64,000 nucleotides of DNA from Corynespora cassiicola (Eukaryota; Ascomycota; Dothideomycetes; Pleosporales; Corynesporascaceae), in assembly GCA_022059125.1 (NCBI GenBank), contig JAEUWY010000001.1:3162001-3226000 (forward strand), in the 5' to 3' direction. The translations under genes and the position numbers were made by a program. The notes beneath the pieces are model-generated. The model searched no databases and was not told the DNA's origin. It saw nothing but the letters and a program-made list of their open reading frames with translations. Positions 1 through 64,000 of the stretch are shown piece after piece; the stretch's first letter is position 1, and each line of letters begins with the position of its first letter.

Positions 1-1517
<1,517 letters not shown>

Positions 1518-2669
1518 AAACCCGATATGATATGGAGTACAGGATTGGAGATATATTGGAGCAAACGTTTATGATGAGATGGGCGATTTCAACGAGCATT
1601 ATCTGGCGTTTGGATGCCATGAGCATGTTTTCTAGTTGTGTTGCATTATCCGGATACCAGTTTCTGTTGCCCGCTTTACTAATGACGTGCATGAAGCGAA
1701 AATTGATACAAGAATCTTGGAATGTGCATTTGGCGGGGTTGCCCAGGTGTGTGGCTGACACTTCTCGCTCCACGAGCGAGACACAAACTTTCGTGACATT
1801 CGCCACCAACGTTCAAGCCTCCCGTTTCACTCGGCATTTGAACGCTGTGACCATCTAACGATTGACATGACTGAGATGATTTATTTTTGCTCCTGCCAAT
1901 CTCCCAGCAAAACAGTCTGACCCTGCAAGATCAGCCAGTGAGGCGTACCACTAACCTCCTCAGGCGTCCGAGCGTAGCGCTAATGCTTGAGCTAGTAAAA
2001 TCTAGGCAAGGGAGGGATTTGGCCCCCAACCCTCAAGATACGATCTGCAAATTTCGCCAGTAGTTTGAGCCCATCTTGCATCATGTCCAGATGATTTTGA
2101 CTGATCGTGTGTTGTCTTTTGTCGCGTTCAGGCTAGCGCACTGCTGCCTATGCTGCCTTCAGGGGGCGACACGTCCTACACGAGCGCTCTTGAGGCTCTT
2201 TTGACCCTCTCTGGCCACATCGCCCCGCCATAGCATCAATGGCTTGCTTGGTACCGGATGATCAGCCCCGCGGGGCTGAAATATAACGGGAAAATGTGCC
2301 GCTCCTTCGCCCCTCGGGCTGAGGACAAGCCTCGTCCAGGGTCGTTGCGTATTAAGGCTTACCATCGCCGCCCTACGTTCGAGACTGTTTTCACTTTCTC
2401 CGAATGTCCTGGTCAAGATTTTTTTCCGTCTCCTTCCAAAATAGCTGATCGCGTGGCAAGTTCTGCAATAGGGATCGGCCTAGACACCGTGGTGATAACA
2501 ACAACAAACACGATCCCCACTTCAGGTTCCAGAGCCACATCCCGCCCAGGCTCGAAGAATCGGGGTCTTTTATACGACCTAGAAACGAGGGAAGCGATAG
2601 TTAAAAATCCAAAGGCCGGGTTCGTGGAAATATCAGCCACGGCTGTATGAATACCCACACGAGCCAAAG
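1518..2669. other. Intergenic region, no supported gene
   Basis: About 1.15 kb between MCM3 and the membrane-protein gene. It should hold the MCM3 3' end and the promoter of the next gene. Short open frames exist on both strands, but they overlap each other, lack recognisable domains and have arbitrary starts. I see no RNA gene or repeat here. Confidence 0.5.
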
Positions 2670-4995
2670 ATGTCGTTGAAGAGCCCATTCTCGTCTGACG
2701 ATACGGTCTACAACGGGATCTGGACCAACTGGGGTGCGTGACCCAACATTGTCTATTCCATCAGCTAACATGTGTATAGAGCGCGGGAAGGTATTAGGAG
2801 CAACGTTGACAACCGATTCCAACTATGGGCTGATCCTGATTTCGTTTCTCACGCTGTTCGTCCAATTCTCTGGAGCCTGTTTTTGGAGAGTGCTATGCTT
2901 CATCATCCACCAAAATCGATCAACCACCGATTCGAAAAACGGTCTTTTCCACCAACAACAAGTGATATTGCGCAACGCGATAGCAGCGCCGAATGCGCTA
3001 TGGAAGATGGGACGGTCTGCGTTCGTTTGGAAAGGAAGAATCCAAGCGCCGATACGAAACTCACTACCCCTGATCATTCTTACCGCTTTCCACATCGCCG
3101 TCTTCACAGCTGCCGGTCTGTTCTCTTCTCGAGTTACCGGAAGCTCAAACTCTGGACAGGCACTTGTTCGAGGCAAGGCCTGCGGGTTTCCACCTGGGGT
3201 TGACAATCTCCGGGGTGTTAGTACCAGATTTCTGAGCGGCAAAGAGCTTCTCGACTTCAACACCCAAGTCTTACTTGGGCGAATGACACTAGTCAAGAGT
3301 GCGGCATACGTGCGCTCTTGCTACTCCGAGAACGACAACACTGCATCTGGTGGCTGCAATTTTTTCGTCCAACCTTTCTTGGAAAATGACAGGGCGTCCG
3401 AGTACGTGAATTCATCATGTACATGTCCTTTTGGGAACAATGCCTGCACAAAGGACCCAATATGTTTTGATTCTGGGGCGATCTCCTCGAGCAAGGATCT
3501 TGGCATCAACCTACCGGAAACGGAGACGATCACCGTGCGCCGGGTAACTACCTGTGCTCCTATCGATGCTGACCGATATGCTACGCCGTGGATAGACAAT
3601 GTCGCTGAGAGTTCAAGAGATGGCGATGCACCTTCCAACACTAGTGTAAGGTATTACCAAATGGGCAAGGGCAAAGAAGGATGCTACAATCTGGCCGACC
3701 AGTGGTATCAGAAAAACGAGATTCCAGAGAACAATCTCACTACTACGTTCTGCGTTGCAAACTCTTCACGCAGATACTTGCCGTCAGCATACACGATCAC
3801 GTACGTATCGCGAATCTCCTCGCACCACTCCCTTGCCTCTATGGTATAGTATGCTGAATATGTAAAAGCTGACTAGCATAGGGCTCAAACCGTCTATTTG
3901 AACAGGGAGGATGCTAGCGATTTTACACCGATACCCGATTTCGCACCCGTCGAATCCGACGTCACCCTCATGTCCCTCCTGAACAAGGCCTTTTACACCA
4001 AACAGGTAGACGACCCACTTTTCTTCGCCCACAACAAAAGCGCCGTGGTCACAGAGGCCACCTTCTCGACCGCCTCGCACGACCTCTCCGTCCTCGGTTG
4101 CACCGAAAGATATCAAGTCTGCAACACAGCCAACCGCCTCTGCACCCCGCTCACCGGCCAATACGCCGTCCGCCAATCCATCGCCAACAACACCCTCCAG
4201 CTGAGCCCCCAACAAAACGCCACCTTCCAGCTCCTCTCCGACGGCATCTGGGCCATGTCTCTGCAATGGGCCTTCAAAGTCCTCGGCGCCGACCTCCTCC
4301 TCGCAAAAGACTGGATCTACACCATCGACAGCACGGGCTCCTCGGGCCTCCCGCAGGACCAGTGGCACCGCGAGGTCGAGAACCTGCACAACATGTCCCT
4401 GGCCACGCTCCAGCGGCGCGTCGCCGAGTTCGCGAACCCCAGCGCCTTCGACGTGAGCCCCGAAGTGTCCTCGATCGAGCAGATCCGCAGCAACACCCCC
4501 ACCGATCCACTGCTGCGGAGCCTGTGCGACCTGCAGAAGATCCGCTCCAGCAACCACTATTCGGTGTCGGTGCTGGGCATGGCCATCATCTTGGGAGTCG
4601 GCAGCGTGCTCATCTTGCTCGACTGGGTGTTCATACAGCAGATCTTTTGGTGGAGGGGCGGGAGGAGGCTGGCGAAGCGGCTGGATTGGCAGAGCACTGG
4701 GACGTTGCAGCTCTATCGGCTCGCGCTGGAGGCGCGCGGTGTCGGCCCGTGGGACTCGCACGATTACGATTTCCCGATTTTGATGGATGGGGAGAAGAAG
4801 TTTCGGCCTTTGACCGAGGCCGAGGGTGGAGCGGAGATGGCGAGGCTGGATCCGAGTCAGGGGCAGCAGTATGGGTATGGCGGGGGGTATGTGAATAATT
4901 TTGGGGGGAACACGGCGTATGATGGGGGCAAATATTCGGTGCTGCCGTCGCAAAAGGGGAGTGAGACGGATGTCAAGATTGGGGAGGCGAAGTGA
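2670..4995 (+). CDS. Fungal multi-pass membrane protein, three exons
   Basis: This gene encodes a conserved ascomycete membrane protein of unknown function. The start ATG at 2670 opens a 64-nt exon whose product includes YNGIWTNW, followed by an intron at 2734-2779 (GTGCGT donor, GCTAAC branch, ATAG acceptor). A second intron at 3801-3881 (GTACGT to CATAG) keeps the phase, giving about 732 residues. Hydrophobic segments occur near the N-terminus (two, around residues 35-65 and 120-140) and near residue 600, separated by a long cysteine-containing, Asn-rich stretch that looks extracytoplasmic. The C-terminal tail is Gly/Tyr-rich. I know the family only as hypothetical fungal membrane proteins. 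No enzymatic motif is visible, so no function is assigned. Confidence 0.85.
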
Positions 4996-7321
4996 TTCGG
5001 GGTATCTGTTGGGCAGCTAGTGAGTAGATTTCGACATTGCCATATACCCTCGATTAGAAGAGTTTTTGGATTTGAAGATTGTTTTTTTCCGGTTTCCAAT
5101 ACTTTCAATAGGCGTGCTCACTGATTGATGCTCGGCATGTCTGTAGCTTGACCTTTTCGGCGGCACCTGTCACGTTCCCTGATACTCGTATAGACATTGG
5201 TTATGGAAAATCACCGGAGCCTTGAGGACCAATTCGTCCTTTGTTCATATGGTACGAGATTTGAAGGAACAGAAGTAATTTAGGAGACGGTTTTCCAGTC
5301 CTGTGCTATGGAAACACGTTTGGCATTTGAGTACCAAAGCTAACATTCCGTCTTTGATAGACACACGCCTACCGGCTGGTACCAATTGGATTGATAATAC
5401 TCATCCTATAAGGAACGTTTTGATGGTCGCCTGATATTTACGCTTTACCTTGAGTGGACTAACCAATTCCACAATGCCTATGATTGTCGTCCAGGGCAAT
5501 CAATAATGGACCGATTCTGATGCCAAATATGGCTAGCCGGCTCTAGCGCGACCCACGTTCCCTGCGAAGCAAAGAGTCAATTCCGACTTCATTCGTCTCG
5601 TCAACGGGTAGCATGCACGACGTGTACAGTTTGCTGGCTTCGGATATGTAGTGGCCGCGTTACCGTCGCGCGCACGAGATTGCAGCGTGCTTGCCGCAGC
5701 GTGTCGAGCAGCTGCATGCACGCCAGGCCCTCGCCAGCCATGCATCCCTCGGCGCTCGATAGATTGCGTCCCTCACCCTTCTGCATCTCCTATTCGAGCA
5801 TCATACCCTGAAATACAGCTGGCCAAACGCGATTGGATGCCCTGCACTTTGGGAATGCCAGATATCACAGGCGCGGTGTGAGATGGAGTGCAGACCGCCC
5901 ACGCCGCTGAGCTCCGCACCCGAATTTTCCGTATGTCTCGATGCATGCGTTCTGCATGGCCGGATTTCCAACGTCCCGGAACAACCTCATGTTACGACTT
6001 CGTTCGATCGAGATGCGCTCCATGCTGGAGAATGGCCCACGGATGGGAAGGTGACACAGGAAGAGCTGCGAACTATCTCCGAGAGAAGAAGAAAGACGTG
6101 TCGACCGGCTGCCTGCTTATCTGCCGCGATTGCACAACAGCAAACCCCATTCTGTTTTATGAAGGGCATGCGACAGGGTATGGGAGGAGGACTGGTTATA
6201 ATCGGCAAACGAGGGCGTTTTTACACGGTCGTGCTATCGGTAGATCGACCCCAGTGGCGCTTCGATCTGGAGCCACCTCTGGACATCCCGATGGATCGGA
6301 TTCGCTTTTAAACGGGATCAAGGCCCGTTCGGATTGGCCCACCAGGGCGTGGATGCCGGTCACGATTTACCCGATCATAGGCTATGTGGGTCAGCTTTGC
6401 TCCGGGAGAACCTTGAAGGATAGGGGAGAGTGCGAGATTGGAGTGCGCGTTGGCGTAGTGCTGGAACGATGACGGCCCCCAACGCGAGTAAGAGGAAATC
6501 ATGGCAGGCGAATGTCAGCAGAACTCACTAGCCAACACGAAGGATGCCGATCCTACTTCAGCGGCGCCGCGAAGTCTGCCTATCCTTTGCCGACGATGGA
6601 AGCGGTGAATTGGGGGATCACGTGGAGCGCGTCATACCGGGAGCTGCGCATGACGGCACGCTCGTTACGCGTCCGAGGTGGAGCTACACAATCGAGATTG
6701 TCATTGTGTTGGCGACCCACTGTGTGCTCGTATTGGCTTTTGTTGGCCGGTGCAACATCGTCACGATAGCCCAGAGAGGTGTTCCCTCCGGCGTCCGAGA
6801 GCATATGCGTCTGGTCGCGAGGCGGCTCGACTCGAGTTCCTGCTTTTTGTTATCTTTCCCGATCGTCTCCCTATCTCGGGTCACAGCCTGGCCGTTACAA
6901 ACTTACTTTGTTCATTCGGCCGATCGCAGGCGTGGAGCTGCAAGCAGCATCAGCAGCAGTGGAGCATACGATGACTGCACCGATGGATGGCTACCACAGG
7001 AGGCTCATGGAGGTCGGCTGGGCCATGCAGCGGGCAGCAATCGACGATGGAGTACCAGACACGGGGTCGCAAAGAGGTTAGCAGCCCCGCACGCTGGACC
7101 CTGAATGATGCGCGAATAGACGTCACCCGCCAAGACATGTCATCATAACCCTCTGGCGCAGTCCTCAAATAGTTCAATTGGCCTCTGCCATCCATGGAAG
7201 AGCTGAGAGGTAGACGCCAATCTTCGCAGAGAGCAGCTCCGACGTGCAGAAATCTGGAAAGGAAGCCTCCGCTAAGGGCCATCGCCATTGAAGCTTCCCC
7301 AACCCCGCGCCCTCGAGCCCA
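4996..7321. other. 2.3-kb intergenic region, no supported gene
   Basis: A long gap of moderate GC between the membrane-protein gene and the next TATA box. Several overlapping frames of 60-190 codons occur at about 5.5-7.1 kb on both strands. They are arginine-rich, have no domain and show no consistent splice pattern, so I do not call them. The region could hold a long 5' regulatory segment or a non-coding transcript, but nothing in the bases proves it. Confidence 0.45.
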
Positions 7322-7330
7322 GTATAAAAG
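7322..7330 (+). promoter_or_regulatory. TATA box
   Basis: A TATAAAAG-type element lies about 160 bp before the ATG at 7490, with a CT-rich stretch downstream, as in many fungal promoters. Confidence 0.55.
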
Positions 7331-7489
7331 CCACGGCAGCTGCGCGGCCACACTCTTACCTAGACGATAATCTGCCCGACTACTCCTTGAGCTCTGTTCC
7401 CTGCTTCTGCAGCTTATTCCCAACAAAACCTTAAACCCCACACTTCGGTCCCTCCCTCCCACCGGGCCCCCCTATACATCATCTCCACC

Positions 7490-8176
7490 ATGGGCGACGC
7501 ACGCCCATCTCTGCTGCCCCCCTCTCGCGGCTCCTTCACGCCAGCAACCCCTTCCGGCCTGACTCCCAACACCCGCTCTGAAGCCGAAGCCGCCCTCACG
7601 CTCAACAGCGTCTCGCAGACCGACTCGGCCGCCCCAACCACGCCCCTCGCCCCAGGCACCGCCTACATGTTCCCCCGCATGGGCGCCGGCGGTGAAAACA
7701 CCCGCTCGGGCATCATGGACGGATCGGCTGACCACCAACACGACGCCGACAACGGCAGCATCTCCGAGGCCCAGCGCGCGTACCGCCGCCCGCCCGGCCC
7801 GCTCCGCACCAGCTCCACAAACTACGAGCAAGCCCTTAAGAAAGCGCACGAGGAGGTGTCTGCGTCGTCGGACCTGTCCGCAGACACCAAATCTCCCGTT
7901 AATCTTGTGGGTGGGCCCGTCGGCTCGCCAACAGCGTCGGTGCCGTTTCCGCCGCCGGGGCAGGGCGTCGTGCCGCTCCACAGTGGAGTCGGGATGCAGC
8001 AGGCGGAGGCGCTGAAGAGGGCTAAGCCTAGGGGGATGAGCTTGGGATCTTTGGCGAGGCAGCAGAGTTGGAATGAGCAGGATATGAGGCATGTCTACAC
8101 TGCCGCTTTGATGGGGGAGGTCAAGGGGGATGCGGGGTATTCGTCAGGTACGGAGGGTAAGGGGGTGGGGGTTTGA
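7490..8176 (+). CDS. Conserved disordered protein, 228 aa
   Basis: This is an intronless gene for a low-complexity protein rich in Ser, Pro, Gly and Ala that is predicted to be mostly unfolded. The only part that looks conserved is the C-terminal block (about residues 180-215), which contains GSLARQQSWNEQDMRHVY and then a GYSSGTEGKG tail. From memory, a similar motif recurs in small hypothetical proteins of Pezizomycotina. The upstream TATA box, the CACC-ATG context and third-position GC bias support a real gene. There is no signal peptide or membrane segment. Function is unknown. Confidence 0.8.
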   Translation: MGDARPSLLPPSRGSFTPATPSGLTPNTRSEAEAALTLNSVSQTDSAAPTTPLAPGTAYMFPRMGAGGENTRSGIMDGSADHQHDADNGSISEAQRAYRRPPGPLRTSSTNYEQALKKAHEEVSASSDLSADTKSPVNLVGGPVGSPTASVPFPPPGQGVVPLHSGVGMQQAEALKRAKPRGMSLGSLARQQSWNEQDMRHVYTAALMGEVKGDAGYSSGTEGKGVGV

Positions 8177-9233
8177 CATGGATTAGGCTGTGCTGGCCGG
8201 GGGGTGTCTTGTTACGGTCTTACGAGGATGGGAGTCATGGTGTTGTGCGGAAAACTTTTCTCTTTTTCTCTCTCTGGTCAGGGTTAGCGGGCAGGTTGAA
8301 ATCACATGTTCCAAGGCTCCTTTTCCCATCGTTTTTTTTTCATTGTGTGAGCGTGTGTTCCAGCGTTGGGTGGGCTTTCTTTGACTGAAGCTGTCTCAAT
8401 GGCACTGATTCCAATGACTTTACTTCTGGTGTGATCACTGCTAAAGCTCGAATAGGCATGAATGATCCATCACGGAGGCCGCCGTAGCAGCTTGAGGAGC
8501 AGCGTACCTAGCGGTCACAGAGCCATCTATGGCTCAGCGAGTAAATTGTGGTTTGAGAAACGCTCAACAAAAATGGTCCTCACAAGAGATGGAGGAGCCG
8601 ATCAATATCAATGCCCGGTTTTGGAACTATAGGTGTAGCTTATCGCGGATGCGGCACGGGGTCAGGTGGAAATGACGATGGAGCATCACAGGCGTACATG
8701 TACTACATGCCAGAGGGCCACCTCGAAATGCGTTCGACAAGCAGAGCGGACAGTCGAGTCCGCGACCGAGTGAAGAGTCACCTGCCACCCGGCCTCCAGG
8801 GAGGGCATTGGAATCCCGGAATGATTAGGTACAAAAATTAAAATTTCGACAGTCACCTGTATGTCTGCGCCTGCCTTTGCTTTGTGTTGAGGGTTGACAG
8901 ACATGGCAGCCGCGCCCCAAACCGCTCTTTCACTTTGCAACCGCACTGACGTAACTTTACTAGCCGCCCTTGCCAGATTACTCCAAACAGGAGGCGCTAC
9001 CAGGGTCCCGATATTGCATTCACTATTACCCGCCGTTTGCTCCCCCGCTGCCAAGACGACCGTTCATCGCCTCCCGTCCATATATCTCTCTCCCACTCTC
9101 CGACAAACTCCCACCTCCACCACCACACAAACAAACAACTCCATCTTGCCCTTAAAACGGTATCTTCCTTCCCTCTTGTTTGCTCTTTACTAACCCTTAC
9201 ACTTCACCCCACTCCCCCAAGTGCTTCCCCACC
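8177..9233. other. Intergenic and promoter region
   Basis: About 1 kb upstream of the repeat-peptide gene. The last 170 bases are strongly C/T-rich, typical of a fungal 5' leader. No gene or RNA is supported here. Confidence 0.5.
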
Positions 9234-11153
9234 ATGAAGTTCATCAACTCCGTTCTCGCACTGCTGGCGGCCATTTCGCTCGCGTTAGCTGTCGCCGTCC
9301 CCAATCCTGCCTACAGTCTCGGTGAGTGTGTCCCTGGAGATTCAGCCTGCCGTGGATACGACCTTTTCCATTGCTCCTTCATTCGACCGTATTACTACGA
9401 GTTCGCTCGCACATGCCACAAGCAGTGTGTCAAGGTAGACGATCGAAACGCCATGTGCAGGGACAGTCATCTTCAAGTCATGTCACGCCAGGAATCGTCG
9501 GAATACCAGCAGCAGCAGCAGTCACGGGAACAGTCGGCCGCACAGTGCATACCTGGAAGCACAATTTGTCGCGGTACCTTCGTCTATCAATGTATCAACT
9601 TGCATTCGTTTGACTTCGTTCCATACATGACGTGTGAGAAGGAATGCGTTTCGGAGGATTTCCAACATGCGCACTGTAAGGCCGCTGGCGATGAGGTCAA
9701 GTCGCACCAGAAAGAGAAGGAGCACGAGATGAATGACCATCAAGAGCAGGAGCAACAAGAGCTGGTTGAGTGTTATCCTGGAGAAAGAGTCTGTGTGGGC
9801 AAAGAGCTACTGCAATGCACCATAACTCATCCATACACCTTCAAGATTGCTAGTCACTGCCCTGGCATCTGTATCGAAGCGAACATTACGCCGCCCAATC
9901 GTTCGGCTTCTTGCGGACCGAAAGGGGAGGTCTTGCGTAGGATACTTCCTCGCCGTGAGCGGTGCGTCCCAGGTGTGGCAGTTTGCAAGGGTAAGGACAT
10001 GTTGAAGTGAACTTCACACGTTCTCATCTTTTCATACATTCCCACAACAGTGACGGCGGCCTCAGCGAAGAATTACCTCCCCTTCCACGCCCTGTTCGAT
10101 ATTGAAGGATAGCTGATGGTTCGAAGCCAGTTCCAACGAAGCACATTGGATCTGTCATCCCATTTGCTTTACTTTCTAAGCTACCTGGCTATTCGATATG
10201 AGGAAATACTAGCGCATGCGGTCGGACTACTGGACCACTAACCACCGACTGCTGACTGCTGGCTGTGTTTCGACTTGATATCCTGGCGACTTTTGAGACA
10301 CATCCCACCTAAAGCATTCCGTCTCGAACTTTGCTAACGAAATATAACAGATGTCCAAGTCCATAGCGAGGAAATGAACAAGCGCTCTGTCCCCGCATCC
10401 AAGAGCAAGAGGACTCGCATCATCAATGACGAAGGCGCTGCCGGTGCTGCCGGCATCGACGAGTCCGAGCCCTTCACCACCGAGAGACAGGGCACTCGCA
10501 TCATCAACGATAAGCGCTCTAGCCCCGTAACTATGAGCAAGAGGACACGCATCATCAATGATGAAGCTGCCGCCGGCGCTGACGCGTCTGAGCCCTTCAG
10601 CACAGAGAGGGAGGGCACTCGCATCATCAACGATAAACGACCTAGCCCCAAAGACAAGATCAAGAGGACCCGCATCATCAATGACGGTTTCATGAATGAC
10701 GGCGAGCCATTTACCAGCGATCGTGAGGGAACTCGCATTATCAATGATGGAAGCTCCGGCCCAATGGACAAGAGCAAGAGGACCCGCATCATCAACGATG
10801 GTTCCATGGGCGATGGCGAGCCTTTCACCACTGAGAGCCAGGGCACCCGCATCATCAACGACGAGGCCTCGAAGCGCGACGCAGAGCCCTACTACCCGGG
10901 CGCTGACCTCATTGCCCCCCACCACACCGAGTGCGAACCAGGCGAGGGCATGTGCGACAAGTACAACTACACGGCCTTTACTTGTGGCGACGATGGGGAG
11001 TGGGACGTGTACATGAAGTGCAACGAGTACAGCTGCCGCATCGATAGCCAGGGCCAGTCGTTCTGCCGTCATGGTGGTACCTCGCCTCCCGGTCTCATCA
11101 CCAAATCACAGTCAGCTACGACCCCTCCGACCGCCGCTGCGTTGGCCTTCTAA
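9234..11153 (+). CDS. Secreted Cys-module protein with Kex2-spaced TRIIND repeats
   Basis: The predicted product is 519 residues from two exons (9234-9990 and 10351-11153). Residues 1-19 to 21 form a signal peptide. Three Cys modules follow, each opening C-x-PG-x3-C (first Cys at residue 32), with six to seven Cys each, then the start of a fourth (CVPGVAVC). After the junction come four long repeats, each with two copies of TRIIND, eight in total, flanked by Lys-Arg or Gly. A last Cys module (CEPGEGMC to FCR) and a Ser/Thr/Pro tail end the protein. KR sites suggest cleavage by the Golgi protease Kex2, as in fungal Kex2-processed repeat proteins, some of which are RiPP precursors. The 360-nt intron is supported by a GTAAGG donor, GCTAAC branch, AACAG acceptor and matching phase, but it is long. 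The alternative is two adjacent genes, the second starting at 10374 without a signal peptide. Confidence 0.7.
9991..10350 (+). other. Putative 360-nt intron with Cys-module remnant
   Basis: Borders are GTAAGG and AACAG with a GCTAAC branch site 12 nt before the acceptor, joined in phase 1. If not removed, translation continues GKDMLK and stops at the TGA at 10008-10010, exactly where the other modules have their next cysteine (compare GKELLQC in module three). The first bases of the intron therefore look like former module-coding sequence. Confidence 0.55.
10405..10870 (+). repeat. In-frame tandem repeat coding TRIIND units
   Basis: Four degenerate units of about 100-130 nt. Each carries two near-identical ACTCGCATCATCAA-like segments that encode TRIIND, one preceded by Lys-Arg and one by Gly. 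The spacer peptides are acidic and share the element EPFT/S. The hexapeptide codons are much better conserved than the spacers. Confidence 0.9.
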
Positions 11154-11154
11154 G

Positions 11155-11222
11155 GTGAGTAATTGGGAAGTCTTGTTTTGCTGTTGGGAGTGATTGATAA
11201 AGGGGTGCTGATGGGTTAATAG
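11155..11222 (+). other. Candidate 3'-UTR intron
   Basis: The stop codon at 11151-11153 is followed after one base by GTGAGT, a perfect donor. A GCTGAT element and a TTAATAG acceptor follow at 11207-11222. This would be a 68-nt intron in the 3' untranslated region of the repeat-peptide gene. Confidence 0.4.
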
Positions 11223-11759
11223 GGTTGAATCATGACTTTGGGGATGGAAATGATGTGGAGTTGGAACCATTGAAATTGGAGGTATGGACGAAAGAGACGG
11301 GCAGTTATTTCGAGGGCAGATAATGAATGTCACAACTGGAGACATGGTTCCCCTCTTCGTACAAGGCTCGAAAAGTACACAATAAATCTTTGACCTTCTA
11401 CACAGTAGTTTGATCCTTTTACTGTGCCACGTGAGGTTCTATCTCGAGACTCGTTGCGATTGCATCTCAGCCTCCACGCTCATGACTTGCCCCTTCTTGC
11501 TCTTTCTAGAACGCAGCGAGCACAGCTGTACTCGCTAACACATTCGCAGCCGAGGCCGTGTTTTTGGCCCAAGCAAAACACAAAGAATGCAACCTCAACT
11601 CCCAAAATCGACTTTTTCTAGTCCATGCATTCCCATTTCCGTTAAACGTTTCATTTCCCATGAGGACATAATCCATGTCCCGTCCCAACGCCAGCCCATC
11701 TAAACATACACACACACACAAAGTGATCTCTGGTGGTCTACCCAGACACCTTCTCTACT
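11223..11759. other. Convergent intergenic region
   Basis: This lies between the 3' ends of the repeat-peptide gene and the TBC gene. It includes a short CACA run at 11707-11720. Nothing else is supported. Confidence 0.5.
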
Positions 11760-13064
11760 CTACAAAAAGCCAGCGAGAACCCTCTTGAACAAGGATCCCA
11801 GGGGGCCAAACTGCAAGCCCAGGGGTTGGCTCGCGCCATTGCGGCCGAGCCACAGGGCGTACACGCCGACGGCAATGGCGAGGCCGTACATGCCGGGGCG
11901 GCGATAGTACCAGAGGCGAGCCTTGAGGTACCGGGCGCGCAGCACCGCCTTCTTGAGCGCCTGCTGGCGGCGCACCTCCTGCTCCTGGACGCGGAACAAG
12001 CGCTCGCCGTCGTCGAGGGAGAGGCCGCGAAGCTCAGCGACGGACCTGCTCGTCTTGAGGACGCTGTGGGCCGAGATGCGCCACCAGGACCAGACGCCGA
12101 GGGAGTCGGGGGGCAGGCGTTCGTACAGCTCCACGGCGCGGGCGATGTGGAACTCGACGTCGAAGGGCTGGGGCAGCTTGCCCAGGATGGCGTGCATGAT
12201 GTCCACGTCGTCAGGCTCGATGTCGAGCATCTCGTCGCGGCGCGAGAGCACGACGGCGGCGAAGAAGTATATCGGCATGACGGTGTGGTGGGCCAGGAAG
12301 AAGTCGAACAGCCGCGCAATGTCCCTGTACTCTTGGATGTTGTGTGCGAACATGGTGATGGTCCCCGCGAGGGCGAACGAGGGCTGGCTCTTGGGGAGGT
12401 GGGCGTACAGGCCCGGGTCGGCGTGCTGGAGGATGGGATGCAGCAGCTCGAGGTGGGCGAGGGCCGGGTCCAGCGACGAGAGCATAAAGTCGCGGATGCG
12501 GAGGAGGCTCAGGCGGGCGACGGCCTGGGAGGGGGCATCATGGTGGTTGTGGTCGGCGCCGCCGCCGCCGCCGCCCAGCACGAGGAGGAAGACCTGTACG
12601 ATGTCGTGGTAGCCCTGGAAGTAGCAGAGGGAGGGGTGGCGGCGGAGCACCTCAACGATGACGTTTGAGAGGTCGGCTTTGCGCGCGTCGAGCTGCTTGT
12701 CCGTCTCGTTCTTGGGGTAGTAGACGAAGGCGCGGTTCACGTCCAGGGCGACCTGGCCCTCGTCGGCGTGCGGCGGTAGATCCCGCCATGGCGTACCCGT
12801 GGTGCGAGCGCCGCCATGGTCACAACCCAGCAGCAGCGGCCAGACGGTGCGGCGCAACTCGTCGTTGACCAGGCCATGGGTGCTAGTCGCGAGCTGCACG
12901 AGATGGTCGAGGTTGAGGCTATCGTCGCTGCAGGCGGCCGTGATGCGGGCTGCTTTTTCCTTTTCGGCGGGCGAGAGTTCGGCGACGAGCGTGTTTCTAC
13001 GCGTCGACAGGCTGGCGGAGCTGACAGAGCGCGACGGGGCGCGGGAGGACGTTCGAGAGGCCAT
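11760..13064 (-). CDS. TBC-domain Rab GAP, TBC1D20/Gyp8 type
   Basis: This intronless gene encodes a 434-residue GTPase-activating protein for Rab-type GTPases. The TBC domain spans about residues 65-330. The catalytic arginine finger is R111 in the motif LDVNR and the glutamine finger is Q150 in YFQGYHDI. After a helical segment there is a hydrophobic stretch near the C-terminus (about residues 390-410) that could anchor the protein in the ER membrane. This matches the TBC1D20/Gyp8 group, which acts on Rab1/Ypt1 in ER-Golgi traffic. The start chosen is the ATG at 13064; the open frame upstream has only a TTG. A His- and Gly-rich insertion (about 165-180) is low complexity. The gene is divergent from the propeller-protein gene. 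Confidence 0.88.
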   Translation of the reverse strand: MASRTSSRAPSRSVSSASLSTRRNTLVAELSPAEKEKAARITAACSDDSLNLDHLVQLATSTHGLVNDELRRTVWPLLLGCDHGGARTTGTPWRDLPPHADEGQVALDVNRAFVYYPKNETDKQLDARKADLSNVIVEVLRRHPSLCYFQGYHDIVQVFLLVLGGGGGGADHNHHDAPSQAVARLSLLRIRDFMLSSLDPALAHLELLHPILQHADPGLYAHLPKSQPSFALAGTITMFAHNIQEYRDIARLFDFFLAHHTVMPIYFFAAVVLSRRDEMLDIEPDDVDIMHAILGKLPQPFDVEFHIARAVELYERLPPDSLGVWSWWRISAHSVLKTSRSVAELRGLSLDDGERLFRVQEQEVRRQQALKKAVLRARYLKARLWYYRRPGMYGLAIAVGVYALWLGRNGASQPLGLQFGPLGSLFKRVLAGFL

Positions 13065-14029
13065 GGGCGCGCCGCATTGCGTGGTAGTTGGTGGAGGAGC
13101 CGCAGACGTAGAGGCAACCTTGGAAGGTTGTTGATGTTTGTCACGGGCGGGCAAATTAGGTACACGTCAACACGAGACACTCCCGCGACTGCCCTTCCCC
13201 ACGGCCGCCCACTCGCAAAGGCTTGGCGTGAATAGAGCCAGAGCCAGAGCCAGAGCCTGCGACAGAAACACACACACCAGATACCCGGCGGAAGAATCAA
13301 CCACGCCCTGGGGATCCCTCCGCTGTGCTGTCCTCCCACGCCATCGTGCCGCTACGCGCCGAGCACCAGGACGCTGCACCCATCGCCGGCCCTCCTGCAC
13401 GCTGCACGCTGCACGTAACGTGCAGCCCCAACGAAAACCTTGGATCCCTCCCCGTCCCCACCACAATCCACCACCCCTGCCGCGCCATCGTGCCGTCGGC
13501 AGCCGGCCACCGTCGGATCCCACCGCGCACCTGACTACGCGCCACTGCCGCTGGCCTGCCTGCCGGCTTTGTACAGGTCCGACTACACGCACCCACGCAC
13601 GACCATCTCTCGCTTTACTGCCCCGGCAATATACCCGACCCGTTAGCTGCCCTGCCAGGACCTACCGCGACTCCAGGGCCCATCCCTACCGGCTCGTCCA
13701 TACGTCGTCAAGGCCGGCGTGCATCCTCTCATTTTCTTGCAGTTTCTGCGAAACCTCTCTCTATTGCCTCCAAAATCTGATCAACTACCCCTCCCTCCGG
13801 CGGAGCCTTTTTTCCCTTGTGCCTTTTTAACCCCGGGGTGCCTTGTCTGGCACCGCAATGCCCCATCTCTCCCCCTCCATCTCGCCGTCATTTTCTCTCC
13901 TCTCGCCGTTGGCCTAGGCCAGAGCATGCATTTTGGCGCCGCCCCGGCCCGAGCCTAGTCGAGTTTCTTCTCGCATCTCTGCCCTGATTGGACCGACCTT
14001 GTTTCCTCTTTCAATTCCCTACCGGCACT
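13065..14029. other. Bidirectional promoter region, C-rich
   Basis: About 965 bp separate the divergent TBC and propeller-protein genes. The strand upstream of 14030 is rich in C and T, as expected of leaders, and contains short near-repeats such as ccatcgtgccg at about 13341 and 13487. The frames present here are by-products of this composition. Confidence 0.5.
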
Positions 14030-17000
14030 ATGGAACAGCAAGTCCAAGGTCTCGTGTACGTCGATGGCGAGTGGGTCTCGCGGACAACCGACGTTTATCA
14101 GATCATGGCCCAGGCTCAGCAGCGGCAGACTGATACAGAGATGCGGGAGCCCCAAGAACCCCCCGAGATCCCCGTCCCCGAGATGGGCATGCTCCACAAG
14201 ACTGTCTTTGCGAGCCCTCTGGTAAAGTTCCTGCTGCCTGCCAACATTCGCCACAGGGACCTCAACGATGTGGTCATGGTTGGGGAGAGTGCGGTTCATA
14301 TCAAGGAGATACGCGACTACGGCCACCTCTCTCAAGTTGCTTGCAAGGCCGACTTCAACGGCCGCATACTCGCCGCGAAGGTGTTTGGTGGCCCCAGAAA
14401 GGTACAAGCCAACAAGGCGTCGAGCTCTCTGTTGCCTCGACCAGCCATACATTCTCGGGGACGGTCATCCACCGACGAGACCAATGAACTGCCTCCCGAA
14501 GTCGTCGTCCTGACACTCTCCTCGCGGACGCTCGTGTTTCTGTGGGCTCAACACTTTCGTCAAAGTGTTATCTTTCGCCAGAGGACTGTCAAACTGCCAG
14601 CAGGATCACGCCTTGGTACGCCAGGAACATTCCTTGCTGTTGATCCCAAGTGTCGGGCAATCGCCGTATCTGCCATCCAGGACCAATTTGTCATCTATCG
14701 CACAAAGTCCTCGGATGAATGGAGGGCTAATAAGAGAGAGGGCAATCCCATCATAGGCGAGCGTGTCGTTCCAATCGTGGGCATTGTCATGCACATGGAG
14801 TTTCTCTCTCCCAGTGACGACGATGACTCACACGTCATTCTTCTCTTTGTCGTGGTCCACAATCGCAAGACCAAGATTACCTGCTATGACTGGGATTGTA
14901 GATACGGTCTGAATACCTTCGAGGCCCGGACTGAGCGTGCAGCCATCGAACATAGTATGTTAGACCTAGTCGCCATATTTTAATATTTCACTAACATACA
15001 TAGATGATCCGCGACCCCAATTGCTGATACCCCTCTCTCGTCGCCCTGAGGCCATACTGGTCTTTGAAGATCACATTCTTATTTGCAAGGATATCTTATC
15101 GGGGGCACCAAACATATATGCGCACCCAATCAGATCCGATATTCTTACTCAGATCAATCCGGGTGCTTCAAGAAACAAGGCTCCCTGGACGAAATGGCAC
15201 GCCGCCCCCAGGAACCCAGGGTTTGACAAGGATGCATTCTATGTCGCTCGAGAAGACGGCAGGATAATGTACATTGTTGTCAATCAAGCCGACTCTATAC
15301 AACAGTCTGACGCAGGGGTCTGGCCATATCCTATCGACCAGGCATTTGCCTGCCTTTCTGTCAATAATTCAGAATACTCCCAGTCTTTCCCTGATGTGCT
15401 GATGGCCGCCGGGTCAGCCAGCGATGGGCTTTTGTGTAAGGTTGGCGCATGGCCCACGGAATACGCCTACACGGCACCGTTCCCCGCTGCCAATAAATTA
15501 TCCCCGCTTGAGAAGATACCAAACTGGGCACCTCTAACAGACCTTTCCGTTCTGCACCTGCCAGGTACCGACTCGCATCACGACCAAGGGCGGCACCGGT
15601 TGTTCATTTCCAATGGACGTGCCCCTCATGGTGCCATCACAGAGCTCAGGCAGGGATCCAAGGCTATCATCGATGACTCATTTGATGGAATGAAGGGCTG
15701 CATGGGGCTTTGGGTGGTCGACTACCAGAATGAGATTGTCGAGTCCGAAGAGTCCCACTCCGTACGGCATTCAGTGACATTTCTCATCACCCTACCCTTG
15801 GAGACTATTGCGATCCGCATCACTCATTCTTCCGAGAACGATGGTCATGGCGATTGGGGTGGCTGGATCGACGGCAGCTGGGACAAGGTACAGGTCGAGG
15901 GCGAAGACATGGATGAAGACGCCATTATCAGAACCACAGAGACGTTGACAGCGTGCATGTGGTCGGAAAAATTCGCTATCCAGATCACACGGAACGATGC
16001 TGTAATGCTCCACCGCTCAGACTTTACGCGAGCTGATGCGTTGCCATTTTCAAATCCGGTTCTTTTCGCTGTTTGTAAAGCTGACTGCGCCTACATAGTA
16101 GTGGCGTTTCGTGAAGAACAAAATAACGTTCTCGAAATTGTACCACTGTTCGAGGACGGCAATTTCGGACAAAATACTATACGCCACGTGCTTGACTGCG
16201 AGCCCACGTGTGTCGAGTTGCTCTTCATCAAGGGTGTACCTCATGTGTTTGTCAGCGCATTCGACTCGAGTGTAGTGCTCTTCAAAATACGCGATACAGA
16301 TGTTCTCGCGGTATATACCGACAAGCTCCAGACTCCTGAAGCACAGGACCTGTGCGAGAGCGTCGTCGTCTTGAAGCAGGAAGATCATTATATGCTCGCT
16401 TGCGGAACGCGAAATGGGTTCCTCGCCCAGATAACGCTTCAAGCCGGAGAGGATGAATTCCAACAAATGACACTTGAAATCGGACGAATGGGCTCTACCG
16501 CGGTCAAGGTCTCGCCCTGCTCGACCGATCCCTCTAGTGCTTTCCTTGCGTGCGGGTCAGACTTTTGTCGAATTAGCCATTTTGCTGTTGGATGCTTTAG
16601 GATAGAATCCATATGGCTGACTGACCACAAAACTCCCTCATACCAGCAGAGTAGTATCGCTGCCATCGATCAGCTCCCGAAGTCGGACGTTCCCAACGTT
16701 GGAAGGGACCTTGGCGGTTTTATCTTTGCCGTCTCCGGTGACGACATGGTTTTCGCGCAGATGGACTATGATATCCGGTGGTCTAGCTATGATGTTCCTC
16801 CAGTGGTGTCGGAGCATAGCAAAGCTGTTCCACGAACGTTGGAGATTGAGATGACGCCGACGAAACTTGCGTACTCGCATCAGTTCAATAAAATGGTTGT
16901 AGCAGCGACAGAGGCAAAGGAGGTGCTTGGAGCTTCGACGCCCTATCGTGCGGTATACTCTGCATTGAAAATCATCAACCCGTCTGGCGGCAAGGCTGAA

Positions 17001-18327
17001 GTGGATGAGGTTGAGGATGAGATGGAAGAAGACCAGCCGTTTGGACACATCACTGGTAAATTGGAGCTTCTCAACTATGAGCGAGTCCTTTCATTCGCGG
17101 ATTGGTCATTCCGAGACGAACGTCGCAGTTATCGGTCCACCATCGTGGGGACTAGCCAGACTGTCGGCCAAAACCAGGAGAAAGGCCGTAGACTCATTCT
17201 AAAGCCAAGTGAATCGGGATTCAGAGTACAGAAGGAGCACAAATTTGACCAGCCCGTCCGATGTGTGGCCATGTTCGATCAGACGCACATCATCAGTGTG
17301 ATAGGGAGCACGCTGGTTTTAGAGCAGTACCACGATAATAGGCAAGTTGGAGAAGATCCCATTCCAGGCAGACATGTACTAACTGATCAGAATGGTGCGG
17401 CGTGCAACACAGCGGCTCCTATCTCACGCCGTTCACATGACCGTCTGCAGGCCTTACATTTATATTTCTACAGCTGCACATTCTTTTATGTGTTATGAAC
17501 TAACTCCCCTGGCTGAGCCCAACACCTGGCAGTTTGCCCTAATTTTCGGAGACACCCGCCCCCGCGCGACGAGTTACCATCTACTCGTAAACCTCGACCC
17601 ACCGCAAATTCCTCTTCAATCTTCCCTGTCCCCAATCACTCCGTCTCCACCTGTTACCTTCTCCCTCGTTGCCGATAAAGAATGCTCTCTAGCCGCCCTC
17701 CATCATGCTCCATTTCGTCCCCACCAAAAAGCTACTCGCCTGATGTGCGAAGCAAACCTCCCCCGCTCCATCATCCGCATCCATCGCGGCAACATTCGGC
17801 CTCCCTGGCGCCGCGCCAGCACCCCCACCCCAGGCGTCCTCGCAGATGACATCCTCGGCTCCTGCTCTGACGGCACAATCTACGCCATCTACATGCTCTC
17901 CACCCCCGCCACGCGCCTTCTCAGGCTCCTCCAGAACCTCATCACAGAGCGCCGCAACCGCGACCCTGCGGCCTCCCGCGTCATGCCGGCGAGCTCCGCT
18001 CTCGCAGATATTTCCAGCATTCTGGTCAATGGTGCTGAGGGGGTGCAGGGCGAGCTGGTACGCGCGAGAGAGGTCGATCTTCGGGCGCAGGAGTTAGGGC
18101 ATGCGAAGCCGAGGGCGCACGCGGTGGATGGCGATTTGATAAAGGCGGGGTTGGAGGCGTGTGGCGGTGTCAGGGCGTTGGTGCTCGAGGGCACGCATGA
18201 AGATGTTGAGCGCTTGTTTGTCGAGGTAGTGGATGAAGTTTTTGGAAGTGGGAGGTGGGCGGATGAAGAAGGGAGGTATGATGCGGTTGGACGGTGGGTG
18301 GGAGAGGTTTTGGGGCCGGTGCTTTGA
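14030..18327 (+). CDS. MMS1/CPSF-A family beta-propeller protein
   Basis: The product is about 1399 residues from three exons: 14030-14954, 15004-17341 and 17391-18327. Intron 1 is GTATGT to ATAG with a CTAAC branch. Intron 2 (17342-17390) appears to be of the rare GC-AG type (GCAAGT donor, CTAAC branch). With that choice the phase closes, and the product reads DNR then MVRRATQRLL, as expected for the family. The protein resembles the DDB1/CPSF160/SF3B3/Rik1 group: an N-terminal MMS1-like propeller region with many beta strands and a C-terminal CPSF-A domain ending in VDGDLIKAGL and a helical tail. Fungal members are sometimes called thermotolerance proteins. Known relatives act as scaffolds in cullin-4 ligases or RNA processing; which role applies here cannot be told. 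Confidence 0.85.
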
Positions 18328-19177
18328 GGGGATGGTGATGGGATGGGAGGGTGGATTTTCTGACGCTGCACTTTCGGTTTGTCCGGGTGGCTGTTTTGAG
18401 GTTTGATGGTCCTTTGATTGTGTCTTTTGGATGTAGGTTTTGTGGTTTTGTGGTTTTGCTTTTCTTGGATGGATGGATGGATGGATCCACGGGTGAGAGG
18501 GTGGAGTTTGCGTACGAGAAAGAGCGCGATGGGATGCTTTTAAGATGCGTAAAGAGGTACATATGAGGCAGCTGCCTTCTCTACAGAGCAGCCCGCTCAA
18601 TACAAGCACCATACACCGCGATGGTTCCTTTAGCAAGGAATGTTGATGGGACGGGTCAATTGGTAGAAGAATATTGCGTTGACGAAAGAACGAATACTTT
18701 TTTTATGTTGGCTATGTTTATTCATGTACATGGAGTGCTTTTGGGGAGATTTCGGACTCTTGAGAGGCCATCTTCATCTCCTCCAGGTCCCTTTTCTAGC
18801 CATGCTGTTCTGGAAGTCTCTGTCTTATTTGGCGCCTCTGTACTGATGCTTTCCTCCCTTGGACCCCTTCTATCCCGGCCCGGCGCTGGTGGAAGGACCA
18901 AAGGCAGACATGTGCTATTGGAGCCGCGCAGTGATGCCCGGTAGAGATGGATTGGGTGCCTGGATGACTGAACTCGTTCAGTGCCGAAACTTGAGCAGCA
19001 TCTTGGCCCAGTAAATTTGGTGGTCTACTCCCAGCTGTTTGGCTGGGAGGCAGGAGGCTCCGTGAGCCAGGTTTGCCGGTATCAGGACGGAGGAACACGA
19101 TTTGTTCCTAGTGTCTGTATTGCATGCGCCGGTCCTTGGGATCTAGTAATTCCTTGAAAAGCAAGAGCCATGATGCT
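18328..19177. other. Convergent intergenic region
   Basis: 3' ends of the propeller gene and RRG7. It includes a short GGAT run at 18469-18484. Open frames on both strands at 18.1-18.6 kb are antisense shadows of the CPSF-A exon or low complexity. No gene is supported. Confidence 0.5.
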
Positions 19178-20911
19178 TCAACCAAGCTCAGTTGGGACGT
19201 TTACTTCAGCCTGCGACGCAGCCGACCGTCTACGCTGCTTGGGCGCTGTTGCGACAATATTCTTCCGTGGTCGACCTCGGGGTCGTTTAACTTCTTGAAT
19301 GACCTTTCGTGGCCGGCCTCGGGGTCGTTTTTCTTCTTGTACAATCTCCCGTGGTCGCTTTTCTTCTTGTACGATCTTCCGTGGTCGTCCTCGTGGTAAT
19401 TTTTCTTCTTGCACAATCTTCCGCGGTCGGCCTCGAGGTTGCTTTTCTTCTTGTACAATCTTCCGCGGTCGGCCTCGGGGTCGCTTTGCTTCTTGCACAA
19501 CCTTCCGCGGTCGGCCTGGAGGTCGTTTCACAGCTGGCCTTATTTCGATTGCATTCTTTTTCGGTCGGCCTTTGGTTGGCTTGACAGCTGGTGACTCGAT
19601 TACATCTTTCGCTGTTTCAATTATCGCTCTTCTCCGGCTTTGGGTTTGATTGGCTTGTGGCGTTTCAATCCTTTTTGGTGTACTCAGGGCATGGGTCGCC
19701 TTTTTGTGGACTGTACTTGTGTACTTTATTTGTGGCGTTTCGATCGTGCTGTTGTCTGGTTGAGCCCGGGCTCGCTTTATAATTGGTGTTTCAGCCTTGG
19801 TCTTCCGTCGGCGGCGTATTAATCGTTTGGTATTGTTCGGTGTTTCAACGGCTGGGATATCAGAGTCTTTTCTCTGGGACTGAGCGCAACTCGCTTTGAC
19901 AACATCGGGTTCAATGGGTTGTTTTCGAGGCCGGCCAACGGGCCTACGGACAGTCAATTTCAGCCGTCTAGGCCTCGGGGGTACTGCCAGGTTTTCCTTT
20001 TCGAGCAAAGCCCGCAACTCTTCTCCTTCAAGCCCGGCTGTTGCCACTTCATAAATCTCCTCCTTGGTTTTCCCAATGTATTCGCGGTTAGAGAATATAG
20101 GGGTCCCCATCCACGTGAGAGTAATGTCCTTTTGTACGAGCGAAGTGTAGATGCTCTTATTCAATCCTCTCTTATGAAGAGACCCTCTCATCTCTTCCCA
20201 GTTCCAGTCTCCTCCCTGGTATTTGACCTTGGGCTCAAGCATCAATGGCTTGTGCCTGAGCGTGACACCAAGACCCTGCAGTCCCTTATCAGCTGCAGCC
20301 CGATTCCACAAAAATTGCTCTATGGCCCCTTTATCACGAGTTACTTTGAGGAACCCCATAGGATATGTACTCTGGCCCAAGGTTTCTAATAGACCGCGTG
20401 TTGCAGTTCTGTCCGAGACGATCAAACCGAGAACATCTTTATTCCACCACTCGGGTGGGAGACCCTGGAAACTTCCCTCCAGCTCGCGAGCCACTGCCGG
20501 AGGGATCTGGGTTGCTCTTGCTTTGCATTGTAGGAAGACGGGTATGGGCTCACGGAATGGTGGCAAGACCCAATGACCCATCAAATCTATGCCGTCATCC
20601 AATCGCTTCCCTGTCCGAATCAGGGAGAAGCCCAGGCGAGTGAGTGCGTCCGCGACAACGTATTCGAAGTGGGTGCCGATATAGACTGTTGTGTGAGGTT
20701 TGAGGCCAGTCCGCTCGGCATAATCAAGGAACGTAGGCATGGAATTGTGAAATTTGGATCCTGGGCCTTTGGGGAGCTTTGGTATATCTACGGGCGTGGT
20801 GGTCGCGGTCGACGTGGTGAGGATGCGGCGGAGGATGTGCGGAGGTGCTCGCGAGTGCCGGTAAAGGAGTGGTACGAGTTTGGGCCATGGTCGGCGATAG
20901 ATGCGGAGCAT
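19178..20911 (-). CDS. RRG7: RRG7-type mitochondrial nuclease-fold protein with AT-hook tail
   Basis: This is a 577-residue intronless gene. The N-terminus (1-45) is rich in Arg, Ser and Leu and free of acidic residues, a typical mitochondrial presequence. Residues 58-290 form the DUF2034/RRG7 domain, named in yeast for a requirement in respiratory growth. Within it, E83, D109 (GIDL) and Q128-C129-K130 match the spacing of a PD-(D/E)XK restriction-nuclease core. The rest is unusual: after a basic linker with one AT hook (VGRPRK), residues from about 445 carry a near-perfect array of RGRPRK AT-hook units separated by IVQEEK-like spacers, one of them degenerate. AT hooks bind the minor groove of AT-rich DNA, so binding to AT-rich mitochondrial DNA is a reasonable inference. 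Dual nuclear targeting is also possible. Confidence 0.85.
   Translation of the reverse strand: MLRIYRRPWPKLVPLLYRHSRAPPHILRRILTTSTATTTPVDIPKLPKGPGSKFHNSMPTFLDYAERTGLKPHTTVYIGTHFEYVVADALTRLGFSLIRTGKRLDDGIDLMGHWVLPPFREPIPVFLQCKARATQIPPAVARELEGSFQGLPPEWWNKDVLGLIVSDRTATRGLLETLGQSTYPMGFLKVTRDKGAIEQFLWNRAAADKGLQGLGVTLRHKPLMLEPKVKYQGGDWNWEEMRGSLHKRGLNKSIYTSLVQKDITLTWMGTPIFSNREYIGKTKEEIYEVATAGLEGEELRALLEKENLAVPPRPRRLKLTVRRPVGRPRKQPIEPDVVKASCAQSQRKDSDIPAVETPNNTKRLIRRRRKTKAETPIIKRARAQPDNSTIETPQIKYTSTVHKKATHALSTPKRIETPQANQTQSRRRAIIETAKDVIESPAVKPTKGRPKKNAIEIRPAVKRPPGRPRKVVQEAKRPRGRPRKIVQEEKQPRGRPRKIVQEEKLPRGRPRKIVQEEKRPREIVQEEKRPRGRPRKVIQEVKRPRGRPRKNIVATAPKQRRRSAASQAEVNVPTELG
19260..19533 (-). repeat. 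Coding minisatellite, AT-hook array
   Basis: About six to seven units of roughly 40-45 bp, each encoding a PRGRPRK hook plus an IVQEEK-like spacer. One unit at about 19350-19375 is shortened and has lost the GRPRK core, leaving RPREIV. Neighbouring units are nearly identical at the DNA level, which suggests recent expansion. Confidence 0.85.
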
Positions 20912-21175
20912 TACTGACTATGAGAACGAGCAATGTAAGAAAGAAAGATCATATTTACAGAAAAAGGCGCGGGGAAGCCACGGCAATGGGTGTCGAGGGG
21001 TGAATATGGCGTGAAACGAAGGGCGCATCTTTTCGCGCGACGGGTGACGCGCCAAGGCCGAACGGCGCGCGCCGTTAGTCCAGCCGTCCACGCTCGGGCC
21101 GACATGGTCGACATCGACGTCTTTCCACCCCGCCGCCCATCTCACAACCAGTCACTCGTTGCTCTCTCACTCAAC

Positions 21176-21682
21176 ATGGCCGACATCCTCACCCAGATCC
21201 AGGACGAGCTGGACATGGTCAGCACCTACTACATTCAACCTCCATACCCGCTAATCCCCCTCAAGCTCCTCAACCAAATGCAGTCCTCGCTCGCCTACAT
21301 AAAGAACCGAGCTCCTCCCGCCAACATTGCAGGCCAACCTCTCCTGTCTTCTTTCGCCGAGTATGAGGCCCAAGCTACTCAGACCACCCAGTCCGATCCC
21401 TCGCAGCAGCAGCAGCCTCCACCTCCGCCCTCACAAGACGAATTCCTGGCCGACATCAAAACCCTGAGCAAGGACCTGGTGCTCAAGGAGCAGCAGATTG
21501 AATACCTGATAGCCCATCTTCCAGGCCTGAAAAGCAGCGAGAAGGAGCAGGTGGACCGGATGAAAGAGCTTGAGCGGCAGCTGGAGGAGGTGGAGGAGGA
21601 GAGGAAGGAGGCAGCTAAAGAAAGGGATTTGTTGGTGAGGAAGGTCGAAGACAAAATTATAGGGGTTGGCAGTGTGGGCTGA
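21176..21682 (+). CDS. MED21: Mediator complex subunit 21
   Basis: This encodes a 168-residue protein of the mediator middle module, which links RNA polymerase II to activators in the nucleus. The N-terminus MADILTQIQDELD is the typical MED21/Srb7 start. A proline- and glutamine-rich linker (about residues 65-85) is followed by a C-terminal coiled coil (about 90-160, heptads of Leu/Val with Glu/Lys) that pairs with MED7. The ATG at 21176 is chosen because homology starts there; the open frame upstream is GC-rich leader. No intron is needed. The gene is divergent from RRG7 with only about 260 bp between starts, so they share a promoter. Confidence 0.93.
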   Translation: MADILTQIQDELDMVSTYYIQPPYPLIPLKLLNQMQSSLAYIKNRAPPANIAGQPLLSSFAEYEAQATQTTQSDPSQQQQPPPPPSQDEFLADIKTLSKDLVLKEQQIEYLIAHLPGLKSSEKEQVDRMKELERQLEEVEEERKEAAKERDLLVRKVEDKIIGVGSVG

Positions 21683-23183
21683 GCGCATTCTCTTGCGTTT
21701 TCCCATACATCAATGTCTTTCCAGCACCTACTACAGGCTCTGCGTGTTCTCGTGATACGTCACGGTAGCCGTATCCATGCTTCCAAAGGTGTTCATTTGG
21801 GCTTTCAACCGACTAGGTGGGTTCCTTTCAATCTCTTTTCAGAACTTTCTGCTTTCATGATACCCAGCTCCACGGAGTTAACGGAAATAAAAAAACATCA
21901 ATTTGGGCCGCTACATCCATATTTGGTAGTGCAAGATTCAGTGTGCTTCCTCACCACTAGCATCCTCGTCCATTCATTGGCTTTTCACATACTAAGCGGC
22001 TACAATTGCTCTTCATAGGGCTTTATTTCTCAATCTTGGGTTAAACAACTGACTTGTTGACTAAAGCAAGATAAAGAATTCATTGGGTCCTCAGTATCCC
22101 GCCGTGTTGGTTCCGTATCCGATAATCTGATACATTGCCAATCAAGCCGATTTCCCTGGAATACTTTACGGTAGTACTCTGACGTCAAAGTTTGCAGTGT
22201 TCAAACGTTCACCATCACGTCATTCCCGCAACAAAACAATGCTTTGCTTTCAACCCACTTTGCTCATAGAACTGAACTAAGCCTTAAGATTTGCCATAAC
22301 TTCACAATTACTTCGTGAAAATGATCTGAGATGAAAATGGAACTCATGTCACATTGAGAATTGAATCAGATGGCTCATTTTGTGGACAGATCCTGCCTGT
22401 CTTACCAGATGGGTAGGTATCTGCCCAAGCCATGCGCTTTTTTAAAGAAACGCTGCGTGTAAGATTTTAGGCACGAAAATTCGAATGCCCACTGTGTCCA
22501 AAAGTGTCCGACGCAACTGGATCGTAACACTATAGATAAAACCAGTGACTGAGGTATAAACATTGGAGAATCATGATGAGGAATATAGCTTGGAAATGAT
22601 TACTCATGCTTTCTGTAGCCTGCGTTATTAGCGTAATGTCGCGGAGAACACTGGCGGCTGGGAAAGGTCCTGGACGGTCGCTGGAATCGTGTTTATAGGG
22701 TGTATAAGTCTCTTAGAAGTTCTTCCTACTCGTTAGTACGCTCGAATCACTGGCTATTTTTTTTTAGAATTTAGTCACTCTGTCTAGAGAATGTTCGTTA
22801 TCAATGCTGTTTGTTACCAGTTGGATAAGCATTCATCATCACAGTTCTAATTGACAAAGAGTGATCTGCTGACCGAGATTTTCATTATCACGCTGTTTAC
22901 ATAATATAACTACGAAAGTATCTTTAACACTTCTATTAGATTGTATGCCAGAATTTTTCAGCCAATTTTTCGACAAGATATGCCACCGAAACCCACTGGA
23001 ATCTGTCACCTTTTTCAATATTCATAGATCAATCGAACTTGCTGGGCGAACAAGGTTTACACGCCAGTGATGCTTGTTGACAGGATCTTTTTGACAGATG
23101 TTGACTTCGAAAAACTTATTGTGCTCATCGCACTTGTAGTTCTTGTAGCTATATAAATTAGAGCTGGAGCATGTCTGCAAGAA
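21683..23183. other. AT-rich gene-free region
   Basis: About 1.5 kb of AT-rich sequence where the accessory stretch begins. From 22.0 to 23.2 kb no frame exceeds about 60 codons on either strand. I could not detect long terminal repeats, inverted ends or a recognisable transposase remnant. Decayed repeat sequence is possible. Confidence 0.45.
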
Positions 23184-23489
23184 TTAGGTCCAATACGAAT
23201 TGAGTTTTTTGAAGTTAGCCTGGATCAAGCTGTCCTCGGAAATCTCGTCATATCCTCCATTTTCATCTGGGGAAAAGTAGCGCTTGCTTTCCAAAGCGCC
23301 GAAGTTGATTTGGCGGACCAATTGCACAGTGTGGGGTGGGTTCGATTCGGCGACATTTGGCGTCTTCCCTGAATCCAGAGACGATTCTTGCGGATACTTT
23401 GCCCAATTCATGAAATTCGTGGACTTTTCCTCATGATTGAGTCTCTGAGGACGATGTGGTGTAATTGAATTGCAGCAGAAGAGAGCCAT
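23184..23489 (-). CDS. Small hypothetical protein, 101 aa
   Basis: I do not recognise this gene. The ATG at 23489 begins MALFCC, a short hydrophobic start with two cysteines, and the rest is polar, with several Asn and Ser and a C-terminal NFKKLNSYW. There is no signal peptide. It is called because a clean TATATAAAG box lies 66-74 bp upstream with an A/C-rich leader between, which is ordinary fungal promoter architecture. No intron is needed. It is isolated from other genes. It could still be a chance frame. Confidence 0.45.
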   Translation of the reverse strand: MALFCCNSITPHRPQRLNHEEKSTNFMNWAKYPQESSLDSGKTPNVAESNPPHTVQLVRQINFGALESKRYFSPDENGGYDEISEDSLIQANFKKLNSYWT

Positions 23490-23554
23490 GATGTATTTCG
23501 AAATGATCAATGAGTTGATGAATGTGGTGTATTGATTCCAGCGATTTCAAGCTG

Positions 23555-23563
23555 CTTTATATA
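23555..23563 (-). promoter_or_regulatory. TATA box
   Basis: TATATAAAG read on the minus strand, inside GAGTATATAAAGC. The same 13 bases occur before the glyoxalase-fold gene at about 45.5 kb. Confidence 0.5.
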
Positions 23564-24064
23564 CTCAATGCATCATGCCAAGCAAATTTGTACTAGTTTG
23601 ATGTCATTTACCCCATAGAAATGATTAGTTCGCGATATGGAGCCTATCATACGGTATCGCACGATTAATAGCGAATGGTGATTGCGACAACGTTGAACCA
23701 GTATCCAGAATGGGCAAGTGTATATTTTGAGGCCTACCATCCATTCTAGCCAATAGGATGTTTGGATGCGATGACCCCTCTCGACCCCAGACATTTGATG
23801 TCTTCGCGATCAGCCCTGAGGGCACCAACGCCTCCCCTCTTTTTGCAACTCACCATCTTATTAATTATTTCTTCTTCTTCTTCTTCTTCTTCTTCTTCTT
23901 CTATTTTTTTCGGTGTAGTTTTGGTGTCTTTCGAGCCTCATTTTCGCTGACCGCCAGGTCTAATCAGGCGGCCCTACATCTTTTAAGAGCGTTCTTCTAT
24001 TTCCAGTCAACCGACTGCTTGGTCCAATTCTGAACGTTTATATCATCATCACAGCTTCCAGTAT
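23564..24064. other. Intergenic region with CTT tract
   Basis: Mostly AT-rich, containing the polypyrimidine run at 23869-23902. It would be the former promoter of the zinc-finger pseudogene downstream. Confidence 0.45.
23869..23902 (+). repeat. CTT trinucleotide microsatellite
   Basis: About eleven uninterrupted copies of CTT on the plus strand, followed by T-rich sequence. Confidence 0.95.
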
Positions 24065-24655
24065 GTGGACCCGGCATGGTTACATGCTGGAAATAGTGGC
24101 CCGCTTGATCAATATGATCTGGGCCGACAGCCAAATCCCAATTACCCTGCTGGGCAGAATGACGAGGCACAAGAAGATACCTGCATTAACTCAACACCAC
24201 AATCGTATGGAAGCAACATTGCATTCTACCAGTCTTTACCGCCTAATGCTATCGACTATGGTCTTTCGCAATAACAAGTTTCTAATGCAGTATTGCCGGA
24301 GACTGGAAGTGATACATTGCGATGCGATGAATGCGGTGAATCATTTCGAAAAAACTATCTCCTTAAGTATAATCCGAAAAGATCTAGATGTCATTGTTCT
24401 GTGTATTGACTTCTTTAGCAATCATCGTAAAAAGCATACTCGGCCTTTTAATGTTCAGTCGATCTTTGTGACAGAGCATTTCAATTGCGCAAGGACCTTA
24501 GAAGGCATCAAGAATCTAAGCACTCCAATGAGCGTTTGTACTGTTCATACCCAGGATGCAATCGTTCCGCTGGGCAAAGAATTGCAGGGTTCAGGAAGGA
24601 TAATCTCGAAAGGCACATTCGGACCCAGCACCCAAGATGGGACCTGAAAAAGTAG
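24065..24655 (+). pseudogene. Decayed C2H2 zinc-finger protein gene
   Basis: One frame encodes an N-terminal, Pro/Asn/Gln-rich segment starting MDPAWLHAG, then a TAA at 24272-24274 (one change from CAA), then LRCDECGESF, the first half of a C2H2 finger whose His position is now Asn. The NHRKKHTRPF linker is in another frame. From 24452 the original frame resumes with an intact finger (CSVDLCDRAF to H..H) and a second (CSYPGC to HIRTQH), ending at the TAG at 24653-24655. The gene needs at least two frame changes and two or more stop repairs. It probably encoded a DNA-binding regulator of about 190 residues. Confidence 0.75.
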
Positions 24656-24831
24656 TATTGCAGACAAAACTCAATGAAAATTCCTGTTGCAGACAAATTT
24701 TCACAGCAAATTATGAAAACTGACGAATAATTGACTACAGTACATGCCTGGAACGAAGATTCCAACTGGCCGTGAACAGAGGTAGTGTTGTGGCTCCAAG
24801 ACTGATAAGCTTTCGAACACATAGCAACATT

Positions 24832-27800
24832 TCATTGATCAGAAGTCTTGGCTGTTCCTGCTTCGAGAGCTGAATCTCTGTTCCCCCTCTCCATCTCCTT
24901 TCTCATGGCCTTAAGGCTTCTCATGAAGGGTATAAAACCAGGACCGAAAATCCCTATTGTTTGTCCATTTTCCTCGTTGGATACATTTCTGTCGGGTTCG
25001 ATGCCCGAATTCTGGCTCGCGCTGTCATTCTCTTCAGTTGGAATAGTTGATCTTTTAAAACCCTCTTTTATCCTTTTCTTTGCTGTTTTGGAAAGGCGGT
25101 AACCAGGTTGATACAGCTTATCATCAAGAATCCTAGCATTTGCAAGGGCCACGACTGTAATGCAGAGAGCCACAATAGCCGTAGAGATCATTCCAATCAA
25201 CTCAGATCTTCCAGGGGTGCCTGAAATACTGAATATTGCGGTCGCAAACCCAAGCGGGAGGAACACTACAGTAACGTACGTAAAGAATCGCACATTTTCG
25301 GCGCTCTGGAAGCTCAGCTCGTTCCTTGTCGACTCCAATCTACTGATGAGCGACATTTTTAAACGTTGAATGTCAGTTCTGTGATGTTGCAGATCTCTTA
25401 TCTTCTGATTGTTCAATATCGATAATTTGGTAATGGCTGAACGATACTTTCGTTCATCGTTCTTCGTCCATCTGGGTCTTTGAGGTTCACGATCTTTCTC
25501 ACGAGTCATCCAAGCTGTAATCTTCTCCAAGGTTCCATCCAGATCATCTTCAATTACTTGCAAGGTGAACTGGATTGGTGGCCATTTTTTACTGAAGGAC
25601 AGGTATCTACCGTTGTCCATTGGGGCAGAAAATAAAGCGTTGAAAACTTTGCGAACACCGCGAGCTGTGGGTTCGACCTGTGTTTCCGTTGCGAGTAGTA
25701 AAACTAGATAACTGCTGATTTCTTTCAAGATTTCCTGATATCGGTCCAGGATCTCTTGAATAATCCGATCAAAGAGAAGAAGCTCTAGGACCTTACGTTG
25801 ACGCCATGGCCTTTTTTCACGGTCTGTGGGGCTCAGAAGTTTGGTTGACTGAACAAGTTCCTCGAAACTTTTTGGAGTTCGAACATTATTATCTCCCATG
25901 GAATATATAGGCGAATTGGGATTGTCTTTCGGGTCAGTTTCCAAAAAACGGCAAGTCCAGTACCGGTCGAAGAAGTCGCCGATGAACAGAAATCCAATAG
26001 AAGCTTGTTCCATTCTCTTGCCACCGCCAGGAAATTTGATTACATTCTCTTGACTTCCATTGTCTCCGCTGATGAGTCGATAGAAAGAGAGTTGGAGTTC
26101 CGTGTTCCATACATTTGAAACTGCTGTCACTTCATCGAAAAAGTATTTTTCGCGAGCTAAGTGTCTTTCAAAGAAGGTCTTGACGAATGGCGCCTCGGAG
26201 CGAGAGTGGGCTAGTTTACGAATGTATGCGATGTGTTTGTCTGAGTTTGGCAACCATATGAGTCTCTTCTTGCTATCAATTGCCGTTCGTCGTCCTTTGA
26301 GTTTTTCACAGATACCCTCAACGTTAAGAATTTCGCAAGGATCCTCTGAAGGAACTTTCGTCCTTCTTTCTGTTTTGCGCTTTGTCTTGTGTGCACTTTT
26401 GGGAATATCCAAAATTACTCCTTTGAGGAGCTTTTCCTGTTCAACGGGTAGTGCCTCCAATCTCTGACTCCGCTGCAGTGCGTATTCGGGTTCTAACATG
26501 AATTTTTCCAGCTCGAGATCGAAGAAATCAATATCATCAGGGGTATTATCTTGGTTCTGGGGATCGAAATCTAAGAAATCGGGATAAGGATAAAGCCACT
26601 CATCAGACATCTCGATAATACTATTTTGGTCGATAAGAGTGTTGAAAGGCATGGATTTCTTCATCTCAGGATTCCGTAGTTCTTGCTTTTGTGAATCTGG
26701 ATTCATATCCTTTTTCCGCATTGCGCTCACAGTAGTTGCTCGAGATAGCTTAGAGCGTACCAACTCTGTATCAGAGCTTCTTCTTATGGGCCTTGCAGGT
26801 GCAGTAGAACTCGTCGAGAACGGTTCTTTTCTGCCATATACCCAAAGGATATAAGGTATCTCGAAGCTCGCGTGCCAGTAGAAATCTCTCCAGATTGGAT
26901 TATCAAAAAGCTCAGGCTTTTTGGTGGTATAATTGATCTGTCCAGGCAAAAGTCCATTTGGGGAACTACTGCCAAGTAGTACCTCCATGGCCTCGCCGAA
27001 CATATCCTCTGCCAATCTGGAATTAATACGAAATCCTTTTTGGGCCAGTATCAGCGCCACAGCGTAACGCAGTGGATTGTCCCAGGTAGAGTCCTCGTTG
27101 TCCTTGTGGAATTTTTGAGATTCAAGAGTGGCCTTCCACAACGCGTCTGATTTGCCAAAAAAGGCAGGGGTGGTATCATAAAGAAGGGCAGAATCCCTTG
27201 AATGAAATATAAACCTCGTTTCTGCTAAAGTACGTGATAGCGCGATCATACTCTTATGTGACGTGGTATTTTCTGTGGTGAAACGCTTCAAGACGTTTTT
27301 CTGAAAATCTGCGGGCCAGAACCCATCTTTCAACAGTCCACTGGCTACAGAATTTTCGGCTCGTTTTCTTTTTGTCTTATTCATCTGCTGTGTTGTTTCG
27401 AGTTCCCCATCGATATCGAGATCTTTCAATGATTGAAGCGCTCGCCAAATCCACACATGATCGTCCAGTCGATACTTCTGAGTTCCAGGCCGAGGGAAGG
27501 CAGTAAGTTGACGTTTGTCCTCTTTCCTCAATTCTTCAATCCATTCTCTAGCGACGATCTTCAACATACGAGTGGCAGCTTTTACAGTAACCACATCATC
27601 ATCTTCCTTGAATTTCGATGCAAAGTCCGCAATTTTAATGATATGAAACGGAGTATCTGTCAAAGAGGTGGCAGCCAAGACTTCCACTGACTCGGGATTT
27701 AGTATTTCTCGCCCGGTGACCCAATAATTAGCCGCAAATATTGTTTCAGGTTTGACCCTCTTAATCAACCATTCTAAATGTGCTGCACAGGTATCTCGGA

Positions 27801-29279
27801 TCCTTTGACGGGTAGTTTTGGCCATTTCTCGCACTCCAGAGTGGTTATTTGACTCTTGAGGTTTCAAATGTTCAAACATTGCAACTAAAAATTGAAACGT
27901 GAAGCTTGTGGAAGTCAACTTTCCGGCTTTCAAAGACATGGTGGATTGCATCTAAACTTACAAGCTTGATGATGTAATGATACGATGGCCTGATATATCA
28001 CCACAAGTCAAAGCAACAGGTGGTTTGATGGTTCTGATCGTCATATCTGATCTGTTCGTAACGGGTTCTGGTGGGACTGGAATACTACAGACAGAAAGTA
28101 TATGTTCTAAGTTTCTCCGAAAAACGAAGTCCAAGTGGGGGTCCGAGGAGAAACTTAATTTCGTATATTGAGTTTCGGCGAGTAACATCTCTATATTATA
28201 GTACGAGGGAATGGAAACCAAGTCGGCTATAGTCCTGGTATCATCCTGAATGAACTGGAGCTTGTAAGCCGTTACGAACTCCAGTGGTGTTCCGGGCTCA
28301 AGTTGGTAATTCTTGTCTCGTAACTTTATTCTGAATGAGGACAATTCGCCACTCACTCTACCTTCCTGTTCGATATCAAGAGGTTCGCCGTTCATGAAGA
28401 AGACGATAGTAAGGACTATAGTACCAAGAATGTTTTCCTCACCATACCCTGCATGAGCAAAGATGATAAGATCGTTTTCCGGGCCGACATAAGTTTTGTA
28501 TTCTTTGTCATGGACTGTGGCTTCGTTGAATTTGTGGCTGGTGTTGAGAAAATCCAACTCTCGAATCGAAATATCTGAATCGAATTTTAGATCCCATGGC
28601 ATCTGAAAAGTGTCTCCGTTTGACGTGTAGGTATCTTGTATATACACACCGTTGTTGTGCACGAAGAAACTTGATTCCAAAGCTAGCTTCTCAGTCTCGG
28701 CAGTAAAGTGTGGCCAACGATCACGTATAAACCCCGAGGAGACATTAGATGCAGCAAGATCGCGAAATGCATTAATCGAGTCTTCGAGGTACGGGCCAAT
28801 CGAAACGTAGTTGACTAACTGTTCCATTCGGTCCACGATGAAAAACGGTTCATCTGTTGCCCAGGAATCGACGCTGAAGAGGCCCGAGCGGCCTGTACCG
28901 AGAAATCGAGTGACTTGAATAAGGTCACCCTTGGAGTTGACACTTGCCGTTACACCCTCTTCCCCGAAAGAAAAGTACGTGCGGGCATTTCGGGCCACGG
29001 GGTCTGCCTTCTCAGGTATGGAGATGTAATCTTCCTTCCGAATGGTAGTTTTAGACGAACTACCTAGAATATCCAGTCAGTCAGCTGATAAATCTTAGAT
29101 GTTTCTCATACTAACCTTTTGATGCCACTGGAGATTCTGCGTTGGAGAGGCACATCGTTGGACGGTATTTTTGATCCGTCTGAAATACTGCCGGGAGAGG
29201 TCTGAGATGGCTCTAGCAACTTTGGACTACTTGGGATTTGCGGTGCAGCTTGAACTTGGGGCGTTGGTGATGAGGGCAT
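24832..29279 (-). CDS. Large fungal CorA-like membrane protein
   Basis: The product is 1444 residues from three exons: 29279-29116, 29059-27962 and 27904-24832. Intron 1 is GTTAGT to GGTAG and intron 2 is GTAAGT to CACAAG with a GTTGAC branch. Phases match and restore the family sequence YFSFGEEGVTASV near the start and SSSFFTFQFLVAMFEHLKPQ across intron 2. The long N-terminal part is specific to these fungal proteins. Near the C-terminus a coiled-coil region leads to two membrane helices (YVTVVFLPLGFATAIFSI and a second helix about 10 residues on), as in CorA Mg2+ channels. The canonical GMN signature after the first helix is absent (SGTPG), so ion transport is uncertain. The gene is far larger than classical CorA. 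A TATTTAA element lies 64 bp upstream. Confidence 0.85.
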
Positions 29280-29342
29280 CTCGTGAAAGAAATGTTGGGG
29301 CCGGAATTACAAGGCTGGACTCGAGGTATGGCCTCAGCTACC

Positions 29343-29349
29343 TTAAATA
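29343..29349 (-). promoter_or_regulatory. TATA-like element
   Basis: TATTTAA on the minus strand, 64 bp before the ATG of the CorA-like gene. Confidence 0.4.
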
Positions 29350-30270
29350 GTGAGACTTATGTGCTGCTGCCAAGATTATGTTTATTAATGAGGGCTCAAA
29401 GTGACAAGATCATCTGCCTTGGACTCCGCTGTTCTCGCTTCAGCTTCAGCTAAAGCGGGGAAAGCCTCTTTTCGCTCAGCTGATTTGTAACTGTCAGCTT
29501 TTCAGCCTTGTAGATAGCAGTGCAAAAAGAGTCTTAGTAAGAAAATAAAGCTCAAAATTTAATTAAATCATGAAGTAGATTGTTTAAAAAGTATACAAAA
29601 ACAGCCTGTAGACGTTAGAGCCTTTAAAATATTTTGGAGCTATGATGCATTCTATACTACGTTGTAGAAGTATACTACTCAAAGTAAGCTGGCGATGTTT
29701 AATTTTTACTGGTTATGACAATTAGAACCCTGTAATTAGTGTCTCCCCATTCTCCACAGAGGCTATTCTTTCCAAATTTCAAACCTTATCTCAAATCCTG
29801 GCGCTCATAATCCTCTGGCCCCCAATATTCACGAGGAAAACTGGGCCCATAGGTTCCTTCTTCGCAGGCTATTTTCTTATACCCTCGTTCGCGGATTGGC
29901 TCCTAGAATGCCGGAAGGAGAACCAAAGTTGAGCAGATCCGCCCTAGAAAGATCGGAATTTCCGCGGGGATTACTCCCGCCAACATAGGCAAGATGGTGT
30001 TCGGAAGGTGATACACACAGTATCCGCTTGGGAAAATGGCGGCAAAATTCGACGATGGCGCGTAGCTGTAGATTAAGATCCATACCTGAATAGCACACCA
30101 AACTGGCCCTTTATCAGCACAGTCATGTTCGCCCGTTCCTGCATATATATGGGTTATCCGAAGGCGGGCATCCTGACTCTCAAGCGAAGTCTGAGCAACG
30201 CATTGGCCACTGAATCCTTTGGCGCTGAGAGGCCGATCGGTCTGGTGAGATCAGGCAGCGAGTAGTACAG
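29350..30270. other. AT-rich intergenic region
   Basis: About 0.9 kb with only short frames. An uninterrupted stretch at about 30145-30260 reads KAGILTLKRSL and onward until a TAG, and may belong with the open segment that follows. Confidence 0.4.
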
Positions 30271-30507
30271 GATAATATTGCCAAGCCCGCTTACGACTAC
30301 TTACGATACGAAGCGGAGAACTCCAAATCGGCCGAAGTCACTGAAGTTGAAGCTGAGTGGGCCAATATTACGAGCAAGCCGCCGCCTATCTTTGTCCAGA
30401 ATCTATCAGCCATGTTACGACTGTACTATGACAAGGACGGTTCAAAGCTTACAAATGTTCTTATTGTTGACACTCTTGCCCGGCGGCAATTTAATAGGCA
30501 TATTTAA
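30271..30507 (+). pseudogene. Orphan coding-like segment, possible gene relic
   Basis: A 79-codon open frame without an initial ATG, reading DNIAKPAYDYLRYEAENSK and later LSAMLRLYYDKDG, then a stop. Amino-acid composition looks like real globular protein rather than random translation, and another such stretch ends just upstream in a different frame. I do not recognise the family. It may be a broken exon of a lost gene. Confidence 0.3.
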
Positions 30508-30824
30508 GCCCCATATCGGATTTCGCAACACCTCCGTTATTGTGTACCCCTGAACAATCCAATAGAAGTACAATGCCGGCCTATATGGGCCATCTAAAGC
30601 CCAGTCCGAGAGTCTGGATTATTGCTTTTGTTCACTCCCTTCTACAGTAGAGGCCCTAGTATCTCCATGTTAGGGCCATTAATTGTAATTCACTTGATTT
30701 GTTACGTCATCTTTGGATTATGGAGCTGGAAGTTTATTAATTTGGTATTCCTACAGCATTGTTGCCGTCATGCAGTCATTAGATTTTTTTCATTCTGGGT
30801 GTCTGATGCACATGTGTCTTACTC
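30508..30824. other. Intergenic region
   Basis: AT-rich, downstream of the SMP/C2 gene's stop on the other strand. A T-rich frame at 30.6-30.8 kb is hydrophobic by composition only. No gene is supported. Confidence 0.4.
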
Positions 30825-32427
30825 CTACTGAGCCAATTGCAATCCCTTCAGAGTGATCTCAGCCCTAACTGTCGCCCCGCTACCAACGTTGAATGCGTCT
30901 GCAACAGTGAGGTCTTGTCCATTCTGCACATCAGAGAATGGAATTTCGACCACCCCAGTCTCTGTCTCTCCATTGAGCAAGCTGATCTTGAAAGGTTCGC
31001 CACTATTCAGAGTATCCGCTGTAATCGGGATCCTAAACGCCTGGTCAAAGCCAGGGTTGAAGATGTCGGTACCAGGCGAGTACGACTTGACTGCGGTGCG
31101 GAACTCCTTGCCGCCCCACGAGACCTTGACGCTGGGCTTGAGCTCATCGCGCTGGCCCTGGAGACCGAGAGCACTCGCGATGAGGACAGTGGCAAGACCA
31201 ACCAGTTGACCTTCGCCTTGGCTGTGTGAAGCGGAGAGGGCTTGTGGCTCAGAAACAAAGTGGAAGAATTTGGCATGCACTGTTACGTGGGAATTTGTGT
31301 GCTCGCCCTTGTGATGGAGTGCAATGTCCTTTGAGCCTCCACCGAGCAGGATGTCCTTGATGGAGATGGATCCCATACCGATATCGTCATCAGCATCAAT
31401 ATCGTCGTCTTGAACGTCGATGGTGATGTTTTGCTCGAAGTCTGCGACGAGGAAGTCGTGTGTCTCGTTCCATTCTGGGTCATGGTCGTTGTCTTTAGTT
31501 GAGGTGCGCCACTCCTCCTCCGCTCCGACACTGACTTTGCAGTAACAGTCGGGCACGTCCTTTACGATTTTGGCTAAAAGACGCTTTGCGCCGCTCTTCT
31601 TGGGTCCAGAGATGCCAATTGCGCGCTCGATGGTGAGACGTACAACACCGAGATGTGGCTGATAAGTCTTAAAGTAGTCATTTGAGTTGTCAAGCTTCAC
31701 CATGAAGCGGTTGGGCAAAACCGCCATACCACCAACAATTCCGAGTATGGTCTTGCGGATGGTGCTTGAGATAATGCCCAAGTCAGCGATGTTGGCGGCA
31801 TCGGTAAAATCGAGGGAGAGCTCGGGAGGGTTGATGAAAGCGACTTGTGCTGCACCAATCTGTTGGAGAAATTAGTTCCGGTCTTTTCTGGAGACTAGAT
31901 GAGCAGGAGAAGACTTACGAGTGGAATAACGTTGGTCAAAGGTGCGAGCAAAACTGACAGCCTACCCTTGAGATGTACATGCTCAATACCCTATCATCGA
32001 TCAGTAAGCTACATCCTCTTTCATTGGGTGTGGTGAGCCTACAATCTTAGGAACCATCTTGCCGTCTAGTTCAATGTCGCTCTTACTCTCCCAGATCACA
32101 TCCATGTCCAACTTTATGCCTCCCTTTGTGGTCTTGTGTACGTCAACCGCACCCAGCCTCAGTGGTACGTGGCCAAGGTCAATTTTTGTGAAGCGCAGGT
32201 TTCCCAATGGACCAGGAAGTGTAGAGGCCAGGATGGGTTCAACGATCTCTTTTACCATTCTGCCTCCAGCAACGTTGATGTTGGGCCATAGCTGCTCGAC
32301 AATGTCATTGAGGAAGCCTACGTTTGTTAGCCAATTGCTGAGATGATGCCGCAGGGTTTTGCTGACCTGCAGACTCGGCACCTCCTGACGCGGTCAAGGT
32401 ATCTGCGAGACCTGACATGTTGTTCAT
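30825..32427 (-). CDS. SMP-C2 domain protein, tricalbin/synaptotagmin-like
   Basis: The product is 480 residues from four exons: 32427-32367, 32317-32043, 31990-31919 and 31859-30825. All introns have GT-AG borders, and the phases (1, 0, 0) close. The N-terminal half shows the lipid-binding SMP fold: FLNDIVEQLWPNIN, then VEPILASTLP, the GNLRFTKIDLG strand and GIEHVHLKGRLSVLL. Two C2 domains follow: one with VRLTIERAIGISG and the acidic loop DVQDDDIDADDDIG, which should bind Ca2+, and a second, less acidic one. Known relatives (tricalbins, extended synaptotagmins) move lipids at ER contact sites. Unlike those, no N-terminal membrane hairpin is visible. A CTATAAAG box sits about 96 bp upstream. 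Confidence 0.87.
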
Positions 32428-32522
32428 GATTGCGTTTGTGTCGGAGAATGGAGGGGTATGTGCAATAGTTGTTCACGAAGGAGACAAGGTTGGCTAGGTC
32501 AAGGCACGATGGAAGATGAGCT

Positions 32523-32530
32523 CTTTATAG
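32523..32530 (-). promoter_or_regulatory. TATA box
   Basis: CTATAAAG on the minus strand, ending 96 bp before the ATG at 32427. Confidence 0.5.
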
Positions 32531-33671
32531 GACCCTGTAGATGCGAGTGGGGTAAAACCACGCATGGAAAACCAGGATCTGCAGGAGATCGATCGCAAGG
32601 GCCGAAAAGCAGGGTGAAACAGAAGCTGGATACGACAAACGGGGGAGAACGCGTTGTTTACGTTTATGACGCTGGAGGGGCTCCTCAGACGTCACTCATG
32701 GCAGAGTGGGGATGTGGGCAGACAGGTTGGACCGAGTCTAGCCTGGTGATTGGCTTGAATTAGCTCCTCCGCGGGGCAACTCCACCACTAGAGCGCGGCA
32801 CGTTCGTCTTCACCGCTGGACGTGCATTGACACGCAAGGCTTGGCAGTATTATGGCCTGTTTTGTCTGCAGTTAGGGCCCGTTTGGAAGGCAGTGCAGGT
32901 GGAGCACCCATGTGTCCCCCACCAATTCAAGTGTGAAGGGCGAGCAGTTTCCAAGGTTTCCAGAGTTTCCAAGTTGGATGAGTGGCTGATGTGTGGCTAT
33001 GGTGGCTGCGGTGGCTATGGTGGCTGCGGTGGCGGTGGTGGCTAGTGAGATATATATATTCGAAACACGACTTTGCAATTCGGGCCGGGAGCCTAAATCA
33101 GTAGGAATAGTTATTCTTCTTTCAACGTTAGCAGATGAGTATGTGTTGATGCGCATGTGAAACTTCATGTCATAGAGTTGAAAGTGCGAAATTGCTATAA
33201 ACTTTTTTGCTGATTGATGCCTCAATATTGTCTCAGTGACCGTGATTTAACCCTAGGTACTTCTCTGCATTACGAGATCATGCCTCATTCCATCTTCTTT
33301 CTTTTCTATATCTTATTATTATACCCTTACTTACTTACCTATCAGATATTCTTTCTAAGTCAAAACTCTGCACGAAGAAATCCTGCTTCCTTCTACCTCT
33401 ATGTAAACTTCTTGACCAACTCTTCATCCATTATTGTAGCCCTCTTCAGCGCATAAGAATCCCACTGAGCTTTTTCTGTGTTTATAACTAGTTGACTAAA
33501 AGGCATGTGTACAAAGTCTTATTCCCAAAATTCAGTTAGCAGAGCTACTCGATTGGATGCTCACGTGTCTGTCGAGGCTTGATGTAAAACAGCGTCAATA
33601 TACTTGTCACATGAGATAATCTTTTGTTTACCTAGAGTCAAGCCTAAGTATTTAGTTATCTGCTTCCAGCC
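32531..33671. other. Intergenic region with GGY repeat
   Basis: About 1.1 kb. It contains short TTTCCAAG-type near-repeats at 32948-32974 and the trinucleotide block at 32994-33043. The right half is AT-rich. No gene is supported. Confidence 0.45.
32994..33043 (+). repeat. GGY-type trinucleotide repeat
   Basis: Alternating GGCTATGGT and GGCTGCGGT units, ending in GGT runs. The plus frame reads Gly/Tyr/Cys repeats and the minus frame Ala/Thr repeats. It is not part of a supported gene. Confidence 0.85.
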
Positions 33672-34520
33672 TTAATATATTGGATTCTTGATATGATAAT
33701 ATGAGCTGCGTCTGTTACTCTCTTTTCCTTCAATTTGCGCTTCATCAACCGGAAGCATGAGATATGATAGTGTGGCGGCAACTTGGTCTACTGGAAACCA
33801 ACTCAACGTTTCCTTCAGATCAGGAAACATTCCCTTTTTGAAACTTTGTGATCGCCCAACTTGATATCCCTGAGCTGAAAGGCTTGTTCTTGTCGTATCT
33901 GGGGGCAACTCCGCTTTGTCGGTTCAAAGAAATAATCATATCGACTTGATCAAGGCTCAATAAGTGTTGAACTAGATGAGAACCTAGAATACCTGTGGTG
34001 CCAGTCACGAGGACTGTACCTTTACGGTTGTATATATAGCCCTTTGACATGTCTGAGTATTTCAAGGTCTGGACTTGGAGCAAGCGAGAAGTCGGTCATG
34101 TACTTTTGTATGTGGGAGCCGAGATTATTTTGGCTTGTTATCTTCGAATAGGAGAATCTAGATGACTCTTTGTTTTGTAAGGGTTGCTCAGTGATCGGAG
34201 TCATACGCGCTTTACAATAACCATCTGCGACCATAGTTAGAATGAGTCTTTGGATAAAGCTCTCTGGTAGGTTAACCTCAGTCCATTCCACTCTTTTGAA
34301 GCCGACCTCATACAATATTGACTCACAAGGTTGCGGGTCTACTAGTGCATATTCACGCTCATCGTTAAGATGTGACATTCTTCTAAGACGACATCAATCC
34401 AATAAAGTGGTTCGGTCATCTTGAGCATGAGAAGATAACCATTTGATTGATCATCCTGAGAATCTTTGGGAGTTGAGCGAGCGATGCTTCGGGTCCCATG
34501 CACGCGGTTGGTTTCCAATA
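33672..34520 (-). pseudogene. Non-reducing PKS relic, methyltransferase plus reductase
   Basis: Read on the minus strand, fragments appear in the order of the C-terminal part of a fungal non-reducing polyketide synthase. First comes NRVHGTRSIARST and MTEPLYWIDVV, from the C-methyltransferase (about 34510-34390). After a frame change come DEREYALVDP and LYEVGFKRVEWTEVNLPES. After a second frame change GTVLVTGTTGILGSHLVQHLL marks the NAD(P)-binding start of a thioester-reductase domain. The middle of that domain is missing. A last fragment with LSWFPVDQVAATL and SYYHIKNPIY matches its end. Ketosynthase, acyltransferase and carrier domains are absent. The remains imply an ancestor that released a methylated aromatic aldehyde. 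The adjacent SDR and sugar porter might be left over from the same neighbourhood. Confidence 0.78.
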
Positions 34521-35441
34521 AATTGTGAAAGGTAGATAAACTTGAACTCTAAGACCATAGCCATTATTTTTCTATTAAGAAAATCAGAAACGGACACTGT
34601 ATAGTTGCATAGATATTAGGATGTATTTATGAGGTCAACCCTTGTTGCTTCCCGGGAGCATAAATTGCGAGGGACATGTCTGACGGATTTGAAAATGTGA
34701 TCTGAGCACAGAAAGCTCCTGGGGGATTTGAGAATATCTAAAATCAGCGATGGAGGTTCCAATAAAAGACTACACAGATATAAATGGCCCTCATCAGCGC
34801 TTTCTATCCCATATTAGAATATATCTGTCATACACATAAGATCTCCTTCTTAACATTAAGAAAAATTGACGAGCAAGGTATGTTTCATATGCTTAATATT
34901 CTCATATTTTAATCAGATAACTTATTGCATCCTACAAGGTATTCAAGTAGTAGAATTGGCAAAATCACACGCGGACCGGAGTCCAAAAATCGCAGAACAG
35001 ACACACAAGGGCTATCCCTAAACAATGCCCGGAGACACAGAAACCCACAAGGTATATGTGATTCCATTTTGTATAACTTCCATTAGTCCCTATTAGTCTT
35101 CATGCATTGATTTACTAGTGACCACCAAGACCTGTCTAGCTTAGTTGAGCGAAGAGGCCCTACACTTATCCCCGAATCACGTTTACCTCCGGTACCAAGC
35201 CGGGGACGACTTCTCATACTTATAGTATGTCCCGGACTTTGCTTATCACCGTATATGAGGGGAGTGGGGCTACTCTCTTTCGGGTAATAGTGCTTACTAA
35301 GATAAGCTACTGTGAATTGGCGCCGCTCTACTTATTTGTCTCATATTCCGCGCCGAGAACCAAAGTATCTCAGGTCCAGAAATATTCGAAAAAACATCAG
35401 AGTACACAGAATCATCTGCGTACAAATCAGCTATCTTTGAG
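34521..35441. other. AT-rich intergenic region
   Basis: Between the PKS relic and the SDR gene. Several stop-dense stretches. No further PKS domain could be read here in any frame. Confidence 0.45.
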
Positions 35442-36323
35442 ATGGCAGCTCGTTGGTTCGAACAGGGGGCCACGTTCGTTACTCCAGTAAAGGATACATA
35501 CCCGTTTATATCCGATTTCAACCTAGGATCTTTCCATGGAAAATCAGCCCTAGTGACGGGGTCATCAAGAGGAATCGGACTACAGACAGCAATTCATCTT
35601 GCCAAGGCTGGTTGTTCCAAAATCGCTCTCGCAGCACGCTCTTCCCTTTCAGATGCCAAAGAGTTGGTCGAGAAAGCAGCAGCTGACGCTAAAACCGACA
35701 TTAAAATCCTTACTTTGGATCTAGACGTCTCATCTGTTGAGTCGGTAGAGGCTGCCGTCACGGAAGTGAAGAAAGCGTTCGGAAACCTTGATCTCCTCGT
35801 CAACAATGCGGGGTTTCTATCCAAACACTCTCTCATCGGCGAAAGCGACCCGTCGGTGTACTGGAAGACGTGGGAGACAAACATCAACGGCACCTATCTC
35901 TGCACGCGTGCCTTTCTACCACTGTTGCTGGAATCTACTCTCAAGACAGTGATCAACATGTCTAGCTCCGGCGGCCATGTCGTCTTTCCGGGCGCTTCAG
36001 CATACCAGACCACCAAGTTTGCAGTATGCAGGTTTACGGAATTTTTGGACGCCGAGTATGCAGAGAAGGGCTTGATCGCGATCGCACTTAATCCTGGAGC
36101 AGTGAAGACAAAGTTATCGTCCGTATTGCCCAGTTCTTTGGAGAAGTATCTTGAAGATACGGTTGAATTGTCAGCTGATACCGTCGTTTGGATAAGCAAA
36201 GAAAGAAGGAACTGGCTTGCGGGCAGGTTCGTGACTGCAACTTGGAACATGGAAGAGCTGGAGAAGCGCAAAGAGGAGATTTCGGAAAAGGATCTTCTGA
36301 AATTCAAGATGGATTTCGCTTAA
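35442..36323 (+). CDS. Short-chain dehydrogenase/reductase
   Basis: A 293-residue intronless enzyme of the classical SDR family, acting with NAD(P)(H) on an unknown alcohol or carbonyl substrate in the cytosol. The Rossmann motif TGSSRGIG is at residues 39-46, NNAG at 121-124, the catalytic Ser in the INMSSSGG strand (about 174-176) and YQTTK gives Tyr188 and Lys192. A proline-glycine step (LNPGAVKT) after the active site is also typical. The first 30 residues form an extra N-terminal helix common in fungal members. The ATG at 35442 is the only sensible start. It lies between a PKS relic and a sugar porter. Confidence 0.92.
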   Translation: MAARWFEQGATFVTPVKDTYPFISDFNLGSFHGKSALVTGSSRGIGLQTAIHLAKAGCSKIALAARSSLSDAKELVEKAAADAKTDIKILTLDLDVSSVESVEAAVTEVKKAFGNLDLLVNNAGFLSKHSLIGESDPSVYWKTWETNINGTYLCTRAFLPLLLESTLKTVINMSSSGGHVVFPGASAYQTTKFAVCRFTEFLDAEYAEKGLIAIALNPGAVKTKLSSVLPSSLEKYLEDTVELSADTVVWISKERRNWLAGRFVTATWNMEELEKRKEEISEKDLLKFKMDFA

Positions 36324-36452
36324 CACCGTGTCAATTTCGTAGTGGTTAGGATTAGAATATGATGATGCGCAAAGAAATGCCAACATAGGTTGCTAGATTG
36401 TCAAGGTCCCATAAACATGATGAAATAGCGACCGGAATAAAAGGTTGAAAGC

Positions 36453-38309
36453 TTAGACCTCCTCATATTTCTCATGATGCCCTTTGCCTTGTCCCTGCTC
36501 TCCATGCTGCACAGCTTTGATTGCGTCAGTCTCAAGTGTCATGCTCAGCCCAATCTCGCGCCTGGCCTCTGCCATCAAAATCGCATCCTCGGCACCAGTG
36601 CGACTCTTGAACACGCGATCCATTTCTTCCAGAGTAGCACCCTTTGTTTCTGGCAACTGGAAGTGCACCCAGACAATACCACATGCGAGGAACACGGCGA
36701 AGAAGATGTAGGTACCCCATGACCAGGCTTCAAGCATAGCCGGGACGTAGAAGGCCACCGCAAAGTTGTTCAACTAGATATCGTCAGTAAACCGTAGGAT
36801 TAAAACACATCGGATCAAAAACTTACCCAATTGCTCGATGCGCCGATGGAGGCCCCCTTTGCGCGGATAGACAGTGGGAAGATCTCCGATACCAGAGTCC
36901 AAGAGACAGGGCCCCACGTCGCTCCGAATGCACCAACATAAAGCCAAATGAAGGCAACAACAATCCAGCCTTCCGCCTTGTGCGCCACCCAATCATGTCG
37001 GAATTTTGCCACCATGATACCGGCAATAACCATGCATATCCACATGACGACAGAGCCAACTTGAAGCATGGGCTTGCGGCCAAATTTGTCAATCACTGCC
37101 ATGGCTGGCAAAGTGCTGATGAAGAAGACAACACCAGTGACGCCAGTTGCGAGCAAAGCCTGAGTGCCACCAGTCAATCCCAGGGACATGAAGACATTCG
37201 AAGCATAGTAGATGATGGCATCAATACCAGACCACTGCTGGAAGAACATGACGAGCCAAGCCGTGGCAACACGCTTGAAGTTGTCCCACGTGCGCACGAT
37301 TTGGTAGTACTGCGCGAACTCGCGCGTCCACACGCTGCCCTTCTCCTTGGCGGCAAGGTTGGGGAAGTGCTTTTCAAAGTTGCGCTGCTCGAAGAGGGCC
37401 TCAGCTTTGATTTCCTTGAACTCGATCTGGATGAGTTCGTGTTCGACGGGGAGCTTGCGGAGGTAGCTGAGCGTTTTCAGGGCTTCTTCGTCTCGGCCTT
37501 TCTTGACGAGCCATCGTGGGGAGAATGGGAGCCACCAAATTCCTACGGCAAGGATAGCAGCCGGAATTCCTTGGATTATGGAAGGGAGCTGCCATGCGAG
37601 GTTTGATTGGCTCTCGCCGGTACCGCCAATGTAGTTGCTGCAGATGATTAGAAGCGATCTAGAAAATACACCAAGTATCCATGCACTTACGAGGCGTAAC
37701 CAATCCAGAATGAAAGCATGATACCCAAGATGGTTGCAAACTGGTAGAAAGACACAATCAATCCACGAAGCTCGGGGGCAGAAATCTCGGCATTGTAGAG
37801 TGGACCAACACCAGAGAAGGTGCCAACTCCAATGCCAGTGAAGAATCTTCCGGCGTATAGCATAGCGGGATTGTGGTGACCGGCACCGCAGTAAAGGTAT
37901 GATCCGAGAACGACCCAGCAGCAAGCACTAAACATGGTGTACTTGCGAGAAAAGACCTCACCGAGCACACCAGCAGAAAGCGAGCCCAGGATACCGCCGA
38001 GTTGGAGGATAGAGGTCAGCCATCCTTTGGCTGAAGAGGAGTTGACGACCGAAGGGAAGTTGTCCATGAAGCGGGTCATGACGAGGGACTGTCCGAGAAC
38101 ACCTTGCTGGTAGCCATATTCGAAACCTCCGAAGCTGATATCTAGTAAGCACTTGCTACATGGTTGGGGTTCTGATGGTCATACGAAGCAAAGAAGGCAA
38201 TCAACAGCAATTTAGGGTTGTGCATCAAGGTTCGCCATCGGTTCTTGTAAGCCTCGTTGGTCCGCACCTGGGCCGAAGTGACAGAGGCGTTGCGGGTTGT
38301 GGCATCCAT
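36453..38309 (-). CDS. MFS sugar porter
   Basis: The product is 566 residues from four exons: 38309-38185, 38134-37691, 37637-36827 and 36773-36453. Phases close at all three junctions. It belongs to the sugar porter family of the major facilitator superfamily, with twelve predicted membrane helices in the plasma membrane. Signatures include YGYQQGVLGQSLV in helix 1, GRFFTGIGVG, FSPRWLVKKGR before the central loop, QQWSGIDAIIYYA in helix 7, DKFGRKP, and PETKGATLEEM at the end of helix 12. The C-terminal tail is polar, with His and Gly. The substrate cannot be read from sequence; a hexose, disaccharide or related polyol is likely. It is convergent with the SDR gene (129 bp between stops). Confidence 0.92.
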
Positions 38310-39251
38310 GTTGGCTGGCTTCACCGTTCACTCTCGCAGGCTTGCTGAGACGTTGAGGGAGATGTTCTCGCGGCTGCGCAGAAAATTCCACAGATTTCAG
38401 ACTACGAACCGGACAGAGGAGCGACCTTATACCAAAAGACTCCATTCTAAACTAGGCGTGTGCTCCCCATGGCACTTTGAGCAGGCGTATTACTTGATTC
38501 GACCGCCTCCAGGTTTGCAGAATGCGGGCCTCCACATGGCGCCAATCTGGACTGCAACTGCAACACTCCGGGGTGGGGATGATGACCCTTGTAAAAAATA
38601 AGGTCATCAATTGCCGTTTTCACGGGCAATGACGGGAAGATGCCGAGCGGCGATGATGGAAACGGCTGGATTAGGGGAGCGGTGGCTATAATTGCCACTT
38701 TAGGACAGGATGGCACCCTGCCCGAGGGATGCCTGGGCACATGTCGGCGAGCTAGTCATGTAGTGGACAGGTCCCGGGCCCATTTCAGAGCACAATTGCC
38801 AGCATAACTCTCCAGAATGCCAGACGGTGTAGTCAGAGCGCGCAGATTTTTTTCTGCCGTGCCCGTATTCCGACTATCGGCATCGTAGGCGTCGGCATGC
38901 TAGCCTGGCCGCAGTTGCGCCGAGGTACAACGGTGTTTCTCCTCCGATGAGATGGAGACTGTTGCCAAGCTACAAGACAAGTCCATGGCGCTCCTTCGCG
39001 ATTGATGATGCGGATGGCCTTTTTGTTCACGGTATCGAGGGGTCGAGGGAGATGTCCATGATTGAGGGGGCGGCTAGCGGCTATGTCCGGGCTATGTCCG
39101 GGCGGCTAGGCAGTCCCAGCCCTCAGTCCCCGCGGCCTTCGCTGTTTCGGCCAGCTGTCCCCGCCACCCCACAACCCCCGCCTCGAACTCCTACCCGCAG
39201 CACCCCCCACACGTGATATACTTACTTCTATCTATCTCCTAGCATCCCGAT
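38310..39251. other. Divergent promoter region
   Basis: About 940 bp between the sugar porter and the F-box gene. It contains an 11-12 bp tandem duplication (gctatgtccgg twice at about 39079-39101) and a CT-rich leader before 39252. Confidence 0.45.
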
Positions 39252-40523
39252 ATGATAATCGAGCTCGAGAAGAGCCAGGACGGCGCTGGCCTGGCGCGCG
39301 ATCGCCTCGCTGTCCTCCCTGACGAGCTGCTGCTGCACATCTTCGAACTCTTGGGCCGCATGTCGAAGCGCTCTCTCTGCGCCGTGTCACGACTGAACAA
39401 GAAGTACCACCAGCTCAGTGACGCCGTGCTCTACAAGAGCATCCTGTTCAACACCCCGGAGCTGCATCTTACCTTCAGCGAGTCCCTGGGCCGACGCCCA
39501 CGCCGTGGCTCAGCCATCCACGAGATCAAGCTCGCATATCCATCCTCGGAGCTCTCGCAGCTTGCTCTTGATAGGCCTGTTCATGGATCTTATATTGATC
39601 CTTCCCGCTTCGAGGGTCTCTCGCGCACCCTCTCTATCATGTCCAACCTCGAGAAGCTCGACATCTCGGTACCCGATGTGCTCCTGCATGGCATTGGCTC
39701 CTTGTTCAATGGACCTTTTGACCTTGCCTGCCTCAAGTCCTGCACTTTATTTTATCAGTGTGCCAATGATGAGTACTGGGATCTGCGCGAGAACATTCAC
39801 ATCTTTGCCCACCCAACCCTCGAGTCGCTCACCATCAAAAGAGCAAAGTTGGATGAGCAAGGTTTCGATTTTCTCGAACGGCCTCACGAGACCGCCTTAA
39901 AGAAGCTTGAGCTTATCGAGTGCGACATGAATGATGACGGCCTCTCCGATCTCCTCGAATTTCCAGAAGCGCTAGAAGAGTTTGTCATGACACAGAGTGA
40001 AGAGCCGTCGCCTGAGCTGGAAGAGAGTTCCGACAGCCTCGCCGACTACATCGTCGCCCTCAAGTCCCAAGCGCAGTCACTAAAAAGCATTACTATCGAT
40101 CATCCCTCGCTTGGCTGCCGCAAGGCACTTCGCATGCGAGAGTTTGTCTCCATGAAGACACTCCGCGTAAACTGGGACTACCAGCTTTTCGGCAAATCGT
40201 CCAAGAAGCCGAGACTTCATTCTTTGGGGCTTCCGCCCGAGTTGGAGGTGCTTGAATTGTTCAATGAGCTTGGCACGGATGACGAGGTTACTGATCTTTT
40301 TGTCAACTTTATTGAAAACAAAAACTCTGTTGCTCGAAGATGGAAAAGAATGGTGGTTGTTGGAGACGACGACGGAAACGTCTGTAAGGACATTAAAAAT
40401 GTGTGTCAAGAGCAAGGATTACAGTTAGATATTATTGGAGCCATGGACGTAGACATAGACTCGGTCGCAGACGTGGACTCAGAAGCGGACGCAGACATAG
40501 ACTCAGAAGGGGATAGTTGTTGA
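39252..40523 (+). CDS. F-box/leucine-rich protein
   Basis: A 423-residue intronless gene. Residues about 18-62 form an F-box (LAVLPDELLLHIFELLG, then LCAVSRLNKKYHQLS and AVLYKSILF), which in known proteins binds Skp1 in SCF ubiquitin ligases. The remainder has irregular leucine-rich repeats (for example LEKLDISV, LESLTIKRAKL, LKKLELIECDMNDDGL), the presumed substrate-binding part. The C-terminus is an acidic repetitive tail (DVDIDS, DVDSEADADIDSEGD). The ATG at 39252 starts the homologous region. The target is unknown. Confidence 0.85.
   Translation: MIIELEKSQDGAGLARDRLAVLPDELLLHIFELLGRMSKRSLCAVSRLNKKYHQLSDAVLYKSILFNTPELHLTFSESLGRRPRRGSAIHEIKLAYPSSELSQLALDRPVHGSYIDPSRFEGLSRTLSIMSNLEKLDISVPDVLLHGIGSLFNGPFDLACLKSCTLFYQCANDEYWDLRENIHIFAHPTLESLTIKRAKLDEQGFDFLERPHETALKKLELIECDMNDDGLSDLLEFPEALEEFVMTQSEEPSPELEESSDSLADYIVALKSQAQSLKSITIDHPSLGCRKALRMREFVSMKTLRVNWDYQLFGKSSKKPRLHSLGLPPELEVLELFNELGTDDEVTDLFVNFIENKNSVARRWKRMVVVGDDDGNVCKDIKNVCQEQGLQLDIIGAMDVDIDSVADVDSEADADIDSEGDSC
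40445..40509 (+). repeat. GAC-rich coding minisatellite
   Basis: Repeats of GACGTAGACATAGAC/TCG type at the end of the F-box gene, giving an alternating Asp-rich tail. Confidence 0.7.
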
Positions 40524-40649
40524 TCTCTTTGGACTAGTAAAACTTATTTTTAGAGTATAAACAGACTATACACGATTCAACCGACTTTAAGATTACAAGA
40601 TTTGAGGTCACAAGACAGTATCCAGGGATACCCCGATCCCAAATGGCAG

Positions 40650-41345
40650 CTAACTAAACATATAGTTCCTAATCTCTCTCATACTCTGCCTTCTCTGCTC
40701 TTCCATCTTCTGTGACCACTTTATCAGCTCAATTACATTCGGATAAGGTACATTGTCGCCAACAGGCCACTCCTCTTTGGGGAAAACTTTGTAAATCTCC
40801 TCCATCTCCCCATTCGTACAGCCAGCCACCTGAGTATCCCACTGAGTAGGATCTCCGCACTCTTTAATATTTTCCCAGATCAAGGCCGACAGTTTGAACA
40901 GATTCTGAGCCTTTTGGAGGATAGCACGGGCCACATCTCGAATCTGGTCGAACTTGATTATTCCTTCTTCCTCGGGCAATTGATGGGCTAGAGCAGCCAG
41001 GTTCAGGTACGAAATGTCCAATGGCCACTCTTCCGGAGGAAATATTTGCGTGATGTAGTCCAGATCACCGTCCAGATCACCGTCCAGATCACCATCCCCG
41101 TATCCCTGGATCATCTGATCCCAGGTCTCGGGTGTCACGTGAGAGTCTGGCATGTAGGCGGTGGCAAATAGACGGGAGATGTGGTCGATGTGCTTCCATA
41201 CATCGAACAGGTTGCTGCCTGTTTTCCAAATCATGTGCGCCTTTTCGTATAACATGGATGAGTTGTGGATTACAGGGGCTCCCCTGGAGCGAGTATAGGT
41301 TTGTGATATATTTTCCATGTCCTGCCGTATGCTTCTATTACTCAT
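40650..41345 (-). CDS. Hypothetical protein with duplicated domain, 231 aa
   Basis: I do not recognise the family. The protein contains two copies of a roughly 85-residue unit. Each has a helical stretch, W-[DT]-x-Q near the middle, a Gly then Gly-[DE]-[LM], and the hallmark [IV]FPxEEWP, followed by a Tyr-Asn and a further helix. The copies are at about residues 33-125 and 135-225. The first copy is expanded by three direct GDLD units from a 12-bp repeat. There is no signal peptide or membrane segment, so it is probably cytosolic. The ATG at 41345 is the first in frame. It is convergent with the F-box gene. Confidence 0.7.
   Translation of the reverse strand: MSNRSIRQDMENISQTYTRSRGAPVIHNSSMLYEKAHMIWKTGSNLFDVWKHIDHISRLFATAYMPDSHVTPETWDQMIQGYGDGDLDGDLDGDLDYITQIFPPEEWPLDISYLNLAALAHQLPEEEGIIKFDQIRDVARAILQKAQNLFKLSALIWENIKECGDPTQWDTQVAGCTNGEMEEIYKVFPKEEWPVGDNVPYPNVIELIKWSQKMEEQRRQSMREIRNYMFS
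41059..41094 (-). repeat. Three 12-bp direct repeats in coding sequence
   Basis: Three consecutive copies of TCCAGATCACCG (the last ending in A), encoding GDLD three times in frame on the minus strand. Confidence 0.95.
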
Positions 41346-42678
41346 GATGGCTATATTATGTTATTTTCTTGTTTTAGTGCTGGAGTTTTATTGATGGCAG
41401 CTTGTACATTAAGGTTCGAGCGGATCTCTGGTTTCAGAAATTCATGTAGCGTTCTTGGTTGAACACTGGAGCTTAGTCTATCATTTTATATCAATACATA
41501 GACGAACTTTTTGTCTCAGAATTTGATTCACAGGCAGAAGTCAATCTCCTTTGGCTAGTTTTTTTGCCTTCACAGTAGCTTGATCCTGTGACTGACGCTT
41601 GGGCCACTAATACTGCAATTTCTCCCCACTGTCTGTCACCATCATGTTTTCTTGAAACCGTCAAATATTGAATATTATTTTATTCTATATCTTGAGCCAT
41701 TAATACATATCTTAATCGGCGTACATTTTGTCCGTTGAGATTGTTGATATTTAAAACCACAGTGAGCTGTTCTTGCCCCAGTCACTCCCGCAAACAACAC
41801 CTTCGGAGCTATGCATTCATTTACCCTCTTTCGGCGTGGGACATAAATTAAATATAATCATCGCTAGTACTGGACGCATCTAGAAACTGTTCTCTATAGG
41901 CTTGTTAGAAGTTGTGGTGTCCAGCCATTTCCAATGTTAATCAAATATTGAAAGCTGCAACGTTCTTCCACGAACGAAATTCCGTTCATTACATAGTCCA
42001 AATCAATAAAAAAAGGTCGCGATCATTTGTATTTGAAAGCACGACATCTCAGTGCGGGCAAGGTTATCCTCACTTGCATCGTTTGTCCCTCCTGAAATTT
42101 TCCTAAGCAAATTTCAATACTGAAAACATTATGAAGTATCTATCATAGGCTTATTGTCCCCAAAGGCGATTTCCTAGCCCGAATATGAAGAGCGACAAAA
42201 GTCATCGAATCTTAAACTATATCCCAAACTGTCCTCCCATTAGCAATCCGACCATCGGGGATCCGATAGAAGTCTCCAGAGCGCTTGGCAGACACCCTTT
42301 TTCATATACGATCGACGCCTGATTGATGGATCTGGGCGGAGTAGCATACCAGTAGTTCGACCTCTGTGGCCGAATCTATTTATATTAGGACACCTCGTTT
42401 CGCTAAGAGCCTCCGCGCAACCCGGTATTCGAATCGCGGTTAATTCGCGGAGATTTTTAGCACTACAAGCGCCACCCTTGCGCAAGACCATCAATCTCGA
42501 TATCGCGAAACATTTTGATTAACTTGATTCGTATCCAATTTCGGGGCCTTGTGAGCGGGCTGACTGTCTGGCGGAGTACAAATGGTAGACTTTCGAAGCA
42601 AGTTGAAGATGTTATCTTACTTTGGTACTCGTTTGCAAATAGAAAAATTCAGGTCGGGGCTGAAGCGTGTTTATCATC
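41346..42678. other. AT-rich intergenic region
   Basis: About 1.3 kb upstream of the AA9 gene. The left half is AT-rich and stop-dense on both strands. A frame at 42.24-42.49 kb (minus) has no recognisable content. Confidence 0.45.
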
Positions 42679-43404
42679 ATGAAATTCACCACATCTTTAT
42701 TCGCCATCTCGGCGCTCGCATCTACAGCATTAGCCCACTGGAACTACGACCGCTTGATCCACAATGGAAAGATCGTCGGCGACTACTACACCTACATTCG
42801 CCGCACCTCCAACTCCAACTCTCCCGTCACCGACGTCGCCTCCAACGACATGCGCTGCAACGTCGGTGGCGCATCAGGTGCCAATACGCAGACCTACACC
42901 GTCGCCGCCGGCGACGAGATCGGCTTTGTCATCAACGTGAACTTTGGGCACCCGGGCCCTCAACAAGTGTACATCTCCAAGGCCCCCTCTGCAGCCAAAG
43001 ACTACGACGGAAGCGGGTCTTGGACCAAGATCTACAGTCTGACCACCAAGGCGATCACGGACCAGGGGCTGCAGTGGGCGGGCGACGGTATGACTTCGTT
43101 CTTGTTCAAGATCCCTGCCGAAACGCCTGCGGGCGAGTATCTCGTTCGTGCAGAGGGGTTGGCTCTGCATGGGGCTGGAACCGTCGGTGGGGCACAGTGG
43201 TATATTGGGTGTGCGCAGATCAAGGTTACTGGGAGCGGGAGTGGCAATCTGAGCCCTAGTGTCAAGATTCCGGGCGTTTACAAGGGAGATGAACCGGGGA
43301 TCAAGATCAATATTTATTATCCGCCTCCGACTAGCTATACGGCTCCCGGGCCGGCGCTCTGGCCGGCAGGGACGCAGGAGCAACACGCTGCCAAGCAGCT
43401 ATGA
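42679..43404 (+). CDS. AA9 lytic polysaccharide monooxygenase
   Basis: A 241-residue intronless gene for a secreted copper enzyme that oxidatively cleaves cellulose or related beta-glucans. The signal peptide is residues 1-19, with cleavage after ALA exposing His20, which with His91 (FGHPGPQQ) forms the copper histidine brace. Tyr175 within GGAQWYIGCAQI is the axial residue and Gln173 belongs to the conserved active-site set. Cys60 and Cys178 should form the usual disulfide. The catalytic domain ends around residue 222 and no CBM1 follows, only a short Pro-rich tail. The ATG at 42679 is used, since the frame upstream has only a GTG and would spoil the signal peptide. Confidence 0.95.
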   Translation: MKFTTSLFAISALASTALAHWNYDRLIHNGKIVGDYYTYIRRTSNSNSPVTDVASNDMRCNVGGASGANTQTYTVAAGDEIGFVINVNFGHPGPQQVYISKAPSAAKDYDGSGSWTKIYSLTTKAITDQGLQWAGDGMTSFLFKIPAETPAGEYLVRAEGLALHGAGTVGGAQWYIGCAQIKVTGSGSGNLSPSVKIPGVYKGDEPGIKINIYYPPPTSYTAPGPALWPAGTQEQHAAKQL

Positions 43405-43534
43405 ATCAAGTGGGCAGCAAATATGAATTTGACTTTTGTTATTTTTGGTGCCTTGTACTTTTTCGCACATCAATGAAGTTTGCCGACACTTTGGGGCCTG
43501 TATCCTGTGATAAACACTAGACTATCTCGCGGGT

Positions 43535-44092
43535 TCAGGCCCTTCGATCATCATTATCACCTCCCCTAGCAACTTTGATAAGCCCGTCAAGCCACTGTTG
43601 ATGTCCGTTGAGCATTGGGTCCGGCCTTGTCTCTGCGAGTTGTCTGGCCGGCACTCCAATCTGGCTCTCCTGAGTCAGGACTCGTACTCGACCATCTCCC
43701 AAATCCTCGATGAGCCAAGCGTGATAGACTTCCAGTCTCTCCTCTTCTTTGTCGCTGTCTTGCCATGCGCGCCAGGCCAGTCTCCCCACTTGTCCGTTCG
43801 CTGCGGGGGGTACACTTTCGGTGCATTCGCATGCCAGCGGCGGAAACCCGAATGTTGAGAACGAAAATTTCGCGCTTCTAGTCAGATCATGAGTGTCGTT
43901 ATCATCAGGAGGCGTGATTTGCGACGCGTTGGAATAGTAGGTGGGCCATTTGGTGGGATTGACAAGATAGGACCAGATTTTTGTTGCAGAGACGGACAAG
44001 GCAATTGTTTCGTTAGATACAAAGTTGTCGGTAGTGCCAGGGAGATATTTTGCGGGCCATATGATAGAAGGTGCAGTTCCGTGAGTCGTCAT
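43535..44092 (-). CDS. SRPBCC (START-like fold) protein
   Basis: A 185-residue protein with the helix-grip pattern of the polyketide-cyclase/dehydrase and lipid-transport superfamily: an early strand with ETIALSVSATKIWSYLVNPTKWPTYY (strand, helix, W-P pair), a middle strand, then WRAWQD and a VYHAWLIEDLGDGRVRVLTQES strand pair, and a C-terminal helix with QQWLDGLIKVA. Such proteins bind small hydrophobic ligands or catalyse their conversion; none can be named here. The ATG at 44092 is chosen because the frame upstream starts with a TTG. A TATATAAAT element lies about 120 bp upstream. Confidence 0.75.
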   Translation of the reverse strand: MTTHGTAPSIIWPAKYLPGTTDNFVSNETIALSVSATKIWSYLVNPTKWPTYYSNASQITPPDDNDTHDLTRSAKFSFSTFGFPPLACECTESVPPAANGQVGRLAWRAWQDSDKEEERLEVYHAWLIEDLGDGRVRVLTQESQIGVPARQLAETRPDPMLNGHQQWLDGLIKVARGGDNDDRRA

Positions 44093-44214
44093 TGTGTAAT
44101 ATAGTCGAAGGAAGCGCAACCTTTGACGTCCAAAAAGGTATGATCTTTGTAGAGCGTACTGATTTGTGAATATGAGAGATGACTGAAATTGTTTCAAAAT
44201 TTGTTCATCGCAGC

Positions 44215-44223
44215 ATTTATATA
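44215..44223 (-). promoter_or_regulatory. TATA box
   Basis: TATATAAAT on the minus strand, about 123 bp before the ATG of the SRPBCC gene. Confidence 0.45.
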
Positions 44224-45022
44224 AAAGATCGAGAATGAATTAATAATTGAGAAATGATTCTACTTACTTGTTGTACGAGCGTGACGAAATGTGAAAGCCT
44301 ACATCTGGTGATCGTCACAAGGATATGTTGTTGAGATCCATATTTTGAGATAATACTGATTAGTACATAAGTCTCATCCCCGTAGTTTCGTTTCGTTAAT
44401 GCGATAGTATCTCGATCAAGGTATCCTGATGACAAATGTAGCCTTTTTCTTCGTACAAACTAGTATTCGGCCCGAATCGTGGCTTCCCCAGAAGCCTCTA
44501 ACACAGCTGTATTTGCTCTCTTTGAAAATACATGGTTGTTATTGATTTCGCGGTGAACATTATTCTCAATTAAATTCAGAATATGTGGGTAATAGCATGT
44601 AGAACTTCCGAAGGCTTAAAGCTTGTTGGTGGCAATTCTAGGACGAAAAAAAGGAATGCATCCAATTTTGCAACGTTGATGGAACATGCACGCAATAAAA
44701 ACATGAAAAGGGACGTTTAGGCGTCACAAAGGCCCCTTTTCCCTCACGCTGATTATTGTTGTTCGACTCATAGATATGATGAGAGTAGAACTCGCCCTCT
44801 AGGAATAATTCAAGGACTGGAACTCGGAGCACTCTGCTCAGATAAAAGACGTATTAGTCTGTAGTTATTTCTTAACGCAAATCAAATCTATTGCCCCCAC
44901 TATTAATCTTATTCCCACCACGGACAAGGAGCTTTCAGAACCCGAAGATCTCACTCAAAATCCGTGATTAACAACCTCGACATTGTTCCTAGAACATGTC
45001 AGCGCATTTAAGAAATCGCATA
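44224..45022. other. AT-rich intergenic region
   Basis: About 0.8 kb, stop-dense on both strands. No RNA gene or repeat was seen. Confidence 0.45.
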
Positions 45023-45382
45023 TTACTGTAATATATACCCAACTGGATCGACAACGAAAGCGCTGTAATACGTAGGATGGTACTGGGGCCGAGTGCCTGG
45101 CTTGCCGTTGCATGTACCACCCGACTGAAGCGACCTCGCATGGAACTCGTCAACAACATCGTGACTATTTGCTCGGAAAGCAAAGTGGTATCCCAACACT
45201 TTGGAACCCTCTTTGCTATGTATCCAAAAGGGCATCGTGTGATTGTCGGTGCCAAGGCCAATGAGTTTTTCTGGGATCTCGACTTGCTTCAAGTATCCAA
45301 GTGGGGCCAGCGCAGCTAGGTAGAAGTTTACCACATCGTTGAACTTGGAGGACTCGACTGTGATACCGACGTGATCGAGCAT
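45023..45382 (-). CDS. Glyoxalase/VOC-fold protein
   Basis: A 119-residue protein of the vicinal oxygen chelate fold. The start MLDHVGITVESSKFNDVVNFY is the canonical first beta-alpha element, with the metal-ligand His at position 4. PFWI, VLGYHFAFRA, VDEFHARSLQSGG and YYSAFVVDPVG follow in order. Relatives range from glyoxalase I to dioxygenases and resistance proteins, so the substrate is open. It stops about ten residues before the usual end, where family members read GNNIE and a short tail; a final small exon was not found. The ATG at 45382 begins the homology. A TATATAAAG box is present upstream. Confidence 0.78.
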   Translation of the reverse strand: MLDHVGITVESSKFNDVVNFYLAALAPLGYLKQVEIPEKLIGLGTDNHTMPFWIHSKEGSKVLGYHFAFRANSHDVVDEFHARSLQSGGTCNGKPGTRPQYHPTYYSAFVVDPVGYILQ

Positions 45383-45507
45383 CGCGAAGTGGAGAATGGG
45401 GATGCCAAAGAGTTGTAAAATAAAACAAAGCTGGCCTGCAGGAAGATTGGTCGACAAGGAAGAAGGACGAGAAAAAGTTGATGATTTCTAACCCAGTACT
45501 TCTGCGG

Positions 45508-45516
45508 CTTTATATA
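45508..45516 (-). promoter_or_regulatory. TATA box
   Basis: TATATAAAG on the minus strand within GAGTATATAAAGC, about 126 bp before the ATG of the glyoxalase-fold gene. Confidence 0.5.
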
Positions 45517-46122
45517 CTCGAGAAGTTTGGTCCGCGGCCAAAGTTGGATGCGGGGTCCTGTAGCCAAGATTAGTGAGGCGCGCAGTCACGTGCTACCGCG
45601 ACACTCTTTTTCTCTTTTAGGTACACTAGCTAACCATTTACGGACACTTCTTACGTGTAACTGGCTACAGAAATGGCTCCTTTGGGCTTGGGATCTTTGA
45701 GTCATCTCAACTGGACAGTGTGCACTTGGGTTGGACTCTGAACACGAGGAATGGCGCGCAATGTATCCAAATCCAGTTTAGTGTCACGCCTAATCTCGCT
45801 CTACTGGACAAAGCATGATTCATGGCAAGCCCGCCAAACAAGCCGACGCAACACTTCAAATGCATGAAAGCATAAAGAAAATGGCCAGGTATATTAAATT
45901 TTTGTGCCTAAATTCGTTCTTGATGTGTGGCGGGTTTCTGCGTCTGCTAACAATCAAAATAAGTTGTTCACATTTAGTGTAAGTTCCAATGTAGTTAGAT
46001 TGGGACAAAAGGAAAACGTTGAACATAATAAATCTATGAAGTGTAGATGAAATTATTTCTCAAACACCATGAATCGAATCCTATTCTCTAGAGGACTGTG
46101 GTTGTAAACCTGCTATCCATCT
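45517..46122. other. Intergenic region
   Basis: About 600 bp, AT-rich, between the glyoxalase-fold gene and the 3' end of the NAGPA-like gene. No feature is supported. Confidence 0.45.
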
Positions 46123-47793
46123 TCATCTCGGAGTAATCTTGAGAAGGTTGGTTACCATTCGCGGATTTTCCACCCGTGCATTAGCTCCGCTACCTTGAAG
46201 GTCTCCATTTCCTCCATCCCCTGCAGCTATCATCCTCTCCCTACTCCCTGAGTTCCAGCTCAGATATATGCTGCCACCGCCATCCAAATTCAATACCTGG
46301 CTTGCTCGACCAAGTGCAGTGTTCTGAAAATGCTGCAAAAAGATGCCAATTAATTTTCTCATCTTGTTGAGGTCGACACCAAATTTCCTACTAGATGCAG
46401 TGTACGCGAAGAGATATTTGTCAGTGCCGATGATAACAATGACAAGACGCTCGTTGCGTTGACTTGCGTGCGCAAGGCTCCCGGGAACTCTAGAGAGTGG
46501 AGTTCTTATTCGGTTAATGCGGTACTGAAATTCTTTGGCTCTCAAGTTCAAGGCTGTCTTGAGTGATGGGCCGCTCCATAGATAGGTATTGTCTTCACCC
46601 TCAAGCTTTTTGTAGTGTGGTACATAAGCTGGGTCGACTCCCACAGTATGCTGAGTTGAGCTTGTCGGACCCACGGAGGCGAACGCATTGGGATTAGTAG
46701 CTGCGTTGGCGTAGAAAAAGAAACCGCCATTCGAGAGAATGTAGTCGCCCCCTGCGCGAGCGAGAGTGGGAGGATCGGTTCCGCCAAGAGAATTTCCCAC
46801 AACTGACAAGGCTGAGTTGGCGATTTTGACTACGTCAAGTTTCCCTTGCTCTCCCATTCCCGTCAGTATTTTGTAAGGCTTGTCTTTCGCTTTGACGACT
46901 CTTTGCCATCCTTCATCGCCCCTGAACGTCCACAATGTCACTTTGTTTCGTTTTAGCTGTTCCATCTTATACCACCGAGCAACATCGGGCCGTGTGCAGC
47001 TGAGGAGGTTTCCTCGAGGGTACAGCGGCTTGCCAAGTACTTGTGGAAGAATTCCTTGTAGATAGTCTCGGGGGGTCTTCTTGCTCCCTGTAAGCTTTCC
47101 ATTTCTCACCTCCTGATCTGTCTGATCTGGACACTGATTAGGAGGTGTTTTTGGGGGAGTCTTCGGTGGAGTTTTTGGAGTTTTAGGCGGTGTCTTGGGC
47201 GGTGTCGTAGGAGTCTTTGGAGTCTTGGGCGGTGTTTTTGGTGGGGTCTTTGGAGAATTTGGCTTCACCCTGGCTCTCCGGTTCCTGGTAACTCCTCCAT
47301 TGCGCCGCCTCTGTAGCTGCCTCCAAAAGCTTCGAGGCTTATTTTGCCATTCTTCTTCCTTGGACTCATCTTCTTCAGATATATCGCCCTGTTTTCCAAA
47401 ACCTGGTTCGTCTTTTTCCTCGCGCCTCTCCTGTATCGCTGTAGATATGTCGTACAGAGCTCCCTGAGTTTGAGATATACCCCCAATAATAGCCTCGGAA
47501 GTGATACACTGGTCCAATATAGTTTGAAACCCAAGAATGCAGTGCTCTTAATCGAAAGGTTGATCATTTAGGTGGTTTATTGTTAACAAAATTGGTCCAC
47601 AGTGCTTTGTGGTCGGATATTCATCACTTGTTGTAGTGCAAATATCCTGGATACAATTTTCGGCTGCTTCTACAAGCGATCCCACGCTTGTGTGTCTGTC
47701 AGTGCTGGTGTTATCACAGACAACATCATGAATTGCTTTTGTTGCGCCGAATCTGAAGAATGCCCCAAGGGCGAGGGGCAGGGTAAATCGCAT
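46123..47793 (-). pseudogene. Secreted NAGPA-type phosphodiester glycosidase gene with one in-frame stop
   Basis: One frame runs 556 codons from MRFTLPLALGAFF (signal peptide at 47793) to ITPR, broken only by a TAA at 47548-47550. Before the stop there is a Cys-containing segment (AENCIQDIC, KHCGP). After it the protein resumes with EHCILGFQTILDQC, so sense is maintained across the break. Then come a basic stretch, a KTPP/KTPKTP proline-rich linker and a C-terminal domain of about 300 residues. That domain has SNGGFFFY, then VLNLDGGGSIYLSW and RMVTNLLKI, the marks of the NAGPA/phosphodiester glycosidase family. No intron that removes the stop fits the phase. It may be a recent loss, a sequencing error or stop-codon readthrough. 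The enzyme's substrate in fungi is unknown. Confidence 0.7.
47145..47262 (-). repeat. Proline-threonine-lysine coding repeat
   Basis: Tandem 9-15 bp units encoding KTPPKTPP and KTPKTP as the linker of the NAGPA-like protein. Confidence 0.85.
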
Positions 47794-48718
47794 TGCGCCT
47801 GAAAATGAAGGTAAGAGTAGGATAGAAGCTAAAGAATGGAATATATGTATCGGTGTGTGTTTCTGTGTCAAACAGAAGATAAAGATATGAATATGGAGAT
47901 GATGAGGCCAGACTGGATGAGAATCTCAAAGGGCCACCCTATGACTTTTATCTCAAGTTTGTTCCTCCGCGAAGGTACCCGGAGTATTATACAGGATCAT
48001 TTCAATAATCAAGAAGAATTATGAATTGCTGAAAAGGATCTATTCATCCCCGATGGAGGTGCCGGACTCCCTGCCTGGCTTTTTTTTTTCACCGTTAGGA
48101 TACACATACGGGTGCGGTGGTTAGGATGGTACATGTTACTCAATAATCTGTGCTTTCGGAATTTACTTTTGTCTTGAAAGAGTGTAAGCTCGTCTTAACA
48201 ATCGAGTTGAATAGTGGCGGACTCCGGCAAAGTTTGTGTAGGGATCAATGCTGCAATATTAAACAGTGCATTTCTTTTCTTGTATAGGTGTCTTGGTGGT
48301 TTTCAGATACCGTTCCTTCGCACATAGGATCTGCACTGTGACACCCGAAGGCCCGCTGAACATGATAACGGAGAATATACAAGAGGTTGAGCCTAGCGCG
48401 GTGATAGATGCTTGGATCGCTTATCCGGAAAACAACTACCAATAGGAAAACACTATCACTGTCTGTGACCATATGTATGAGCTCTAGGCTTGGCGTTTCA
48501 AATGTGGGCCGAGCTAGGCTGTGACTTGCGGCCCAGTGATGATTGTGCTGTGCCTCTCGGGAAATGCCTCCGTACCCCTCGACAACCTCGCCACAAGTCC
48601 GAAAGGCGCATGCACTATCCGAACCTTCATTTCAAACCCGCAAGCCACACGACGTCTAATAAGGGCGCACGACTGTCTGCTGTTATCCTTAATCTTTTGG
48701 TCTCATACCACTTTCAAC
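47794..48718. other. Divergent intergenic region
   Basis: About 0.9 kb between the NAGPA-like gene and the 2EXR gene, which should contain both promoters. Frames here have no domains and are not called. Confidence 0.45.
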
Positions 48719-49867
48719 ATGACGGCTAGACCCTTCACGGATATATTCCCGCGAGAGCTGCGAGACATGATCTGGTCAGCTGCTGCAGCTTCTCAATTCC
48801 AACAGGTGAACTATCATTTCTCTTAGAGCTATTCGCCACCGCAAACAGCTACTGACTATATTGCAGTGAGTATTCATTTAAGCTTCGACATTTCCCCACC
48901 TTCCCGCGCTCTCAAAACTTACGAGGATTAATTCTGACAACTTCAGCCTAGCTGACTGCTCAAGCAAGCGGTGTACACTTCCCTCCACAGAAAGAAAGCG
49001 ACAAGCATTCCTTGGCTACGATAGATTGCCCGATGATCTCGAAAAGCAACCTCTAAGAGTGCATATCCATGAGTCCCACAAGAGTGGCAAGATGCGCGTT
49101 GTTGTGAACGAGTTCCAGGCACTGATCAACTGTTTACCTATCGCAACTGTTTGCGCCGAGGCGCGCTGTCATGCTACCAATTATTGTCGTATCCAGATAG
49201 ACTGCGTTAATCTGCTGTACACACTGGATAAAAGCGACATGGAAAAAAGAGGCGGAAATGTACTCTTGGAACCTTTGACTATTCTCCCAACCACAGTCAT
49301 GGTACTTGGTGCGAAACGTGAGAGTGAAGGCCCACCTGGATTTACCTCTGCAAAACATCTTGTCAATGTGGTCAGTCGCGTTTTTGGCGGGGGCGTCCAG
49401 CGAATTGTTCTCCACGGCTATTACGATTCATACAACCATCTCGAGGACATATATTGGCCACACACTCGTCATACACGCAGATTGAAATATGCGTAAGCAC
49501 AAAACCAAATATATACGCATATGCAGACTGACATGTACCGAGTGATCCCATCATTATCGAAGACCCCAACCACGATCCATCCATGATTTTCATGACGCCC
49601 AACCGAGTGGCGCACGCCAGAATAGAATTTTGCATCGAAAATTTATCTGCGAAACGGCATTGTTATTGGCATCTCTTGAAGTTGTATGAAGTTTTGAGCG
49701 CTTCGAGGAAGAAACTACCCCAGCTTCGACACATCGATGTTCATATTCAAACATACTCCTGGGAAGATGTCATATCCTCAATCATCAAGACTACCCGCAA
49801 GGATGACGTTTTGTGGGTTAATTGGAACGATGTTCATGATGAATTTTGCCATAGCTTTATGGGGTAG
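48719..49867 (+). CDS. 2EXR-domain protein
   Basis: A protein of about 324 residues. The start MTARPFTDIFPRELRDMIWSAA is the 2EXR signature found in large fungal families of unknown role. Exons proposed are 48719-48805, a 17-nt microexon at 48849-48865, 48947-49492 and 49543-49867. The last intron (GTAAGC, CTGAC branch, CCGAG) is secure and yields KYADPIIIEDPNHDP. The first two are less so: the exon at 48947 needs two carried bases, and only the microexon (acceptor AACAG, donor GTGAGT) supplies them without a stop. The central part has LPIATVCAEAR, a common element of these proteins. No membrane segment is seen. Confidence 0.68.
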
Positions 49868-50619
49868 ACTGATAATCTACCTCCTCCGATGATGCAATGG
49901 AACGATCTTTGCCTTCTTTAGCCCAGTGAATATACTTCTGACGGGCTAATCGTCTAAATCTGCACAAGAGAACGCCTGGTATTAAACCCTGGAGTGAAGA
50001 ACCTGAAAAGGGTAAATTTGTTTTGTAGACATATATTCACATTCGAAGGCAGTTGGATTAAAATTTGCTTGGATGCAGTTGTAAAAAACTAATAGCAAAT
50101 CCCCTTATAAACCACTCTCCAAGGCTGCACTGCTATTAGGATAACCATCGGGATTTTTTTGTGCAGCTCTTGCAAGGGATGAAGCACGCCATAGCTAGAG
50201 AATACAAAATATGGTTAGCCCACAAAAGGGCTATGATGATAATATCCTTGGTTTGATACAGCAACGACTGTCCCGCAAGAGACAACCCGAAAAGCACATT
50301 TACCAGAGCATATCCGGCCAAATATTTGAATAACATAGGCCCAAGTCCACCATAGGCATACATATAACACGAGAGGCATTTTATATCAGCAATCACTTTG
50401 CATTTACAAAATAGATAGATTTTGGCAATGAAAAAAAATAACGAGACTAAGGAGATAGGTGGTCCCGACAAATCCCAATCCGATGCCATATACCCCGGCC
50501 AGCCCATCCCAGCCCTACCGTCCAACTCGCCCAGGTATCCATCCCGCGAGAGGCTATGAGAACGCCATGTAATATCTTAAAAGAAACGCCGAATATCCCC
50601 AAGTACTTTACATCTACAC
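49868..50619. other. Intergenic region
   Basis: About 750 bp. A 129-codon minus-strand frame here is hydrophobic and overlaps the 3' side of the next gene. It lacks a family match and is not called. Confidence 0.45.
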
Positions 50620-51959
50620 TCACTGGTGGATCTGGCTGACATGGCCTCCCTGAGCGGGACCACCCCATTCGCTCTCGTCATCGCTGCCGACGTCCGTCCA
50701 GGAGCTGGGCGTCATGATGCCCATGCGGTTCTCGCCGACCTCGCTGAAGCCCGCCTCGCTGAATCCAGCGTCGGTGAAGCCGCCCTCGGAAAATACTTCG
50801 GAGCGCGCATCATGGTCCGAGTCGTTCTGCATGCTGAGGATGCCAATGTCATCAGCGTGGCTGCCGACGACGGAGGCACCGGTGAAGCCGGAGTGCTCTG
50901 AGCGGGGTGTCAGCGTGCCGGTGGAGATGTTCTCGGCGTCGTCATCATCGGGGAAGGACTCGGCGGGGGCGTCTTGTGGATTAGAGGCGGCGGAGGTGAA
51001 GGAGTAGAAGGACTGGGCAGGTTGCTCGTTCTCGTCGGCTTCTGACTGGGGGATGGAGGCGGTTTGCGGGTTCTCCGGCTCGATGTGGGCCGACTCAGGG
51101 GTCAGGTCAATGAGCTGAGCGGAGGGGGTGTTGGTCACAGCGTCGCCCTGGAGGGTGGCGGTGCTCTCACGCGATCCAGGCTCAACGTAGGTGAACGATT
51201 TCGGAGAAGGGGCTTCTTCGTCGTCGCGGTCGAATAGGACATTGTCGTCGTCAAAAGGATTGGACATGGCGATGCTGGCAGCGGTGCCAGCGGCGAGGCC
51301 GGCCGCACCGCGTTTTCTAAGGCCGCTATCTGCGGGTTCGGTGCCAGTTACTGTGGCAGCCTTGGAGCCATCTTTCTTGAGAAGGGTGCCGTCGCTGCTG
51401 ACAAGATCGTCGAAGCTAGGCTGGCGCGTGGTTCTCGCTCTCTGTCTTCGCTCGGCCAGTTCAATATCCTCCTGGCCGATCTTTGCCAGTTCGTCCAGAT
51501 CGACCGCAATCCCCTCTTCTCGGGCTTTGCGTATCAGCTCATTGCGATTTTGTCTGATCAGTTCCTCGCGCCGTCTCTTGCGTGCTTCAAAGTCCTCGGA
51601 GGATTCGGAGGGTCGGCGGGGCTGGATCTCGTCACCGAGCGAGTGCAGGGCAACGGCGATTTTGCGACGGGACTGGTCGACCCATTGGCGGACCTGCGGG
51701 GACTCGTATATGGCGATTCCGGCGGCTACGAGAACCGAGGCGGCGATTATGAGGCCTGTTTGTAGCGGACGGTTAGGCCTCTGTGGCGAGGGACGGGAGT
51801 GAGGAGAAGAAGAGCGAGCACAAGCGCCGGGTCCTGCGAGCAGGTTGGCATACAGGATTGATTACTGCGGGACATGGGACGGAAAGGGGAGTCGTCGCGC
51901 GGAGGGAGACACGGCGTCATGCAGGAGTGGAGCTCACCTTTGGCCAGTGGCGCAGGCAT
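50620..51959 (-). CDS. One-pass membrane protein with acidic tail, 411 aa
   Basis: Two exons: a 22-nt first exon (51959-51938, encoding MPAPLAK plus one base) and 51833-50620, joined across a 104-nt GTGAGC-GCAG intron in phase 1. Residues about 33-50 (TGLIIAASVLVAAGIAIY) are a membrane helix. A charged coiled-coil-like region follows (RKRREELIRQNRNELIRKAREEG), then a long acidic, Ser-rich disordered tail with repeated F-[ST]-[DE]-AGF units. It is probably anchored in an organelle membrane with the tail in the cytosol. Its makeup resembles conserved hypothetical proteins of Pezizomycotina; I have no function to offer. Confidence 0.8.
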
Positions 51960-52417
51960 GTCGGGGAATGGCGGACTGCGTGCAGCCGCTGCGGATGCAC
52001 CTGTGGGAGGTGTGCGAGAGGTTGCGAAAGGGCGAGTCGAGTGTGCAAGAAGGACGACAGAGGAAGGAAAGAAGAAGGGGTAAAAAAAGGACTGTAGCCT
52101 GGCGGCGTGCGTGGACGTGTCAGAGGAGGTGAGCCGGAGCCAGAGCAGTCGTCAGTGTTGCCGCCACCCAAGGACTCGTCCGAGCGCAGTCGGGATGGTG
52201 GGGTCGGCGGAGCTGTGGCTTGGCCGCGCTAGCTCGAGTCTAACCCAACCGCATACATGGACAATGAATCGCATTGGCCGCTGGGGGCAGGATTGACGGT
52301 ACTATAGTACTTTGTCCCAGGGCTATCTACACAACCGCACCGCGCGGTGCCTCTAAGTCTATACGTATCTATTCAACGAACCAACCCAAAAGGTCTGCGC
52401 ACCGCCCAACGTTCGTC
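51960..52417. other. Upstream region of the one-pass protein gene
   Basis: About 460 bp, which on the minus strand is CT-rich leader and promoter for the gene starting at 51959, and also contains the 3' end of the MFS gene. No further gene. Confidence 0.5.
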
Positions 52418-54183
52418 TCAGGCGTCACGGTGGCCCTCGTGTTCCTCCTCGGCCTTGCGCTTGACCACGTGCTCGTGTCGAATGCCCCAGAAGCACGCCA
52501 GGATGCCCAACAGGCTCGACACAAGCGTGACGTAGTATGCCGCCTGGTAGCAGACCAACCCCTCGTTGCAACTGCGCTCGCCACCGGCCTGGACCTCGGA
52601 GTGCGCATCGTAGACTGATCCGTAGAACAGATTGTAGACGTTGCCACTCACCACAGGTGCTAGGGTCATGAACCCCCAGTTGACCGCGAAGCCATCTGGC
52701 CCAAAGGCGTCGACCACGAGGGCGGGAAAGGCGCCAAACAAGACGCCGTAAGCGAGTCCGGACAGGCCGGAGACGGTCCACAGGAAATTTGGGTTTTCGA
52801 GGCGGACCGCGCAGATCTGGGCGAGCAGGAAGATAGTTGCCGAGATGGCCGCACACCAGTAGCGCGACATGTGCAATTTCTTGACAATGACATCGGATCC
52901 TATTCCGGACAGGAGACGGCCGAGGAAGCTGCACACTGAGATGATGGAGACGTGCATGAGCTGGCGGTGGGCGACAAAATCTTTGTCGGCGGAGTCGTCG
53001 TAGTGGTTCCACAGTGCCTGGACGTCGTGGCCAATGTTGTTGATCGTCATCAATCCAACTCCCGTCAGCAACCCCATGAGAATCCACTGCTGCCAGAACA
53101 CCGTCTTGGACAGCAACGCCATGCCGGTGACATCTATACAATGTGAGCGATCAGTCTTCTTGCTTGTGGCGTCGTCATCGGCGTCGATGTCACCTGGTTC
53201 CGACAGGAGAGACGAGGTTTCCGAGTCGGCAGCCGGTTGGTCGTTGCCTGCTTTTATGTGTTGGCGGCCGGATAGGGCGCGAACAGTGAAAAGAAAAGAA
53301 GCACTCACTAGGTTCTGGCTCAGGCACAGCAGAGCTCTTGTACCTGCTTGTGTTGGACTTTGTGCGGTGGAGCACGTTCGAGTTGCGTCTGGGGCGATCG
53401 CTGGTGGGGAGCACAGCATAGCCGGTGCCCGTCATATGGTCAACAACATGGAGGAAGGGTATCGAAACCAGTACGACCAGGGAGGTCGCCAGAGAGAAAA
53501 GGAGAAGAAGCCCGGACGTGTCTCCGGGAAAAGCAATGCCTGCGATGAGGGTATAAAAGAAAGCGCTCAGTCCGAAAGCTGCAAGAGGAAAAGCCGTCGC
53601 CGTCCCGCGGTGTGTTGGCCAGTTGAGAGTAGCTGTCTTCAGTGCGCCTTGGAAGGCAGCACAGCTGCCCACGCCTGACAGGAAAGAACAAAAGGAAATC
53701 ATGGTGACGCTCATGGAACCGGGTCCGTTATCGTATGCTTTGAGAATCAAGTTAGCTCCTGTGTGATTTGGCGGGCTTCGCGGGTCGTACCGAGGCGAAT
53801 TGGATAGTACCCCAAAAACAAAGCAAACATGCCAATAAATGCAGCTAGTCGCGGGCTCTTCCTATCGGTGATGATGCCCATGGGAATGCCAGAGGCGTAC
53901 ATGCCCAAGTTGGCCGCGGTGCCCTATGCTGTCAGATATGATCCAGGCCAACGCTCAAGGGGAACCAACAATGACATTGCTTTGAGTTGCAGACAACTGA
54001 AGCTTATCGGCGAACTGTGGCGCCCATGCCGAGTATGCGTACTATCCAGCGTCAGCGTCCATTGGGCGCATTGCTTGCCATCCATCTCACATTGGTACCG
54101 CAAGCAAGCGCAATGGCGGTCGCGGCGACGACGGAGACGATCCGTGTCTTCTGGTGGGTGATTGTCTTCTCGGTGGCGGTCAT
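52418..54183 (-). CDS. Nodulin-like/MCH1-type MFS transporter
   Basis: The product is 519 residues from five exons: 54183-54091, 54041-53970, 53923-53791, 53737-53309 and 53250-52418. All introns are GT-AG and the phases (0, 0, 1, 1) close. About twelve membrane helices are split by a long Ser/Arg-rich cytosolic loop (about residues 215-275). Helix 1 continues into YAYSAWAPQFADKLQLS and helix 4 is preceded by GIITDRKSPR. The second half includes LTGVGLMTINNIG, typical of the nodulin-like subgroup that includes yeast MCH1, and the last helices carry FGPDGFAVNWGF. Related yeast proteins are called monocarboxylate-permease-like although transport is unproven. It probably resides in the vacuolar or plasma membrane. 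Confidence 0.85.
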
Positions 54184-54664
54184 GGTTGCTCGTACAGAGC
54201 AGCGTGTGCTATGAGCAAGAGGTAATCATCGAGGTGCGTATCGGATCTTGTAGGGCGAGGTGGACAACAGATAGCGGCTGATTTAGGCCGAGGCCGGGGG
54301 TGCGATAGGGCGGTAGGGCGAGAGGGGTGCGAGGCGCTGGACAGAGAGGGATAATTGAAGAAGAAGAGAGTGACGAGAAGGGAAAAGATCGAGGACAGCG
54401 AGAGTTATGAAAAGGACGGAAAGTGAGGCCACTTGGTATAATGTTGAACGCCGACTTCCGCGCGCCCACGTACTTTCAGCCGGGCGGAGATAAGATTATG
54501 CGCCAAGCATCGTGCACGTGCCCGGAGACGTCACCCTTCGGGCACACTTCAACCCTCGACCTCAGTTTGTCGGCGCCTCCGCCTCCGCACCCACACCCAC
54601 ACCCACACCCGCATCTCCACGCCCATTCTCAACATCACGTCTTGTACCACGACGCCCCGCGACC
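54184..54664. other. Divergent promoter region
   Basis: 480 bp between the MFS gene and TMS1, containing the CACCCA array at 54588-54610. Confidence 0.5.
54588..54610 (+). repeat. CACCCA hexanucleotide repeat
   Basis: Nearly four copies of the hexamer CACCCA about 55 bp before the TMS1 start codon, in a C-rich leader. Confidence 0.85.
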
Positions 54665-56171
54665 ATGGGCGCCTTGCTCTCCATTCCCATGCTGGCCGTA
54701 CCCAGCGTCGGCACCCTCTGGGGCGTTGCCGCCTCGTGCTGCGGCGCCGCGACGTGTAGCGCCGTCTTCGGATCCTGTGGTGGGAAGTGCGGCAACAGCA
54801 TCGCGACCCGTATCGCCTACGCCCTCATTCTCCTGTTCAACTCGATTATATCGTGGATCATGCTCACCGACTGGGCCATGAAGAAGCTGTCGCACCTCAC
54901 GCTGGACTATGTCGACATCAAGTGCCACGGCGAGCAGTGCTACGGCTACGTTGCCGTGCAGCGCATCAACTTTGCACTTGGATTTTTCCACGTCATCATG
55001 GCCATGATGCTCGTCGGCGTGCGCTCTTCCAAGGACGGCCGCGCCCCGATCCAGAACGGATTCTGGGGCCCTAAGATCATTGCCTGGCTCGCACTCGTCG
55101 TACTCACCTTCTTCATTCCCAACTCGTTCTTCATTGTCTGGGGCAACTACTTCGCCATGATCGGCGCCTGTCTATTCTTGCTCATTGGCCTCATCCTACT
55201 CGTCGACCTGGCACACAACTGGGCCGAGTATTGCCAAGAGAAGATAGAAGTCACCGAATCACGCATCTGGACCGGCATGCTTGTGGGCTCTGCTCTTTTC
55301 ATGTATCTTGCCTCATTTGCTATGACCATTGTTATGTACATCTACTTTGCCAGGAGTGGATGTGGCATGAATCAGGCGGCTATTACTGTGAGTAATAATT
55401 TGTCCTTACGTGTTTCATGACTAACATTTGCAGATTAATCTTTTGCTCCTGCTCATTTCGTCCACCGTATCGATCCATCCTGCCGTGCAAAACGTAAACC
55501 CTCGCGCTGGACTGGCCCAATCGGCTATAGTTGCCATTTACTGCACATATCTGACCATGTCGGCTGTGGGAATGGAGCCCGATGATCACCAATGCAACCC
55601 GTTGGTTCGCGCCCGCGGAACCCGCAAGGCTACAATCATCATCGGCGCTATCGTCACCTTTGTCACCGTTGCATACACCACCACGCGCGCTGCAACCTAC
55701 GGTCTCGCTCTCGGTTCCCAGGGTAACTCGTACGGCAACGGCTACTCTCGCGTTGGAACTGAAGACTATGAGCACGGCCTCGTCGTTCAGCAGCCAGAGT
55801 CTCGCCGTGAGATGCGCCAAGCCGCCCTTCGTGCTGCCGTTGAGAGCGGTTCGCTCCCTGCTTCTGCGCTAGACGACACGGACAGCGACGACGAGGACGA
55901 GACGCCATCCAAGAATCCTCGCGATGACGAACGCAACGCGACTCAATACAACTACACTCTTTTCCACATCATCTTCTTCCTCAGCACTACCTGGGTCGCG
56001 ACTTTGTTGACTACCAATTTTGACGAGAACGACATGCAGAATGACTTTGTGCCTGTTGGTCGCACCTACTGGGCCAGCTGGGCAAAGATTATCAGCGCAT
56101 GGGTATGCTATGGCATCTACGTATGGAGCCTTATTGCTCCACTTGTTTTGCCTGAACGATTCGATTACTAG
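54665..56171 (+). CDS. TMS1: SERINC family membrane protein TMS1
   Basis: The product is 486 residues from two exons (54665-55387 and 55434-56171) with a 46-nt intron (GTGAGT, GACTAAC, TTGCAG) in phase 0. About eleven membrane helices are visible. The start MGALLSIP, the CCGAATCSAVFGSCGGKC cysteine cluster, the helix FNSIISWIMLTDWA and the C-terminal FHIIFFLSTTWVATLLTTNF with WVCYGIYVWSLIAPLVLP are hallmarks of the TMS1/SERINC family. A charged loop (DDTDSDDEDE) lies before the last helices. Family members sit in vacuolar or plasma membrane. The proposed role in serine incorporation into lipids is disputed and lipid scrambling has been shown for animal members. Confidence 0.95.
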
Positions 56172-57515
56172 TTACATTTCCGTGTGACACGAGACAGGCT
56201 GCACTCTAAGGGAGTCTGAACGTGTACTGGGGACCTGTATTACTACACTCTGTCTTGCATTGCATTTGGTTGCATATCTACCATCATTTCTGTTGATTTT
56301 AATACCCTTTCCTTCATAACAAGAGACATATCATTGCCTTGCGTTCTTGTGATTTAGAGTAGACGAACCCCCTTCACCATGGCCCATGTCTATCCGCTCA
56401 TGTTCCTCGTGATAGTGAAGCTGTGGAGAATATGAATTATAGTATTGTTTTTCAATCGTGTGCCTAATGATACTTGAACGTCCCCTGTAGCTGCTCACTT
56501 GCAGCCTTGAATCATTAACTTGGGTCAGTCGGGTTGCTAAATGTTTCTATTGGCTTTTCTTGCGCGGGGCTATGGATTATTCAATGTGCTTGTAATGCAG
56601 TCAAAAAAGGGTAGGCTGAACAGTACTAGTCATTTTTTTCCATGCACCTGCACAGGATTTGGCTGTTGATGCCAAACTCTACAGTGGAGGCACCTCGTCG
56701 TTGATATGGCGAATTATAGTCAATCGATGCCCCACTCATTGGTGACACAACAGCGTCGCTCAACTGAAGTGGACATTTTTCATGTTTTAGTCGCATTGAC
56801 AAAGCGAGTTATCACAGTCGTATATTTTCTTCTTATCCGGATACAAATTCTTTTCATGCTTGATCTATTACACTGCTCGCGTATGTCTGCAAATAAAAAG
56901 ACAAAATTAAATTCAAATCGTACATGCCGAGTTAATGCAATCGATTCAGCACATAAGATTACTGTAGTCTGTTCTATAACTTTCATCCTAAGTTCCTGGA
57001 CATGGAGAGAGGTGAACTACAAAGGAGCAGCGGAGAAAAACAAGCAGAAGCTTCGATCTTTACCTGTATAGCCTCTGATGAACTCCATTGTTACGATAGC
57101 GTTCACAGACGAGAAAACTACGAGCTTTTTGTTCCTAATGGTAAGTTTCTTACTTTGCAATGGCATCTTCGTTGATATCAATGCTAAGGCATTACAGCTG
57201 ATCGATCGACGTTCGGTGCGATCTCGCTGAGATCGATACCTGAGAGCACCTTATCTTCAGAAAAAAATCACACAATAGTTCACTGGCCCATAAGCTGTTT
57301 GACCCACCACAAACTACTATGTCCCAATGTCACTGCTCCACCACCGCTGCCAAAATGCGTCTTGGATCTTGATTTTTCACTGACTGAGGTTTACCTTGTT
57401 GAGAAACCGATTGCACCTGGCTTTTACGCATGCCTAGGTCATAGTTAGGGGGGATACGAGCCTCCCAAATTTCTGCACAACTCTCAAGCCCGATACTCTC
57501 TCACAACACTGAGCA
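56172..57515. other. Intergenic region
   Basis: About 1.3 kb, AT-rich in its right half. A 121-codon plus-strand frame at 56.7-57.07 kb is not supported by any domain or promoter signal. Confidence 0.45.
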
Positions 57516-58607
57516 GGGATTCCCTTGAGCAATATACCACGCACATTCCGCGAAGCAGTAGTATTCACCAGACAACTGAACCCCAGAGTACATATCCACC
57601 GATCTGTCCGCGCTAACCCACAATAATGCACATTCTGGGATCCAATTCCGCAAAAAGCTACCGCACGGCAATCCTCAAGACAACCCGCTCATGACTCGTG
57701 CTTGGGCATTTCAGGAACGATTGTTGATCCCGCGGGTGATACATTTCTGTCGCAACGAGGTGATATGGGAGTGCAGAGAGCATCTCACGTGCGAATGTGG
57801 TGCCCTATCTTCGTCCGAGTTCTGGGCCTCGCGCTCGAAATGGCCAGCGTCGAAAGGTCCCATCAGCCCGGCAGCGCCGGAAAGCCTCTCGAAGATCCAC
57901 CTCGTAGGCCAGTGGCACAGATTTGTCGAAGAGTATTTGAGACTGCGGATTACTGTTCAGAGCGATGTTTTGCCGGCGATTGCAGGGGTGGCGGCTATTT
58001 TGGGGAAAAGAACGGATGCGGGTATATTGCTGGCTTGTGGAAAGAAAATCTTGTGTGGGATATGTGTTGGATGACTATAGAACCGGAAAAAGCCAAGCGT
58101 CCTGATGTATATCGAGCTCCTAGCTTCTCATAGGCTAGCGTGGCAGGACATGGCGGTGTATGCTATAAGTTACTTGAATTGGCCTGGTTGACGAGACAAC
58201 AAAACATCCTAGTGCACGAGTGGGTGCAAGTTCGTCGCGCGGAATGTGAGATTGACACCTGAGGGGAACTAGGCAAAGTGAAATTCGCCTTTTTAGAATT
58301 GGATGGGGTTTTGATAAAAACGCAGGTAGTGCGTGGTTCCAAGGGTAAATGGGTGGTTGGCGTTGCGGGTATACAGAAGCCAGTCACCGAAACCACATTT
58401 TACCCCGATTACGACTATTCTGCAGATGGCCTATTGCCTCAAACTTCTTACGGTTCCAAACATAGAGGACCGTCAACACACACTGTTTATGGTTCTTCAT
58501 CTTACAAATCAAGAGGCAGAATTATTTCCCAGTGGTGGTTAGAAGGGATTGACAGTGCAAAAAGGTATGTATCAGCGGATAGGGATGCTATCAGAATCAA
58601 CCATTGA
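57516..58607 (+). pseudogene. HET-domain gene relic
   Basis: Remains of a heterokaryon-incompatibility (HET) protein. At 57516 GIPLSNIPRTFREAVVFTRQL matches the segment before the YLWID motif, which is deleted. NPLMTRAWAFQERLL and WECREHLTCECGA (57675-57800) match the later HET motifs, and DVLPAIAGVA follows. After a frame change come GLWKENLVWDMCW and YRAPSFS, then TAG (58131-58133) where the family has Trp, then ASV. A TGA at 58260-58262 and another frame change near the end interrupt the C-terminal domain (VKFAFLELDGVLI, then FMVLHLTNQEAE and YQRIGML). Three or more inactivating changes and a deletion make it a clear pseudogene. Intact relatives trigger cell death when unlike individuals fuse. 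Confidence 0.82.
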
Positions 58608-58859
58608 AACCAATTGGTTAGAAAATGTTTCAGAAAAGCATAATACCATCAGTAGCTACGGTATACTTATAATTTGATTTGATGAATAGAAATATTGTTC
58701 CCAAACTTAACTCTGCATGAACTTGTGTTGTTTCTCACGACCCCGTGCTATTTGGATTATTGGATCATAGATCCTATGATCCCAATCGAATTTGCTCAGA
58801 TTCATAGTTGATAGTGAGTACATATTCATCCGCAACACTATTCGCATTCTTATATCCTA

Positions 58860-59768
58860 TTATTTTGACGGATCGGCAATCCCAACCTTGGACCCACTCC
58901 AACGACTTTCGAATGTCTCCAAATCCTCTGCAATAAGATCCGCATTTTGCTCCAGAGTAGTTGTATAATTCATTCCATTCATCATACAAACGATAGTTCT
59001 GCCAATGAGCGGCAAGTAGCTGAACCACGAATCTCTCCATGCTGGCGGGGTGCCTGCATTGACTGTCAGCCGCGCATGAGAGGACTTGGTCGGGGCTGAA
59101 ATTTCTGGAGACTCTGGGATCATGGTCGCAGGGCATAGCATAGACCAATCCACTGATTCGGGTGGAAGGGACTGGAGAAGGGCTAGATTCTGCCGATGCT
59201 CGAGAAAAATGGGTAAACTGCGGCCGTCAGCCCGATTTCCACCCAAACCTAACCTCAATAAATGCACACGATGCGCCAGTGTTGCTGGTTGTCTTGAAGC
59301 CAAAGTTTCCAGCAGTATTCTCCATTTAGAAAAGGGGAAAAGGGGGGAAGCTCACTAATCCGACAACACCGCCCCACCCCCTCCTGGGAAATCCAGTACC
59401 CCCATGCCCCCCAAAACCCACATCCTGAGCGGCTTCCCCCTCTCTCTTCCCGCCTCCACCACCCCACTCACTACCGCATTGAAGATTTCCGGCAGGTCGC
59501 TCTTTCCCCACGGCGGCATCGCAGCCAACCCCGCGGTATTAATCACAGCCTCGCACCCATGCTCCAAGACCGCCTTCTTGACGAGATCCTTGTCCTTAGC
59601 CGAGCCCTCTACGACGGCGGAAATCTGGCTGAAGACATTTGGCGGGAGGAGGGATTCTAGCTTTGAGCGGGAGCGCACAAAGGCGGTTATGGTGTGGTGG
59701 TGGGTTAGGAGGGCGGCGATGAGGCGAAGGCCTAGGTTGCCGGTTGCGCCGATGAGGAGGACTTTCAT
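58860..59768 (-). CDS. NmrA-like NAD(P)-binding protein
   Basis: The product is 256 residues from two exons (59768-59356 and 59217-58860), with a 138-nt intron (GTGAGC, GCTGAC, CGCAG) in phase 2. The N-terminus MKVLLIGATGNLGLRL holds the GxxGxxG dinucleotide motif of atypical short-chain reductases. VINTAGLA, the strand RMWVLGGMGVLD and, across the intron, LSDYLPIFLEHRQNLALL followed by VDWSMLCPATMIPE match a fungal NmrA/epimerase-like group. The end WSGSKVGIADPSK is also typical. There is no complete YxxxK pair, so it may be a regulator sensing redox state or an oxidoreductase of unknown substrate. Confidence 0.85.
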
Positions 59769-60057
59769 CGTTACTGGAGATTCACGATCGAGTTCTTGCT
59801 ATGATTGCTAATCGAGCGCGGAGAGCATATATGCGGTCTAAATGTATGCATAGTGGTTCCACTGGTAGCGGGATGACTAAATAAGTTGCGCGACGGAGCG
59901 AGGGTGACTAATGGTCGGGCGTAAGCTGACACGATCAACGGGTTGAGTATTCGTCCGAGCGAGATCACAAATATCAAAGGGAGTCTTGCGAGCATTGATG
60001 AGAAACGTGGATGCGCTAGAGTTTTGGGTGGCGTCGCTAGGAACAAAAGCTCATCTC

Positions 60058-61767
60058 CTATTTGTTGTCGGATTTGCCCATGACGACAGCGACCTCTTGC
60101 TTGACGTCCTCGACAATCTTGCACTTGTACTGCGGGAACTTCCTTGCGCTAACGCCAGCCTCGAAGATTTCGTCCACCTCCTCGAGAGACCTGCCCTTCA
60201 TCTCCGGGACGAAGAAGTAGAAAAAGAAGACACAAAGGAAATTCGATCCTGCCCAGATGTAGGTGTACTTGGGACCCTAGAGATAAATGTTAGCTATATA
60301 TGTACGAGACTCAAAAGTTGAAAGAACAGACATACCCAGTTCAAGTCCTGCGGGTTGATGAAGTACGGGGAACAAAAGCCGGTGAGCCATGCGAGGAAAT
60401 AGCCCAGCGCAGTCGCAGTACCTACAGTGTAGGCGCGAAGACGAGAGCTCACGACCTCCGTTGCGACGGGGTAGCTAGCGGCACCTTGGCACATGTCGTA
60501 GAAGAACATGAAAAGCGCCGTGAAGGCGACAAGAACAGTACCCGTTTCTTTTGAGTTGGGGCTCACGCTCGCCGAGATGCCGCAGGCAAGTTCACAGAGA
60601 CCGCAGGTGATTGCACCAAAGATGAGGATAGTGCGGCGACCCACAAAGCTCTTCATAGCCCAGATGCCGCAGTGGATGGCAAAGAAGGCAATGCAGGCGT
60701 TCATGATTGAGTACTCAAAAGCCTTGGTGATTCCGGCGATGGTGAAGAAGTACGTCTGGTAACCAATGAAGAACCACACTCCAGACGCTGTCTGCGAGGC
60801 AATCATACCGTAGCAGAGGAGCGTCCTTCGCAGGTCGTGGCCACGGAACATGTCCTTGAAGGAGGTCTCCTTGGCAATGCGCTGCTCTTCTTCGACACCG
60901 CGGACCATCTCAGTCCACTCTAGCTCTAGTGCCTCTCCGTGATCAGAGCGCAGAGCGCTCAATGACTTTCGGGCTTCTTCTTGTTTCCCTTTGTGAAGAA
61001 GCCAACGGGGACTTTCGGGGACAAAGAAGAGTCCAACGGTGAGTATAGCAGGTACAATGTACAAGCATGCAAGAGGAATTCGGAAGCTGAGTAAGTCCAT
61101 GCGAGTGCTTGTGTAGTTGACGATAATGGATCCGAGGATTGATCCGAAGCTCACATAGTAGGCAAAAAGAGCCACCATAACCCTTGAAGCAGTCAGTAAC
61201 CTGCATTCGGAACAACCAGTGCGAAGGCATTGGACTTACTCTCTGAGGTGGGCTGGTGCAGCCTCTGCAGTGTATACATTGGAAAAGGTAACGAGCCAGC
61301 CGTTGGCGAATCCAAGAAGAAGCCTTCCGGCATAGAGCGCGCCCGTTGATGTGTTACTGATTTGGATAGCGACGGCAATAGCATTGACAGCGCACGCAAT
61401 CCAGAGACCTGCCTTGCGGCCTAGGTAAGATCCGAAGAAACCAGCAAAGATGGCGGAAAGAAAACTTCCCAAGCTCAGGAGAGATGTTATAAGCTGCTGC
61501 ACGGTACTCTGTCATGACTATTAGTATCGCATTGATCAAGGCCTCGGGACACCTGTAGCATACGTCGATCCCATAACCAAAGACGCTGGTGGGGTCCTCA
61601 TAACCATAAACCTTCAAAAAGCCAGGCATGGCCATCATTCCACCCACGGCAGACGTGTCAATTCCATACTGCAGATTGGCAAAGGAAACGAGGCAGCAAA
61701 TGAACAGACACTTCTTGTTGGCCCACAGAGAGCTCTGCTTGATTGAACTGCTTGAAGAAGACGGCAT
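60058..61767 (-). CDS. MFS sugar porter
   Basis: The product is 512 residues from four exons: 61767-61564, 61508-61240, 61182-60336 and 60276-60058. Each junction has GT-AG ends and the frame closes (phases 0, 2, 0). It is a twelve-helix sugar porter of the plasma membrane. Visible signatures are YGIDTSAVGGMMAMPGFL in helix 1, SYLGRKAGLW between helices 2 and 3, YAGRLLLGFANGW, ESPRWLLHKGKQ before the central loop, VGRRTIL, and PEMKGRSLEEVDEIFE after helix 12. The QQxxG motif of helix 7 is replaced by QTASGVWFFIGYQTYFF, as in maltose/alpha-glucoside-type porters, so a disaccharide substrate is a fair guess. It neighbours the NmrA-like and P450 genes. Confidence 0.92.
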
Positions 61768-62679
61768 GATGGTGTGTTGCCTGCTCAACACCAAGACCAC
61801 AGAAACAATTTGTCGAGAAATGGCACGCGAGGAAAGAAAGCAGAGGCTGGCCACTGGATGGCACTAGATAGCTAAAGACTACGAAGAGAGGCCGTGCCAA
61901 GGCCTGCACCAGGGTTCAGTGCATTAGCGTACAGCAATCCCTTCGGGGAGATAAACACCGGCACTTGCGCTAGGGACAATCTTGAATGCGGCACAGTTGT
62001 ACACTAGACCGTAGTTCTTGTACAGGGTCTGCTCAAATATGCGGCTCCGCGAGTGTATAATGAATGAACACAATTTTCGTTCCTCCAGACCTTCCACCAA
62101 TTCGACCATTTTTGGTACGTGCGGTGATGTAACTGAATGGTGCCAGATAAATGGAAGGAGAGAGTGCAGATCGATTGGAGAGAGAACCATTGGTTGGATA
62201 TGCCAGAGTATCATCCCTGATGCCGATGCACGGTAGGGCCGCCAGCTTCGTGTCTCCCGGAACTCGCGACGGAATTTGTGTGACCTGATTGCAGCTCACA
62301 TCAGTGGCTTGGAAATTATCCGGCCACTAAGCGACGGAGCATTCGCGGGGCCTATGACTCGCGTGTCATCTCTCCGGTTAGCAATCCATTGACGCGTCCT
62401 TTGAGTGGTCTGTTGCGTGATTTCCAGATCCCGAGGGTTTGGAAAACGAAGATGATAAGGATCTAGTCTCCGTGGTAGCGATGATGAGACGGCCCGTTCA
62501 ACTCCACCACAACGCGGCATCGGCTTTCGCTACCAAAGTAGGCGATCAAGCAGCGCAGACTCTGCATTTTTAGATGTCATATCAATCGAGCTGAGTTCTA
62601 GCCCATTCATAGGCCCGTAGAATGAGAATTTGTGTTCCAATAGACGGCACTATATTGCCCCGTTTGTTCCTCATGTGCC
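61768..62679. other. Intergenic region
   Basis: About 0.9 kb between the sugar porter start and the P450 stop, so it should contain the porter promoter. Short frames on both strands have no domain content. Confidence 0.5.
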
Positions 62680-63967
62680 TCATTCCTGATAAAAAGTACT
62701 AAACTGGTACTTGGTATCCACTTCGAACTGTTTGAGGTTTTGCAGTGCCTGCTCGCCTTCGCGAACAATAGTCTGGCGAATAAGTTCGTTTCGTGGTCTA
62801 ATGGCCACTTTGAATGGTCGTGGCCGCCAATTCAGGCCATCTCTGGTATACTCGTCAGTGCGTATCTTCAAACGCGGGCTTGTCTCACAAGGTGGGAAAC
62901 TCACGTAAAGTCGAAGATATCGACGGGGATCTCCTTGCCAGTGACTTTGTCTACTGCAGGTTCGATCTGGAACCCCCAAATCAGCCGAGCAACACCGAGG
63001 AACGTGCCCTGCTCTGCCAAAAACTGGCCCGAGCACGACCGGCGGCCCCAGCCAAAGGTCATATAGCCCTTTTCTCCGGGGAAAGGTCGCGTGTTGTCCA
63101 GATATCTCGTCGGATCAAAACGATCGGGCTCCGGAAATTCGCGCTCATTATGGTGTATCGCCCAAACATTGCCTTGCACCCAGGAACCCTTGGGGATAAG
63201 GTATCCATTCCAAATGTCGTCCTGGACTGGCGCGTGCGGCTGCCCCCCAATTATAGCCACGGACCTCCAACGGAACACTTCCTTGACAAAGGCTCGCACA
63301 TACGGAAGGTCGTCACCAAGATCAGGGCTGCGGTCCGGACCAACCACCCTGTCAATCTCTTCCCATGCCGCAGGAAGGGTTTCGGGGAATGCCCGCATGG
63401 CCAGAACCGCCGTGATCAGTGTACTGCTTGATGTATCGGAGCCTGCTCCAAGCAAGTTGGCCGCTAATCCCGAGAGCTCCAGTGGATGCAGCTTGTATTC
63501 GGCCTGTTTGCTAAAGAGAAACTTGGAGTAATTTTCCGGTCTCTCTGGAGCGTTGGCTTCCTCTGCAAGTGCGTAGAAGAAACCGTGGTTACTGTGCTTT
63601 GACTTTGCCTCATTTCCCAGACCATGCTTCCACGGTGCAATCTTGTTGGGGAATTTGGCAAGAACTATCGACATGTTACTAGCTGCTCGTATGATCATAT
63701 GAATCAATGAAGCTTACATGGAAATGTCTCCATTAGCATGGGGAATGTTTTGCCGGGTACGTTCAATGCAGCTGCTCTATGCATCAGATTGATAACTTCA
63801 GTGATCATGGGATCCGTCGTGGTCGGCATACGACGGCCATATCCGATGATCGATACAACACTGGTAGCATATCGCTCAAAGTGAGCCACATAATCGTCCG
63901 GGGTGGACAACATGTCGTAAGCTGCAACCTTGTTCTCATCATTCTGGAGATCTCTGTAGCGTTGTAC
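62680..63967 (-). CDS. Cytochrome P450, C-terminal part
   Basis: At least three exons are visible: 63967-63718 (its acceptor CCATAG marks another intron running out of the window), 63664-62905 and 62842-62680. The last two introns are 63717-63665 and 62904-62843, both in phase. The I helix carries AGSDTSS (oxygen binding), the K helix KEVFRWR (ExxR), and the heme loop FGWGRRSCSGQFLAE with the cysteine thiolate ligand. The C-terminal exon contains DGLNWRPRPFKV. This is a microsomal heme monooxygenase, with the N-terminal anchor beyond the right edge. It resembles the O-methylsterigmatocystin-oxidoreductase-like group seen often in fungal secondary metabolism or xenobiotic breakdown; the substrate is unknown. 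Confidence 0.9.
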
Positions 63968-64000
63968 CTATGGCTATCAGCGTGATGACCGGAAATTATC

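Follow-up and report, generated by a model that had tools for sequence, protein, structure and literature searches.

The gene described here lies on contig C1 of the genome of Corynespora cassiicola, a plant-pathogenic fungus (44.35 Mb in 23 contigs), within a window of 64,000 nucleotides (contig positions 3162001–3226000), by which we mean the whole stretch of DNA that was analysed; positions below are those of the window unless a contig is named. The ATG at 9234 and the TAA ending at 11153 are correct; a straight read of 9234–11153 meets four stops, and with a predicted intron of 360 nt two open frames are joined into a protein of 519 aa. The gene structure and its Cys modules are as follows:

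9234–9990, forward strand: exon 1, with the signal-like start, modules M1 to M3 and the truncated M4; open from the ATG at 9234, with a GTAAGG donor at 9991
9234–9296, forward strand: putative signal peptide, approximately residues 1–21, by hydropathy
9324–9467, forward strand: Cys module M1, C-x-P-G-x3-C-x-G-x5-C-x13-C-x3-C-x9-C
9543–9686, forward strand: Cys module M2
9768–9923, forward strand: Cys module M3
9960–9989, forward strand: truncated Cys module M4, RCVPGVAVCK, ending at the intron
9991–10350, forward strand: predicted intron of 360 nt, with GTAAGG donor, CTAAC branch site and ACAG acceptor, joining the two frames
10351–11153, forward strand: exon 2, an open frame with the TRIIND array and the C-terminal Cys module, to the TAA
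10929–11075, forward strand: C-terminal Cys module M5, with looser Cys spacing

An intron of 360 nt is long for such a fungus. Read past the donor, the exon 1 frame meets a TGA at 10008–10010, after DMLK, so that exon 1 alone would give 258 aa, while exon 2 taken from its first ATG would give 259 aa that begin with MNKRSVPASK and have no signal-like start. The length of the intron, and its position where M4 breaks off, mean that two genes or a different splice can still be envisaged. Three-exon models were considered and set aside: 43 are open, and the comparison covers the only one that passes the donor-motif filter, which lacks a branch site in its first intron and leaves M4 incomplete. An antisense gene was rejected as well; frames of 292 and 184 aa are open on that strand, but the TRIIND blocks show up to 57 nonsynonymous differences there and 7 in the best antisense frame, against none in the sense frame.

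The protein begins with a hydrophobic stretch (mean Kyte-Doolittle value of residues 6–21, 2.57) with several candidate small-residue cut sites, an assignment by hydropathy only, and it carries three full Cys modules and a truncated one on the N-terminal side of the TRIIND array and one full module on the C-terminal side, which supports the Cys modules at both ends and, as far as hydropathy shows, the signal peptide of the initial annotation. The three complete N-terminal modules, each with six Cys, share the general spacing C-x-P-G-x3-C-x-G-x5-C-x13-C-x3-C-x9-13-C. M4 (9960–9989) breaks off at the intron just past its second Cys, which gives the impression of a TRIIND array placed into a series of modules, and none of the three forward frames of the intron, inspected by eye, continues as the rest of M4. 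An AlphaFold2 model of M1, computed from an alignment of the four full modules, reached a pLDDT of 94.3; a model of exon 1 from the single sequence reached a pLDDT of only 51.8 and was left aside. In fold comparison the module model weakly resembles a domain that has been likened to chitin-binding folds, and weak rows for pacifastin inhibitors were also returned; the lack of further fold matches is not taken as a sign of a new fold. With respect to families, the modules gave no CBM_14 Pfam match up to E 10, and nothing over the cut-off was found for it genome-wide, while M2 matched gamma-thionin in the profile search at E 0.008, below the cut-off. Against solved structures, the module profile returned two rows at chance level (E 6.5 and 6.6) and the repeat region no match. 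Used as queries within the genome, exon 1 and M5 match only themselves. Hydrophobins are Cys-rich proteins, and the Pfam search of the precursor gave no hydrophobin match. A match to ureidoglycolate lyase in NCBIfam (E 1.9e-4) was dismissed as chance, its 20.9 bits standing against a cut-off of 212, and the Rfam search of the window gave no match.

Between the Cys parts lies the array of hexapeptides, for which the dibasic sites and the products predicted by cutting in silico after every Lys-Arg and Arg-Arg, with the signal peptide set at 20 residues, are:

9936–9956, forward strand: two Arg-Arg sites, residues 235–236 and 240–241, behind the three Cys modules
10380–10877, forward strand: region covered by the eight Lys-Arg sites, with starts at 10380, 10407, 10512, 10539, 10635, 10662, 10776 and 10872 (residues 263, 272, 307, 316, 348, 357, 395 and 427)
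10413–10511, forward strand: predicted product 1, 33 aa, TRIIND...EPFTTERQG-TRIIND, with TRIIND at 10413–10430 and 10494–10511
10545–10634, forward strand: predicted product 2, 30 aa, with TRIIND at 10545–10562 and 10617–10634
10668–10775, forward strand: predicted product 3, 36 aa, with TRIIND at 10668–10685 and 10731–10748, then GSSGPMDKS
10782–10871, forward strand: predicted product 4, 30 aa, with TRIIND at 10782–10799 and 10845–10862, then EAS

All eight exact TRIIND copies (starting at 10413, 10494, 10545, 10617, 10668, 10731, 10782 and 10845) were located and, as first described, they alternate: copies 1, 3, 5 and 7 follow Lys-Arg and copies 2, 4, 6 and 8 follow Gly. When the whole genome was scanned with a pattern that also admits TSIIND, the only matches were these eight copies and a single TSIIND at another place, and the pattern in reverse, used as control, matched once. 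The ten dibasic sites, eight Lys-Arg and two Arg-Arg, are placed between the Cys parts and inside the array. The earlier description of hexapeptides lying between Lys-Arg sites is right for the Lys-Arg before the odd copies and needs to be qualified otherwise: Lys-Arg directly follows copies 2 and 4 and not copies 6 and 8, and a dibasic site immediately adjoins both ends in none of the eight copies, for which reason Kex2 alone would not free the hexapeptide. Upstream of the even copies there is no conserved basic site; an Arg stands at three residues in three of the four, with Ser in the fourth. The last Lys-Arg (residues 427–428) is followed by DA-EP, an STE13-like pair that precedes the C-terminal Cys part (together 10872–10889), and in this it differs from the other dibasic sites.

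Each of the four predicted peptides begins with TRIIND, and their net charges are -4, -4, -3 and -4. Two end exactly in TRIIND, while the other two run on past the second copy, by nine residues (GSSGPMDKS) and by three (EAS), so that the term two-ended is exact for two of the four only. The digest further yields a three-module fragment of 214 residues with 18 Cys, a scrap of 3 residues, a piece of 21 residues with two Cys, the spacers SVPASKS, SSPVTMS and PSPKDKI of 7 residues each, and a C-terminal piece of 91 residues with six Cys, which begins with DA-EP. The presence of a kexin in the genome is established: there is one scored P-domain match, on contig C8 (E 2.5e-30), and its frame matches the solved kexin 2id4 at E 4.8e-184.

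Comparison of the copies with each other shows which residues have been kept. Over the 28 pairs of the 18-nt TRIIND blocks there are 57 synonymous and no nonsynonymous differences (pS 0.45, pN 0), and the other five frames give 7 to 57 nonsynonymous differences, so that the sense frame has the fewest of the six. The lowest of these five counts belongs to an antisense frame (7 nonsynonymous, 35 synonymous) that has its wobble positions in common with the sense frame. When blocks of 66 nt are taken, the sense frame (pN 0.22, pS 0.53) and one antisense frame (pN 0.23, pS 0.44) are nearly equal in pN, and those blocks alone therefore do not settle the strand. In a neutral simulation with 20000 runs per tree, eight copies with 40 or more nucleotide differences over the pairs that still encode one and the same peptide arose in no run on a star tree (16602 of the 20000 reached 40 differences) and in 3 runs on a balanced tree (15558 of 20000). 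Together with this simulation, the synonymous-only divergence means that the copies diverged while selection kept the peptide; purifying selection acts on TRIIND among the internal copies, and the reading frame is shown. Conservation of the hexapeptide over the spacers, the check that had been proposed at the outset, was run among the eight internal copies only, and there the hexapeptide is kept. The accompanying claim that the spacers are far less conserved needs to be divided, since it is correct for the stretches after the odd and even copies (pN 0.50 and 0.53, respectively, by ungapped alignment) and not for the nine codons that lead up to the even copies, EPF[ST][ST][ED][RS][QE]G, which are fairly well kept (pN 0.15, pS 0.50). 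Synonymous change is absent from the Lys-Arg codons before the odd copies (pS 0), so that selection on these sites cannot be read from the comparison of copies.

The spliced protein of 519 aa found no homologue in the protein database (E up to 0.001), nor did residues 262–500 (E up to 10). These searches scored about 8000 candidates that share most words, with lengths of about 286–908 aa only, and models of exon 1 (258 aa) or exon 2 (259 aa) alone would therefore be missed; within these limits the null result is no evidence that other species lack the gene. The TBC-domain protein of a neighbouring gene shares 99% identity with a protein of C. cassiicola Philippines, the next best being 70%, and as this query finds fungal proteins, fungi are represented in the database. 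The missing match to the species' own protein suggests that another gene model, or none, has been deposited. Among 26 open reading frames of the window, 16 have a Pfam match at E 0.001 or better, including a TBC GAP, RSE1/CPSF1-like, RRG7, Med21 and C2-domain proteins, transporters, AA9, Serinc and a P450. The AA9 lytic polysaccharide monooxygenase lies at 42664–43401 on the forward strand, and the RRG7-like protein (19178–20917, reverse strand) carries in its C-terminal part an array of RPRGRPRK repeats that resemble AT-hooks. Two large adjacent frames at 24832–29076 on the reverse strand encode 1039 and 372 aa, the first CorA-like below the cut-off and the second without a Pfam match, and a frame of 474 aa (46123–47547, reverse strand) includes a repeat stretch rich in PKTP and is without a Pfam match. 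No tyrosinase is among the Pfam matches of the 26 frames, a general and not a family-specific search.

Taken together, we consider it probable that the gene encodes a precursor of the KEX2-processed repeat protein (KEP) type that releases linear two-headed peptides. The putative signal peptide would send the precursor into the secretory pathway, where the kexin of the genome would cut behind the Lys-Arg and Arg-Arg sites, releasing a three-module Cys protein, four acidic linear peptides of 30–36 residues, short spacers and a one-module Cys protein, and a KEX1-type enzyme may then trim the terminal Lys-Arg; we infer splicing, secretion and cutting as steps of this model. With no conserved basic residue before the inner copies, the likely product is the two-headed peptide and not the hexapeptide. 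A free hexapeptide core, as initially annotated, was accordingly given up for predicted products of 30–36 aa that contain TRIIND twice, and the active form would be a two-headed ligand with TRIIND first and a Gly-preceded TRIIND at or near the end. Both heads may bind a partner, and the Cys modules may bind a cell-wall sugar. To hypothesize further, and with low expectation, the peptides could be bivalent, a flexible acidic linker joining a TRIIND at each end, and could cluster or cross-link a receptor or wall partner while the Cys modules bind wall sugar. If this holds, one Kex2 polyprotein would supply a two-part kit for adhesion or signalling, for which we know of no counterpart. The internal repeats reveal the selected residues, so that a target, TRIIND and its two-headed layout, is defined ahead of experiment, and if the peptides are released, C. 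cassiicola gains a defined set of linear peptides to look for; cassiicolin is described as the only characterised effector of this species as of 2018 (PMC5840194).

Other explanations have to be weighed against a released set of peptides. The protein might be an unprocessed or partly processed wall or surface protein, in which TRIIND would serve for multivalent binding or shielding, the Cys modules for anchorage in the wall, and the Lys-Arg sites would be incidental. The repetitive effector Rsp3 of Ustilago maydis gives a model for it, having a signal peptide, where the precursor has a signal-like start, and, like the precursor, a Cys-rich region and a long repeat region, although it is predicted to be non-processed (PMC5923269), whereas the precursor has ten dibasic sites between the Cys parts and within the array, with Lys-Arg directly before TRIIND in all four units, and we regard this explanation as unlikely. 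Less likely still are surface peptides in the style of the repellents, self-assembling on hyphae with the RII cores as sticky ends. Repeat length is similar (34–55 aa in Rep1 and 31–36 aa in Hum3 of U. maydis), the Hum3 repeats are mostly separated by putative Kex2 motifs and followed by a hydrophobin domain, and Kex2 cutting is shown for Rep1 and predicted for Hum3 (PMC4617103). The Rep1 and Hum3 repeats are, however, amphipathic and imperfect according to the same source, while the TRIIND peptides are acidic, with a net charge of -3 to -4, their hexapeptide is invariant, and the precursor is without a Pfam hydrophobin domain.

That there are two genes, one coding for a Cys-module protein up to the TGA and the other a separate, or dead, frame downstream, would explain this stop, the long intron and the cut-off M4, but donor, branch site and acceptor fit, the frames join, and TRIIND is selected although exon 2 alone has no signal-like start, which makes two genes highly improbable. 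We give equally little credit to a precursor of a cyclised RiPP of the dikaritin type. Cores of dikaritins usually contain aromatic residues, and TRIIND has none. At least 26 UstYa matches are found in the genome, but the nearest scored one on contig C1 is 1.79 Mb away, a distance that makes a dikaritin unlikely and agrees with the original statement that the window lacks a UstYa-like oxidase; nor is there a RiPP enzyme by Pfam name among the 26 frames. What is common to the precursor and to the dikaritins ustiloxin and phomopsin is a secreted repeat precursor with Kex2 cutting (PMC9769878). Neighbouring groups of UstYa matches at 131863–133704 on contig C5, 1331411–1336198 on contig C1 and 1970914–1973752 on contig C15 are candidate dikaritin loci in their own right.

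With regard to known systems, ascomycete alpha-pheromone precursors resemble the precursor in their secreted Kex2-spaced repeats, in giving linear peptides, and in the one STE13-like DA-EP. In pheromone precursors, however, the STE13 pairs (XA/XP) precede the repeats, while all four TRIIND peptides start with TR and DA-EP stands at one of the ten dibasic sites, before the Cys part; pheromone peptides have 9–24 aa, and the TRIIND peptides are longer and without the PYGxPxG core. A pheromone precursor was rejected on the lack of STE13 pairs before the repeats and of this core. The Pleosporales core PYG[LM]P[IV]G is not in the protein and its DNA pattern has no match in the whole genome, hence no true pheromone gene was at hand for comparison.

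Two surveys define KEPs as a class (Le Marquer 2019, PMC6339444; Umemura 2020, PMC7329392), Umemura by at least three similar fragments of 8–100 aa each between dibasic sites and Le Marquer by repeats that occupy at least 15% of the protein length. The precursor has four fragments of 30–36 aa (judged by hand), its TRIIND-to-TRIIND stretches alone make up 22.5% of the protein, and the kexin asked for in the genome is the P-domain match on contig C8; by the repeat criteria of both surveys, applied by hand, it is thus a KEP, with its signal peptide assigned by hydropathy only. TRIIND is absent from the motifs, other than motif 1, that PMC6339444 gives in its Results text, and Corynespora is listed under type G-9 of Umemura (PMC7329392), an entry that may or may not refer to the TRIIND gene. 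Among the matches listed, the literature shows nothing on a TRIIND peptide and no precedent for C. cassiicola with Kex2 or RiPPs or for KEPs of Dothideomycetes. Linear KEP peptides are known (PMC9769878), and for an additional domain next to Kex2 repeats there is a precedent in the hydrophobin domain of Hum3. In view of the defined class and of these precedents, the earlier verdict that the protein matches no known class was too strong; the observation behind the initial annotation is confirmed, and of its interpretation the Kex2-type repeat precursor stands, while the hexapeptide core and the missing class do not. The precursor shares with other KEPs the repeated fragments between dibasic sites and, by hydropathy, a signal-like start, and is unusual among them in an invariant hexapeptide that occurs twice per repeat, and so twice per predicted peptide, and in Cys modules that flank the array on both sides.
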